Source: Tremella fuciformis (taxonomy: Eukaryota; Basidiomycota; Tremellomycetes; Tremellales; Tremellaceae). Taken from it: a stretch of DNA of 64,000 nucleotides. Shown here in pieces: positions 1 to 64,000 of this stretch. The position numbers and the translations under genes were made by a program. Position 1 is the first letter of the stretch. Every line of letters starts with the position of its first letter. The stretch lies in contig CP136498.1 in assembly GCA_032768795.1 (NCBI GenBank), positions 1 to 64,000 on the forward strand, given 5' to 3'. A model generated the notes under the pieces. The model saw nothing but the letters and a program-made list of their open reading frames with translations. It made no database searches and was not told the DNA's origin.

Positions 1-253
1 TAACCCCTAACCCCCTAACCCCCTAACCCCCTAACCCCCTAACCCCCTAACCCCCTAACCCCCTAACCCCCTAACCCCCTAACCCCCTAACCCCCTAACC
101 CCCTAACCCCCTAACCCCCTAACCCCCTAACCCCCTAACCCCCTAACCCCCTAACCCCCTAACCCCCTAACCCCCTAACCCCCTAACCCCTAACCCCCTA
201 ACCCCCTAACCCCCTAACCCCCTAACCCCCTAACCCCCTAACCCCCTAACCCC
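1..253. repeat. Telomere, (TAACCCCC)n C-strand
   Basis: About 32 head-to-tail copies of TAACCCCC, so the G-strand repeat is TTAGGGGG and the chromosome end lies to the left. A few units are the 4-C variant TAACCCC: the first unit, one near 186, and the last unit at 247-253, which abuts the element. This repeat is known from Cryptococcus and relatives. The array is uninterrupted. Confidence 0.98.
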
Positions 254-330
254 TAAGGCCTAGGCTGTGCAGATGACTCATCTCCTCCCTGAGATCCCAC
301 CGTGCCATGCGGGTTGCTCAGGGCCGGCCC

Positions 331-489
331 ATTGGTGACAAAGCAAGTCACACGCCACCATAGCTTGAGGCATTTATCTCATTGGCCAGGCTAAATCCCT
401 CACTCGAGGCATTTCTCTCATTGGCCAGAGCAAGCGGCAGCTGACCAATCAGCCAGGCCTCGCCTCCACCTCGGCTCATAGCATAAATA
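331..489 (+). promoter_or_regulatory. CCAAT-box cluster and TATA-like promoter of unit 1
   Basis: CCAAT pentamers occur at 331-335, 381-385 and 420-424 (all on the minus strand) and at 445-449 (plus strand). The 381 and 420 boxes lie inside a direct duplication of about 26 bp with a 39-40 bp step (GAGGCATTT...CTCATTGGCCAG). A TATA-like CATAAATA follows at 482-489, and then a pyrimidine-rich CTCACTCACTCACCA stretch suited to transcription initiation. This is the architecture of an RNA polymerase II promoter firing toward the centromere. Confidence 0.6.
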
Positions 490-649
490 CCCCCCTCTCC
501 TTCTCCTCCTTCTCCATCCATCTCACTCACTCACTCACCATCCTTGGTAGGAGTCCACTCTTCTCTTGCTGCAGCTGCTGACCACACAGACACACCTACT
601 CAACACACTCAACCTCGTACACCAGCACATCTGTCTCTTTCTCTGCACA

Positions 650-1332
650 GTGAGTCTCTCCTTCCCCCCTCCCTTCCCCCCTCCTCCTCTCTTCCCCATC
701 CCTCCTCTGTCTACCATACACTCCAGGCAGTGTTTTGGGGAGCTCTCATCACCTACACCCTTCCAAGCCTGGATCCTGCATGCCTCTCCAGATATGTCTG
801 TGACCATTGGCCTCTGCACCAGCACCTATCACAAGCCACTCTCATGTTGGCCTCTGTGCATGGGTTTGAGGAAATGTAGCTCTGTTGAGATGTCTCCTGC
901 TGAGGCTGGCTCATGCTCTGCGCTGGTCATGCACCTTGTCTGCCACTTCACAAGGACAGCTCTTTGCTGGGTCTGAAAGAACATTGGCTTCAACAGCCTT
1001 TGTCTCTTGTGCAGCCAGTAGGAGTGGGTCTGGGCAATAGACAATGACATCAGTAACAAAACACACACCTGTATGGGAACAGGCCTCAGAGTGTAATGCT
1101 CTGAGGTCAGACAGAGGCTGGTGATCTGCTCTGGCATGACCTACAGTAAGGGGTTATGCTGGTTCAGATTGCTGGACAAGGATGGCTGGGTTGGGCTTCT
1201 CTATGAGGCCCTTCATCAGACTGACCAGGTTGACTCAAAAGTCTTCATTGGCACTGCCCTGTGTGCAGTTACAGTTGGAATCACAATCATTACTAACTGT
1301 TTCTCTTATCTTGGGCTTCACTTACTTAGCAG
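650..1332 (+). other. Probable spliced 5' leader of the OTU gene, unit 1
   Basis: A consensus donor GTGAGT lies at 650-655, just after a likely first exon. A perfect TACTAAC branch site lies at 1291-1297, followed by a pyrimidine-rich tract and acceptors TAG (ending 1329) and CAG (ending 1332), ten bases before the start codon at 1342. A further possible donor, GTAAGG, is near 1146, so the interval may hold one long intron or two shorter ones. Nothing in it reads as a long protein. Both full units retain the same sequence. Confidence 0.45.
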
Positions 1333-1341
1333 ACCACAGCC

Positions 1342-3582
1342 ATGGCTCCAACTCGAACTCTGCGGCGGTCGGCTCGACTCAACCCTATTCAGCGTACTAG
1401 GATGATCATGGACTGTGTCCTGATTACTAGGAGGCAGCCACAGCCTCTTCTGGTCGCTTCAGAGCTTCCTCAGCCATCTCCCATTACACATAGATCATTG
1501 TCTCCAGCCTTATCCACCAATGCACCATCCTCAAATGACGATTACCGCGAAAAGTCTGTCGATGATGGCGAGACATTAGCAGCACTTCCAGCCAGCTCAG
1601 CACAAGTTCAATCGGTTACAGCACTGCCCAGTGATCGATTCAATCATCTCCTCGATAATCTATTACCCAAGGATTACGATCTCGACAAATATGAATACGC
1701 TCTTACGCCAAACGCTTACGACCGACGCTTCGGTAATCCCTCGGCCCTTGTCCAGCTAGTATCTCACATGCCTCGGACATTACCATCGATTGCATTAGGC
1801 GACGGTCCACGGCAATGGACTTTACTTGCATCGAGCGTCCACCAGATATGGGTCAAGACATCGATCAAAGAAGGCTTCTTCAAGGCTTTGAAGCAATGGC
1901 AAATAGCTCAGCCTGGCAAGTATGCTAATCAAGGCAGTATCGGTCGCGTCATAGTCCCAGCCAGACTCTTTACAGAGTGCCTCAGAGCAGCCAAATGCAG
2001 AGTTATGTATTTGAAAGCCTACGGGCAGAAAATGCCATTACTGGAGCGATTCATGCCTTACGAATTAGCCCAAGTCGATCATCCGCTTGCAAAGTACAAC
2101 TCTTGGGACATCGGCAGGTCATTTGAGTCGCCTTTCATTTGGCTATTCTCTCCGATTACAGCTGGATCAACCTTCGACACGTATCCGATGATTATACCAG
2201 CCTCACTCGATTACGGATCGGTCCAGGCTCAACTTCGATACAACAATACCGACTTTGCGATCAAGATATACCCTCGGCTTGTCCATGCTATCAAATCACT
2301 CAATAGCCAGCTTGGTAATGCCATTCCCACTACAACTCGAGGTGTCCGGACACAAGGCAAATCGACAATGGAAGTAATACAAGCACTATCCGGATTACCT
2401 CAGAACGAATTAGAAGGCCTTCGGATTGAAGTCACAGTACAAGCACCAACACTTGCAGCAGCCTTTGCAATGGTAAAAGCGACGCCATTCCTCGATCCAG
2501 CCTTTTGGCTTAACCCGGATCGCTTCGATTCCCGGCTCGAATACCTCAAGCTTGATGCAAAGATAATGACGGTGCAGACATTACTTGCAAATGCCAACTG
2601 GATGCACGAGCAAGCTACTCTATTGGGTCATCTGCAGGGCCAAAACACCGGCAAACCGACTCGATTACAAGTGCAATGCCTTGTTGATCTGCTTGCGGCA
2701 ATTGGCTGGAATAAAGGATTACGAGCTGTCACCAAATCATTAGCAGCCAATGCTTGGTGGTCAAATACCTCGGAGATTACAACAGAGCTTGGAATACTTG
2801 ACCATCTCAATGCAACATTCAATACAAATGATCGGCGTAATCAGTTGATACAACTTATACGGTCGAAATCGACATACGGCTACATTCCTTGTCAAATCAA
2901 CCCTACCGATTCATCTCACCGATATCAAATGAACAACAAGGAGTATATGGCTCTTCGATGTGGCAATAAGCATTGTCGGCACAAAATCAACCGGAGCCAA
3001 GCTATGCGATGGTTTGCCCAGCTTGTCACCGATGGCATAGTACCACGAGCCGAAGTAGGCTATTCGGAGCCGGCAGCATTACCTCAAGTCTCAACCCAGC
3101 AGGAAGCGACTCAGCCATTTGTCCAAGGACGATTCGAATTGCCAAGTCGTAATCAGCTTACTCGACTTGACGGTCAGCCGGTATTCTACCGTACGAACTG
3201 GATCAAGGGAGATGGTAATTGCATGTTCGCCGCAATAGTCAAAGCACTTGGAATACCACGCTTGACACATCTCGGAGCAAGGCGGGCAGCAGTGGCTTAT
3301 GCTCGGAAGTTCCAAGATGACTTCTTCCCATTTCTAGAGAGTCAAAGCGAGTCAATGGGTGCATACCTCAGGCGTATGGGCAAGGCGGGGACATGGGGTG
3401 ACGACTTGATGCTTAAGGCCTTGAGTGGGGCATACAATGTCAAGATCAGAGTCTACAAGCGGCATAATGATGGCAGCCATCAGTGGTATGAGATAGGAGA
3501 AGGTGAGGATAGTATTGGCCTTTACTTAGCAAGTGAGCATTATGAGAACTTAGTAACTGCAGATGAGTTGTTTGGTAGATAG
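1342..3582 (+). CDS. 746-aa protein with C-terminal OTU cysteine protease domain, copy 1
   Basis: The only long gene of the element. The ATG at 1342 follows an acceptor-like CAG and sits in a CAGCCATGG context. Residues 1-610 match no family I recognise. The N terminus is basic (RRSAR) and there is a weak CxxxxC pair near residue 550. Residues about 610-746 form an OTU (ovarian tumour) fold: GDGNC with Asp624 and nucleophile Cys627, a central WGDDLMLKALS helix and strand region, and SEHY with catalytic His733. OTU enzymes cut ubiquitin from proteins, and OTU domains also occur inside some Helitron and non-LTR retroelement polyproteins. All triad positions are present, so activity is plausible. 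There is no signal peptide or membrane segment. The fold assignment is strong; the role in the element is unknown. It could be a host-directed deubiquitinase or a polyprotein-type processing protease. Confidence 0.88.
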   Translation: MAPTRTLRRSARLNPIQRTRMIMDCVLITRRQPQPLLVASELPQPSPITHRSLSPALSTNAPSSNDDYREKSVDDGETLAALPASSAQVQSVTALPSDRFNHLLDNLLPKDYDLDKYEYALTPNAYDRRFGNPSALVQLVSHMPRTLPSIALGDGPRQWTLLASSVHQIWVKTSIKEGFFKALKQWQIAQPGKYANQGSIGRVIVPARLFTECLRAAKCRVMYLKAYGQKMPLLERFMPYELAQVDHPLAKYNSWDIGRSFESPFIWLFSPITAGSTFDTYPMIIPASLDYGSVQAQLRYNNTDFAIKIYPRLVHAIKSLNSQLGNAIPTTTRGVRTQGKSTMEVIQALSGLPQNELEGLRIEVTVQAPTLAAAFAMVKATPFLDPAFWLNPDRFDSRLEYLKLDAKIMTVQTLLANANWMHEQATLLGHLQGQNTGKPTRLQVQCLVDLLAAIGWNKGLRAVTKSLAANAWWSNTSEITTELGILDHLNATFNTNDRRNQLIQLIRSKSTYGYIPCQINPTDSSHRYQMNNKEYMALRCGNKHCRHKINRSQAMRWFAQLVTDGIVPRAEVGYSEPAALPQVSTQQEATQPFVQGRFELPSRNQLTRLDGQPVFYRTNWIKGDGNCMFAAIVKALGIPRLTHLGARRAAVAYARKFQDDFFPFLESQSESMGAYLRRMGKAGTWGDDLMLKALSGAYNVKIRVYKRHNDGSHQWYEIGEGEDSIGLYLASEHYENLVTADELFGR

Positions 3583-3619
3583 ATGCATTTGACTCTCTCA
3601 GTTCTCAAGTAAGTGAGAA

Positions 3620-5250
3620 ATGAGTCAGAGATTCGGAACCAGCTTGTCAAACTGTGTATAGTAATGGGCATTAGACTTGCGAAATAAATTTATCCAACTG
3701 CGGAAAAAGCTCCAAGGGTCCCCCCTTGGGCAGTTGTGCCGGGTTACGGGTGGGGATAGCTCCGCCAGTTTTGCTCCAATTAGAAAACAAGTGAGAGATT
3801 TGGAATCAGCTCGTCAAATTGTGTATGCTAATGGGCATTAGACTTGCCAAATAATTTTATCCAGCTGCGGAAAAAGCTCCAAGGGTCCCCCCTTGGGCAG
3901 TCAAGCTTGGTTACGTGTGGGGATAGCTCGGCCAGTTTCGCTCCGTTCAGAAAACGGGTGAGAGATTCAGAATCAGCTCTTTGAATAGAGTATAGTACCA
4001 ACCATTAGACTTGCAGAATAAATTTATCCAGCGCCGGAAAAAGCTGCAAGGGTCCCCCCTTGCGCAGGTGTGCTCGGTTACGGGAGGGGGTAGCTCCGCC
4101 AGTTCTGCTCCGATCGGAAAACGGGTGAGAGATTCAGAATCAGCTCGCCAAACTGAGTATAGTAGTAAGCATTACAATCGAAGAAGACAGTCATCAAGGG
4201 GGGCAAAAGTCAATAAGCCATTTGACAGACATAAGATCCAAAAAGTGTACCCCAACCAGGAATCGAACCTAGTCACAGCCAAATTAGGGCAGACAGCACC
4301 CTACAGCGGGCCGAAATGACACTAACCACTGTGTCAAACCAGAGGGGTGAAGGTCTGCTGAGTTTTACTTGCCTATATTGGGTTACACATAATACATGCT
4401 AAGTGGCACATAGCTCCGCCACTTTTGCTCCGATCAGTAAATGGGTTAGAGATTCTTAATCAGCTTGTCAAATAGTGTATAGTGCCGACCATTAGACTCG
4501 CAGAATAAATTTATCCAGCGCCGGAAAAAGCTGCAATGGTCCCCCCTTGGGCAGACGTACTGGTCTTTCGGAGGGATTAACTCCGCCAGTTCTGCTCTGA
4601 TCTGGTAATGGGTTAGAGATTCTTGATCAGCTCGTCAAATAGTGTATAGTACCAACCTTTAGACTTGCAGAATAAATTTATCCAGCACCGGAAAAAGCTA
4701 CAAGGGTCCCCCCTTGGGCAGTCGAGCTGGGTTACGGGTGGGGTTAGCTCGGCCAGTTTTGCTCCGATTGGAAAACGAGTGAGAGATTTGGAATCAGCTC
4801 GTCAAACTGAGTATAGTACCAACCATTAGACTTGCAGAATAATTTTATCCAGCACCGGAAAAAGCTACAAGGGTCCCCCCTTGGGCAGTCGAGCTGGGTT
4901 ACGGGTGGGGATAGCTCGGCCAGTTTTGCTCCGATCGGAAAACGAGTGAGAGATTTGGAATCAGCTCGTCAAACTGAGTATAGTACCAACCATTAGACTT
5001 GCAGAATAATTTTATCCAGCACCGGAAAAAGCTACAAGGGTCCCCCCTTGGGCAGACGTACTGGTCTTTCGGAGGGATTAACTCCGCCAGTTTCGCTCCG
5101 ATCCGGGAATGGGTTAGAGATTCTTAATCGGCTCGTCAAATAGAGTATAGTAGCACCCTTCACATCACAAAAATAATTTCACTCACAACCAGCAAACTCC
5201 AAGGGTCCCCCCTTGGGCCATATGAGCTCCAAGGGTCCCCCCTTGGACCG
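3620..5250 (+). repeat. 167-bp subrepeat array with 18-nt hairpins, unit 1
   Basis: Degenerate tandem repeats follow the OTU gene. Each carries TTAGACTTGC, AATAAA or AATAATTTTATCC, GGAAAAAGCT, the hairpin CCAAGGGTCCCCCCTTGG and GCTCCGCCAGTTTTGCTCCG. Hairpins start at 3712, 3879, 4046, 4533, 4700, 4867, 5034, 5199 and 5229, so the step is exactly 167 bp for five of eight intervals. The 487-bp interval (4046-4533) contains a tRNA-like insert. The hairpin has 7-bp arms and a 4-nt loop, and the 4046 copy swaps its outermost pair from C-G to G-C. The AATAAA motifs could serve as poly(A) signals for the OTU mRNA. Confidence 0.9.
4240..4348 (-). tRNA. tRNA-like Pol III unit in unit 1 (isotype unresolved)
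   Basis: On the minus strand there is an A box (TGACACAGTGG at 4336-4326) forming a 6-bp D-type stem TGACAC/GTGTCA. A perfect B box GGTTCGATTCC lies at 4269-4259 inside a 5-bp T-arm, and a TTTTT terminator at 4244-4240. The A-to-B spacing is 56 nt, longer than an intron-less tRNA. The 3' acceptor strand TTGGGGT (4255-4249) could pair only five bases with ACCCC near 4348, and seven extra bases then separate it from the D arm. No anticodon arm folds convincingly. It is best read as a degenerate tRNA gene or a tRNA-derived Pol III unit. Confidence 0.45.
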
Positions 5251-5537
5251 TTTTACATGAAGTCAGGGATGCATGCGAGAGTCATCCCAGATATATTTGG
5301 GACCATATTAGGCTACTTACTTCGACAATCAACTCAATATTCCAATTACTGACCGCGTCACAGCCAACCAAAGTCAAATACCCAGCCAACTTTGGATGCC
5401 CGTAAATCCGTCAGTTTTTACCCGATCGGGAAGATCATTACATTTACGAATAGCTCTTTTGTCGAACTTTTTGAATCCAAAAAAAAATTTCAAAAAATCT
5501 CGATGCGCGAGAAAGTCCCCCCCCCAGGACCTGCCTG
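5251..5537 (+). other. 3' terminal region of unit 1
   Basis: Non-coding. It holds an A-rich run (about 5479-5497), a perfect 5-bp stem TCTCG/CGAGA with loop ATGCG at 5498-5512, a C-run, and the terminal CCTG that meets the telomeric seed. The same end is conserved in unit 2 and, with substitutions, in truncated unit 3 (hairpin 11,468-11,482). The 3' end is therefore fixed while the 5' end varies. Confidence 0.6.
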
Positions 5538-5552
5538 TAACCCCCTAACCCC
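5538..5552. repeat. Interstitial telomeric seed between units 1 and 2
   Basis: One TAACCCCC followed by one TAACCCC, then TAAGG of unit 2. The same variant order precedes unit 1 at the end of the telomere (239-253). Confidence 0.95.
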
Positions 5553-5629
5553 TAAGGCCTAGGCTGTGCAGATGACTCATCTCCTCCCTGAGATCCCACC
5601 GTGCCATGCGGGTTGCTCAGGGCCGGCCC

Positions 5630-5788
5630 ATTGGTGACAAAGCAAGTCACACGCCACCATAGCTTGAGGCATTTATCTCATTGGCCAGGCTAAATCCCTC
5701 ACTCGAGGCATTTCTCTCATTGGCCAGAGCAAGCGGCAGCTGACCAATCAGCCAGGCCTCGCCTCCACCTCGGCTCATAGCATAAATA
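5630..5788 (+). promoter_or_regulatory. CCAAT-box cluster and TATA-like promoter of unit 2
   Basis: Identical copy of the unit 1 promoter: CCAAT boxes at 5630-5634, 5680-5684, 5719-5723 and 5744-5748, and CATAAATA at 5781-5788. Its presence inside the array means the internal OTU gene should be transcribable independently of the terminal one. Confidence 0.6.
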
Positions 5789-5948
5789 CCCCCCTCTCCT
5801 TCTCCTCCTTCTCCATCCATCTCACTCACTCACTCACCATCCTTGGTAGGAGTCCACTCTTCTCTTGCTGCAGCTGCTGACCACACAGACACACCTACTC
5901 AACACACTCAACCTCGTACACCAGCACATCTGTCTCTTTCTCTGCACA

Positions 5949-6631
5949 GTGAGTCTCTCCTTCCCCCCTCCCTTCCCCCCTCCTCCTCTCTTCCCCATCC
6001 CTCCTCTGTCTACCATACACTCCAGGCAGTGTTTTGGGGAGCTCTCATCACCTACACCCTTCCAAGCCTGGATCCTGCATGCCTCTCCAGATATGTCTGT
6101 GACCATTGGCCTCTGCACCAGCACCTATCACAAGCCACTCTCATGTTGGCCTCTGTGCATGGGTTTGAGGAAATGTAGCTCTGTTGAGATGTCTCCTGCT
6201 GAGGCTGGCTCATGCTCTGCGCTGGTCATGCACCTTGTCTGCCACTTCACAAGGACAGCTCTTTGCTGGGTCTGAAAGAACATTGGCTTCAACAGCCTTT
6301 GTCTCTTGTGCAGCCAGTAGGAGTGGGTCTGGGCAATAGACAATGACATCAGTAACAAAACACACACCTGTATGGGAACAGGCCTCAGAGTGTAATGCTC
6401 TGAGGTCAGACAGAGGCTGGTGATCTGCTCTGGCATGACCTACAGTAAGGGGTTATGCTGGTTCAGATTGCTGGACAAGGATGGCTGGGTTGGGCTTCTC
6501 TATGAGGCCCTTCATCAGACTGACCAGGTTGACTCAAAAGTCTTCATTGGCACTGCCCTGTGTGCAGTTACAGTTGGAATCACAATCATTACTAACTGTT
6601 TCTCTTATCTTGGGCTTCACTTACTTAGCAG
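5949..6631 (+). other. Probable spliced 5' leader of the OTU gene, unit 2
   Basis: Copy of the unit 1 leader with donor GTGAGT at 5949, TACTAAC at 6590-6596 and acceptor CAG ending at 6631. The intron-like sequence is retained. Confidence 0.45.
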
Positions 6632-6640
6632 ACCACAGCC

Positions 6641-8881
6641 ATGGCTCCAACTCGAACTCTGCGGCGGTCGGCTCGACTCAACCCTATTCAGCGTACTAGG
6701 ATGATCATGGACTGTGTCCTGATTACTAGGAGGCAGCCACAGCCTCTTCTGGTCGCTTCAGAGCTTCCTCAGCCATCTCCCATTACACATAGATCATTGT
6801 CTCCAGCCTTATCCACCAATGCACCATCCTCAAATGACGATTACCGCGAAAAGTCTGTCGATGATGGCGAGACATTAGCAGCACTTCCAGCCAGCTCAGC
6901 ACAAGTTCAATCGGTTACAGCACTGCCCAGTGATCGATTCAATCATCTCCTCGATAATCTATTACCCAAGGATTACGATCTCGACAAATATGAATACGCT
7001 CTTACGCCAAACGCTTACGACCGACGCTTCGGTAATCCCTCGGCCCTTGTCCAGCTAGTATCTCACATGCCTCGGACATTACCATCGATTGCATTAGGCG
7101 ACGGTCCACGGCAATGGACTTTACTTGCATCGAGCGTCCACCAGATATGGGTCAAGACATCGATCAAAGAAGGCTTCTTCAAGGCTTTGAAGCAATGGCA
7201 AATAGCTCAGCCTGGCAAGTATGCTAATCAAGGCAGTATCGGTCGCGTCATAGTCCCAGCCAGACTCTTTACAGAGTGCCTCAGAGCAGCCAAATGCAGA
7301 GTTATGTATTTGAAAGCCTACGGGCAGAAAATGCCATTACTGGAGCGATTCATGCCTTACGAATTAGCCCAAGTCGATCATCCGCTTGCAAAGTACAACT
7401 CTTGGGACATCGGCAGGTCATTTGAGTCGCCTTTCATTTGGCTATTCTCTCCGATTACAGCTGGATCAACCTTCGACACGTATCCGATGATTATACCAGC
7501 CTCACTCGATTACGGATCGGTCCAGGCTCAACTTCGATACAACAATACCGACTTTGCGATCAAGATATACCCTCGGCTTGTCCATGCTATCAAATCACTC
7601 AATAGCCAGCTTGGTAATGCCATTCCCACTACAACTCGAGGTGTCCGGACACAAGGCAAATCGACAATGGAAGTAATACAAGCACTATCCGGATTACCTC
7701 AGAACGAATTAGAAGGCCTTCGGATTGAAGTCACAGTACAAGCACCAACACTTGCAGCAGCCTTTGCAATGGTAAAAGCGACGCCATTCCTCGATCCAGC
7801 CTTTTGGCTTAACCCGGATCGCTTCGATTCCCGGCTCGAATACCTCAAGCTTGATGCAAAGATAATGACGGTGCAGACATTACTTGCAAATGCCAACTGG
7901 ATGCACGAGCAAGCTACTCTATTGGGTCATCTGCAGGGCCAAAACACCGGCAAACCGACTCGATTACAAGTGCAATGCCTTGTTGATCTGCTTGCGGCAA
8001 TTGGCTGGAATAAAGGATTACGAGCTGTCACCAAATCATTAGCAGCCAATGCTTGGTGGTCAAATACCTCGGAGATTACAACAGAGCTTGGAATACTTGA
8101 CCATCTCAATGCAACATTCAATACAAATGATCGGCGTAATCAGTTGATACAACTTATACGGTCGAAATCGACATACGGCTACATTCCTTGTCAAATCAAC
8201 CCTACCGATTCATCTCACCGATATCAAATGAACAACAAGGAGTATATGGCTCTTCGATGTGGCAATAAGCATTGTCGGCACAAAATCAACCGGAGCCAAG
8301 CTATGCGATGGTTTGCCCAGCTTGTCACCGATGGCATAGTACCACGAGCCGAAGTAGGCTATTCGGAGCCGGCAGCATTACCTCAAGTCTCAACCCAGCA
8401 GGAAGCGACTCAGCCATTTGTCCAAGGACGATTCGAATTGCCAAGTCGTAATCAGCTTACTCGACTTGACGGTCAGCCGGTATTCTACCGTACGAACTGG
8501 ATCAAGGGAGATGGTAATTGCATGTTCGCCGCAATAGTCAAAGCACTTGGAATACCACGCTTGACACATCTCGGAGCAAGGCGGGCAGCAGTGGCTTATG
8601 CTCGGAAGTTCCAAGATGACTTCTTCCCATTTCTAGAGAGTCAAAGCGAGTCAATGGGTGCATACCTCAGGCGTATGGGCAAGGCGGGGACATGGGGTGA
8701 CGACTTGATGCTTAAGGCCTTGAGTGGGGCATACAATGTCAAGATCAGAGTCTACAAGCGGCATAATGATGGCAGCCATCAGTGGTATGAGATAGGAGAA
8801 GGTGAGGATAGTATTGGCCTTTACTTAGCAAGTGAGCATTATGAGAACTTAGTAACTGCAGATGAGTTGTTTGGTAGATAG
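6641..8881 (+). CDS. 746-aa protein with C-terminal OTU cysteine protease domain, copy 2
   Basis: The amino-acid sequence is identical to the copy at 1342-3582, with the same start context, the same Asp624/Cys627/His733 OTU residues and the same stop. Perfect identity including flanking non-coding sequence implies very recent duplication or ongoing gene conversion, rather than separate selection on the protein. Neither copy has a frameshift, so both are potentially expressed. Confidence 0.88.
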   Translation: MAPTRTLRRSARLNPIQRTRMIMDCVLITRRQPQPLLVASELPQPSPITHRSLSPALSTNAPSSNDDYREKSVDDGETLAALPASSAQVQSVTALPSDRFNHLLDNLLPKDYDLDKYEYALTPNAYDRRFGNPSALVQLVSHMPRTLPSIALGDGPRQWTLLASSVHQIWVKTSIKEGFFKALKQWQIAQPGKYANQGSIGRVIVPARLFTECLRAAKCRVMYLKAYGQKMPLLERFMPYELAQVDHPLAKYNSWDIGRSFESPFIWLFSPITAGSTFDTYPMIIPASLDYGSVQAQLRYNNTDFAIKIYPRLVHAIKSLNSQLGNAIPTTTRGVRTQGKSTMEVIQALSGLPQNELEGLRIEVTVQAPTLAAAFAMVKATPFLDPAFWLNPDRFDSRLEYLKLDAKIMTVQTLLANANWMHEQATLLGHLQGQNTGKPTRLQVQCLVDLLAAIGWNKGLRAVTKSLAANAWWSNTSEITTELGILDHLNATFNTNDRRNQLIQLIRSKSTYGYIPCQINPTDSSHRYQMNNKEYMALRCGNKHCRHKINRSQAMRWFAQLVTDGIVPRAEVGYSEPAALPQVSTQQEATQPFVQGRFELPSRNQLTRLDGQPVFYRTNWIKGDGNCMFAAIVKALGIPRLTHLGARRAAVAYARKFQDDFFPFLESQSESMGAYLRRMGKAGTWGDDLMLKALSGAYNVKIRVYKRHNDGSHQWYEIGEGEDSIGLYLASEHYENLVTADELFGR

Positions 8882-8918
8882 ATGCATTTGACTCTCTCAG
8901 TTCTCAAGTAAGTGAGAA

Positions 8919-10549
8919 ATGAGTCAGAGATTCGGAACCAGCTTGTCAAACTGTGTATAGTAATGGGCATTAGACTTGCGAAATAAATTTATCCAACTGC
9001 GGAAAAAGCTCCAAGGGTCCCCCCTTGGGCAGTTGTGCCGGGTTACGGGTGGGGATAGCTCCGCCAGTTTTGCTCCAATTAGAAAACAAGTGAGAGATTT
9101 GGAATCAGCTCGTCAAATTGTGTATGCTAATGGGCATTAGACTTGCCAAATAATTTTATCCAGCTGCGGAAAAAGCTCCAAGGGTCCCCCCTTGGGCAGT
9201 CAAGCTTGGTTACGTGTGGGGATAGCTCGGCCAGTTTCGCTCCGTTCAGAAAACGGGTGAGAGATTCAGAATCAGCTCTTTGAATAGAGTATAGTACCAA
9301 CCATTAGACTTGCAGAATAAATTTATCCAGCGCCGGAAAAAGCTGCAAGGGTCCCCCCTTGCGCAGGTGTGCTCGGTTACGGGAGGGGGTAGCTCCGCCA
9401 GTTCTGCTCCGATCGGAAAACGGGTGAGAGATTCAGAATCAGCTCGCCAAACTGAGTATAGTAGTAAGCATTACAATCGAAGAAGACAGTCATCAAGGGG
9501 GGCAAAAGTCAATAAGCCATTTGACAGACATAAGATCCAAAAAGTGTACCCCAACCAGGAATCGAACCTAGTCACAGCCAAATTAGGGCAGACAGCACCC
9601 TACAGCGGGCCGAAATGACACTAACCACTGTGTCAAACCAGAGGGGTGAAGGTCTGCTGAGTTTTACTTGCCTATATTGGGTTACACATAATACATGCTA
9701 AGTGGCACATAGCTCCGCCACTTTTGCTCCGATCAGTAAATGGGTTAGAGATTCTTAATCAGCTTGTCAAATAGTGTATAGTGCCGACCATTAGACTCGC
9801 AGAATAAATTTATCCAGCGCCGGAAAAAGCTGCAATGGTCCCCCCTTGGGCAGACGTACTGGTCTTTCGGAGGGATTAACTCCGCCAGTTCTGCTCTGAT
9901 CTGGTAATGGGTTAGAGATTCTTGATCAGCTCGTCAAATAGTGTATAGTACCAACCTTTAGACTTGCAGAATAAATTTATCCAGCACCGGAAAAAGCTAC
10001 AAGGGTCCCCCCTTGGGCAGTCGAGCTGGGTTACGGGTGGGGTTAGCTCGGCCAGTTTTGCTCCGATTGGAAAACGAGTGAGAGATTTGGAATCAGCTCG
10101 TCAAACTGAGTATAGTACCAACCATTAGACTTGCAGAATAATTTTATCCAGCACCGGAAAAAGCTACAAGGGTCCCCCCTTGGGCAGTCGAGCTGGGTTA
10201 CGGGTGGGGATAGCTCGGCCAGTTTTGCTCCGATCGGAAAACGAGTGAGAGATTTGGAATCAGCTCGTCAAACTGAGTATAGTACCAACCATTAGACTTG
10301 CAGAATAATTTTATCCAGCACCGGAAAAAGCTACAAGGGTCCCCCCTTGGGCAGACGTACTGGTCTTTCGGAGGGATTAACTCCGCCAGTTTCGCTCCGA
10401 TCCGGGAATGGGTTAGAGATTCTTAATCGGCTCGTCAAATAGAGTATAGTAGCACCCTTCACATCACAAAAATAATTTCACTCACAACCAGCAAACTCCA
10501 AGGGTCCCCCCTTGGGCCATATGAGCTCCAAGGGTCCCCCCTTGGACCG
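8919..10549 (+). repeat. 167-bp subrepeat array with 18-nt hairpins, unit 2
   Basis: Same array as in unit 1, shifted by 5299 bp. Hairpins start at 9011, 9178, 9345, 9832, 9999, 10,166, 10,333, 10,498 and 10,528. Confidence 0.9.
9539..9647 (-). tRNA. tRNA-like Pol III unit in unit 2
   Basis: Identical copy of the unit at 4240-4348, with B box at 9568-9558, A box at 9635-9625 and T-run terminator at 9543-9539. The folding problems are the same: incomplete acceptor stem and no clear anticodon arm. Confidence 0.45.
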
Positions 10550-10836
10550 TTTTACATGAAGTCAGGGATGCATGCGAGAGTCATCCCAGATATATTTGGG
10601 ACCATATTAGGCTACTTACTTCGACAATCAACTCAATATTCCAATTACTGACCGCGTCACAGCCAACCAAAGTCAAATACCCAGCCAACTTTGGATGCCC
10701 GTAAATCCGTCAGTTTTTACCCGATCGGGAAGATCATTACATTTACGAATAGCTCTTTTGTCGAACTTTTTGAATCCAAAAAAAAATTTCAAAAAATCTC
10801 GATGCGCGAGAAAGTCCCCCCCCCAGGACCTGCCTG

Positions 10837-10850
10837 TAACCCCCTAACCC
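10837..10850. repeat. Interstitial telomeric seed between unit 2 and truncated unit 3
   Basis: TAACCCCC followed by TAACCC, which runs into CCCTTGGG of unit 3. The C-run is shared between the seed and the hairpin of unit 3, so the exact join is ambiguous by about three bases. Confidence 0.9.
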
Positions 10851-11508
10851 TTGGGCAGGTGTAACGGCTCACGGCTGGGATTAGCTCCGCCGGTTCTGCT
10901 CCGATTGGAAAATGAGTGGGAGATTTGGAATCAGCTCGTCAAACTATGTATAGTAATGGGCATTAGACTTGCCAAATAAATTCATCCAGCGCCAGAAAAA
11001 GCTGCAAGGGTCCCCCCTTGGGCAGGCGTAATGACTTACGGATGGGATTAACTCCGCCAGTTCCGCTCCGATCGTGGAATGGGTTAGAGATTCTTAATCA
11101 GCTCGTCAAATAGAGTATAGTAGCACCCTTCACATCACAAAAATAATTTCACTCACAACCAGCAAACTCCAAGGGTCCCCCCTTGGGCCATATGAGCTCC
11201 AAGGGTCCCCCCTTGGACCGTTTTACGTCAAGTCAGGGATGCATGCGAGAGTCATCCCACATATATTTAGGACCATATTAGGCTACTCTCTTCGACAATT
11301 AACTCAATATTCCAATTATTGATTGCGTCACAGCCAACCAAAGTCAAATACCCAGTCCACTTTGGATGCCCGTAAATCCGTCAGTTGTTACCCGATCGGG
11401 AAGGTCATTACATTTACGAATAGCTTTTTTGTCGAACTTTTTGAATCTAAAAAAAAAGTTTCGAAAATCTCGATGCGCGAGAAAGTCCCCCCCCCCAAAA
11501 CCTCCCTG
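10851..11508 (+). mobile_element. 5'-truncated, diverged unit 3 of the telomere element
   Basis: Corresponds to about 4881-5537 of unit 1: the last few 167-bp subrepeats and the 3' terminus. Hairpins start at 11,004, 11,169 and 11,199. The 153-bp spacing from the truncation point to the first hairpin equals that in unit 1. Scattered substitutions (for example GTTGTTA for GTTTTTA near 11,386) show it is older than units 1 and 2. Promoter, OTU gene and tRNA-like unit are absent. The 5' end falls in the C-run of a hairpin. Confidence 0.85.
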
Positions 11509-11524
11509 TAACCCCCTAACCCCC
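11509..11524. repeat. Interstitial telomeric seed at the array/chromosome junction
   Basis: Two TAACCCCC repeats, the innermost telomeric sequence of the window. They join a kinase gene fragment beginning GAAGAAGCC at 11,525. This marks the site of a former chromosome end. Confidence 0.92.
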
Positions 11525-11788
11525 GAAGAAGCCATGATAGTGAGAGTTCTTGTGGTGGTCGAATAGGCCTTGACACATGCTTTGGCGCATTCTTGCGAAC
11601 AAGATGCGATCATCTTCGAAACGTACAGGGACGAGAATGTTGGATCCACCTCGAAGCCACTTGTTCTCTGGCAGGCACCTGCACGCGCGGCCGGGACAAA
11701 TTCTCGCAGCAACGGCTTCGAGATTGGGGCGGGACATACCCCGAGGCAGTATATCGTACTCGGACAGACCGTCGACAGGTCCCGTCAT
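11525..11788 (-). pseudogene. APH-type kinase gene cut off by telomere addition
   Basis: Read on the minus strand from the ATG at 11,788, about 88 codons align with the first exon of the intact kinase at 33,110-34,528. Shared features are PGRACRCLPENKWLRGGSN versus PGHACRCLSDQTWLRGGSN, then (V/I)P(V/L)R(F/Y)ED, LFAR(M)RQ and (D)HH. The frame then runs through GFFGG into the telomeric seed, and the stop codon TAG (11,518-11,516) is itself part of a TTAGGGGG repeat. The catalytic half (HxD...DWE) is missing, so no active enzyme is made. The break is at a GGGGG run, a natural seed for telomerase. The homology is clear; healing of a broken end is the inference. Confidence 0.8.
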
Positions 11789-12156
11789 TATGCCTTTTAT
11801 CTTGATGTTAGTAGGAAAAGGACGATCCCTGTGGTCAACGGGAGCAAATCCACGCGAGAAAACACGTGGCCCACTCCAGCAACCCCTAGTAGACTGTCAC
11901 GTGACACTTGAGCGGTAGCCTCCGCTTCCTTCATCCCTTTGTCTTTTAGGCATGCAGATTTGGCGGCGTGCTGGTTAGGCTTGAGCTGGGGAGGGGTTCA
12001 CGTTTCAGGTTGACACTCGGATCACATCTCCTTCTCTTTCTCTTCGTCAAACGTTCTTTCTACACGCTTCTGGCAGCTCTCATCCGACAGTCAGACTGCA
12101 CGCAGGAGCTCGATATCTGGGTGTCACTTCGATCACGCAAATCTTGGCATATAAAC

Positions 12157-13842
12157 ATGTCCAGGCCCACGCCTCTGTCTCTTCCCCGGCTGTCGACGGA
12201 TTCCTCCTCGGATGATCGGTCCACAAGCATCGACAGCATCAATCTGATTACCCCGCACGATATCCTACCTCCCCCCGCCAGCCTTGCCCAAGTATCAGGC
12301 ACATTCGCAGCCGCTGTTGGATGGAAGGGGGATTTGCCTGCTCAGTGGCCACAGGCTGACCTCAAAGCAATCGCAAGTGACCTGTTCACAGACGGCGCCC
12401 TAAGAAGACATATCCGGGAGGATTACATCAATCTTATGTTGCGACACTCTCTGAGTGTGCTCCTCCCCGGTAAAAGTGGATTTAGGATTTCGGTGGACAG
12501 TGGGCAAGACGTGGCGGACTGGGCAGCGGGGGCTGGAGCGCCAAACGAGCCCCGGACCAAATGGCGCGACACCAAGTTCCAGCAGTACCTGCGCGAGCTG
12601 CGGTTTGCTGCCGGGGAGCTGGTTCATCGAGCACGAAAGCGGCGACGGGACGACGACGTTGAAGATGATAATGGTCCGGATGACAGTCGTCCTTCGGAAT
12701 TGCCCACGTCTCACCCGCCCACAGGTTACACGCTCGTCACGCGCACAGTATCGGCACCCGAATTTTGGCCGTCCGACGGCGCCAGTTCTGCTTCACCCTT
12801 ACCGGACATGCGCGCCGGTCTGCTCAAGCCTGACATAATCGTCTTCGGTCATAACGTTGCCAGCGATCGGTACACCTCTCCTCTGACCGGGGAGCGCAAA
12901 GATCACCCAAGCATCGCTGCTCTGGGCCTCGCTCAGGCCATTGGCTACATCTTGACCGGCTATCAAACCTTCGGCTCCAGCTATGGGCTTTTCTGGTTCA
13001 GAACATCATACGTTCGCATGGCCATGCCGAGTGATGATCTCCTGGTCATCGAATCGACCGCGCGTGTGCGGGCTATGATCAACAACAGTTGTGGTCTCGA
13101 TGGTCAGATGCATCGGCAGACCTCGGCCTGGAGCGCTCCTCTCCAAATTCCCCTTACACAGCTCCTCTCTGGGCTCAACAATAAAATCGCCCGTGCCATC
13201 TGCGTCAACGCGATCTGGGATCGACACGGCAACCTTGATGATGAAGTGGCCAACGGTCTCTGGAAGCTCTACCTTCACTGTGTCACCCTCATCCTGCGAC
13301 AACCAGTAAATTGTCCGAAGTTCCAACCAACCAGGGTTTGGTTCAGGATGCTGAAAGAGTGGCAGGACGCCGCTGCCTCTGCTGCTCGGTCGGCGTCGGC
13401 GGCTCCGGACCGATCGGGCGAGGCGACGCGAGGATCAGACCGGCCGGAGGCTGCAGCGTTGCTCGAGGCCGGAGAAGCTGACGCGCGGGCGGCCTGGCGT
13501 TCCGTCGCACGATTGAGGTACCCAACAACCAAGGCGGTGATTTCCAGAATCGAGAAAGCTTTGGCGGAGGAGGGTAGCGAAGCTGGCAGGAGGGGGGGCG
13601 GCGATGCGGGTTCTTCCGATGATGATCATGCCGATCACAATCAGGACGGAAACGGCGGCGGCGGCGGCGGCCACCATGAGGATGACAACGAGGATGACAA
13701 CGGCAACAACAGCGACGGTGGCGGTCACCGTGGTGACGGGAGCGACGGTGCCGACAACGCTGGTAACGATGAAGGGAGTGTTGGCGATCCAGGTGGCGAA
13801 AATGACGGTGGTGATGGCCGGCCCACCGATACAGGTAAGTGA
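12157..13842 (+). CDS. 561-aa subtelomeric KPD-motif protein with Gly/Asp/Asn-rich tail
   Basis: The ATG at 12,157 (context AAACATGTC) is the first ATG in a frame open from 11,968. I do not recognise the family by name. Visible parts are a Ser/Asp-rich N terminus, a basic RKRRR patch at 160-164 that could be a nuclear signal, LKPDIIVFGHN around 223-233, YGLFWF at 276-281, DDLLVIES at 293-300 and CPKFQPTRVWFRML near 437. The last 80 residues are almost only G, D, N, H and S. A KPD motif followed by a strand containing a conserved Glu recalls the PD-(D/E)XK nuclease layout, but no E-x-K is present. A decayed paralogue lies at 45,425-46,219. The C terminus overlaps a consensus donor (ACAG/GTAAGT at 13,832), so a further exon is possible. 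Function unknown. Confidence 0.7.
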   Translation: MSRPTPLSLPRLSTDSSSDDRSTSIDSINLITPHDILPPPASLAQVSGTFAAAVGWKGDLPAQWPQADLKAIASDLFTDGALRRHIREDYINLMLRHSLSVLLPGKSGFRISVDSGQDVADWAAGAGAPNEPRTKWRDTKFQQYLRELRFAAGELVHRARKRRRDDDVEDDNGPDDSRPSELPTSHPPTGYTLVTRTVSAPEFWPSDGASSASPLPDMRAGLLKPDIIVFGHNVASDRYTSPLTGERKDHPSIAALGLAQAIGYILTGYQTFGSSYGLFWFRTSYVRMAMPSDDLLVIESTARVRAMINNSCGLDGQMHRQTSAWSAPLQIPLTQLLSGLNNKIARAICVNAIWDRHGNLDDEVANGLWKLYLHCVTLILRQPVNCPKFQPTRVWFRMLKEWQDAAASAARSASAAPDRSGEATRGSDRPEAAALLEAGEADARAAWRSVARLRYPTTKAVISRIEKALAEEGSEAGRRGGGDAGSSDDDHADHNQDGNGGGGGGHHEDDNEDDNGNNSDGGGHRGDGSDGADNAGNDEGSVGDPGGENDGGDGRPTDTGK

Positions 13843-14813
13843 ACCAGATGTCCGCGACTAGACTCCGCTGATCGTCGGCACCCGAAGGCTCAAACAACTT
13901 GAAGCACACCCCAAGCGCCAATGACCAATTGTTTGAAACGCTTCTGCGGCAAAAGGTGGCTCGAGGCAAGGATCCCCCTCCGGGGCGTGAGTCCTTCTTT
14001 CGCTCAGTCCGATAGCCGAGTAACGTCCAGTACGTGATCCAAACAACAGATCTCTGATCCATACCATTGAAGCATTACGCCTCTCTCGTCCTGATATGCG
14101 CGTGCTGCTCGTCGACATTGCTCAATTTGATACTTTGCTCGCGTGCGCCGATCGCGCCGTGCACAGTGAAGAGCCGGTCTCTCTCTCTCATCCAACGGGG
14201 GTCTCATCGCATGACCCAAACAATATCACGTCCACAAGGGGAGACGCGACCGGAGATGGAGAGGCAGAGGCAGAGCGAGACTTACAGGCGGTTGGGCCTG
14301 TTCACCCAAAGGCGACTGATCGCGCAATCAATTGGGGCAGTGGCCGAGTTTTGTGATAAGAGTTAATCATGCAGATGCAGAGCCTAGACGATAATTTTCT
14401 GCCACTATCAGAACCGATTTGACCTGACACGCTCCCGCCGTTAAGACGACATGCTGAGCCCTTGCGACTCCACGCTCGCAGTCTACCTGGCTCGATTGCG
14501 TCGTCCTCTTTCCCTGTCAGCCCGACCCGAGGTCACTCGTGCTATGCCCTCTAACTGGGCTTGCGGGCAAGATTTCCACGAAGATGCGAGGAGACGCTCA
14601 CATGCTTTGAACCCTAGATCGTCCGTGCCACCGTCCTTGACTGCAGTCGTCCTTGTCACATAACAACTGGGAGGTGGCTTAAACCTGAAATCGGGATGGC
14701 CAAGAGGTACGCATGGACGAGGACAAAGATGCCGACGCACGCACTTCGGGTGTAAGATCCGGTCTTGGATTGACAAAAGATCTTAACCGGTCTCCTCCCA
14801 TCAGTGGTGGGGG

Positions 14814-14979
14814 TGTCAGGACCAGGCGTAGATAGCCTGCGTAGAACGAGGGAAGTGGGAATGGCCTTGCAGGGAGTATGCAATCGAGTAGGGCTAGCAG
14901 AGTAGGCACCGAGTACAAGAGATACATTTGACTAGAGTCGAACATCTACTATATGTCTTAGAGATTGGCAGTTCGGCTT
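14814..14979 (-). repeat. LTR-like dispersed repeat, copy A
   Basis: About 165 bp matching 54,204-54,417. Shared blocks, in minus-strand orientation, are CTACGCCTGGTC, GAGTACAAGAGATACATTTG (complement), CTACTATATGT (complement) and AGCCGAAC. The minus-strand end is CTGGTCCTGACA, like the ACA end of an LTR. No internal retrotransposon sequence adjoins it, so a solo-LTR remnant is the simplest reading. Confidence 0.45.
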
Positions 14980-16427
14980 GAATGGGCGATCTACCAAATA
15001 GGCGCTCCCAATAACTTAGGGGGTTCGTCGGCCTTCACGTCGGCTTGGTATTCCCCGAGTCGTGAGAGGAAGCACCCCTGATGATTGTCTTTGTGCCGGT
15101 TTCTTCGACGGACACGAGTCTCAGGCTGATCCGTGACCCTCTTTGTGGATCAGGAGCGTATGGCCGCAACGGGCCTCTTGAACCGGGCAGAACAGGGCTG
15201 ATTGTATCGTGGGGTCTCGAGCGATCGACAAATGCCATGAATCTCTTACTTCGATGCTCGACATTTATCTCTGCAAGTCTCCTCAGTGACGATCTCCCCT
15301 TCCCTGCAGCCGCGATGCTCTCGCAAGCTTCAGGCACATGCGCCGGTCTGTTCCAGCCTCTGATTGAGGTATTATTGACGACAGCGTCTGGGGGGACTGC
15401 GCACGTAGACTAATTCCAGGATTTCTGGCGTTGCAGTAGTCCTGTTGAACCTCTCGCTGTCTATCAGCTTTGCGAGCTAAGTGTGGGCGCCAAGTACCTT
15501 GAACCGCGATGATCCCTGTAGGCCGTACTTGTAAAGGATCGTCTGCCGCAACGAATCAAACGATTCTGACATGCTCAACGCCAGCCAGCATGCGGGTCAG
15601 GCGTCAATGAAGTCTGCGTCCAGCGATGACCTCATATCAATCGGCTCTGCCGAGCCGAACGAGAAGTTCAGGCTTCGAGCATGTACGGCGCTGCGCCCTC
15701 AAGTCCCACGCGATCGTTGCGTGTTCCCACTCGCATTGGAGAAGCCTATCTCAATATGAAGATACGGTAGTTAAAGGGTGTGACTGAATAAATCATCCTG
15801 CGCAAGCCTACTAGGCCACTCAGCTTTCTGCCCCCGCCTAACTAAAGGAGGGGTTGAAAGCAACTATGAACCTGTGCTGCTGAGCGGATCTTTCTTAGCC
15901 AGCACCGACACACTGTCCTCACTCCGTCTACACCCTCCGACCAGAGTACCAACACGTCATCAACGTCAACATCGACCGAACTAGCACTCATTGCCCTGCA
16001 CTCCATCCTTTCTCCCAGCAGGGATATATAGCACTATCCTTCGGAATCATTCGCGAGACAAATGCAATGGGTGGATGAGATGCCCCTGCACTGGCCAAGG
16101 GCCAGCCTCGACGAACTTTTCAAGCTGCTCTTTCCCCGGATTCGCGCTAAGGTCAAGAGGATGGGGTGAATGGACACTGGGCGTAAACAATGTTGAGTTA
16201 TAGCGACTCAAAAGCGGATCGGGAGGTGTTCTAGAGGAGCGGGAAGGAGCGGGACAACGCCTAGTTGCAGTGGCTACACGCCAGAAAGCTAACCCTTGAG
16301 CATCCGGTGACGCGTCCGCGAATTTCCCCGGTTCGCGCGTGGGATCCGCTCGCCAAGGAGCTCGCGAATTGACAGGGACAGACGCTGCATGGACGGTCGG
16401 GCCAGAGTGTGAAGCAGGCGCACAAGG

Positions 16428-16715
16428 TTATGCCGGGCACGATGGATCGGCAGTCATTGCAGTCGTCTTCTTTTTCAAGGCAAGGGAGATTGCGAGGGAG
16501 AGGACCAGGGTCGTGGAGATGGTGAATCTCCCCGTCCAGAAGAGGATGGACATCATGGCGGCGTCGGCGATTGAGGGGGAGGCGGTGTTGGAGGGGAAGG
16601 CGGTGGTGTGGGAGGCGGAGGAGGAGGCGATGCCGGTGAAGGCAGAGGCGGTGTTGGTCAAGGAAGAGGAGGAGGAGGAGGAGTGAGAGGAGGAGTGAGA
16701 GGAGGAGGAGGACAT
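16428..16715 (-). CDS. Possible 95-aa Ser-rich, single-TM peptide
   Basis: The minus-strand frame from the ATG at 16,715 begins with runs of Ser and His encoded by the GGA-rich tract. It continues Ser/Thr/Ala-rich, then has one hydrophobic stretch (STTLVLSLAISLAL) followed by KKK and a short tail. This resembles the C-terminal part of a fungal surface protein, but runs of Ser arise automatically from the complement of a GGA repeat and no upstream exon is evident. Weak call. Confidence 0.2.
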   Translation of the reverse strand: MSSSSSHSSSHSSSSSSSLTNTASAFTGIASSSASHTTAFPSNTASPSIADAAMMSILFWTGRFTISTTLVLSLAISLALKKKTTAMTADPSCPA

Positions 16716-18054
16716 AAGGACGGGGCGCAGGACAGGTGTAAGGAGACAGATGTGCGTACTGCAATTGCTCTTGTTTGCCTCGTACGTTCGACTGATCGCA
16801 GCTGACCCCTTCCAACAGCGTTTCGGCTCCTCCCCTGGATCCTGTCGGCGGCCGCCGGGGCGGGAAACCAGACGAGTTCTTGCCGAGCCGTGAGTACCTG
16901 TCAGTCTGTCTGTGTAGCGGCTACGCCGCTGAATCGTCATCAGTCCACGCACGTCCCGACTCGATACCCTCAGGCTCGCTTGTCCTTACACGCGCGTTGT
17001 CCTGGTTACCTCATGGGATATGGAATGGCTAATCGAGAGGGACGATCGGCAGTTGAAAGCGGCCGGTCCATGGTGAAGATGGTGCCCAAATGAATATAGG
17101 CATATACATGCGTCCATTGCGACCGTAACATTGGCCCGGAAATGCCCGTTGCTACTTGTTGGCTTGATATGCAAATTACGAGGCGGACAAACGCGTGATT
17201 CTCGTGTCCAGGCGTCATCATCGAACACAATGCTTGACGGATCTGCCAAGTGCTCGGCTAATGCACTGCATACATAAGCAGCAGAGAAGAGCGCAGTGTG
17301 CTCACGTACTTGTCAATGGGTCGGGTAGGTCTGCGAGGCTAGTCGCCTCGCTTGCGAGTACCACTTAGCGCCCCAGCGGCACGTCCAGACATCACTTGGC
17401 GTTCGAGAAATCTGGTGGCTGGGGTAGCGGTAGACTGCCTTCTGATTGGAGAAGCAGAAAGACCCACGAGATCAGGCAGGCAGATTCTTAGGCGCCCGCC
17501 CGTCTGATCGCAGATGATGAGCTGTAGGATGTTCCAACTGAGGCTCAATAACTGGACTTGTCTGACCGGCGTCAATCACAGGCCCATGCATGCATGAGCA
17601 TCATTTGCGCTCGGTAGTTGATAGAGGCGACAGCAATAGCGTGTTTAAACCATTCATAATCTTACACCGCGGCGTCTGGTACGGGCAGGGAGATGCGTTG
17701 TCATACGGCACAAAAGGGCGATACCACCTCGTCATCGCGATGTATGACTTTCTGAATGTGCATTGGTCGGATGCATCTAGAGGAGTGTTCTTTACTTGAA
17801 CAGACGACAGCATGTCATATTCTTTCATTTGATATTCCGCCGGTTGAAGCGGACCACAAGTTGCTGAGCTCTCCACCCCCGGGCTCCGCCAGCCAGCGGC
17901 GTGGACCGTGAAAAGCTCATGGCTATGCCCTATCCTCCGCACTGTATGATCGGAAGCGTCAATCCGCTCCATACCTCATAAGTGTCTACAAGAAAAAACG
18001 CAGGCGCGTAGCATCAATTTCGGATCGCCTTTCTGCCATGCCTACCCGCTCCAA

Positions 18055-20897
18055 TCATCGCCCAGGCGAAGGCGAAGTACTATGGGTCTCGTTACAGCCC
18101 CACATCTTGATCTTGTCGATCGGGACTGTATGCAAGTCTGCAAGGAAGTTGCGGATCGCCGGGATCGGACATACGCCAGCATAAGCATATTGGAGAGGGC
18201 CGTCATTCGGCTGGCCATCACTCCACAGCGAAGATTTGGTTTGGAAAAGTCCGCATGAATTAAGACCGAGCAACGCACCGTTCGCGTCGACGAGAGGCCC
18301 TCCCGAATCCCCTGACATTAGGGCAGTTTTCCGGTCCGAAGGGTCGGAACCTGTACGAGTAAAGGTCCAGATCAGGACGTCGTAGGCGTCGTCTGTCATA
18401 CGCACAATGGTCGGCAGGGCGGATGCCGTCACAAGCGCGAAGCCAGAAGCCCCCCCGACTCTCAAGGCATCGAATGTTTTGAAGCCCGTCACAAGACCTT
18501 GATCGTCCTTGTCGAGCAGGCTTTCGAAGTCGTGCTCGAATCGCAGGCCTACCTCTTCACGCTGCGCGATGGCATGACCCAACTGAGAATCCTCTGGAAT
18601 AGATCAGTACACATTCAGTCCGCAGCTAAATACTCACCTCCGAATCGTGTCCATAAAGACCTGATCCTCGTCTCCAAGAGGCTGCCGCCATCTTCGATTA
18701 AGATACTGTTGCGAATGCGCGCGGAACCTTCCATGTCGACCTTGATCGAAGCGAAGTCAGGGATCCATGGAAGTCGGCTCGCGCATGTTGTTATTGTTCG
18801 CATGTCAGAAGCCAGAGCCTCCGCAAACAAGCCGGGAGTCGCCCAGCAATCTTTGCCCTCGTCGCCCTTTTCGAAAGATTTGAATACGGTGCCAAGTTTC
18901 GGTTCTGCGATCTCTTTGGGCTGAAAGAGTGAAATGTCTGACCAATGCCGATCGAGCTGAGTGATGTGCTGTTTCTGAGAACATCGTTTCCATGAGGGCA
19001 CAGGGGGGGTCAATTCGTCGAAGTCGCAGAGTGTCAAGAGTTCACCGGCCCGTTGCAAGATATTGTCGACCAGGTTCAGATTGGCAACCATGTCTGCTGG
19101 GATATTTCGCTTTTTGAGCTCAGCCGTCATGGTGAAAAGCTCTCCGAGACGAGCCAAAGTCGATTTGTAGGCGCTTTTGTCAAAGTTGATGGCACTGGGA
19201 GAGGGAGACTTCGAGTTGTAGTCCAATGCAACTTCATCCCATTGCTCCTCAAGAAGCACCCTCAATTTGTAGTACTGTCGAAGGACGCTCCATCGATGAG
19301 CCGGGAATGGATAAACTGCATTGATGTTTTTGGCGCCACCCTGGGACGCCACAACATGCGCGTTGGTGACCATATACGTCTCGCCATTGACCTCGTAATA
19401 AAATCCTATGCTGCCGGCTGCGGGCTGTGGTCCGTTCCCCGGAACAGATGAAGGTGATCCGCCGATGGACCCGGGATTTGGAGCAGGGTTCGACCAGGAT
19501 GTCCATTGTGCCTGACTAGTGATGAGCGTCCCCGGCCGAGGACACCATGGATCGTCGGCCGTAGAATCTACTTCGGGTACGCCTCCCTGTACAAGCGGCG
19601 AGTTGCTTGGAATATCAGATTGGGTGGTCGTTCCCGTATTTGAATTCGATGAAACGGGAAGCAGAGGGGATGGGACGAGTGAAGGCGTAGTCGATGACGA
19701 CACGAATCCACATTCACTCTCGCAAAGCTCCAGCTGGAAATCTCCGGATGCAGGAGAGACCACGCGGAGTTTCTTGACCAAAATAGGATGCACACTCTCG
19801 ACGAATTCTTGAGCTTTGGGAGCACTGAGTGTTTCAAGTTGGACCAGAACCATCAACACGGGAAGGAGGCTTCCAGGGACACCTCTGAATCCGATGCGCA
19901 ATGGATGGATGGCGCGGTACTGTATCCCTTCAGCCTCAAGCTGTCTTTGAAGCGTTGCCACTATATCAAGGAATGTCGACATCGTGCCCCATGCGTGCTC
20001 CGATTCGATGGGTGACCAGTCTCGCAGAGGCGCAAAATGGTCCAGCGCCAGAATCTCGAGATAATATTGCAGATGCGACGAGCCAAGTAGGTTTGGTTCA
20101 CCCAATACACCCAAGTAGTATTGAGCCCTCGTGGTGGCGTCGGCGGAGTGGACTGCAGAGAGAGGTGGTGTCCTGGGAGGAGGCGAATCGGTGACCGCAT
20201 TGCCCCTGTCCTCGATGATCATGGCTTCAGGCTCAGCGGTGCCCTTGGATACGACGGTGTGAGCAGCGACAGCGATTGGAATCGTCTCTCTTCTGAGCCC
20301 TTGGCTTTCTTCAACCTTGGGGTCGAGAGACTGTGCATTTGCCGATCCGACTGGCTGCGTTCCGCTCGAGCCATTGATCGCTGATATGAGCGGTTCTTGA
20401 TTTTCGGCTGGTGGCGCTAAGACGACAGATTCTCGCATACGGACTGCTTGATCCACTGATGCGACTGCAGTGGCTGCTTGGCGGTTCACTGGTGAACGAA
20501 TGGTCGAGTCCGTTCCAAGCGGCTTGGTGCTAGCCTGGTTTGTCACGGAATTGCCGAGGTAGCCAGCGGTGCCAGCTCGACTCGTAGATTGGGTAGGAAC
20601 GAATGAGGCAGGAGCATTCGGCTGAACGGCCTCAGATATCATCTTTCGCTGAGATACAGGAGGCTCGTCCGATTGATCGTGCACAAACCCATCACCCCCG
20701 TATGCGGCTCGTAGCAAGACACCCATGTCGAGGTTACCGGATCTCAATCGGTTTCGAATGAAATTGTAATCCTCTTTGTCTGGCAGATACCGCTGCGCGT
20801 TGGAAGACGCTCTTTCCAGAAACTGAGGGTCGAGCAGGCAGTCCCACAAGGCAGACAGAAGGTCGGGATTCATAATGCTTGATGTCCTTTCCGGCAT
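18055..20897 (-). CDS. 932-aa trypsin-like serine protease, two exons
   Basis: Exon 1 is 20,897-18,638 and exon 2 is 18,593-18,055. The 44-nt intron is GTGAGT...TACTGAT...CCAG and keeps phase (...RFG-E-DSQLG...). The ATG at 20,897 is the first in frame. Residues 1-480 are low-complexity with no named domain, though 255-400 look globular (YYLGVLGEPNLLGSSHLQYY). Residues about 490-920 carry a chymotrypsin-fold triad: TNAH His514, SDISL Asp654 and SGDSGG Ser850. The spacing between His and Asp is long, so the protease domain has a large insertion. There is no signal peptide, so it is probably intracellular. Fungal proteins with a trypsin-like domain behind a long unknown N terminus occur in variable, stress- or immunity-like gene sets, but that role here is a guess. 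The triad is complete and the frame intact. Confidence 0.82.
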
Positions 20898-22435
20898 CAG
20901 TCTGGGGTTGTCAGCCTACGTCTGGTGGTGGGCATTCCGGTGGCAGCAGCTCACAAGTACCGTGAGCCGCGCTATGTCGTTGAAGGAACTGGTTGAGATG
21001 AGCTGAACAAAGACTTCGGACTCAAGCCAAGCAAATCCCGCACTAGAGATTCCTGTGAATGTGGTGGAGAGAAAGAAGGTGAGCATGGCCGAGCTTGTGT
21101 GGAAGGAGGCGTCTCAAGAAGTGGATCGAATAAGGTAGTTGGGGCCGATGCGGTGTGGCAGTGTGGCGGTGTGGCAGTGTGGCAGCCAGCTGTTCAATGC
21201 GAGGAGACCTGGATGAGAGGAAACAATTTACAAGCCTGCAGCAGGCGGATTGAAGTGATACTGTTGGTCTGATGCAAAGAGGCACTCGCTCACGGGACAA
21301 GTGGGTCCCAGTCCAAGTGATAGGGTGGGAGAGTGCCATAGCCGTGCACAAATAAAGCACTGCATTGTCAAATTGCAAGGTCAAACCCGCTGTACAATTC
21401 AAGCATAATGGTACGGGCGGGGCATTCTATCATTTGCGGCTCTCCCAGAGCTTATTCTGCAATATCATCCGTGTATAGCTGCGCACATCAACAGCATGAG
21501 CGACATAAAGGACATGGACGACATAAAGGACATGCCGTATACATACATACAGCGTCAACCGAAGAAAGAGATCACTGGCGGATAAGCTTTCCAAAGAAAC
21601 GGCCCGAAAGAAAGCGGAGCGGGGAAGAGGATGGTTCAGTCACAAGCCGGACCCAGCACGGCTCAACTACAAGCCGAGGATTACCTTTCCTGAGCCCATT
21701 GTTTGTTGTTTGCCACAGCTCACACAGGAAGCCACCTAGTCGCCCCTTAGTTTGTGTTCTTGCCAGTGACAAGTCGAGGGGATCAGCAGGTTGCCGCTCA
21801 GCGCACACTGGTGGACAGAGACATACAGCGTGACGTCCTGCCGGCACCGTAGCAAATTCTGAAATCATCCCGTTGCTCTCAATCCCACCTGCCCAGCCGC
21901 CGCCCTGTGCTACATCGCCGCCGCGAGAGACCTTGAGGCCGAGATCGTCGCTGAAGACTCGTGGGACGATGATGAGGACAAGGCGGAGTCGTTTGCTGAT
22001 CGTTGTATGCAGGGGCAGCTTGTGACGAGAAGGAGACCGAGGGTATGGGTCAGACAACTGTCGACACCCCGGACACCGGCACTGCAGAGCTGAAATCAGC
22101 CCGACCGGTCAGCATCATTCCGCCCTCGCCCGCCACCGCCATTGCCGCACACCGTCTTGGAGCGCTACGTCAGGAGAGTCGATTCGCGGCGCAGGAGGAC
22201 AACTGCATGCGCATGTGGGCTGTCAACGACGATCAAGAGCAACGATACAGAGACGATGACACGTCCTGCAGTCGGGGACGACGTCGAGCCATATCACATG
22301 TTTGAGCCGAATCGCCGAAACGCCGCCCAGCCCTGACCTCACCACCGACAGAGGTGTTTCTGATGACTAAGAAGGCCCTGCCCGGGGAGACAGGATGTGC
22401 ACGACCGGCAAAGAATCGCCCGATCGGGGGAGGTG
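20898..22435. other. Intergenic, no gene resolved
   Basis: Short frames only. Minor direct repeats are seen: TGTGGCAG/TGTGGCGG near 21,150-21,185 and GACATAAAGGACATG twice near 21,500-21,535. The 3' part leads into a TATA box at 22,436. Confidence 0.4.
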
Positions 22436-22442
22436 TATAAAA
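22436..22442 (+). promoter_or_regulatory. TATA box (TATAAAA)
   Basis: A consensus TATAAAA in GGTGTATAAAAGGGG, 64 bp before a tandem repeat array and about 580 bp before the Gag-like gene. A second weaker site, CCTATAAAG, lies near 22,945, about 75 bp before that gene's ATG and better placed as its core promoter. Confidence 0.5.
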
Positions 22443-22505
22443 GGGGTGGAAGGAGACCAGGAGCGCACGTCGCCGCGATAAAAAGTGTTTCATCGCTACC
22501 GCGAT

Positions 22506-22915
22506 CAACGGTGTCTTCGCTACCGCCCGGGCGACGCTCGGGCGGCGCCCAGGCTTCCTAGTTTCAAGAGTGTTTCAGGAGTGTTTCAGGGCGCAGCGGG
22601 CCTGCTCCGCTACCGCTACAGCTGCGATCAACGGTGTCTTCGCTACCGCCCGGGCGACGCTCGGGCGGCGCCCAGGCTTCCTAGTTTCAAGAGTATTTCA
22701 GGAGTGTTTCAGGGCGCAGCGGGCCTGCTCCGCTACCGCTACAGCTGCGATCAACGGTGTCTTCGCTACCGCCCGGGCGACGCCGAGCGTCGCCCAGTCT
22801 TACTAGTTTCAAGGATGTTTCAGTGCGCAGCAGGCCTGCTCCGCTACCGCTACAGCTGCGATCAACGGTGTCTTCGCTACCGCCCGGGCGACGCTCGGGC
22901 GACGCCCTACTGCTT
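22506..22915 (+). repeat. 123-bp GC-rich tandem repeat, about 3.5 copies
   Basis: Copies start at CAACGGTGTCTTCGC at 22,506, 22,629, 22,752 and 22,863 (steps 123, 123, 111). Each has a GC-rich palindrome-prone core (GCCCGGGCGACGCTCGGGCG), then a CCTAGTTTCAAGAG / GTGTTTCAGG segment and CTCCGCTACCGCTACAGC. The array sits between two TATA boxes upstream of the Gag-like gene, and could be a repeated regulatory region or part of a retroelement terminus. Confidence 0.85.
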
Positions 22916-23022
22916 CGCAATGCGGTGCATGAGCTCCCCATAGACCTATAAAGAGGTGCACTTGGTGCTCGTAAGTTCAAGTCGCGATCCATCTTCTTTC
23001 TACTCCACGGTTCTGGTGTAAT

Positions 23023-23690
23023 ATGCCTCTCGCCAACTCAATGAAACAACGTCTCAGAGTGAATCTCTCTCTCTCTCTCTCTTACCGCAGGATTGAGTTG
23101 ACGTGAAACAGGACGACAAGCACTGCAATGCCAATCGTGCCCTGCTCCAGAATGACCCGGACGCCAACCTGAAGGGTATCGACCGGAAGATCGATCATAT
23201 CCTGCGTAACCCCAAAGCAATCCCTATCGAGGTTCTGTTCCGGGCCGAGGAGCTTATCGTCGTCCCAGTCTCACCCGACGAGGCTGAATTGCCTTTGCCC
23301 GAGCCCGAGCAGGCCCAAGTGGCCATTGCAGACGCGCCTCCTCCAGATGCCCCGGCCTCCCTCATCCCCCCAATCACTCCCGTCGATGATACCGCGATGC
23401 AAACTCTGGTCCCGCTCACGCCCCCCAAGCCCGATATCTCAACCGGACCCAAGCGCAGACCGGCCGGTTCCCGTCGACAGCCCGGCCTTAAGCGCAAGTC
23501 TCCCTTCGTCCCCGGCGATCTTGTCCCTTGGAGGAAAGACAGAGAGAGTACGGGAGAGAGCGTCCGTTATTGCAAGCAGTGGAACCACAAGAAACCGTGT
23601 CCCGACAATTGCAGATACCGCCACGCGTGCAACAAATGCCAAAAACCTTTCAAGAAGCACGCCGCCAAGCAATGCCTGTCCGTCTGGTAA
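23023..23690 (+). CDS. 204-aa Gag-like CCCH/CCHC zinc-finger protein, two exons
   Basis: Exon 1 is 23,023-23,058 (ATG CCT CTC...) and exon 2 is 23,112-23,690. The proposed 53-nt intron begins GTGAAT, carries a (CT)n microsatellite and has branch TTGAC before acceptor AAACAG; phase 0 is kept. The middle is Pro/Ala/Glu-rich, and a basic linker follows at about 125-140. The C terminus has Cys166-x8-Cys175-x3-Cys179-x3-His183 followed by Cys185-x2-Cys188-x6-His195-x4-Cys200. A CCCH-like finger followed by a zinc knuckle is typical of nucleic-acid-binding Gag-type proteins of some fungal retroelements. No RT or recombinase follows, so it is either an orphan Gag or a domesticated gene. A donor-like GGTAAGT overlaps the stop. 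Confidence 0.55.
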
Positions 23691-24418
23691 GTCTTAATAA
23701 GCCGAGAAAGCAGTAGCGTGCTGACCATCAGATCCCTCCACAAACCAAGCCGAAGAGCTGTCTTGAGAGATGGTTGGCTACTCCTGTTGACGACTCGTGG
23801 CTCCTCTTCCGGTTTCTCTCCTCGCACACTTCTCCCCAATGGGCCCCCCGCTGAAGCCACCGCAATCACCTTGCTCCCCTTCTATCCCTCCTCTTGCCCA
23901 CTTCTCACCCCATTCTCACCATTCAAAACGCTGGACCTTGGATCGTGAAACGCTGGACCTTGGGTCGTGAAACGCTGGGACTTGGGTCGTGAAACGCTCA
24001 CCTTTACGGGAGCAGATAGAAGGGAATCTGCCAGGCGATAGACTGGGATGCATCGGATTGAGGTGTTGGCCATTGGTTTTAGTCCGTTGACTTAAAGAGA
24101 TACAGTCATGCTCAACCGTGACGCCAGAACTCTAGGATTCACCAATGGACCTTGGATGATTTGTCGTGCTCACAATGCGGACGGGCGGTGCAACTCGGAG
24201 TCCTCTTCTCGTCTGGAACAAGCAAGCTCGCCTGTCAGCTGTCCCATCCAAGGCAGTCGACCGGGGGTGTGGAGCAGAATTCTGTTCAGTTTGCGCGCTG
24301 TATCGTAGGCGATCAGGATCGAGCATAGGCCCCTCCAAGATGGTCAAGCGTGGATGCCGACCGGTCAGCGGCTCCTGCCTTGCGTATAGGTGCTATCTGG
24401 CATACATAGTTCGGTGAC
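23691..24418. other. Intergenic with a 22-bp minisatellite
   Basis: At 23,926-23,999 there are about 3.5 copies of a 22-bp unit (AAACGCTGGACCTTGGGTCGTG), with starts at 23,926, 23,948, 23,970 and 23,992. No gene resolved in the rest. Confidence 0.6.
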
Positions 24419-25531
24419 TTATGAAGTGGCCGAAATGAGAAAGACTGCGAGTGCTCCAGGGCCGACGATGACCTTGCTTTCAGCCCACGGGTTGCCGAGC
24501 AGATCGGCCCATTCGGTGGTGCCGACGGTGAGACCGATCCAGGCCGCCAGCTGCGAGCAGTTTTTTCTTGGCCGGGATGATGCGCTTATCCTTGGCGGGC
24601 CGTTTGTCCTCGTCTGCGACCGAGCTCTCATCGTCAGAGCTCTCGTCGTCATCGTCATCATTGTCATCATCGTTAATGTCGCTCTGCTGGACATGACGAC
24701 TCTGTCGGTCCCTGCGATTCCCATACGTATAGACTTGCCGTACCTTTCCCAATGACCCATCTCTCCGCATCGCCAACACTCGTCATCCTGCTTAGCCTTG
24801 CCGCCACGATGCGCCTCTACCAAGACATCGCCGTTCCTCTCGGTCAAGCCGTTCTTATCGCGACCGTTCTCGAGATAGCGATGCTCCTTGCGGCGGCCTA
24901 GCCCGCCGTCGAGCGATCTCGGCGGTGTGTTTGGACAGGACGACAGACCAGGTCTGCTGACTCTGGGCGATGGGACCCGGACGATGTTGGAGGCGGGATC
25001 CAGGATCTTCGACTTGATCGGTTGCGCGCGCTTGGTATCACACAGAACGATCCCGACGCGCTTGCCTTCCGCGATCGCCATCGAGGTTGTCTCTACGTGC
25101 GTGCTCATATCATCTGCGGAGGCGTCGCCTCGTAGGTCTAGGGTCCACGCGTGCTTGCACGATTCGCTGATTCTCCACGCGATCCGCCTCATGTACCTTA
25201 TCACAGTATTTCCGCATGTCGACGGCAGCGAGCAGATCCTCGATTTGAACCGGACGGCCTCCGAAACAAACCCCTTCAATTTCGCCTGCGCCCTGCTCTC
25301 TCGGGCTTGCCTCCATTCCAACCCCTTTTCGTCCTTACCGGTGCCAGCCATAGCCCTTCGAGCCTAAGACAGATCCGGCACGGACTTGACTTTCCGCGGT
25401 CTCTACACGCCCTGGCTCAAGATCGAGCTCCAAGGCCGTATCCCAGCAGCCCCTAGCTGCAGGGCTATCTCGCCGGCTGCTCTGAACGGCGCATATGACG
25501 GGTCGTGCGATAGCTTCGGATTCGAGTCCAT
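24419..25531 (-). pseudogene. Copia-type Gag-like remnant
   Basis: Minus-strand pieces, starting at MDSNPKLSHDPSYAPF (ATG 25,531), read like the N terminus of a copia Gag: a YxxF segment, then EIALQLGAAGIRPW, then a WRQARESRAQAKL helix. A basic and Pro-rich region follows, and then a zinc knuckle CWRCGEMGHWER that lacks its final Cys. After the knuckle, coding-like sequence shifts frame into a (D/E)n-rich acidic tract and a basic segment (about 24,480-24,720). At least two frame breaks are needed and no protease, integrase or RT follows. The assignment rests on layout only. Confidence 0.38.
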
Positions 25532-28262
25532 ATCGATCCTAGTGCTTGACATCTTACGACAAAGTGTCATCCAAGACGGTCGACGACGGTCTGTACACAC
25601 GCGCGGGTGTTGTAACGATTGTCGGTCAGAAGGGTGGCTTCCAGTGCGTCGCAGCTGACGGGAACGGCTTGAGCGATCCTGCAGCGAGCTCTGGATGGGT
25701 CGGCCTGGTCTTGGGACTTTTGATGCTCTGTTACAACATGAGCGTGGTATGCATTCGCCCTCCTGGGGCCGAGTCTACGTATACATGCAGTCAGACAGCC
25801 TGTGGACAGCAGCATGACCGTCGTCCTACTGTTCTCCTATGCCTCCTGCTCAAGAGGCAATTCCGGGAGCTATGAGGCGTGATTGTTCTTCATATCACTA
25901 CGCCTGGAGGATACCTTGCGAGATGTAGGCATCCAAAAACTGCATGGCTCGCTCGGTAAGCCAGCCTTCCCTGTACAGCCAGCTTGCCGGATCCCGGCCC
26001 TCCCTTACACGTAAGCTCAAAGTCTGGAAATGGTTCACGGCAGGGAACGAGCGCGCTCGTCATGTGGCGGTGACAGGAAAATGAGACGTGGACTGACTGC
26101 GTCGAGATTGACAGAAAGACAGTCAGCAACGGGCGACACTTCAGCGGGTCGTCCAGGGTCTCGACGAATACGATGATCTTGTCTGCGAGATTGAGCCTGT
26201 ACCTCAATGAGCGAAGCCCTTGCTGTTTCCGAATAGGCATCCGGAAGCATGCGGAACAAGGATACTGACACAATGGGTCGTCTCGACAGCCTGTCAACCT
26301 TCACGGCACCGATGCCTTCCCGCAACGCCTCTATGACGCCGGACGGGGACGGAGGGGATGCAAGGGCCACGATTGGTGGAGGATGCATACGAGGGAGCGA
26401 GGGCGGAGCACAAGGTCGGAGTGAACACCCAATGGGTCTGGCTGGCTGACAATGGGCGACCTCGCGTCCATATGGGCCGGTATGTTTGACAACGTGGGTT
26501 TGCCTGATTGGGCCCAGGGCGCTGAGCTGACTTGTCGTACCCTTCTCGTCTTTGTGCAGCTCCTCCTTCACGCGAATATCCTCCTCACTTGTAATTCATC
26601 AGTATATTGCAAAGTATTGCTCGTGAGGCTGTTTTGGACGCTCAGATCGAAGCAGGGATGACAGCATCGCGCCTCACACATCCCAACGGTCTCGTGACAT
26701 AACGAGAGGAGCACGAGCATTCTGCATTGAGGCATATTGAGCCTTTCAGCATATTCTGGGCGTCTCGCTGAATCACGACACATCCATTCGCATTGCTCCC
26801 CTCTTACGCCCAAACAATTCTGGCACTCGATTCTGGGGCAATCAAGAAGTGGAAGATGGTCAACAACTGGCTTCACAATCTGTTCATTTGCATCTCTTAG
26901 GCTCAAAGGGCTTGTCAACACGTTCGAGCCTTCATTGCTGATGACTCCACCTTCACCAAGACGGCCTACAATTGTGTCCTCGTTTTGGCGACAGCTATCG
27001 AGGCAGACAACAGCGGGATAAACCTGGCATGAGCGACCGTCTCCAAAAGAACCTGGCGTGTTTGGGTCTGTTCTCGGCTCTGCTAGGCGAAGCGCTGTCA
27101 GGCCTCAAAGAGCCAAAGACAATGGTCAAGGGCGACCGACAGAACGAGCTTTGCTGGCGCTGTGGTCTAAGATTTCGTCCCAGGAACGCAGGCATATTGC
27201 TGCAAGCAAATCGAGCGCAAAGTGAGCATCAAGTGGGAGTACCTGTGGTACCTTTCTGGGGAGCTGTCAACGCTCGGTCTGAGTTTCCCTGTTTGGAAGC
27301 AGTCCTTGGCATGCTAGAGATCAGTATAGAGACAGTGGCTGAATCTGCATCGCTCTGTGTGCTGACTTCAGATGCACTGGGCGTCTTGGAGCGATGACCC
27401 GCCGATACTGCGGATTATGCTTGTCCAGTGGCCCGACATGGTCAGAGAACTCCAAACGGAATAGAGCAGCAGACCAACGTGTACAAGGGGGCTTGGGAGT
27501 TGCCGGTGTTTGAGGAGCTTCAGGCAAACTGGAACGTCACGGACTCAACATCGCAAAGGCAACACCAGGATCCAGCGAACGCCATTGGGCCATTCTCCTT
27601 CCATGCTGAACGCCGTCTGCGAGGGGATGGAAATTCTCGCTAGTGGGATGTCATGACAACAAGCAGCCATTCACGACTGCTGAACTTCGAAACGATCGAC
27701 AGAAGGAACATCGAGCAGAGCCCTTGACCGTCACAAGGAAAGCTGTACACTTGGCGAGTCTCAGAACCACCTCCTGCCCTGTGCGCACGGGCAAGCCATT
27801 GTAGACGCTCTTAAGGTCGCCAAACAGCCATACGAGGCCCCGTTGTCCTCAAGCCAGGCTTGCAGCCACCTATCTTGCCTACTTGCCTCTCATTCTGCAG
27901 TATGGCCGTATGCCGACGGCGAGGATCGTTGATGTCGAGTCTGACTGCCTGAGGAACACTACCCTTCAGCAGCCCCTGCATCCGATCTCTCTAGCTTGTC
28001 ATTTCTCCCAGTCCTTCTTTCCGACGCTTGTGACAATGACTTCAGCCACAGAGCGTATGAGCTTGTCAGATCCTGCGCGTACCCGACGGTCCGTGGCAAT
28101 GTCCACACGTCCTAGGCGATGATCAAGCCCAACGTGGCATTCCAGCAGTCTCCGTCCTGCAGAGCGAGCTCAACAGCTGCTCGCCACGGTGCGGGCGACA
28201 GCTTTAAGATGTCGTCAATGTTGATCAGGCTCGAGATCTTGCCAAAAAACTATCCAAAATGG
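25532..28262. other. Unresolved stretch, short coding-like pieces only
   Basis: Frames on both strands are short and do not join at plausible splice sites. A minus-strand piece around 25,900-26,300 contains LRYRLNLADKIIVFVETLDD, which looks protein-like, but I recognise no family. Confidence 0.3.
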
Positions 28263-29769
28263 TCAAAGGCGGTTTGTGTCCACGCGGGGGGTCCTGCAAT
28301 TTGGTCCAGTGCTTCCGGAGTCTCCCGGCGGAGGGCGGCGACTCCAGCGATGTTTGGCAACAATAGTGGCGGCTTCCAAGATACGCTTCACGACCGTTCC
28401 ATCGGTGTTGGGGATGTAGTGGGTGAAGTTGTCGGTGCCCAGTAACATCCGAACGCCTTTAAGGGCGACATTGTCCTGGGCATAAGGCGGCTTTGAGCGC
28501 ACGCGACAGCATACTTACCTTAAAATGACCGCCTTGCCGGCCAAGAGCCTCCCATGCTCCTTGACGTCCTTCACGGTGGCCTTCCATGCCCAGGCGTTGG
28601 TCTTGTTCTCCTCGGCCATGACGCGATGCACAGGGGTACGAGAGATCCGCTCCTTGTCCACTGCTGGCACATGATGGTCCATCTGCTCGATCGTGTTCCA
28701 TATTGCCCAGATGCCGCTGAGTAAGCTGGTGTAGTTGTTGAGCCCACCCCGATGGCAATTGAGACCAAGCTTGCCAAAGGTCTGTTCGACGGCAGCAGTG
28801 GTGATGGGGTTGTTGGGCGACAACACCGAGGGAGCGAGCGTTGCTGACATGTTGTCAGATGGAAGACTATGTGCGTCAGACCATTGTCAATCATGTCAGG
28901 ATGTGGATGAGTACGCTTGTCCTATTGCGCACTGTGGGCCCAGATGTGACGCCCGCTGCGTTTCGGACCTTTGTGATCTTTGGGCGGGCGAGCTGTCGGT
29001 GCCCATCCTTTTCGCTTATCCTTATCGCTTATCTTGGGAATTCATGTCCGACAGGCAACCATGCAATTCCGATTCATGATGGAGGTCAGGCGCGGCTAGC
29101 GACCAGTCGCGCATACCAGCCGAGCAGCACCCCCCAAGCCGCGTCACTAATCAGTACACCTCGTCCCTCCTATCGCTCGACCCCATCGATGCGTGCCATG
29201 GCGTCGAGGATCTCCTTGGGCACGATCTCGCCTTGGAACTCGGTTTGTACCTCCTCTTCTGCATCGGCACTCTCGCACCAAATAGTCGTCTCGCCGAAAA
29301 GAGAGTTCGCTGGCCAGCAGGCGCAATTGCGATTGTCCTCCAAGCCGGGTCGATACGGGATGGGGCGCAAGGTGGTCTTGGGGACTGTGATGTAAACGGT
29401 CTGTGCTTCGTGCACGAGGGTGCTGATGTGCGATCCGAACCACTCGTCATCCCAAACAGGCCACAGGCCCTGCTCCACGGTTTCGTCGCGCATGATAAAC
29501 TGAACGGATTGCAGCGATGGCGCCGCGTCGGCGAGCCCAACAAGTTTCTGCGAGGGTCGCCTACGCGGTGCATGTGATGAGAGCCTGTCGAGGGGTCCTT
29601 GAGCGCAAGGTTGGACAAAACCTCTCCCCAAACAACGTCCACCCTGAGCCTGACGTCTCCCAGCTAGAGTAAGCCCTCGGGATGGACTGAGCATTACACC
29701 TGATGCCGCTCGCGCACTGACTTCGAGCCTGCACTCCGCGTAATATGTGTCGACACCCTCCTTGGACAC
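28263..29769 (-). other. Coding-like minus-strand region, exons unresolved
   Basis: Three minus-strand blocks have protein-like composition: about 29,640-29,170 (WDDEWFGSHISTLVHEA..., ending MARIDGVER), 28,850-28,515 (SPNNPITTAAVEQTF...) and 28,500-28,290 (KGVRMLLGTDNFTHYIPN). The second block ends at a consensus donor (AAG/GTAAGT near 28,523) and the third follows a CCCAG acceptor, but joining them there does not keep frame. Either the exon structure differs or the gene is decayed. No family recognised. Confidence 0.3.
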
Positions 29770-30554
29770 CTCCTGAGAGACTGAGTGGCCTGACAGTTAG
29801 AGCGACTTCGAAAACTGGGATGGAGGCGGCGAGGATGGTGTCCTTCCGGTCATATGGAAGGATACTTCACCTCTCGATGTGTTCGTTTCCAAACAAACCA
29901 CGATGGAAAGTTCTTGAAAACGATCTTTGGGTCAAGGAACGGTTGCGGGTCGATGGACAGCAATGGTGGCTCTCATCATATTTTCGGGCAATAAGCAGAA
30001 AGTGTGAAAAACCTGTGGCCAGCGAGCTCGGCTGAGCAGAGAGCGCACGGGGTGCACATCTTGTTGCACTGCAAGCATTTCAGTCTAAGTATGGAGTTAT
30101 GCTGGAATATTGTGACCACACTTATCAAAAACAACGAGACGTTATCAAAGAAATAGCTGGCGGTAATCACGAGGCTCAATATATACTTGTAAGCATTCAA
30201 GACTCCCCTTCAGCGCTTCTGTGTGAGAGGGAGCTACAGCATCGTCGGCAATAGTCATATGGGCCCTCAGAGATTGCTGATAGTGATGATGTGCCAACTC
30301 AAAGCCGTCTTGCTCCTCTGGAATGCACCATCTGATCCGTGCGTTCCAACAAACGGCGCAATTCGTTGCCGGACACAACAGCCCGAGCTGACCGCCGCGG
30401 CCCGCGCGATCCTGCTATCGAGAGAGCTCTTCATAGCTCGGGCGGCGGGCCGTGTATTGGACTTATCGTGTTGCACAAAAGTGACCAGCTAGTCGAGTGT
30501 CAAGGCAATGATCACCCTCTTGTGATAGAATCATGAACGTCCTGGAAGGAGACT
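29770..30554. other. Intergenic, AT-richer, no gene resolved
   Basis: Somewhat more AT-rich than its surroundings. No supported gene, repeat or RNA. Confidence 0.35.
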
Positions 30555-31076
30555 TCAAGACATTCTGGGGCTCTGGTCGCTTGCATTAGACGTGGCCTTG
30601 ACCTCGTCGGCCGTCGTGACATCGTACTTTGTGTGGGGGTTCTCGAAGCTGCGGCTGAGAAGACCGTACTCCTCGAGTTCCGGAAAGAGTGGCCGAGAGG
30701 TGAGCTCACGTGAGTGTGTAGAGGAGTGCAAAAGCGGCTCTTTGATCGGGATCAGGTGTCGTCGTCCGCTCGCAAGGATTCCGTGCAACCACATATGCGG
30801 CATACCCAACTGTGGGCGAGAGGGCGGTTCCACACTGTCTGAATCCTCCCGCCGGCCGTCCATGGCGTCATCAGATCCACGACAACTGCCCCATGCAGCG
30901 GCCATGAGATCTGCGCGATTGTACACCGCTCTCGCTGTGACTAAAGAAGTGGGGAGAAGGTCTTCGACGGATAGGAGAGGCTGGGCTCGGCGAGACCAGC
31001 GCCCCTTGTCAAGCCAGTCGGCAACTCCTTTGTCTCCACACGATGACTCCGTCATTTGGCGGGCCACAAGCATCAT
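30555..31076 (-). CDS. Hypothetical 173-aa protein
   Basis: An uninterrupted minus-strand frame from ATG 31,076 to a stop at 30,555. It has ordinary amino-acid composition, with segments such as LLSVEDLLPTSLVTARAVYN and FPELEEYGLLSRSFENPH that look like real protein. No motif, signal peptide or membrane segment seen and no family recognised. It may be the last exon of a longer gene. Confidence 0.3.
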   Translation of the reverse strand: MMLVARQMTESSCGDKGVADWLDKGRWSRRAQPLLSVEDLLPTSLVTARAVYNRADLMAAAWGSCRGSDDAMDGRREDSDSVEPPSRPQLGMPHMWLHGILASGRRHLIPIKEPLLHSSTHSRELTSRPLFPELEEYGLLSRSFENPHTKYDVTTADEVKATSNASDQSPRMS

Positions 31077-33109
31077 ATGCCTCCGCGCAGGAGCTCACAT
31101 TTGGCTCCCGTACATGTCAAATGCACATGCAAAGGTCGCAATCTTGCCCTGCGAAGAGGACGGGAAATCTTGATAATGAAGTTGCTCCACATCGGTGGCT
31201 GCAACCATACGAGAAGAGTGAGGCGGTGTCCAAGGCTGTACTGTGCGAATCCGCTCCTCCGCATGTATATCCTCTAATAGAAATGGGGCGCATGGTGTAT
31301 GAGACGTAGCCGGATCCTCAGCCTACGCACGTCTCTCACCACCGACAGCAATGACAACGGCAGCAATGCATCACGTCTTCGTCGTCAACTCTGACACGAC
31401 CACCTTCAATCAATGGACGGTAAACCTTTCCTCCTTTTGCCATTTGCTCCTGCCTCTGCACAGTAGGCATCACCGCTGAGCCGCGTTCTCCCTGCTGACA
31501 ATCCCTCTCGAAATCCTACGCGGTCGTCCCCTGTGCGACCGTCATCAATGACGTGGGCGCCATCGCCACCAGCTTACAGCTGATCAACGTCAGCAGTTTT
31601 CCCAGGCTTCTTTTATGAGTTTGGCTGCCACCTATTTGTGCCGTCCTTCTCCTTGGGTTCGAGGTGTCTCCCACGGAGAGCCACAGTATGCGAGTTGATC
31701 CTAGGAGGACATTAGAGACACTCTTTACATGTGAATCGAGCGTCTATGGGCGTTCAAACAAGGGCCAACAAAAGTGGTTGCATGAGGTCATCGCTACGTC
31801 CAACAAGACGTGGCCAGGCGTACGCCGCTGAAGAACCTAGAATTGTTTATCAGTATCGGCGCCAATGATTGCGGGCTTACCATCCTCGGCTCAAGGTCTA
31901 GGATGGCCCTGTGTGACCGCCGGAAGATCTGGGATAACACACGTAGCGGGGACTGCTTACCTGCTGACTGGAACCGAGCTGCGAGGATGAAAGGGTGGGA
32001 TCCGAAACGGTCTGCCTCAGATGCCCGCTGTTTCCCCACTCCAGCATGCAATCCGTTTGTCGAAGCTTCCCATGCTGCAAAACAAGCATCCTTTGATCCA
32101 GATCGGCTCCACTCTCGTACATACGCAGACTGTTGCTAGCTGAAGCTGTTTACGCACTCCGCAAGATAGGCGTTTCCGTGTACCCGAGTAAAGCAATCGT
32201 TGTGACTCGTTCCCTGCTCCGTCGAAGTGAACACGCCGTGATGCGCTTCGGTCGGTAGCGAAGATTTTGGCCGGTCACCATATTGATGGATTCTCTGCGA
32301 CTCCTTTCGCATCACAACCACGGCTTGTGGTTATTCCAACGCTCGCCACTTACCGAAGAGGCCCGCTGAATCCCTCCAATTGTATGGAGTGACCTCGGGG
32401 GGAGAACAGTCGCTCAAGGTGCATGCAGGCAGTCACATCCAACATGGCAAAGGAAGCCAGCTCATTTCGGTACGACATCCGAGTCACTCGCATTCCTCGT
32501 CGCACGTCCCCATGACGTAGCAGTGTTTCATGACGAGGGATTGTAGGTCTGATGAATCTCTGTGTGTTCTGATGAGTGGAAGGCCTGAACGCGCCACGAT
32601 TGTATCCCCTTCTCATGCCAATTCGGACGCTTCTTTTTTCCCACGCAACTCGGGATCCCGGCCACCCGTCCCATCTTATAAGAAGCTACTTTCTTCTGGT
32701 CCATCGCCACCACGACCCCTTAGGATATCCGCCATCGCCGACCATAGCAATGAACCGCTTCTCTGCAGGCTGCACCCGTCTCAGGAATCGATTCTACAGG
32801 AGCGGCCAGCCGTGAGTCAGTCGCTGGGTGTAGAGCACAGCATATGACACTATTAGGTCGAGACCAGTCAATGCAGTGGCTAAAAAATGCTCCACCGCCA
32901 ACTGCAACAATTGGGCCGTGACGGGGAAGAGCCACTGCACCACTCGTGAGTCGCCCAGAAGCCGGCACGTTTCACTCGGCTCAAATATCAGACGGAGGAT
33001 GAAGGCTCCTTAGCAGAACCCGCTCAGCAATGGCTATCACAATGAACATGATCGTTCCCATGCATACTCGTCTTTTCCAGTGATATGACGTATCTTTGAA
33101 GAGCGTCTG
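31077..33109. other. Intergenic, no gene resolved
   Basis: Short frames only. I see no repeat array, RNA gene or recognisable domain. Confidence 0.35.
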
Positions 33110-34528
33110 TCAATATCGTCTGGTCGAACGAGCCAGTATCGCTTGCAGTCCCTGGTCTGCCTGGAAATGCTCTCTTGCCGCGTCAACCCAGCAGTCCAGG
33201 CTGAGGGACGGCAGGGGCGCGGCCGACATGGCCTCGCCAAGCGCATGGAGCATCACAGTGTCAGGCGTTCCTCCAATGCAATGAAGGAGACGGTGATATT
33301 TGCGGCCACCGTAGACACAGGCGGTAAGGTCGGGGCGATTTAGACGGTCGAAGGCGTCTGCAAGCATTCTCTCGTGCTCACTGAGCTCATTCGAGCCCTC
33401 ATAGTATCGTCCGACATCGATCAAGGCAAAAGGAGCAGAAAATGCGTCTGCTTTCGTTGTAGTGAATGCCCTGTCAGTCAGTGGATCCCCTCCACCTGTT
33501 CCCATGCCCGATGCGCAAACGTACCACTCCCAATCGACGATACCTGTGACTTGGCCTTGATCATTGACCAGTATGTGGTCGCCCTTGTCGTCGGCATGTC
33601 TGACGAAGAATTCTGCGTCCTCCGTAGCCAATGAAGGGTCGCTTGACACCCATTCTCGGATTTGAAGATGATACAGATAGCCAGAAACCGGATTGTCGGT
33701 ATACTGTGAACCCGACACAATGGCGTTAAGGACGTGGTCGATCTGGCACAGGTAACGGGACCTCGCTGTTTTGAATGGGCCGAGAAAGTAGGGTGGCGAC
33801 CGAAGCAGAAAGTCGGTGTTCATCATGGGTCCGACAACGACTGTCTCTTCTGACGAGTTGCGACACAGGCAAAAACTACCTATGGCCGGGAAAGTCAATG
33901 CCGACACCTTGACCAGGGCGTTGGCGAGACTTGAGATGATTAGGTCGGCCGAGGGATAGGAAGCCGGATTCGATGCGAGAGGAGCAGCGCATGTGTACCC
34001 TTCGAGACTTGAAATGAAAAAGTAATCAAACTCGTTGACTGAAGTGAACAAGGCCGACACTGGCCATCAGTCGGATCTTGCCGGGACACTATCCGACTCA
34101 CCATCTCGGTGTCCAGATGAGCCCAAGATCCCAGGATGGTTATCCGTATGTGGGATCCACACTTCTGGCACTGGTACCCCGCCCGCATGCAGGATCATCT
34201 GTGTTGCAATCTCACTTTCCATCACGGCTCGACGGACTTGTCGAGCTGTCCCGCCACCAACACCGTCGTGATTCTCCCTGTGATGATCGGTGTAGGCTTG
34301 GAGCCCGTCTTGACGCACTCTCGCCAGCAAGACGAGACCGTCCTCATAACGTAGAGGAATGAGTACGTTGGAACCACCTCGAAGCCACGTTTGGTCCGAT
34401 AGGCATCTGCACGCGTGACCAGGTCGAAGCCGTCCAGCAGAAGCTTCAAGCTCGGCGCAAGTGAGATGTCGAGGGAGAGTTGACTCGACGGGCAGACCAA
34501 CCGAAGGTCCAAGCATGATGCGTTCCAA
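33110..34528 (-). CDS. 451-aa APH-family (phosphotransferase) kinase, two exons
   Basis: Exon 1 is 34,528-34,102 and exon 2 is 34,038-33,110. The 63-nt intron runs GTGAGT...TTCAG and keeps frame (GHRD-V-NEFDYFF). The N-terminal half holds an LRGGSN loop and a strand-rich VLIPLRYED region. The catalytic loop is HADDKGDHILV, with His290 and Asp292, and the metal-binding Asp311 lies in GIVDWEW. The Asn expected eight residues into the loop is His here. The APH family phosphorylates small molecules such as aminoglycosides, choline or sugars; fungal members are numerous and mostly of unknown substrate. It is the intact paralogue of the fragment at 11,525-11,788. Only one intron was seen, and the total length is in the usual range for fungal members. 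Confidence 0.75.
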
Positions 34529-35893
34529 CTGGATGTACTGTCCTCGTGTAAGTGGTAAGATAACTTAGTCAATGCATTTGAAAACGGTGCCACGTGATGA
34601 AACCACGTGAACATTCCCTCACGGGATTGCCACTGATCAAGTCACTCATCCTCTCCCCTTGGTCCGAATGCAAAGGCAATCCGGCAGGCACTCGATGCCG
34701 TTTCATCACTGCGGGGGCGGTACACTGCTAGGCGGACCGTCTAGGCGTCTCTTGTGCCGCCAAATTGCTTTACCGAACTGCGTCGCTCCTCTTGTTCTTC
34801 TTGAGAATCCCGCCAAGCACAGGGAGCAAGCTGACAACGTCGGACTCGATCGATGGCGCATCTAGCTCAACGAGGAGGTGCCAGACATCGCAGATATCAA
34901 CACGGAAACCCACTGGTCAAGGCGGCGATTGACCTTTGAACGAGCAGCAACCCACTTGCAACCCGTTATTGCTATCTCCCTGACTTCACACCAGGCCGTT
35001 TGTTGGTTCGACTATTGCCGTGCTGTTCTCATGTCGATACTAGGAGATTATGCGTGAGTGGGCTTTCAACAGACTGAATGTCAGACTCTAAGTGAGTCGC
35101 GAGACTCCAGCCTTGCAAGGCCCATACCAAGACTGACGATGTAGCCTTTCATGAGACCGACCGTTCATGTCGCCCAGTTTGGAGAGTTTGTGGACAGTCA
35201 GAACAGCGCATCGGAAGCCGACGCGTCCGTGGGGTCCAAGGGCCGAGTTGAAAGCATTGTTGCTTCTGACACGCATCACCCGGCGAGCGAGCAAACGACT
35301 TCATTTCCGATGGTGCAGTTGGGCGGCTGCAGCCCCTCAACATACTCTGCCAACCGAGTTTCTGACTAGGACGGACTGCCAAGAGCGCGTTGCCACCACA
35401 GCCCCCCATTTGCCGCTCTCGTCACTGCAGCCTTCCCCGTCCCCAACTTTGGACATGACGTTGCATTTGGAGTCTTAGTCAGGCTTCACGCGCCAGCCCG
35501 TCTAACACTGCACCTCGTATACATCGCTTCGATGATGGCGAAACCATCACGACTCCCTTCGTGCTACCAGCCAACCAGAATTGTATGCCAACAGAGAGCG
35601 CATTCTCGAGGGGTTTCGACGACGTTGTAGTAGTCCTAGGACATGCAGGTACTTGGGCTGCACTCCCCGAGAAGGATTGAGGCCCCGGGAGATTCTGTAA
35701 TGCTGGCGAGTGCAGGTACCGCCTTGCTCCATTCTTTGCTGAGAGAGCGAGATATCAAACTTGTCCGAAGGGGTCTTGGCCGATGCTGCCCTTGTGCATT
35801 GTCCCAGAGAGAATGTCCCATCAGTGCCCGCTGCTCAATATACCTCTCTCAGCGGCCTTCAGGTCCCGCACGGGCTCGCCCCTCGATGCCGCT
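34529..35893. other. Intergenic, no gene resolved
   Basis: Includes the presumed promoter of the minus-strand kinase gene. No convincing gene or repeat. Confidence 0.35.
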
Positions 35894-36931
35894 TCACCCA
35901 TTTTGAGTGCCGGTCTTCACCGAGTGGGGCTTGGGTTTCCGATTATCAGTGCTGAATGATTTGCTGAGAGAATAGCGAATCGGCTGGCAATATTTCCGTG
36001 ATGACCGGTACAACATCAGTCCCTTCCTAGCCGTGCGGCTTTGGCATAAAAGACCGCCTTGGCCCGACGGCATAGCAACTACGGCGTTGAAGACGCGCCC
36101 AGTGAGTCCATGGAGACTGTCGTCCGGGCTTTGATGAAGACACCGGCCGCTCACCGATGCCCACCGCTTCAAAGTTGGGAGCGAGAACAATGTCAAGTTG
36201 GAACAAGTCGTACTGCCAGGCGTCAGATGTCTCCCTTGCCAAGGCTGGCCTGACTTACCCCTCGCACCGCCTTGTTTCTTGGTTGTCCCTGCCGCCGCGA
36301 TTGACCACAAGATTGGATCAAGCGCCGCCATACGTATTGACGCGGCGAGGAGCGCCTTCCCAGCGAAAGTCAGCGGAGGTCGGCGGAGGTCGTTGGCCCG
36401 TGGGAAGTGTCGCCGGGAGACATAGGCTCGTATCAATTCTGGCTCATGCCTCTCAGCACTGTGGAGTCGTGCTGTCACCATCAGCTCGACAGCCGCCAAA
36501 ATGGAAGCCGCAACCACCCAGACCCGCGAGGCGAGGTCATGGTCGATTTTCTGTTTGTCCAGTTGCGCGAGACCCGTGCCTCCCAGGGGAAACCAGGCGG
36601 GATCCAGCACCAGAGGCATCAGGATGGCTGGGGAATCATCCACGGCTAAGTTGACAACGTCAGTGGTTGGCAGCATCACACGTACAGATAGCAACGACGG
36701 GTTACAAATCGTATTACAGACGCCTTTCGCTTCCTCGCCGCCGTCGATAGCAATGAGCAGAAGTCTTGATGTGTACAGCTGTAGAGGGGTCCAATGTGCA
36801 TGCCTGGTGTGGTTCTTGAGGCTCTCGGCTGCCTGTAGTCTATGCAGCAGCCCTTGTCCTACTCCTGGCGCCTCTCTTCCCCTGCCAGGCGGCCAGCTCT
36901 GGGGTGTGCTCCGCTCGATGATCCAGGTCAT
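35894..36931 (-). CDS. Hypothetical protein, frame of 345 aa
   Basis: A minus-strand frame open from ATG 36,931. The middle section (about residues 45-215) has good hydrophobic patterning, for example LLLIAIDGGEEAKGV, VMLPTTDVVNLAVDD and RVWVVAASILAAVELM. The last 100 residues look like shadow sequence, so a splice site probably ends the real exon earlier. I recognise no family. The gene may be one exon of a longer minus-strand gene that includes the blocks at 37.2-38.4 kb. Confidence 0.3.
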   Translation of the reverse strand: MTWIIERSTPQSWPPGRGREAPGVGQGLLHRLQAAESLKNHTRHAHWTPLQLYTSRLLLIAIDGGEEAKGVCNTICNPSLLSVRVMLPTTDVVNLAVDDSPAILMPLVLDPAWFPLGGTGLAQLDKQKIDHDLASRVWVVAASILAAVELMVTARLHSAERHEPELIRAYVSRRHFPRANDLRRPPLTFAGKALLAASIRMAALDPILWSIAAAGTTKKQGGARGKSGQPWQGRHLTPGSTTCSNLTLFSLPTLKRWASVSGRCLHQSPDDSLHGLTGRVFNAVVAMPSGQGGLLCQSRTARKGLMLYRSSRKYCQPIRYSLSKSFSTDNRKPKPHSVKTGTQNG

Positions 36932-37237
36932 ACAGCTGTCTTTAGGAGGGAATGACCTTCATCCTCTCCCCCAAGCCACCTCGTCTAGCTTCTGACCCTC
37001 TTGCAGGGGGGCTAGCTGACGTTGAGTGAGACTTTGGTCGGCGATCTTGAGGTCGAGTCCCTTGAGCGCCTGCTTTGCAATTGGCCTGGGATCGACATCA
37101 CTGCGACGTGGAAGTGTGCAAATAGTCCGAAGTGTGGTCTGTGGGACGGCGGGGCGACAGTCTAGTCGAGCACGATCGAGCCGTCAAAGGCCAGCCTTCC
37201 GCCAACACACGCCACGTCGCTCACTGAGGGACCCTTC

Positions 37238-38390
37238 TCAAGCCCAATGAATCAGCCCCAGTATCGGCCCTTGGAGGAACTGCAGCTGCTGCCTGTGACA
37301 AGCTGATAGTCTATCAGCCCCCGAAAGTACGCAGATTTCAGGTGGTTGAAGACGTCGGTCGCAGGCGTGCTGGCATGATGATGGCGACGTTGTTGCCATC
37401 CCAGCAGGCCTCAAGAAGATCGACCTCGTCATGGACGTCGGGACCGTCGAGAAGAGCAGTCGGCGGCGGCCAGGGGTTAACCGCGATCACGCGTTGCCGG
37501 AACGAAGAAGCATTTCTCCAGCCAACTGCTTGGTGATGAAGCTGTTCCGGCAGCCTGGACTCAGTGACCGTTGCGCGGTGTTGTGTCGTCCCCGCGTCCT
37601 CTGAGAGCCACTGTCATGCAGAGACTTGCCCTTGTACATCACAATCGGCGGGTTGCGGGGGGTATGGGTTGCACGGCGGGGACGAGGGTGATGAGCTCGA
37701 CACCAGTCAGGCGGGCCTAGGGCAGCCTGGCCTGGTCGATGATCTGCTGGTCGGAGTCTGAGGGTCTCGAACAGCCTGAAGCATGTCCAATCCACGTGGA
37801 AGATCCCGGCGGCCATGTAAAGGTTGGAATCATAGACGTCTCTCACCTGCGGGTGCCGCAGGGCTCAGCGGGGCGTTATGCAACAACAGGACTGCTCACG
37901 AGGCTGTACCACGCCCGTCAGGTCTCTCAAGGTCCGCCTCCCTTCGTGAGAGCTGATGATAGTGTATATGTGAAATTGGCTTGGAAAGCGGTCCCGAGGT
38001 AATCGCACAAAGCGCGCAACCCGAACCATGTCGACGTGGGGGCCTGCAAAGACTCCTGCAAGGCGGCGGATGTGTCGAGGTATCCGGAGGTTGACACGGG
38101 ACGCATAGTCATCAATCTCGTCGATCAGGACGGTCTTTTGCAGGATGTAGAGGATCCGACTGAGCGCCTCGCTGTCAAAGACGTGTCGGCTCAGTTCGTC
38201 GAACAGCATCGCATGAGGGCGATTTCATTAGCGGCAGCATTGGGTCGTCTCTCTGCCGTGCGACCGCGAAGGCAAAATTGCCGGAGATCGCACACAAATC
38301 CCAGTCGGGCGAGATCAAGTTGAGGTTTGCGTTGCGGGGCGAAACCCTCAATGCTTCAGCAAGTAGATGTGGCGGCGAGACCGGGAGCAT
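37238..38390 (-). pseudogene. Coding-like minus-strand blocks with a frame break
   Basis: Block 1 (38,390 to about 38,220) reads LLAEALRVSPRNANLNLISPDWDL... and block 2 (about 38,215-37,880) reads MLFDELSRHVFDSEALSRILYILQ.... They adjoin in different frames with stop codons between and no GT-AG intron, so this copy looks broken. Block 3 (from about 37,846) contains VRDVYDSNLYMAAGIFHVDW, and block 4 near 37,440-37,350 contains EVDLLEACWDGNNVAIIMPA. Together they look like one decayed multi-exon gene of unknown family. Confidence 0.3.
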
Positions 38391-39222
38391 TTGGCCTTGT
38401 TGAGACGGTCAAGGTAGTTGCTGGGCCTTCTGTGCTTCGGCTCCGGTCGATGAGTGGATGACTTTAGGATACGACTGGAACATTGTTGAGGTGGACAACT
38501 ACTGACTCTGGGGACACCGGACCATCTCGGTTCGCGATTCTCCGACAGCCGAGACGTTCGAGTTTCCCGCAAGAGACCGGGTTGCCTCACAGCTGCAGTC
38601 ATTCTTGATCAAAAAAGGAGATGATGAGCTATGTAAGAGCCCAGTCGATGATGTTGTACCCGTCGTTACGTCTGCATACCGATCTCCAACTCGGTGAGGG
38701 ATTGGGCACGACGGATGACTGAGCAACAAAGACACGGCTGGCTGGCTGCTTGACTGACTGGTTGTCCTCCGGTGTCGAGTATTAGCAGCTGATCACTGAG
38801 AGTACCTGTTCTAGCCTCGTTCGATGTCTACATACCTTCTCGGCGGCCTGGGCCCACTCCCGCTCGAACGACTATCCAACTCGAGCCGACTCGAGGACAG
38901 CTTCATGCCCACCGTAGCCTGAGAGGTTGGGTAACAAGGCAAGTTGCAAGACATTTTCAGCAAAACCTGCCAGGCTCATATACCCCTTCCCGCCGGTCAA
39001 CTCTGCAGAGAAGACAGGTAGACCGCATAGCCACAATATTGAGACTGTTCCAGTTGTCTTCCTGCGATGTGAACATGTATGCAATGCATATCCTGGGCAG
39101 CAAAGACGCTGCGGTCATCCTCCTGATTGCGCATATCGACATGTACATTCGCAACTGCTGACTCCTGCTCGCTGGCGAAGAGTCCAAGAAATGGATACTG
39201 CTCCCAGCTGGGCAAGAGCAAC
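38391..39222. other. Intergenic, no gene resolved
   Basis: No supported gene. The right part holds the 3' flank of the six-exon gene that follows. Confidence 0.35.
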
Positions 39223-41021
39223 TTATGCGACAATCATGGCGCCGACCTTATTGGGTATGCTTCTGCGCCAGAACTCCACCGACATGCGCTGATTGTAAGC
39301 GTGATCGTTCGAGATTGATGCCTGGTTCCGACCGGCGGATCTCGTCACTGGGCGTTTGGAAGTCCCAGAATTTCCCCCGCCGTCTCGCCCGCCTCCCGAG
39401 GGGCCGTTTCGTCGGTTACGCTTCCCGTTACTGCCTCCATTCGAGTCGCCACCCTCATCCGGGCCGCCATTGCCCTTACCGCCACCCTGACAATCAGATC
39501 ACTACTTTTACGTTTCCACAAGCACACGACTAACACCTTGCTGATCCGCATTCGCCTTCCTCTTTTGGGCCAAGCCCGGCAAGAGGGACCGCAGACAGTA
39601 GAGACATACACCAAGGTAGCGTAGCCTATCTTCGGCCTCGCCCAGGATCTTCTCGAGGAGATAGAACAGTCTCTCGATATCGGTGGGTTCGGTCCAGGAA
39701 CCGGCGCTGAGATCAAGAGCTGGCTAAAGCGTCAGAGCCGCGCGGCATGTTTGATGAGGACTTTGTGCTAACAAAAGCCCCTCCTGGGTTTCGCCGGAGC
39801 ATCCAGAGCTTCCAGTTCGTGCCAACCGAAGTCATGCCGTAGACCACATCAGAGTCAAAGTTTTTCGCGAATTGGTTGTAAGTTTCCTCATCGAAGATCC
39901 TCGCTTTCTCGGCCAGATCTGTCCATGTCGCGAGAACCAGGTACATGCCGTTGAGGAGCTGCAGCATCGCAGCTGTCTCGCCGTCATTGGTGCCCTTGAC
40001 CTCGAGTAGGAAATAGGGGAATAAGGCATTGGTGAACACTGAGGTGACGATGCGTCAGCTTAATCTTGGGCTGTGATGCGGCAATGACACTACTACTCAC
40101 GCATCGGAAGGTTGTAGAACACTTTGACTCTCAGGCGAGTCAAGTAGATTTGAATTTCGGAGATGCCCACAGAATCATCGCCCTGCGTGAAGTCTACTCG
40201 ACCGCGCTTGAAACCAACGGCTCCATCGGGCTTGACCGCCGTCATCTTCAGATTTTCATCTATACCGCCCAACATCTCGACGAGACCTGTGTCTGCATTT
40301 GTTGACGTCCTGAGCGCTAGTCAGCCTCAGGCTCAGTGTTTCTGAGGAAGAGGTGCGATGCAATTGAGGGGCGTTAAGACAAAAACATGCGAGGGCTACG
40401 GTGTCTTTTCTGAACGTGTATGTAGGGAAGACTCTCACCTTGATACTTCCAATATGTCGTTCTCGCGGGATGCGAGGAATACATTGAGGACTTCCAGGAT
40501 TGCACCCTGCATGTCGCTTTCTTCGGAGCCCATTCCTAGGAATGTGCTGAAACTACGGGTGGCGAAGATAGCGGCATAGAGGATCGATTGCTGCTTTTTG
40601 CTGAGTGAACGAGTGCCCAGTGAGGTGGGAACGTCTGGGAACTCCTTCATGTTTGCGGTTGCTATGTTCATGACTTCCTGCATTGCCGTCAGCTTGAAAC
40701 CCTCCACCCTGCCAATTCAGACGGTGGCAGATCATAACATACCTGGCCGTCCCAAGACTCCTTGGCCGTTTTGAACGCCTCAGTAAAGGCCTCCCGTGGG
40801 ATACCGAAGATGTCTTGTCCGGGGTGTAGGGTGAGATCAAACGGTACTCGAGGCGCATTGCGCATTACTGACGTCACGGGCCTGACACCGATCCAAGCCA
40901 ATGAAGACAACGCCCTGGTTTGTGCCGCTGCCGACCCCTTGCCGCTTGGTGTGAGGGTAGGTGTCTTCCCCTTAGGCTTGCTCGGAGAAGAACGTCCGCT
41001 TGGAGCTTTCGAAGTCGACAT
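39223..41021 (-). CDS. 481-aa PD-(D/E)XK-like protein, six exons
   Basis: Exons are 41,021-40,743; 40,677-40,439; 40,309-40,101; 40,038-39,773; 39,723-39,535; 39,486-39,223. Phases join at every GT-AG intron (lengths 65, 129, 62, 49 and 48). Donors include GTATGT, GTGAGA, GTGAGT and GTTAGC/GTTAGT. The start is MSTSKAPSG. Residues 198-203 read VKPDGA, and FLLEVKG at 252-258 supplies Glu255-x-Lys257 after a strand and helix. This is the order of the PD-(D/E)XK nuclease core, which usually cuts DNA with a divalent metal. The C terminus (from about 395) is Gly/Asn/Arg-rich, like the tail of the protein at 12.2-13.8 kb but basic. A nuclease role is inferred from the motif only. It is the best-supported multi-exon model in the window. 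Confidence 0.68.
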
Positions 41022-43251
41022 GATGCTAGACAAATCGAGTCGAAATGATGAGAAAGAAAACAATGTCGAGCGAAGTCGTGGGGAAGAGGGCACGGCCACT
41101 ATTTATTCCTGCCCCCCTCGTTGTCCCTTGTCACACGTGGTTTTATTCGACTCCGAGGGCGTTATCACTCCACCTGGTCTAGGACCCCAACCAGAGGTTC
41201 TCGATGGTCGCCCCGGTCACCAGTCTGAATTGCTTCCTCGTCACATATGATCATGACCTGTCATGCGAAACTTTCGCTGGGTCGAACCACGCCAGGACGT
41301 GTGCGAGAAGCAGGAGCTACTCGGCGGTCGGTCTCAGCCAAGCAAGCTAGTTCCTACATGTCAATCGTCCTCTCGAGGATCCATGCATCTCAATGACGAT
41401 CGTCGACTCGTTCTCAGCGACTGAGCTCGATATGAGGAACCGGTCACTTGCCAGCTACAGTTCTATCGTACATACAAACGCTCTTGCTGTACGGGTCGAA
41501 TGTCGTACCGCGCGTTTTTGTTCCTGGGAGTCTCTTGGTCGAGCACAACTTCGACGCTGGCGACAACGGCGACATCTGTCACTCACCCTGCGATCTTGGG
41601 TCGGTGCGTTCAGCAGGTTTGGCAGCGATGTACCGTTGCGGTCCGTCTCGTCATTGGGCGTGGCTATCATATGTCAGACTGAAACCCTCCACATTGCGAT
41701 CATCATGATATCGGTCGTAGGATACAGGAATAGTCCGCGATGCCCAATTGGGGTCCGTTGCCTTCCCCAAAATGCACGTGGAATCGCTGAAGCATGATGA
41801 CCGTGTCAAAATGTCAAGTATTTGATTTTCCGAGAGCTGAGACCGCCCTCCGTCTTCAAAGTCGAGCGGTCGGAATTCCGGCGCGGTCTGGACATCAAGG
41901 CTGTCTGTTGGTGTTGCGATGTTGAACTTTTGAGTCCAGCCGTCGCGTGAGAGGCCGCTTCCCTTCTAGCGAACGTATAGCGTGGTAAGATTAGCTCAAG
42001 TCGTCAGCGACGACAGCCTTTATTCAGAAGAGGCGAAGGGGAAGTAGCGTGTGAACAAGGGAGGCAGCGTAGAGAAAAGCCGAGAGGTAGGAAGACCCGT
42101 GGCATGAGCGTTGGGCCCAGATTAGGATCTCATCCATCCATTGATCTTTGCTTTCAGCATCATCATTGCGTGCTTGACCTCGGGGTAGTCCGTTCCCAGT
42201 CCGTCAAATCAGTAGGTCTCTACTTGTCCTGTCCACGCATCGATGGCGTCTGTAGAACTCTTCGACCTCGTGCTCTGCCTGATGCTGCGAGAGCACAAGC
42301 GCCGAAAGCCCCTGAGTCATCCACATCCATGCCTTGGACTCCTCTTCCGCCTTCTGCTCATGCTGTCCAGCAGTCAACAAGCGTCGTCGTGCTAGTGATC
42401 TTCTTGTGTGCTGCTCCGATGCGGGAGAGGGCAGAGAAGGGAGGCGCGAGGGGCAAGTACGGTGTGCTGGGGGCGCCGCGCGAGTCCCGCTGTGCATGCG
42501 AAGGTGATGCATTGTCATGGACCATGGGTGGACGCACGCGGCGTTGCTCTGAGGGTGACAACAAAGCGACACTGCAATTCTGCAGTACCAGGACATACAT
42601 GTCTGCGTTCTCATTGAAGTGCTCGGTATGTCGCAGCGACCAGAGGCCGTAGGACTCGGATTCACAGGGGCGGTTGCGCGGGTCGTCGGTGGGGATATGT
42701 GAGTATAGCCAAGTGCCTTGGAAGACTTGGAAAGGGGTAGGAGTCAATCCAGGGGCAGCGTGATACTGACCGCACTCCTGGTTCTCTTCCGTACCGGCTA
42801 CGCCGTCCCAGCTCTTTGCGCCCTCGTGTATTGGCGTAGCTGGCAAGCGCAATTCGGCGTGCCTGGAGCTGGGTGGTCCATGATGTCGGTGACTGGAGCT
42901 GGGTCTGTGAGCTGCCGTAAGCCCGAATAGCTCGCCGCCAGAGATGTTCCAGTATGATCCGTAACCTCAACAATCTGACGGTGAGGGCGACTGCTAAACA
43001 GTCAAGTATGGTGTGAGTCCTGCACCAGGCAATGCATGGTGTATCGCTCGAGACTCGCCCCGTATGCCATCCCGTCCAATGGCGTCAGCAACCGATGTGG
43101 CCGGTCCTCCAAGGAATTATCTACGCTAGCACGACAAGACTCCTTTCAGCAGGTGCCTATTCACAGCTCCGCTTTGTTTAGCGAGCCTACCCCTTCAAGC
43201 TTTCATGTCAGGCACTTGTCAATCCTTTGACCGACACTCACGTGATCAGCA

Positions 43252-43375
43252 TACGAGTGGCCAGCGGGATCAGAAAATGGCCACTCGGGATCAAATTGAA
43301 AAGTCTCTCGCGACGGCACAGGTTCTTCGATTTGATCCCGAGTGGCCAGCCGGATCGAAAAATGGCCACACACTT
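43252..43375 (-). repeat. Dispersed copy of the palindromic satellite unit
   Basis: Minus-strand orientation relative to the 46.8 kb array. It contains CGAGTGGCCAGCGGGATCAG, then TGGCCACTCGGGATCAAATT, AAGTCTCTCGCGACGGCACA, and a second partial unit starting TTCGATTTGATCCCGAGTGG. About one and a half units. Confidence 0.85.
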
Positions 43376-44572
43376 ATTTCATCACGACGAGTGTTCTCCT
43401 CGTCAGCTCTCGGGATATGGAGAGGCTCATGCGTACTGCTGATCAAGCCGTAGACAGCCTTCCGTGGACGGCACGGTCGGGGACATCGAGAGGAGGCCGA
43501 GCTTCCCGACGGAGCTTCGGAACAGGAGAAAGATGATGAGGCCGGAATGGTGGAGCTACAGACGACCAAGGCAGCGAGATCCTCTGAACTTCAGGGAGCC
43601 GTGGGTGAAGGGTCCGCAAAACACAGGTCAAAAATAGGTGTCAAAGACGACTGTGCCACGGAGATGACTCGTATAGGGCAGACATGACGATCGATCTCAC
43701 CTGCAGTGCACGGTGAGAGTTCCGTCAAGAGGCTCCGATAAGGCTCCTCAGCACTGACGGGAATACCGCTGAATGAGTTGTCGTCAAAAGAAAGTGATCC
43801 AGCGGTGGATAGCACCAGTTTGCTGCCAATGGCTTTGCGGTGTAGCTTAAGAACGAGGCGAAGAGCAAGCGGTACCCTTCTCAGTCAAGACCAAGCGTCA
43901 CAACAAAGCAGTCTCCGGTCTTGTCAGACTGGTGCGGAAGGGACAGCTTATTCGGCCTGCCCTGCGAAGCGTGGCGCTGAATGTCTGAAAGATGTGACAC
44001 CCCTTTGCTCTGATCTGTGGCTGCGGTCTCCGCAAACCCTAGGGTGCCTTGGGAGCTCTCCCCAGGGTCCTGACCACCTGATGAGGTATAGTATCGAATT
44101 TTGGGAGACTCCAGGGCGACAAGCAAGGCACGAGCGGAATTTGTACAAACCTGACGTCTAAGACTGATGGCTCCCATCCATGCACTGCTTGGTTCGCTCA
44201 TACGGCCGTCCTCGCTTGCACAGTGCCGCGATGCGCCACGTCGCGCGCAACCTTCGGTCCCATCATACAGACAGAGACAGAATGTGAGACTCAGCTCCCC
44301 GATGCGAGCGGTCTGACGTGCTGTTTCTGCTCCGACCCCAAGTGGGAGCGACTCCCGATGTGGCCATCCCCACTTGTGACTCTTAGTGCTGCTCTACATG
44401 CACTGCGACAGATCGCCCGTCAAGCGAGTACTCACCGGTCTTGCTCGTCCGTCTGTGGCATGCCATATGGGTCATCCGTCATCCGCCTAAACTGCTCCTA
44501 TGGCAAATCTGTCGCCCGAGGAATCGACCCCCCTGCACCCGACATAGACAAGAGTTGATCAGAGTGATGGGC

Positions 44573-44700
44573 CCCGACTCTGGCCAGCGGGATCAAAAAT
44601 GGCCACTCACTCGATCAGACTCACATGGTATGAAACTTACAATTTGATTCCGAGTGGCCATTTTTGACACCGTTGGCCACTCGGAATCAAATTGAAAGTC
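44573..44700. repeat. Dispersed palindromic unit with covarying arms
   Basis: A partial unit at 44,578-44,613 is followed by a perfect 20-bp inverted repeat: AATTTGATTCCGAGTGGCCA at 44,641-44,660 and its complement at 44,674-44,693. Relative to the array consensus (GATCCC), both arms carry the same change (GATTCC / GGAATC), so pairing is kept. Confidence 0.85.
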
Positions 44701-45424
44701 TCTTTAGGGCGCCCAACCATCATTACTCGCCGTCAACATTCCTTCAAAGCACGACTGTCAGCTACATTGTCACGTCCTAGAAAGGCCCTACCCATAGACG
44801 AAGAGCACAAGGCCTCGGACGTCCACTGGTGGCGGTGACAACTTCGACGCCGGTTCCGCTAGCCTTACAACTCCACTGCTGACCTCCACCCTCAACCCGG
44901 GTCGTCCCCTTTTACGTAGCTCGACTTCTTGGTGCCGCCAGTTTGTGATGGTGGTCGTCTCCGACAGTTTGGTGTCGGCCGAGCCCTCCGCAATGGCCTC
45001 CATCCCCACGATGTCCAGAATTTCTCACCCGACCGGGCGGCCCCCGGCACGATCACATGGCCCCATTGTCCTCGGCGATCCCGCGATCCATTCCGACGTC
45101 ATAAATGAGATAGGCAGTCGTACCATGGTGCGCGGAGAGAATGCTGTTGACGGTAAGCTGGTGCTCAATGTAGGCCCGGAGGTAGACTCAGAAGCGTCAG
45201 GGGAGGTCCCTGAAGGTCTGAAGAGCCGCGGTCTGTGTAGCGAGTGAAGAATGAGTGGAGTCCACGACTCACAAGACCCTTTTTCTTGGGATCCATGCCC
45301 AGCCACAGGCTATACTGTAGACCGGTCCCGCCTCCTCCACCGACAATCCCGCCTTGGCCGTCGCTGTGCTCACCGCCACCGCCTGCTCCTCCATCGCCCC
45401 CCCTAGGCGTGGGCCAGGGCCATC

Positions 45425-46219
45425 CTACCCGCCATGCCCTCCCTCTGGCCCGCCGCGGCCGTGTCCCAGGGGGCCACCCAGATCCCGCTCATCATCTTTG
45501 TTTATGCGTGGGCCGCCACTCGGTTCAATATCGGGAAGCTGGTCGAGGATTTTGGTACGCGGATAAATCACGATGCGAATCGCCTTCCAGCCTGTGCTCT
45601 TCTCAACGGTCACGGATGCTGAACGCTCGCGAATACAACGGATGGTCGTGTCCCATGCTTTGACGGGCCCAAACTTTGGGCAAGAGTCGGATGCGAGAGA
45701 ACTTCGAAGCAGGCGTACATGTAGATGTCCCAGAGTCTCTGACTGTCTGCAGCGGACGTGTGACCGCATTCGTCAAACATATGATTGACGCACATGTCGA
45801 TGGCCATGGCCCACTTGACGTTCTGGAGAAGGGTTGCCAGCTCAACATGCAATTGGAGGTGCGCAGCCGCGTTGACGGAAGGCGCACCTAGCACATCGAC
45901 CAGTCGACGCGGCGTGATTCCGTCCGACTCGATCAACAACGTGTCATCGTCGATCATACACCTCCCAGTGGACCGCTCTCAGAAGCTGCCGTAATGGGTG
46001 CTAAATGTGGCGTGACTGAGGAGGTACCCGAAGGACTGCGTTTCTCTTGCGCTTTCCAACAAGAGTTATGACGGCGGGAATGGCGCAGTGAAGCACGTTC
46101 TGGGTTGCCGGCGACGTATTCCGTCCGTAGCAAACGATATCGGGTTTGAGCACGATGTCGTACGTATCGGAAGCATGACCGCTTGGTGTTGTCACTGGTA
46201 CCGAAACAGTCTCGGTCAA
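45425..46219 (-). pseudogene. Decayed paralogue of the 12.2 kb KPD-motif protein
   Basis: On the minus strand, VLKPDIVCYGRN matches LLKPDIIVFGHN of the 12,157 gene, FGYLLSHATFSTHYGSF matches IGYILTGYQTFGSSYGLF, DDDTLLIES matches SDDLLVIES, and CPKFGPVKAWDTTIRCI matches CPKFQPTRVWFRML. The matching pieces lie in different frames: one shift comes before FGYLL and another before CPKF. The Trp that follows YG(L/S)F in the intact protein is a TGA stop here. These breaks cannot be explained by introns, so it is a pseudogene. The conserved positions help define the family: KPDI, (L/F)GY, DD-LL-IES and CPKF. Confidence 0.72.
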
Positions 46220-46807
46220 CTCGATAGGATGCGAGTGTCCTTAGCCATTGCTGTGGGCATTGTCATCATCTACTCTAACCCGCTTGCGCCTCCAGATCAT
46301 TTCGCCGCGCTGAAAGCGCAATTCCCGGATGTGTCGCTGTATGGGGGCTGACTTCCACTTGTGAGCGTCGTTACCGCGCGCACACCAGGTGGCGATGTCG
46401 TCCCCTAGCGTCTAGTCCATCAGATGCTACCCTTCTTTGTGCTCATAGGAACCCATGCCGTGCATCGACACCCAATTGTTGAGCCTGGCGCTGACCTCAG
46501 GCTCACAGCGGACCGTGAACAGACGCCTTTGCCAGACCTCCAGCGTCCCCAGCAGCCGCGAGCGGGGCGCTCGCAGAACTGTGGGCCGAGTAGTTGGCTT
46601 CGGGGTGGTCTTATGGAGGAGGATATCCTTGCTGTGCGCTGGGAGTGATGATCGGGGTGTCTGTGGCCGTTGACATCAATATCGATGCGTTGGACCTGCG
46701 GGATGCGTCGATGCTTCTTTTGCTGCTAGGCGGTGCGCAAGGGGTTGGGGGTTTGACAATTGGTGACGAAAGGAGAGGGAAGACAAAGAATGACGTAACT
46801 GCCGGGC

Positions 46808-47573
46808 AGTCGTGATCAAATCGAAGAAACCTGTGCCGTCGCGAGTGAGACTTTTCATTTTGATCCCGAGTGCCCATTTTCTGATCCCGCTGGCCACTCG
46901 GAATCAAATTGAAGAAGAGTGAGACTTTTTAATTTGATCCCGAGTGGCCATTTTCTGATCCCGCTGGCCACTCGGAATCAAATCGAACAAACTGTGCCGT
47001 CGCGAGTGAGACTTTTCAATTTGAGCCCGAGTGGCCATTTTCTGATCCCGCGTGGCCACTCGGGATCAAATCAAAGAACCTGTGCCGAGTGAGACTTTTC
47101 AATTTGATCCCGAGTGGCCATTTTCTGATCCCGCTGGCCACTCGGGATCAAATCAATGCCCGTCGCGAGTGAGACTTTTCAATTTGATCCCGAGTGGCCA
47201 TTGTCTGATCCCGCTGGCCACTCGGGATCAAATCAATGCCCGTCGCGAGTGAGACTTTTCAATTTGATCCCGAGTGGCCATTGTCTGATCCCGCTGGCCA
47301 CTCGGGATCAAATCGAAGAACCTGCGCCGAGTGAGACTTTTTAATTTGATACCGAGTGGCCATTTTCTGATCCCGCTGGCCACTCGGGCCCAAATCGAAG
47401 AACCTGCGCCGAGTGAGACTTTTCAATTTGATCCCGAGTGGCCATTTTCTGATCCCGCTGGTCACTCGGGATCAAATCGAAGAACCTGTGCCGAGTGAGA
47501 CTTTTCAATTTGATCCCGAGTGGCCATTTTCTGATCCCGCTGGCCACTCGGGATCAAATTGAACGAACTTTCC
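46808..47573 (+). repeat. 82-bp palindromic satellite, nine units
   Basis: Nine tandem units, with GAGACTTTT at 46,847, 46,921, 47,008, 47,091, 47,171, 47,251, 47,333, 47,415 and 47,497 (steps 74-87, mostly 80-83). Each holds an inverted repeat: TTTGATCCCGAGTGGCCA, a 14-nt loop TTTTCTGATCCCGC, then TGGCCACTCGGGATCAAA. A linker TCGAAGAACCTGTGCCGAGT follows. Transcripts from either strand would form a chain of 18-bp hairpins. The array makes short in-frame repeats in several frames, which I take as incidental. Confidence 0.92.
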
Positions 47574-48235
47574 CATTCGGAATCCACCGACAGCTGAGAC
47601 GTGCGACTGAGACGCCGACATCGATGGTCCCTGATGTCATGAATGGACTTGGCGAGGAGTGAACGCATGCAGCGGGCTGACTCCGAGTTTTGTTGCAACT
47701 CTGCTTGTCGTGCACTTCACTCACTACGTGGAGTATGCTATGGTAGTCTGCAATGACCAGCGATGCGAGCTGACAAGCCATCATGAAACAATGTTGAGAC
47801 TCCCAGGTCAGCTGGGAATGGGGAAGCGTTCGCGCACCACGCATACCTTATGGCAGAATTGCTCAGTGCTCGTCGCGTTCGTCTCCATGTGTCGGGTTGG
47901 CAAACCGGCTCGGCGAACGCAGGACACCTTTGTTTTGCCGTCTTTATTCGAGGCAACCAGAATGTATGATGAATGGGCATGATCAGCTTGTTGGTGTTCT
48001 TTGCCGGTGCCACTTCTACCAACCGCGAGACCCGCAAACATCGAGGCGCTAAGGCTGGACGCTGTCGATCAGTGAGTGTGTGCGCGCGTTATATGTCCGC
48101 ATGCCTATTCACCCTGGGATGAAGACGCCGCCGTCTCCAGCTTTCAGTCTTCTTTACGAGGCCGCGACAATCAAATGTCTGCTGTAGCTCGATCATTCTT
48201 TGCAGTGGAGAGAAAGACTTGAAGTATTGCCAGAG
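47574..48235. other. Intergenic, no gene resolved
   Basis: Short frames only. No repeat or RNA gene seen. Confidence 0.35.
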
Positions 48236-49204
48236 TCAGTGTAGATTCAGGTCAAGGTGGAGATCAAGGTCGCACTGTTGGAAGAGACGAGTTGTTTTCT
48301 GCAGAAAGAGATGGAGGGGAAGGGCAAGAAACACAAAACAGGCATCAAGGTCGCACGGCACGGTACACACGTTCCGACACAGGGTCAAATCGTTGCTTGT
48401 ATCCCATCCGGCTCGAAAAGTCGGAATTTTTGTCTTCTCCGTCTCCTTGGGAAGAAGGTGAAATGTACAAAGTATCCTCTGAGGCTTGCGGTGACATCCG
48501 CAGTTGGTGGAATTTTGCGGGTGCCCCGTCCAATCGACAGGTGCAAGTACCGCCCGTTTGGATAGGTGCTGTTGCTCCAGTCCCTTAGCCCCTTGACTTC
48601 TATATGACCGGGGGTTGAGGTCATGTGGAACGTTTTGTATTTGTTCAAGAACTGGCCGCGTCGATATTTGGGTGCTGCAATCATCAGCTTCCGGACAGCC
48701 ATGCTTTCTCCCAGATCTCCTCGACAAAGACCATGATGGATGAACAACTTGCCAGCATGCCAATGTGAAGCAAGAAATGCCGCAGGCTCTTCTTCTCCCA
48801 TTGGAAGCAAACAAGGCAAGCCGACATCCTCTCAAAGTCGGACAAATCCCCTGCCCGGACAAACTTCCCAATTCTGCTCCCGAGTCCAGCTCCAGGGCTC
48901 GCATCGGCATAGATCTTTTGAATCCAACAATCAAACCGCTTATGTTCTCCAAGACCATGTTCAATTCCTTATCCACCAGAGTGATTTGAGATTCCAGGTC
49001 TGTCCAGCTAACGCCCATTTGCCGGATGATGTTGTCCTTGAGACATTGCTGTATCCATAGACAGGCGATGACAAGCTCTTGAATTGCGTCTCGTTTGTCC
49101 ATGGCCCGTTCACAAGCCACCACTTTCCGGCTTTCCACACCCCCATGTCGACATTGCCAAAATGCTTTCACGACGCATCCGATTCTCCGCCGCCCACCGT
49201 GCAA
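48236..49204 (-). pseudogene. Three-frame coding-like region, probable decayed gene
   Basis: Protein-like minus-strand sequence moves through three frames: first ELVIACLWIQQCLKDNIIRQ...ALELDSGAELGSLSG (about 49,100-48,860), then FERMSACLVCFQWEKK...VFVEEIWEKAW (about 48,850-48,690), then IEVKGLRDWSNSTYPNGRYL...GYFVHFTFF (about 48,620-48,440). I find no GT-AG introns that connect them in phase, so frameshifts are the likely cause. No family recognised. Confidence 0.35.
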
Positions 49205-49843
49205 ACCTGTACGCTATGTCGCTGCCCACCGCGACTATCACGGTTCGGATCCTACTGCTTCCCTGTCGCCCTCGTCCACGAGGATGGCATGTGGTGAACG
49301 CGGACTAGCACATCTTACCTGTGGGAAAGGGGTCTCGAAGCGATGTGCCCAAAAGGGCCATTGTCTAACACGAGGCGAGCGGCCGGTAACCGGGAAAAGG
49401 GAAAGAAGCAGCGTGCCATGCGGTTCTTGGCCGCTACGATTCCCCACATTGGTAGATAGCATGCACCTCGATACTTCTTCACTCGGCTTACAGGCCCGGT
49501 CTGTATGTACAGTGAACCCAAATCCAAGGTTCACAGCGCCAACGACCGCCTTGCTCCCCGGTTGGCCTCTTGTGTTTTACGCTGCAGCCAAACGGCCAGC
49601 TCGTTTTGCTGTATCTCGCTCACTTTGAATCCTCTTGCTACATAGTCGCATCCGCAAGGTTCGTTTGACTGTTGTACCTGTATCACGCGAGATCGGTGGA
49701 CCAGAGGAGATTCAGGATCGTGTTGAGGATGCTGACTTGATAGGCATGTGGGACATAACCCGATTTTACTCCCCGCCAGTACTCTCAGACGCCGACTCGT
49801 TACTCGTAATCTTCCTTTTACCTCTTTGTTTGTTCATCGCGCC
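49205..49843. other. Upstream region of the plus-strand kinase gene
   Basis: No supported gene. The last part is pyrimidine-rich (CTTCCTTTTACCTCTTTG) just before the ATG at 49,844, as in many fungal promoters. Confidence 0.35.
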
Positions 49844-51136
49844 ATGTCCACGTCTCTGACTCCCGATCCGGCACTGCGTTCCCCATCCCCACCGCCGTCG
49901 CTGTTGTCAGTGCCACCGTCACCGTCACTATGTCCACCTCCGTTCCCCGACCCGACTAGCACTCCAGATCCAGGTGGCTCTCGTCCTTCTGGTCATTCTC
50001 AGGGACTCGTCGTGGACATAGCTCCCGAATGGATCGTCAGCTCGATATGTCGTGGCCAGCTCGTCCGACGGATCACACTTTCCGCTTATGGAGCTCCTCT
50101 GACTGTCAAATTAGGACCCAGGGTGCGAGAATCTGAGTTCAAAGCGCTCCAGCTTGTTCATACGACCCGCACCCTGTCGTGTCCCGAGCCGCTCGGCTTC
50201 TTCAGCGTGGCGCTCGCCCACCCGTATCTGACCCAAAACGTCAACCGGGCCAAACTCAAACTCTTCGGCTCTCCGGTCAATGTCATCGTCATGTCCACGA
50301 TCAAAGGGACCGCACTGGGCAGTTTGTCCAACTCTCAGATCACCCCTGCACAGCGTCGGTCGGTGTTGATTCAAGTCCGACACGAGATCGACAGGCTCAA
50401 CTATGCGCTCGCTCTCTCGCGCATTGGTCCACCTCGGCCGGGCTCGATCTCGAACATAGACGCCACTTGTTGTCTTTGCCTTCCATACATGGTCGACGAT
50501 ATCACCTCCGCCGATTTGCCACAAGAGGATTGCTTTCCTTCCCCTTCTCCTCCTCATCATGCCCCTCATACTCCTACAGAGCGGCCGTACATGCACACTC
50601 CGCAGCCCACGCCACCTACACATTCAGATACCGATCGCTCGGTACAAAAAACACATGTTCAAGGCGACGATCCGAAAACGGACAACCGTCGCCCCTGGCC
50701 GCCTATCCCCATTCCGCTCCAGCATGTGTACAGTGTCATGTCTAAGCTGGGCCCCGCGCCTGTTGATCGTCAAAGCGTCGACCACAGCGCCACAAGAGAC
50801 CGGATACTTGGTGATATCCTTGGCTACCGCTGCAGATCGGACGATAACTGTAACGGCTCCACGCACAACGTCAACGTCAACATCGATCAGCTCGCAAAAC
50901 AACAGCCAGTCCGATTTTGCCACATGGATCTCCATGCGGGCAATATCATGGTCCAGCCTGTCGTCCACGCCGATTTTGAACATTTTGGTCTCGAGAATTT
51001 GTCGCCTAATTCTTCCGCTTCTTCTGCTCGGCGTCGACCGTTTTGCGGACCGCCGGCGTATCGTTTGACCGGACTGGTCGATTTTGGCGCGGCGAGATGG
51101 TACACGGAGAGGATGGAAGTCTGGTCCGCCATGTAA
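49844..51136 (+). CDS. 430-aa APH-type kinase, second subfamily
   Basis: The ATG at 49,844 (GCGCCATGTCC) is the first in frame. Residues 1-55 are Pro/Ser-rich. YGAPLTVKLG supplies a candidate ATP-binding Lys89, and ESEFKALQLVH could hold the paired Glu. VIVMSTIKGTALGSL is the hinge-like segment typical of APH kinases. The catalytic loop is CHMDLHAGNIMV, with His360, Asp362 and Asn367, and the metal-binding Asp413 is in LVDFGAARW. About 45 residues separate the loop from Asp413, and a Pro/His-rich insert occupies about 230-290. Both are longer than usual, and either could be an unspliced intron, although the frame stays open. The protein ends soon after WYTERMEVW, as APH proteins often do. All key residues are present. 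Substrate unknown. Confidence 0.72.
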   Translation: MSTSLTPDPALRSPSPPPSLLSVPPSPSLCPPPFPDPTSTPDPGGSRPSGHSQGLVVDIAPEWIVSSICRGQLVRRITLSAYGAPLTVKLGPRVRESEFKALQLVHTTRTLSCPEPLGFFSVALAHPYLTQNVNRAKLKLFGSPVNVIVMSTIKGTALGSLSNSQITPAQRRSVLIQVRHEIDRLNYALALSRIGPPRPGSISNIDATCCLCLPYMVDDITSADLPQEDCFPSPSPPHHAPHTPTERPYMHTPQPTPPTHSDTDRSVQKTHVQGDDPKTDNRRPWPPIPIPLQHVYSVMSKLGPAPVDRQSVDHSATRDRILGDILGYRCRSDDNCNGSTHNVNVNIDQLAKQQPVRFCHMDLHAGNIMVQPVVHADFEHFGLENLSPNSSASSARRRPFCGPPAYRLTGLVDFGAARWYTERMEVWSAM

Positions 51137-51662
51137 CACGGCTGGGAAGCGGCGTCGGTGACTGTTCCCCGCCCCACCACGGAATGTGAAAGCTACGTGC
51201 TCTCTGTTCAGAGTGCCTGGACGTGTCCGCCGAGCCAAGTGATCGTGGACGACGAACTTGTGCGTGGCGCAGTCGAGGCCCGGCAGCTTCTCACCCCATA
51301 TGTGTTCTCGGTCCGCCAACGAGATCGGGCCCTTAAAGAATCGGGCAGAGGGCATTGATGGCAGGGGATTGAAATGCAGGGACAGCGGCAGGAGCAGGTC
51401 GGTCGGCGGCGTAGCAGGATATCACGCCGCTCATTGGCGCATCACCTAGAGGGGAATTTGGGCAGGTTGTACATGTAGAACGTACAGTACATGTAAATCG
51501 TCACATCTGCCTATTGCCGTCTCCGCCGTCTCACGCCTGATAAGTACTGACAGACACGTTGCTGACGCTCTGTTGGACTCTCTCAATCGTCTCATACCCC
51601 TGGACAAAGCATTGAACCACTCTGAGACTTGCTAGGCTTGACCGACCGGAACCCCTTCAAAA

Positions 51663-52079
51663 TGGACTTGTCTACAACGGCTGAGGGGCTGCCACCTCTC
51701 TCGCCAGCCCAAACTCCTCTCGCCAGCCCAAATTGCGTTGCGGAACGCTGCAGCGAGGTCTGGGCTTGCCAGGCTTGAAGATAACACCGTCACAGACTAT
51801 CAGTGCTTGGTTCATGAGCCTCCAGAGGCTCTCGCAACGACGCGGTATTTTGGGTCCCTTCGGCAAGTCAAGATCTACCTCGATGAGTTTGCCCCTTCTA
51901 AAGGCTTTGCCATCGTCACAGGGCGCTCATGGCCCGCTCAAGGGATCTACCAATACGTGTGTAAGCGCTCCGGCGCCTACAATCCGGCTGGCAAGAACAG
52001 CAAAGCCGTCATTGTCCGATCGCAGCATCCGTCCATCCGAGTGCGAGCACCGTCCTCGATAGACTGTGAGACAGGATAG
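51663..52079 (+). pseudogene. FAR1-like DNA-binding segment of a MULE transposon
   Basis: FGSLRQVKIYLDEFAPSKGF, followed by AIVTGRSWPAQGIYQYVCKR and SGAYN, has the pattern of the FAR1/WRKY-GCM1 zinc-finger domain that binds the ends of Mutator-like elements. It reads in the frame open from 51,738. The only nearby ATG (51,663) is in a different frame, so the N terminus is shifted or spliced. A donor-like GTGAGA follows at about 52,068. A 16-bp direct repeat (CTCTCGCCAGCCCAAA) lies near 51,700-51,732. Confidence 0.6.
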
Positions 52080-52443
52080 GATGGGGAGTGAGTGCATGAG
52101 GGCCTGCCGGGCAGGCTCAGGGAACATCTGTATACAGGATATATGGCCGCGGGTGCGGGAAGAGGAGGAGAAGAAGGCTACAACAGGCAAGTACAACGGA
52201 CGCCTAAAACCTCTCGTGGCAAAAACGTGAAAATCCACCGAGTAGGAAAGCCTTCCGAATATATACGAATAAAGGGTGTGGTGGGTGGGAGATCTTCAGA
52301 CGTAGAGGATCTCGACGGCGCGGACGGAGAAAGGTGATGATGCGGATGAGGGAGCACAGATCACCTTTCGTCCGTTTGCAAGGTGTCCGTCATCACGTGA
52401 CACCAACAGTTCGTCTGTCGCATAATGCGGGTGTCCGTGGGGC

Positions 52444-53418
52444 GTGGAAGTTTGCAGACTTGACCTTGAGAGCGGCGCAGCGCTGTACGTCATCAATGAC
52501 ATCGTGAACACGCATGACCATCGTGCGTCCGTCGAGTCAGCCTTCCCGGAGTATCGAAAACTCGACTTTTTAGGCCAATGTCGCCTGCAGGACTGCTTCA
52601 AGGTTGACATGTTGACACAGGACATTTGGTACCTCTTTTGTGTGGCCTATTCGACCATCAGACTGACCGCGACGGACATCTACAATGCCCGAGCGGCCTG
52701 GAACAAGCGACAACGCCTGGGCCACACCGAGTCAGAGGCGTCGCTCGCACAACTTGCTGATGATCCCGAAATTGTGTATGAAGCCTGGCTAGATGCACGA
52801 GGCCGGCTGCTAGGTGTCTTGATCTCAAACAAGACCGCGGTGGCCCTGACCAGGCGGTTCCCGACAGTCTTGACGATGGACTGTACCTATAAGACAAACC
52901 GCTATCGCCTGCCGCTGCTTCACATCGTCGGAATGACATCAACGAACCAGACGTTCACCTTCTGCACAATCGTCCTCATGGCCGAGACTCGACAATTGTG
53001 TGAGGGCGCGCTGCACGCCTTCCTGCGTGTCATGGGGCGCCTAGAGACCCAAGTCATCATCACGGATCGCGTCATGACGCTCGTAGCGGCCGTCGCCGCC
53101 GTCTTCCCAGAGGTAAAGCAGATGCTCTGTCTCTGGCATTTATGGAAGAACATTGTCACGAATGGGCGTTTGGGGTTCACGAAGAAACAGTTTGACACCT
53201 TCCTGAACGACTGGAAAAGGCTCATCCTCGATGATCGTGTCTGTGATCGTCTCCTAATGTCAGGCGGGAAGGCGGGCAGTCGGCCTCGTGCGACTGTGCA
53301 CGTTGCTCGCTCTGATGTTTGCTTGAGCGAGCAGTCCTCGAGGCACATGTCTATCGAGCACAGTGAGCTAGACTTGTCATTCATGAGTGCTCCAGCGAGT
53401 CAAGCGACAAGACCGTGA
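52444..53418 (+). pseudogene. MULE-type transposase core, C-terminally truncated
   Basis: The frame has no ATG at its start, so it is an internal exon or a fragment. LTATDIYNARAAW is the helix preceding the catalytic core. TMDCTYKTNRYRLPLLHIVG gives the first catalytic Asp (residue 146 of the frame), IITDRV gives the second (Asp208), and CLWHLWKNI is the Cys-x2-His (229/232) of MULE transposases. After FDTFLNDWKRLI the sequence no longer resembles the family, and the third catalytic Glu with the C-terminal SWIM zinc finger is not seen. With the FAR1-like segment upstream this is a dead Mutator-like element. I could not find terminal inverted repeats by eye. Confidence 0.75.
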
Positions 53419-53548
53419 CCTCGACAGGGACCACTAGCCGAGGAATGACGGGACAAGGTGGAGGCGGATAACCGAGCGAACGGCACGGCTGGCATGTGCG
53501 CCCCTGGACTGGAAATGAAGCGATGGCCATGAGCGAGGGGCGAGGGTG

Positions 53549-53590
53549 GTGTGAGGTGTGAGGTGTGAGGTGTGTGGTGTGAGGTGTGTA
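53549..53590. repeat. GTGAGGT minisatellite
   Basis: Five imperfect copies of GTGAGGT / GTGTGGT in 42 bp. Confidence 0.85.
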
Positions 53591-54203
53591 GGACGTGATA
53601 AGGAGAGGGTAGGCAGGAGAGCCAGGGGGATCGCATCGTCATCGTCGACTGAGCTTGGATCCCGAGTGTCGCCGAAGAGTTGTTGTTGTTGATCATGCGG
53701 TCGTGGTAGAGGCAGTTCTCAGGACAAGGAGCGCGATGCTTTTCTCCCTTTCTGTAGACAGCCAGAGCGCTGATCCACATATGCCTGTACACGACTGCTC
53801 GCTCACAACTGTCCTGTTCTTCTCCCCGTCCTGCTTAAAGAAGCGATTCTGACTCTATGAGGCGTCCCCGAGGTCACAATGTCTTGCAGTTGTTAGCGGC
53901 AGTCGTCGCCGGCCGCAGTCGTTGTGTCAGGGTCATTATGGGTAGCTCAAGACTCTACCTGATCTATCTGCGAAAATCCCAGGGAATGTCAATGTCAATG
54001 TCGGTAGAGATTGGAAGACAAACTTAAATAGAGCTCTCCGGTGAAGACCTGTTGCCTGTTCATCAACCCGCCAAGAGCGATGATATGTAGGGCAGCAGGC
54101 GGGCCATACGCTTCAAGGTAATCCAGAGAATGCGATTCAGGCGGGAGCCCGGCGCATCGTCGTGAGCTAGTGGCGACGCTGGGCGCTGGTGGTCTGGAAT
54201 TCC

Positions 54204-54417
54204 TGTCAAGACCAGGCGTAGGATAGCCTGCGTCGAGCGGGGAAGTCGGAGCTGCCTCACAGGAAGTATGCAACCGAGTAAGACTACTAGAAGTCGACTG
54301 GGAGTACAAGAGATACATTTGACTAGAGATCCCCTCTACTCGAATGTCTACTATATGTATTCGAAAACCGTCCTGCTATATTATGCGATCCGGGTTCCGC
54401 ATTCAGAAGTTCGGCTA
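54204..54417 (-). repeat. LTR-like dispersed repeat, copy B
   Basis: Longer relative of 14,814-14,979, with about 50 extra bases on the side away from the TGACA end. In minus-strand orientation it ends CTACGCCTGGTCTTGACA. No Gag or Pol sequence adjoins. Confidence 0.45.
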
Positions 54418-55668
54418 TCTTACCTGGATGAGGCAAGTAGGTGGTTACGAGTAGGGTTTTGCGTCAGGCCGTGTGGCACTTGGCCTTGTCTCATTCCGCC
54501 TCAGCTCAGTCTCAGTGCCACAGTCCTGACAATTCCAAGCCGAAAAATTTTGCGTGGTAGACTTGATAGCACACAACAAACCGAGGAACGCCCAAGATGA
54601 GAGGCAGAGTGGCGAAGCTCTGTGCAGGGTCTTGGTGACAAACGCGGCGGAGGGATGAGGAGCCAAGGCCATGGGCAGGGCGGCTGCAGTTCTCTTCATG
54701 GGCATGGGCAGCAGAGAAATAAGCACCGGGAAGAGAGAGCGAGAGTTCCAGCGGCATCAAGGGAGATTGAAGCAAGAGAAAAGGGGTCAAGCAGCATGGA
54801 GACGAGGATAGCCGCTCAGGGAAAGGGGTGGAGGCCATGTACATTCTGCTGGGGCGGATAGCGACCCAAGTGAGTGGGTCGCGGGAGGACGTCAGGCAGC
54901 ATGGAGACGGGGAGAGCCCCTCTAGTGCAAGCCGAAAGGACACAAACAGGGATGTCGTAGGCATACCTGGACGGATTATCCTTGATCACACATTACTATT
55001 GGTGGGCTCACTCGGTGGGCGAGAGATTGCGTGAATGAGCTGATTGCACGTTCAGGACAGTGAAGGCTCACAGGAAAGCTGTGTGGCTGCCCTCCTAAAG
55101 ATGGCTCAGGTCCGTCGAGCTGGACACATGTCCGGAATATGATCAAGCCCATCACAGGAGACGCAGGCGTGTTTGAATCGGCAGGGGGCAAGGCATTTAG
55201 GGCATTCCACGCGCAACGTGCAAGCGCGGAACTGTTGCTGCTGGGAAGGAAGAGGGAATGGGAAACCTTATCTCTGCTGGCGAGAGGGACGGCAGATGAT
55301 AAGTGCCGAGGCTGGGCATGAGGTGGCAGTGGACAGGGGGTTCGATGGAAGGGGTCATGAGAGGGACGATGAGAGGGTCGATGAGAGGGAAGAACCAGGA
55401 CAAGCATGCAGTGTGGCCTACACTGCTCCAAACCGATCAAGATTGGGGCCGACCTGCAACCTGGACGACACTCCCTTGGTGCGGTGATCCTGGAGAGCAT
55501 ACAAGGTGGAGCTGGTCAGCTCTTCGAGGAGGACAAGCTTGGAAGCGTGACTGACTAGAAACGTGGCCGAGCCGGGAGAGACAATGTTGTGCAGTTGTCG
55601 GTCACCCGGCAGGATGAACGCTAGATTGTTATGCTTTGCCGAGAAGGCCTAGGACCGAGTGAGCACAA

Positions 55669-55895
55669 GTGCGGCCGAGTGAGAGACTTGAAGACACTCG
55701 CCAGTCAGGAGACGAAGAGGAAGAGGCAGCGAGTCCACCGGCATCGGCCTAGATGTCCGGCTTGTAGGTCAAGTTGGAACGAGTGCGGCCGAGTGAGAGG
55801 CTTTGTCGACACTCACGAGAACAGGAGTCGCAGAGGAAGAGCCAGCCAGCCCAGCGGCATTTGTCTCAATGTCCAGCTTGTTGAACTCGCCCACA
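55669..55895. repeat. 113-bp imperfect tandem duplication
   Basis: AGTGCGGCCGAGTGAGAG occurs at about 55,669 and 55,782. Both copies continue with similar ACACTC, GAGGAAGA, GCGGCAT and ATGTCC(G/A)GCTTGT segments. Confidence 0.7.
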
Positions 55896-58890
55896 TGAAG
55901 TTTGCCATCGAACACCGACTGGACTCTGATGCCCTTGACACGTCAGGCTGGTGCACTTTTATGTAACGATCTTTCGCTGATCCTCGCTGACATACGTTTC
56001 ATGCAAGACCTGAATTCCACATGCTGGCAAAACTAGCTCGCTCCGGCGATCACCCGGACCTTTCTTGACCACGAGCACGAAGAGCTCTGAATACTCAAAC
56101 ACCGAGTGCTCAATGACGCACCGAGTACCGTTCTCCGCATAACGCGGTACTGCAAGTTTGTGATAATCTTCGCACAGCAAGATCGAGGGGGATCGTATCC
56201 CAAAATCAAGACCCTTGAAAGCTGTCATTCGGTAGATCGCTTCTTGCTGAGAGTATCGTCGAGCGAGGGACCTGAACAGAATGGCTATCGATGTTCGGAC
56301 GCACGAGACACTACATCTCAAGAATCAACAGAATTCTTCAAGGCGAGAAACCAAGACCAAAGCACCTCAAAACCTCGGTTCCTTGGTCACCTCGGTTAGA
56401 CCGATGGCACGACTCCTGGGACAGTCATTGATGATCCGCTCGGTGTTAAACGTCACACCTGAAACATCACCGACCTCACATGCAGACTCTGGGCATCAGT
56501 ACGCCCATCACCTTTACAGCAAGCACACTACCAAGGCGGAGAAATCCAGGGGCGGAGCCATTTGTTCTCCTGGCCAGTTACACTCTTCTGCGTGTTGCGT
56601 GGATCTGGCCAATTCAGTTCACTTTGCAGTCTCTCGACCGCCGTCTGGCGAGGGCAATACACGGTCTAGGGGTTGTTTCACGGCCCAACGTTATTAGTGT
56701 TGTTTTGACACTGGATCATACTGGATCATTGGATTGACATGACGCAAGCCCTGTCACCCAGGCTTGAATTAACCGAGAGTTTACCACATTTTGTTGATGT
56801 GTGTGTGACGCGAAAGCGGTATAGGCTCAGATAAGAGGCAACGATGTTGTCGTTTTAGCTATTCAGCGCCTTCGCGCTGGCAAGAACGACCAAAATCTGC
56901 GGGGGGATATTTCAATGCGAGGTGAGATAAGCAACTTGTGCCGTGATTGCTGCCACAACTGACGGACATGTCACACTAGCTTGATACGTTGCATACGGGA
57001 AAGTCTAGTTCGGGATCGACCAAGGCGTTGGCCACAGATAGCCACACATCTTCCAGGTGCTCTACCTCCTCAAGTCTATCATGCGTCAAAATTTGTGACG
57101 TGCTACCTGATCCCGCCTGGACGTTGGGGTGAGGGCCGAGTGCATTGGGACGGACGTTCTGCGGCTGGAGGAGATGGGACGACTTTTTCGCATTGATCAT
57201 GTAGTCGCGTGAGCCTGAAAGGTTTCGAATCGGTGCCGATGGCGGCAGGCGCGCGCGAAGGTAGCAGATAGAAAGAGAGCTAGAGAGTCAGCAAGATAGA
57301 AGAGAAGGCTGTGTATGCGCGGCCACACACTCCCGAAAGGTTGACAGACGATATCCCGACAACATGCGGGATGACAGCCCCACATATGTACTGCGCGCCA
57401 GATCTGGCCAGATTCGCTGCTCGTGCTTATTTCACTCGTCGAACCTTCAGTGCACTGCAGCGATCGCGCGGGTTGAGATGTTGTCAGGCCACACTGTGCC
57501 TTGGGCTAGTGTGCATCTGCTCAAGAGGCAAAAGCAGATACCGGGTTTCCTGCTGCAGCCCTCTCCCCTCCACTGCTCTGACTCGTTGCCGGCTTTGGAG
57601 GGGCGATCAGAAGGCTTTTGCATGGCAGGCCGACATCATGTACCGTTCATAGCGGTGGTGGCTTCAGAGGGGTCCCGCTGCTTCGATTCCCACTCCAGTT
57701 GGTGTCGGCCCGATTTGATGTTTGATGCAGGTGGGTCTCAGCCGCGATGACACTTGGGATTGCCTATCTCCTTTGATTGAGTTTTGCGAGAAAGCCGCTG
57801 TATCTCTGAGCTTTGCTACAAATTGGCTGACTGTTTAACCCTGTAACAGTCACAGAGAAATCAACACCCTCTGTAATCCCATATGCGTCTTTGCACACTG
57901 TACAAGCACAAGCCCGGAAAGACCTCATCCGGTTCATGTCCGCCAGTGGAAGACCTCTGCTGCCCACGGCCTGGCTTGTTGACATTGGAAGACGGTACAA
58001 CCGCCCTTGCAATGCTCTTGCAAGACTGCCGCGGAGGTCGACATGACCCGAAGGCGATAACGGAGACTCCGGTATGATCTCCGGTATAACCTCAGCGTGT
58101 ATTCGTCGATATGGGCTCTTTACAGTTTTCAGCTGCATTGGGAGCCGCTCGGCACTCGCCGAGTCGTGATAGACCTCCAGATCGCATGGAGAAGATGACA
58201 GTGGGTACAATCAGATCTAATTGCCCGTAGAAGAGGCCCTGCGACACACATCGGTGTCAAGTGTTTGTTGAACAATGGGCCTCTCGGCTCACTGCGTTGA
58301 GAATGTCTGCCGCTGTGACAGGTTCAGCTCTTTTCGGGGCCCAGGGCCGGTGTTCTTCAAATACTGATGCACTGGCGAGAAAGTTCGCTCCATAATCTCC
58401 AACATTCCCGTCCAGATCCCTGGCGAAGGCGGTGCTGCTCCAGGGGCTGGCTTACTGTGACTTCGGCTATCATGCCCTGTCTCAATAATCGTCAGTCTGG
58501 GGAGTTACATGGGTGTCAGATGTCAGATGTATTTGTACATCGAGCTGCTTGGCACCGGGTGGACAATGACGGGACGGTTGTCTCTCGGAGACTTAGTGTA
58601 GGCTCTAGAGGTATTCGCGGACAGCGAGATTCTTACGCTTCCCGAAAGCGTAGATAGAGAGAAAATAAGCCGTAAGACCGATGACATGAAGGACGTCCGA
58701 CGTACATATGACGAAGACGACTGCTGACATACAAGTGGAGGAACTGAGGAAACGGCCAGCCTCTGCTCGTTATTCATCCGCAGCCCGCCCATGATCCGTT
58801 CGTGTTCAGGTTCCGAGCGCCAAGTCGCGTAGACAAGTTGAGCCCCGATACTCTGAACAGGGTAGTGGAGAAGAGAAGGGAAGCACCGGT

Positions 58891-59562
58891 CTAGGTCCAC
58901 AATGGCTGGGTCGGCTGTTGCAAAGCGCCTGCTGGACCAGCCGAAGCGGCGGATGTGTGACCGGGGCTTTTGTTCGAGTCGAGGATGGGGTCCGGGCTCT
59001 CCGATGACTTGGGCCCTTCGCGCGCCCGCTTCTGCAGCTCCCGAAGGGTACGACGACTCGCGGAGGGCTTGTCATACGCCTTCAATTGCGCCAAAAGCCT
59101 TTGGGCTTCTTCTCTGTTAAGGCTCTTGATAATATGCCACTTCGGAATTGTCGGTGGCAGATGAGGATGTGTTGCGGGACGGTTTGACGCAGTCGTTGGA
59201 AGTAGAGGTGGTGAATGCGGCCCGCCGTGGTCATCGGAATGGCAGGGACGACGATCGGGTAGAATATGGTGCACCGCGAACGTCTCACCCTCATCTCTGG
59301 CCCCATTCCCGTCTTCCCCCAATGCTTCGGGCTCTCCTACTTGATCGAAGACGGCGGCTTGCAGGTCTATCGCCCGGTCCACCCCGCTGTGCTCTTCGAT
59401 GAGGTCAAGCCACTTCGAAGGCAATGCCCTTGAGTCCCGAAGAAACGCATCTACAACCTGGGATTTCCTCGGCCGACGGGGCACGTCGAGCTCCACAGCC
59501 TTAGCCAAGGGGAGCAAGAAACTCATCGTCTGAGACTCTAGCTTCCTCTTCAGGCGGTCCAT
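58891..59562 (-). CDS. Hypothetical 223-aa protein with SAP-like helices
   Basis: The ATG at 59,562 (MDRLKRKLESQ) opens a frame to a stop at 58,891. LLPLAKAVELDVPRRPRKSQ followed by VVDAFL, and REEAQRLLAQLKAYDKPSAS followed by RRTLRELQK, both look like the helix-turn-helix layout of SAP DNA-binding motifs. The rest is Pro/Ser-rich. The length and uninterrupted frame support a gene. The SAP assignment is tentative and no other family fits. Confidence 0.42.
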   Translation of the reverse strand: MDRLKRKLESQTMSFLLPLAKAVELDVPRRPRKSQVVDAFLRDSRALPSKWLDLIEEHSGVDRAIDLQAAVFDQVGEPEALGEDGNGARDEGETFAVHHILPDRRPCHSDDHGGPHSPPLLPTTASNRPATHPHLPPTIPKWHIIKSLNREEAQRLLAQLKAYDKPSASRRTLRELQKRAREGPKSSESPDPILDSNKSPGHTSAASAGPAGALQQPTQPLWT

Positions 59563-62500
59563 CGTGGCGCAGACGATCGAGCAGGTACAGCCGATGAGAT
59601 CACACAAAGGGCGAACGGGGAAAGGTGTTTGGCAGTATCGAGATAGCGTGTCGCTCCGAGTGGAGAAGGTATCAATGTAAGGTCGGCTTAGACCGGAGTG
59701 AGCGCGCCGTGTCTGCCTTGTTAGCACGACAAGCGCTGTTTGAGAACCGGTGCGAGCTACTTGAAGTGCTACAACGGTTCCGACGGATTGGAGAGCGGAG
59801 TTGTACACTCACCGATTGGGGGGTTGGATGAGTTGCGGGGTCTCTGGCGAGGGAAAAGTGGTGGCCGACCGATTGATGCACATGAATGGGCCGCGGTCGC
59901 TGAGATGTGGCCGAGGCGGGGCGAGAGCCAGTGTGAGGGCGATTGGACTCTCAATCTGTATACGGTCTCGGCGGTGGGACAAATGAGCGAGTCAGCCGGG
60001 AGAAAACAACACTTTTGATCTCCCCACGTGTTGATTCCCCCCACTTATGCCCTCTTCCCCGACTTGCATTTGCCACCCCGTTCATTCATTTCACACACTC
60101 TCATTTCCCAATTCGTCCGCTCATCGTCAGGACCATAGCGCATAGCAGCCGGATCAGCTTCTCTTGCCTGCCCTTGTGCAAAGTCCGGGACGCCGGTCCG
60201 CAACAAGGGGCGTGGGTTCGAGTTCGCATTCCGCGTCTGGCTCGTTCCCTGGTTATTGACCGCGTGACTCGGGATGCTGTGTAGACAGTGTCGTACCCGT
60301 CAGGGTAAGTCCAGTGACTGAGCCGTGTGCCAGTCCCGCGACTAGATTCACCCTTTTCACCATCCAGAGATTGTGCCGTGCGCCTGTCCTCTGATGAGCA
60401 AAATGGCAAAGACAAACCCTATGGACTGCGCCGTGTGCCAGTACCGTGGGAAGGATACCTCGGACTGCGCCGTGTGCCAGCACTGTCGGTATCATCATCG
60501 TCAAGAGCACTTCTTTATGCTGACAGCATCCGGTGAATACAGCAAGACCTTCGCCTGCGGCCAGTCGCCCGCCGAGTTGGGGCTGCAGTCATCTAGCTCA
60601 CGGACAGCAGCAGATCATCTCCACCCAATACAACTGGCGAAAAGGCGAGAGGAACGGCGACGACTGAAGCCTGGGTGGCGAATCTCCACACTGTGGAACG
60701 GTGAGTCGTCGTAAATTACCGGGTGATCTCTGCTGAACCGTCACCAAGACGTTTTGGGTTGGGAGCACCAAATGTACTTGTGCGCGACCCGTCAAGCATC
60801 TTCAGCTCGCAATGTCAACGAGTCCGCTGCATCCATTTCACAATCATCCTCCACGGCGAATCTCAGACACGCCGTCCAGGACGAATGAGCAGCCTCAAGG
60901 GACGATCGGGTCACCTCGAGGGCATCTGCAGGACTCGATCTGAGCAGGGCGCAATCACATATCTGGCTGAGTTGGTGTAGCGATTTGACCTCTTAGCTCG
61001 ACAGTAGGAGTGACGACGTATACTGTAAGGGCTGATTTTCTTGCAATTGCAGAAGGGAACCAGTCTTCAACCCGGCACGATAGCCAATTCACTCCACCGA
61101 CTCAGACTCGCTCCCTCCGACAATGAGACGCCTGTGCGGGCGAACAAGTCCCCTGCATGGATCATTACCAAGACTGTCGGTAAGTAGCCACGTTTGATCC
61201 TTTCTTTGGTTCCTTCCACCTCCTGTCAGATCCCTCTCTTGCATCCGTCGCACTGGCTGATGCCAGCCACGCCCCTTCACTCCAAAACCCCTCGCGCAAT
61301 CTTCTCATCTTGAAATCCATTCCGAGTACAGGTATCGAGGTCAGTCAGGCTCTCCGTTTCGATGAGCTGCAACATTGCCGGCTATGAATTGTCCTGCCAG
61401 ACTCGCTGGGGTCGGCGGCTTTCATGTGTTGGGCGGGGATTCTTGCTCTGATAATCAGGCTCAATCGACCAATTCGACGCTCATCAGGCCGAGGTGAGGA
61501 GGATCCGATCGGGCATCCCGCCAGCAGAGTCGAAGAGCTTGGGAGCGAGGTTCGAGGTGCGACTTCTCAAGATGATCTGTCGCTCAACGCCCCGGCCTTT
61601 CCCTTGATCGACTGTGGCTGAACTTCGGGATCCGTGTTCTCAAAATGCTATCCACTCGCCGGCACTCACCTGCGACGACGTCAGGGAATCCCGCCCTATC
61701 GGTTCGTCGCCCTTCAGCTCATGGCCTATTGGTCACTTGTCTATATAAACACTTGCTGACCTCGGAACAGGCCCATATCTCATCGCCTTTCGATCAACAA
61801 GTAGCCCTATCTGGCTAGTAATGCACAATGTGAGCAGAGCACAGGGCTCAGAGAGCAGCGAACGAATGAGCTGACGACCGGGCAACATTCCGTCCCCAGC
61901 CCATCCCGCGGCCCTGTACGTCGAATTCACTCGGATGACATCCACCAGCCGCGATTTGATTCTTGCGCCCGGACTAATCCTCTCGACTCGCCTGCTAAAT
62001 GCCGTTCTCTCGCTTTGGCATCTCGCGCTACCATACTGGGTCGGATCACAAGGCCCATTCGGTGAACCCTGTCCTCTTCACCCATTCACTCGACTGCTTT
62101 TCCAAGCTGCCCTACTCGTCATTCTCGCCAGCCTTATTAGCCGTGTCAAGAGTCAAGCTCTGTTGTCCAGTCTTTCGTCCTGTTCTCAACGGCTCGCTAG
62201 GCTCGATGCGGCAGCGGCCGACTTGCGTCTCTAACGCTACTAGCAAAACCCCAAGCGCGGGAGAGTGGCCGTCAATATCAAAAGCCAAATTGGCGGGCGT
62301 TTTTGCTGCGCTGAACCGACGGCCGAGTCCCCTGTTGTGTCGTAGTGGGTGTATCCTCGGTCCTCGCTCTTTCGCTGACTCCCAAAAGAATGCTCTCGTT
62401 GAGCTCCCAGCCAGCTTGGAGAGGTCGATGCGGGCTATTGCCTATATCCGACAGCGACGGACGTTGAGACGCAATGGCCAGAGGTGTCCACGAGAACGGT

Positions 62501-63547
62501 AATGGAGTCAGAGCACGATACTCTATGACGTGGCATCTCTGCTAGCCACTCTCCTTCCTTTCATCCCTCTTGCTCTCCTCTCTATCCTCTATCTCTCTCT
62601 TTCAAGGATTCCGCTCTCATAGCGATCGCTCTTTCTGTTCTCGCCCGCCCGCCATCCCCGGGATCGCCGCGTAGGGTTCTCTGACAAAGGTTTTATCCCA
62701 CTGGGTTTCCCCGCAGAGTTTTATCCCGCGCTTGTAGTAGTTAGCAACTCGGGCTCCGATGTGTCGCCCCTCGTGACCTCTGGAGCAAATGCACTTCTCC
62801 GGTGTCGTTGGCGTCGGCATGAGCATCATGGCTTCATCTTGCGTGTCAGCTCCCGCCAAATACTTCGACCTGTCCCAGCCCGAAACCTTCAGCCAGCCCC
62901 TCTGAGCGATTCAGACACCTACTCTGTCAGTCCTCGGCAAGGAATCATCGGTGGCCGTGGCGAGCGAGAAGGCAGCCGACGGCTATGGGGGCAAATGTCC
63001 TCCTCATGTTGTGCTTGGTCCCTCCATTCCTTGGGCTGATCCCGTCTCAATGTCCCTTGTCCCGGAGAGTTGTGGCTGAGGTTGCTGTGGGGGCGATGGC
63101 TGCGGGAGAGGCGGTTGCTGAGAAGCACTGGGAGGGTAGACGGGCGGATCCAACGCGAGGGGGATGACCTGTACTCAACGTCGCCGGCACTTGGAATGGG
63201 ACCGGGAACGGCCCGCTGGTGCCGCTCGTATTTGCGAACGCAGTCGAGCGTGACGGCGAGGACAAGTGGGAAAGGGTTGAGAGTAAGGATGGGCCGTTGA
63301 AGTGAGTCGAGCATCGCAGGACGACGACCCATCGCCGTCGACCAGTAGGCGCCGGCCCTTCCGATGGGTCTTGAAACTCGCAATACTTGGGCAGACTCGT
63401 CATAGCAGCGCAACCGGTAGTTGGACAGGATGGTAAATCAAGAGCGATGACTGCGCAAGGCTCCGAAGACCTGCAGTTAGCGGGGAGGCAATGGGGATGG
63501 GAGAAAGGATGATTTGAGAGATGGAGGCGGGAGAAGCAAGAACTCGC
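59563..63547. other. Mostly non-coding stretch
   Basis: Apart from the small Cys-rich frame at 60,394-60,714 I find no supported gene. Around 60,300-60,490 the segment GACTG(C/A)GCCGTGTGCCAG occurs three times at irregular spacing. Confidence 0.35.
60394..60714 (+). CDS. Possible small Cys-rich protein exon
   Basis: From the ATG at 60,394 the frame encodes MDCAVCQYRGKDTSDCAVCQ and then HCRYHHRQEHFF, a cluster of CxxC pairs and His suggestive of zinc binding, then a basic C terminus (KRREERRRLK). The paired CAVCQ motifs arise from the local DNA repeat GACTGCGCCGTGTGCCAG, so they may be fortuitous. A consensus donor (ACG/GTGAGT) overlaps the end, so more exons may follow. Confidence 0.3.
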   Translation: MSKMAKTNPMDCAVCQYRGKDTSDCAVCQHCRYHHRQEHFFMLTASGEYSKTFACGQSPAELGLQSSSSRTAADHLHPIQLAKRREERRRLKPGWRISTLWNGESS

Positions 63548-64000
63548 CTGAATGAACAGATGGTAAACCTTGCCCGTCTGTGGTATATGCGGTACGTCTG
63601 AATCGACCAAGATGACTCCTGAATGATTCGCCAACAGATACCCGCCCTTGTTGGCCAGGACCCAGATGTCATTCATCTTGGTCTTTGTGCCGTCCGATTT
63701 CCTAATCCTGGACGAAAGGCGTTGGTGCACGAAACGCTCAAGTCGCTCGAAATGCGTTTGACTGTTTTCAACGAGATATCACTGTGTAGACATCCGTTTT
63801 ACATGCAGTCCTCTACATCCCGCCCTGGAGAGGCTCCTGGTACAATCCAGCTGGCTCCGAGGCAGAAGTGGTGCGGGAGATACGTAGACGTGGCGGGTTT
63901 TACACCCCTCTTATCATACCTGTCCGAACGACATTGCGACCTGCGTAAATACTCCATCAGTATATTTGCATCATTCTGGTCGCGCTCCGCCTGTGGCACT
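63548..64000 (-). CDS. Partial gene running off the right edge
   Basis: Proposed minus-strand exons are 64,000-63,920 (DANILMEYLRRSQCRSD, donor GTATGA) and 63,761-63,548. The second reads HFERLERFVHQRLSSRI, then MNDIWVLANKGGYLLANHSG and VILVDSDVPHIPQTGKVYHL. Phase is kept across the 158-nt intron (acceptor AAACAG). The second exon ends at CAG/GCGAGT, a possible GC donor, and a CTAAC...TGCAG acceptor lies at 63,471. Joining there meets a stop, so the 3' structure is unresolved. No family recognised. The 5' end lies outside the window. Confidence 0.4.

Follow-up and report, generated by a model that had tools for sequence, protein, structure and literature searches.

Background

In Tremella fuciformis, contig C9 begins with a telomere and, directly behind it, a tandem array of long units. 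The locus raises the question of how a layout typical of telomere elements was reached with neither a reverse transcriptase (RT) gene nor a helicase gene recognisable in the unit. To our knowledge, telomere elements are either RT-based (HeT-A, TRAS, MoTeR) or spread by recombination and equipped with a helicase gene (Y'). In this study, we analysed the window, that is, the first 64,000 nucleotides of the contig (CP136498.1, assembly GCA_032768795.1), together with related copies elsewhere in the same genome. The family identified is terminal in position and uniform in orientation, has a fixed 3' end at telomere repeats and truncated 5' ends, and encodes one protein under selection. It is a variant of the telomere elements with MoTeR/FoTeR-type layout, and no described telomere element of this kind was named in the titles and abstract openings of the literature searched. 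We consider it a nearly even proposition that the family is mobile and telomere-targeted, with a Rep_trans-like nickase as its driver and recombination of chromosome ends as its means of multiplication.

Results and discussion

Organisation of the terminal array

The window is the left terminus of contig C9 (862,028 bp), and the genome comprises 28,140,229 bp in 11 contigs. For T. fuciformis, a published study gives TAACCCCC as the telomere repeat unit, genome sizes of 23.83-32.48 Mb and 11-19 chromosomes (PMC13066641). The terminal telomere is followed by two identical 5.3-kb units (0 differences in 5298 bases compared) and then by one older, 5'-truncated unit. The features of the array are listed below.

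1..253, + strand: terminal telomere, (TAACCCCC)n, C-rich strand
254..5552, + strand: unit 1 including its seed (body 254..5537); truncated on the 5' side, with telomere repeats capping the left edge
254..540, + strand: promoter-like 5' region with several putative ATTGG/CCAAT boxes, judged by eye
near 482-489, + strand: putative TATA-like sequence CATAAATA, judged by eye
1342..3582, + strand: 746-aa open reading frame (ORF) of unit 1
1594..3069, + strand: conserved core domain, residues 85-576, possibly Rep_trans-like (predicted fold, residue pattern)
3205..3498, + strand: OTU domain, residues 622-719 (Pfam match)
3618..5152, + strand: 167-bp tandem repeats, about 9 copies, 3' non-coding part of unit 1
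5496..5537, + strand: 3' terminal motif: short stem-loop TCTCGATGCGCGAGA, then a C-tract, then AGGACCTGCCTG
5538..5552, + strand: telomeric seed closing unit 1
5553..10850, + strand: unit 2 including its seed (body 5553..10836), identical to unit 1
6641..8881, + strand: 746-aa ORF of unit 2
8917..10451, + strand: 167-bp tandem repeats of unit 2
10837..10850, + strand: telomeric seed closing unit 2
about 10848-11524, + strand: unit 3 including its seed (body 10851..11508), older copy, 5'-truncated, 90.4% identity
11509..11524, + strand: telomeric seed closing unit 3, with chromosomal sequence beyond

The original prediction, made from the window's letters, had described a head-to-tail telomeric array of three units of one element, each closed by a two-repeat seed. 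The array was confirmed in the window, and further arrays were found genome-wide. All three window units share the 3' joint ...CTG/TAACCC (the slash marks the joint) followed by a two-repeat seed. The count of three needs qualification, as units 1 and 2 are identical but unit 3 is a truncated, diverged copy rather than a full one. Within the promoter-like region, a stretch of about 135 bp recurs at 75% identity within the longer 5' ends found elsewhere.

Genome-wide distribution of the family

The exact 15-mer ACCTGCCTGTAACCC, which spans the joint between the 3' end and the telomere, was found in 92 copies in the genome, against 0 for its backwards control, so its abundance is not due to chance. 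Eighty-nine of these copies lie at most 21 kb from the nearest contig end and point inward with their 3' end. They are in forward orientation at left ends and in reverse orientation at right ends; their 3' ends therefore face the centromere, as had been claimed. No reverse-strand copy of the exact 15-mer was found in the fetched stretches. The proposed confinement to chromosome ends, checked in this genome, thus held for 89 of the 92 copies but not for three internal ones (C5:360771, C9:414129 and C11:75984). These are relics of 82-94% identity, two of which retain a seed about two repeats long, the third a single TAACCC. The C9 relic sits after a subfamily-B-type end and a paralogous ORF, and internal pieces of paralogous ORFs were located at C4:272-277 kb, C4:372 kb and C9:415-417 kb.

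The 3' end of the family is present on 21 of the 22 contig ends, the one remaining end, C7L, carrying subfamily B (described below). When a few end variants were allowed, 82 joints were counted over 21/22 ends in the fetched stretches. An assembly artefact is an unlikely source of the arrays, because these 21 ends carry the family with differing truncations. In the stretches read, five ends show no terminal telomere: C5R and C6R break off within a unit, C1R still lies within a unit where the stretch read stops, 100 bases short of the contig end, and C6L and C8L start with N.

Several ends have truncated units in common. Units of 881 bp stand in tandem at C1L and were identical across the three copies compared, a 7,819-bp run of units is common to C1L and C6R without any difference in sequence or order, and 4435-type units occur on both C10L and C11L. 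Recombination between ends and seeds best explains these arrays and shared runs.

5' ends and truncation

The copies have a common 3' end and differ in the extent of their 5' truncation. Before reaching their own telomere, the copies at C2L, C10R and C11R contain 807 bp, 746 bp and 85 bp of extra 5' sequence, respectively. The left edge of the window unit, which has 2 nt in common with the telomere repeat, is therefore a truncation, the C2L and C10R copies running further 5', and does not mark the real 5' end. The 5.3-kb element of the original prediction is thus a real unit but itself 5'-truncated, the C2L and C10R copies being about 750-810 bp longer. The 5.3-kb unit lacks a 5' part, and the complete element has not yet been seen.

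In the window's subfamily, 23 distinct 5' joints abut telomere repeats, some of them merely one repeat (a 24th, position 2266, is a telomere-like word within the ORF and was removed). Joint positions are offset by a few bases and ambiguous within the 167-bp repeats, and the truncation points come from a separate comparison of units. One or two nucleotides are common to the 5' joint and the telomere in 18 of the 23 joints; random placement of the same flanks gave a mean of 10.3, and at least 18 in 1 of 2000 trials. Truncation length was below 500 nt in 14 of 27 cases of the main variant (including four 12-nt copies and leaving out diverged variants), where a uniform spread predicts about 2.5. 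The 12-nt copies (C10L 1955, C10R 6856, C3R 187 and C3L 9810) were considered as proof of abortive copying, and this was dropped, as three of the four start directly at the C-run. They do not separate the models, because the G-tract opposite the C-run is an ideal telomerase primer.

The encoded protein and its subfamilies

As predicted, the long gene of the unit encodes a 746-aa OTU-domain protein. PF02338 matches its C-terminal part (E=4.3e-12) with the catalytic Cys and His of an OTU cysteine protease, and Pfam matches of the protein are limited to OTU/C65. Among the six smaller ORFs of unit 1 (at least 80 aa), none had a Pfam match above the cut-off, one reaching E=0.064. The absence of RT, Gag and helicase was thereby upheld for the 746-aa protein and these six ORFs. 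Purifying selection acts on the gene (dN/dS 0.12-0.18; 0.124 for unit 1 vs C2L), which is intact in just a few copies. The description of the element as built around an OTU protein is accurate in part: in the window's subfamily, the OTU domain is present and its conservation is strong (dN/dS 0.067), but the conserved part of the protein is a core of about 490 aa, and OTU makes up just the C-terminus. PF02338 was matched in 6 of 35 homologs, many of which are short or partial gene models, and some may have lost OTU.

Two diverged subfamilies were recognised besides that of the window (A). Subfamily B (C7L, C10L and C10R; 39-40% protein identity) has its OTU domain in a separate reading stretch (E=1.4e-13 at C7L) and one TGA within the matched core stretch. 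Subfamily C (C1R, C2R and internal C4; 38-43% protein identity) has a 936-aa ORF in which no OTU match was found; an OTU-like fragment adjoins its internal C4 copies. In a fourth variant, at C10:23-25 kb, OTU lies in the same ORF. Subfamilies B and C likewise end X/TAACCC, the terminus of B being ...CCCCATA and that of C a long C-tract followed by ...GGACGGGCGTG. The last bases of the 3' terminal motif of the window unit resemble those of subfamily C, and the alignment of the A and C termini beats shuffled sequences (5/5000 as good). The A-B and B-C termini aligned no better than shuffles (3456/5000 and 1126/5000).

The conserved core

No family match to the core was found in Pfam or NCBIfam, a scan of 36 members against the latter giving a single match at E=0.058, and the sequences of solved structures gave none. 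At E up to 10, Pfam returned scattered weak matches, the commonest besides OTU/C65 being Tnp_DNA_bind (6/36 members, best E 0.082). The core was folded alone because the first structure searches filled with OTU chains. With this predicted fold, the best VIA-align matches among those listed were three Rep_trans rolling-circle initiators, all weak; Foldseek, a profile-profile comparison of the core with Rep_trans and a PF02486 profile search of the protein and its homologs gave no support or match.

In Rep_trans proteins, the catalytic Tyr stands between basic residues and is accompanied by RxE and two further metal-binding acids (PMC4797284). Compared with the residues given there, as a sequence pattern and not as geometry, invariant residues of the core reproduce the catalytic set D, D, [KR]xYx[KR] and RxE in the same order. 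Conservation, counted over rows with a letter, was 30/30 for D113, 29/29 for D115, 35/35 for D256, and 36/36 each for K308, Y310, R/K312, R361 and E363. Residues R140, A144 and D146 of Rep_trans motif I were not matched: in an alignment by eye on D256, position 254 is mostly E, position 258 always G, and position 260 is S, T or N. The unclassified core may thus be a DNA-nicking enzyme, and from the residue pattern and predicted fold we infer a divergent Rep_trans-type single-strand endonuclease.

PADLOC gave no match, and no viral relatives were found (20 pattern matches, 0 confirmed). Separately, phrog_33323 matched 8 of 36 members (best E 0.00027), near the C-terminal end in the one of 10 members in which the match could be placed.

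Comparison with known systems

The Y' elements of yeast are subtelomeric tandem units with telomere tracts between them, spread by recombination. The units described here are likewise separated by telomere tracts and common to different ends, but have no helicase match and combine a series of 5' truncations with a 3' terminal motif that is fixed. HeT-A/TART/TAHRE and TRAS/SART are added head-to-tail with the 3' end inward and encode Gag and/or RT; the layout is shared, whereas their Gag and RT have no match in the unit.

The layout is closest to that of two sets of CRE-clade non-LTR retrotransposons, MoTeR1/MoTeR2 in Magnaporthe and FoTeR in Fusarium. They share with our family confinement to telomeres with a distal 5' end, telomere repeats at the 3' end, truncated 5' ends that were healed by means of short seeds, arrays in head-to-tail order, amplification by recombination and internal relics (PMC7367193), and MoTeR2 likewise is without an RT region. 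In contrast to these elements, neither an RT nor a restriction-like endonuclease was matched in the unit, and its ORF consists of the core and OTU. Rep_trans (PF02486) initiators and MOBT relaxases resemble the core in predicted fold, weakly, and in the order of the catalytic residues. They differ in that no profile-level similarity was found, and in the fungal host, OTU fusion, greater length and conserved C517, H526, C540 and C545 at the end of the core. Helitron2/Helentron elements have an OTU protease, a presumed rolling-circle logic and a palindrome near the 3' end in common with the unit, which differs from them in its telomeric target and in lacking a Helitron Rep/helicase match.

Proposed mechanism and alternative explanations

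In the mechanism that we propose, the Rep_trans-like core would nick at the telomeric 3' boundary of the element, and the displaced single strand would carry a C-rich telomeric 3' tail able to pair with the G-rich overhang at a second chromosome end. Once copied from this overhang, the element would have its 3' end fixed on the centromere side, and its 5' end could be truncated and then recapped by telomerase. The OTU domain would probably strip ubiquitin-like modifiers at the invaded end, or else process the element's own protein. In a second layer, recombination between ends and seeds would amplify the units.

A Y'-like repeat spread by recombination alone, in which short telomeres invade seeds and copy distal units by break-induced replication, eroded ends are healed and the protein is that of a subtelomeric passenger gene, is an unlikely account that nevertheless deserves serious weight. 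The identical units of C1L, the run common to C1L and C6R, the 4435-type units and the 100% identity of the window units agree with it, as does the excess of joints with a 1-2 nt telomere overlap over the placement control, which is like telomerase-healed MoTeR ends (PMC7367193). However, it leaves unexplained the telomeric 3' boundary in three separate subfamilies and the terminal bases common to A and C, and strong selection on a gene intact in few copies fits an element function better, although a host role is possible.

Somewhat less probable still is a non-autonomous telomeric retroelement, MoTeR2-like or HeT-A-like, whose RNA with a C-rich telomeric end would be copied by an RT acting in trans, with the protein as an accessory. 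In its favour, the 3' end is fixed, the extent of 5' truncation varies, and both the orientation and the telomere joints are as in MoTeR/FoTeR (PMC7367193, PMC12857005); abortive copying could also leave the observed excess of truncations below 500 nt, for which telomerase healing at the C-tract is another explanation. RVT_1 was found within the arrays in 0 of 150 scored matches (339 candidates) and, unlike for MoTeR, no RT partner with the same 3' end was found among those scored. The RVT_1 matches at C1:14159 and C2:3618072 (less than 20 kb from the end) lie inward of the arrays and score the same as copies elsewhere. Additionally, 163 ORFs of at least 150 aa were collected from the end stretches and two internal stretches, and Pfam was run on 30 of them; LTR-type gag/protease, partial RVT_1, an RNase-H-like ORF, Helitron_like_N, DEAD/Helicase_C and host-like genes were matched, none inside a unit. 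The longest copies also include sequence upstream of the promoter-like region, which again speaks against a retroelement. A Helitron/Helentron derivative, in which a rolling-circle element would have retained its OTU gene and made telomeres its home, is very improbable. Helentrons encode OTU cysteine proteases with Rep/helicase, and relatives have a palindrome near the 3' end (PMC4067079); in the unit, an OTU domain is encoded and a short stem-loop lies close to the 3' end, and a Helitron_like_N ORF is present at C7R. That ORF lies outside any unit, however, the unit joints are telomeric and not AT or TT, and neither Helitron_like_N (PF14214) nor a helicase was matched in the 746-aa protein or 10 scanned homologs.

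Should the core prove to be a Rep_trans-like nickase, a route through DNA alone would be available for colonising chromosome ends, and an initiator of the bacterial plasmid type would have its counterpart in a fungus. Tentatively, and with somewhat less than even credence, we suggest a first class of telomere-specific eukaryotic elements of rolling-circle type, in which a Rep_trans-like nickase is fused to OTU, the telomere repeat serves as both terminus and target, and single-stranded copies would be placed onto overhangs without reverse transcription. The proposal also supplies a testable rationale for the presence of an OTU deubiquitinase in a mobile element; the same combination is reported for Helentrons (PMC4067079).

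As a minor observation, the nick site of the ICESt3 relaxase is given as CT'AA (PMC9371924), and this tetramer also occurs within the telomere repeat CCCCCTAA, which may be a coincidence.

Signs of exchange and of a possible fusion between chromosome ends

A stretch of 7,819 bp consisting of truncated units was found to be identical on two chromosomes, at positions 3,549-11,367 of the left end of contig C1 and at the right end of C6, a sign that the two ends recently underwent exchange. Inside contig C4 (L027, C4:270000-279000), telomeric seeds were observed in both orientations. The locus also holds paralogous ORFs together with 167-bp repeats and a fragment resembling OTU, and is possibly an old chromosome-end fusion.

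Features of individual chromosome ends

In the longest copies, at the left end of C2 and the right end of C10 (L029), the 5' side is extended by G-rich sequence in which GATAAG stretches recur; at C2 this extension spans L010:189-995, and its last 85 bp are present at the right end of C11. Three further ORFs lie near chromosome ends:

L025:541-3216, minus strand, 892-aa ORF with DEAD and Helicase_C domains (C4 left end, ~10.5-13.2 kb)
L034:175-1656, minus strand, Helitron_like_N ORF (C7 right end; strong Pfam match, E=4.6e-48)
L016:4690-7126, minus strand, partial RVT_1 ORF (C8 left end)

The first recalls the telomere-linked helicases named in PMC12857005. The Helitron_like_N ORF is located a few kb centromere-side of the telomeric array. 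The partial RVT_1 ORF, directly inward of the array, neighbours an ORF whose phage-integrase match falls below the threshold, and the pair possibly represents a DIRS-like element.

Within the window, an 82-bp tandem repeat of about 8-9 copies occupies 46843-47568, with an inverted copy at 43254-43315.
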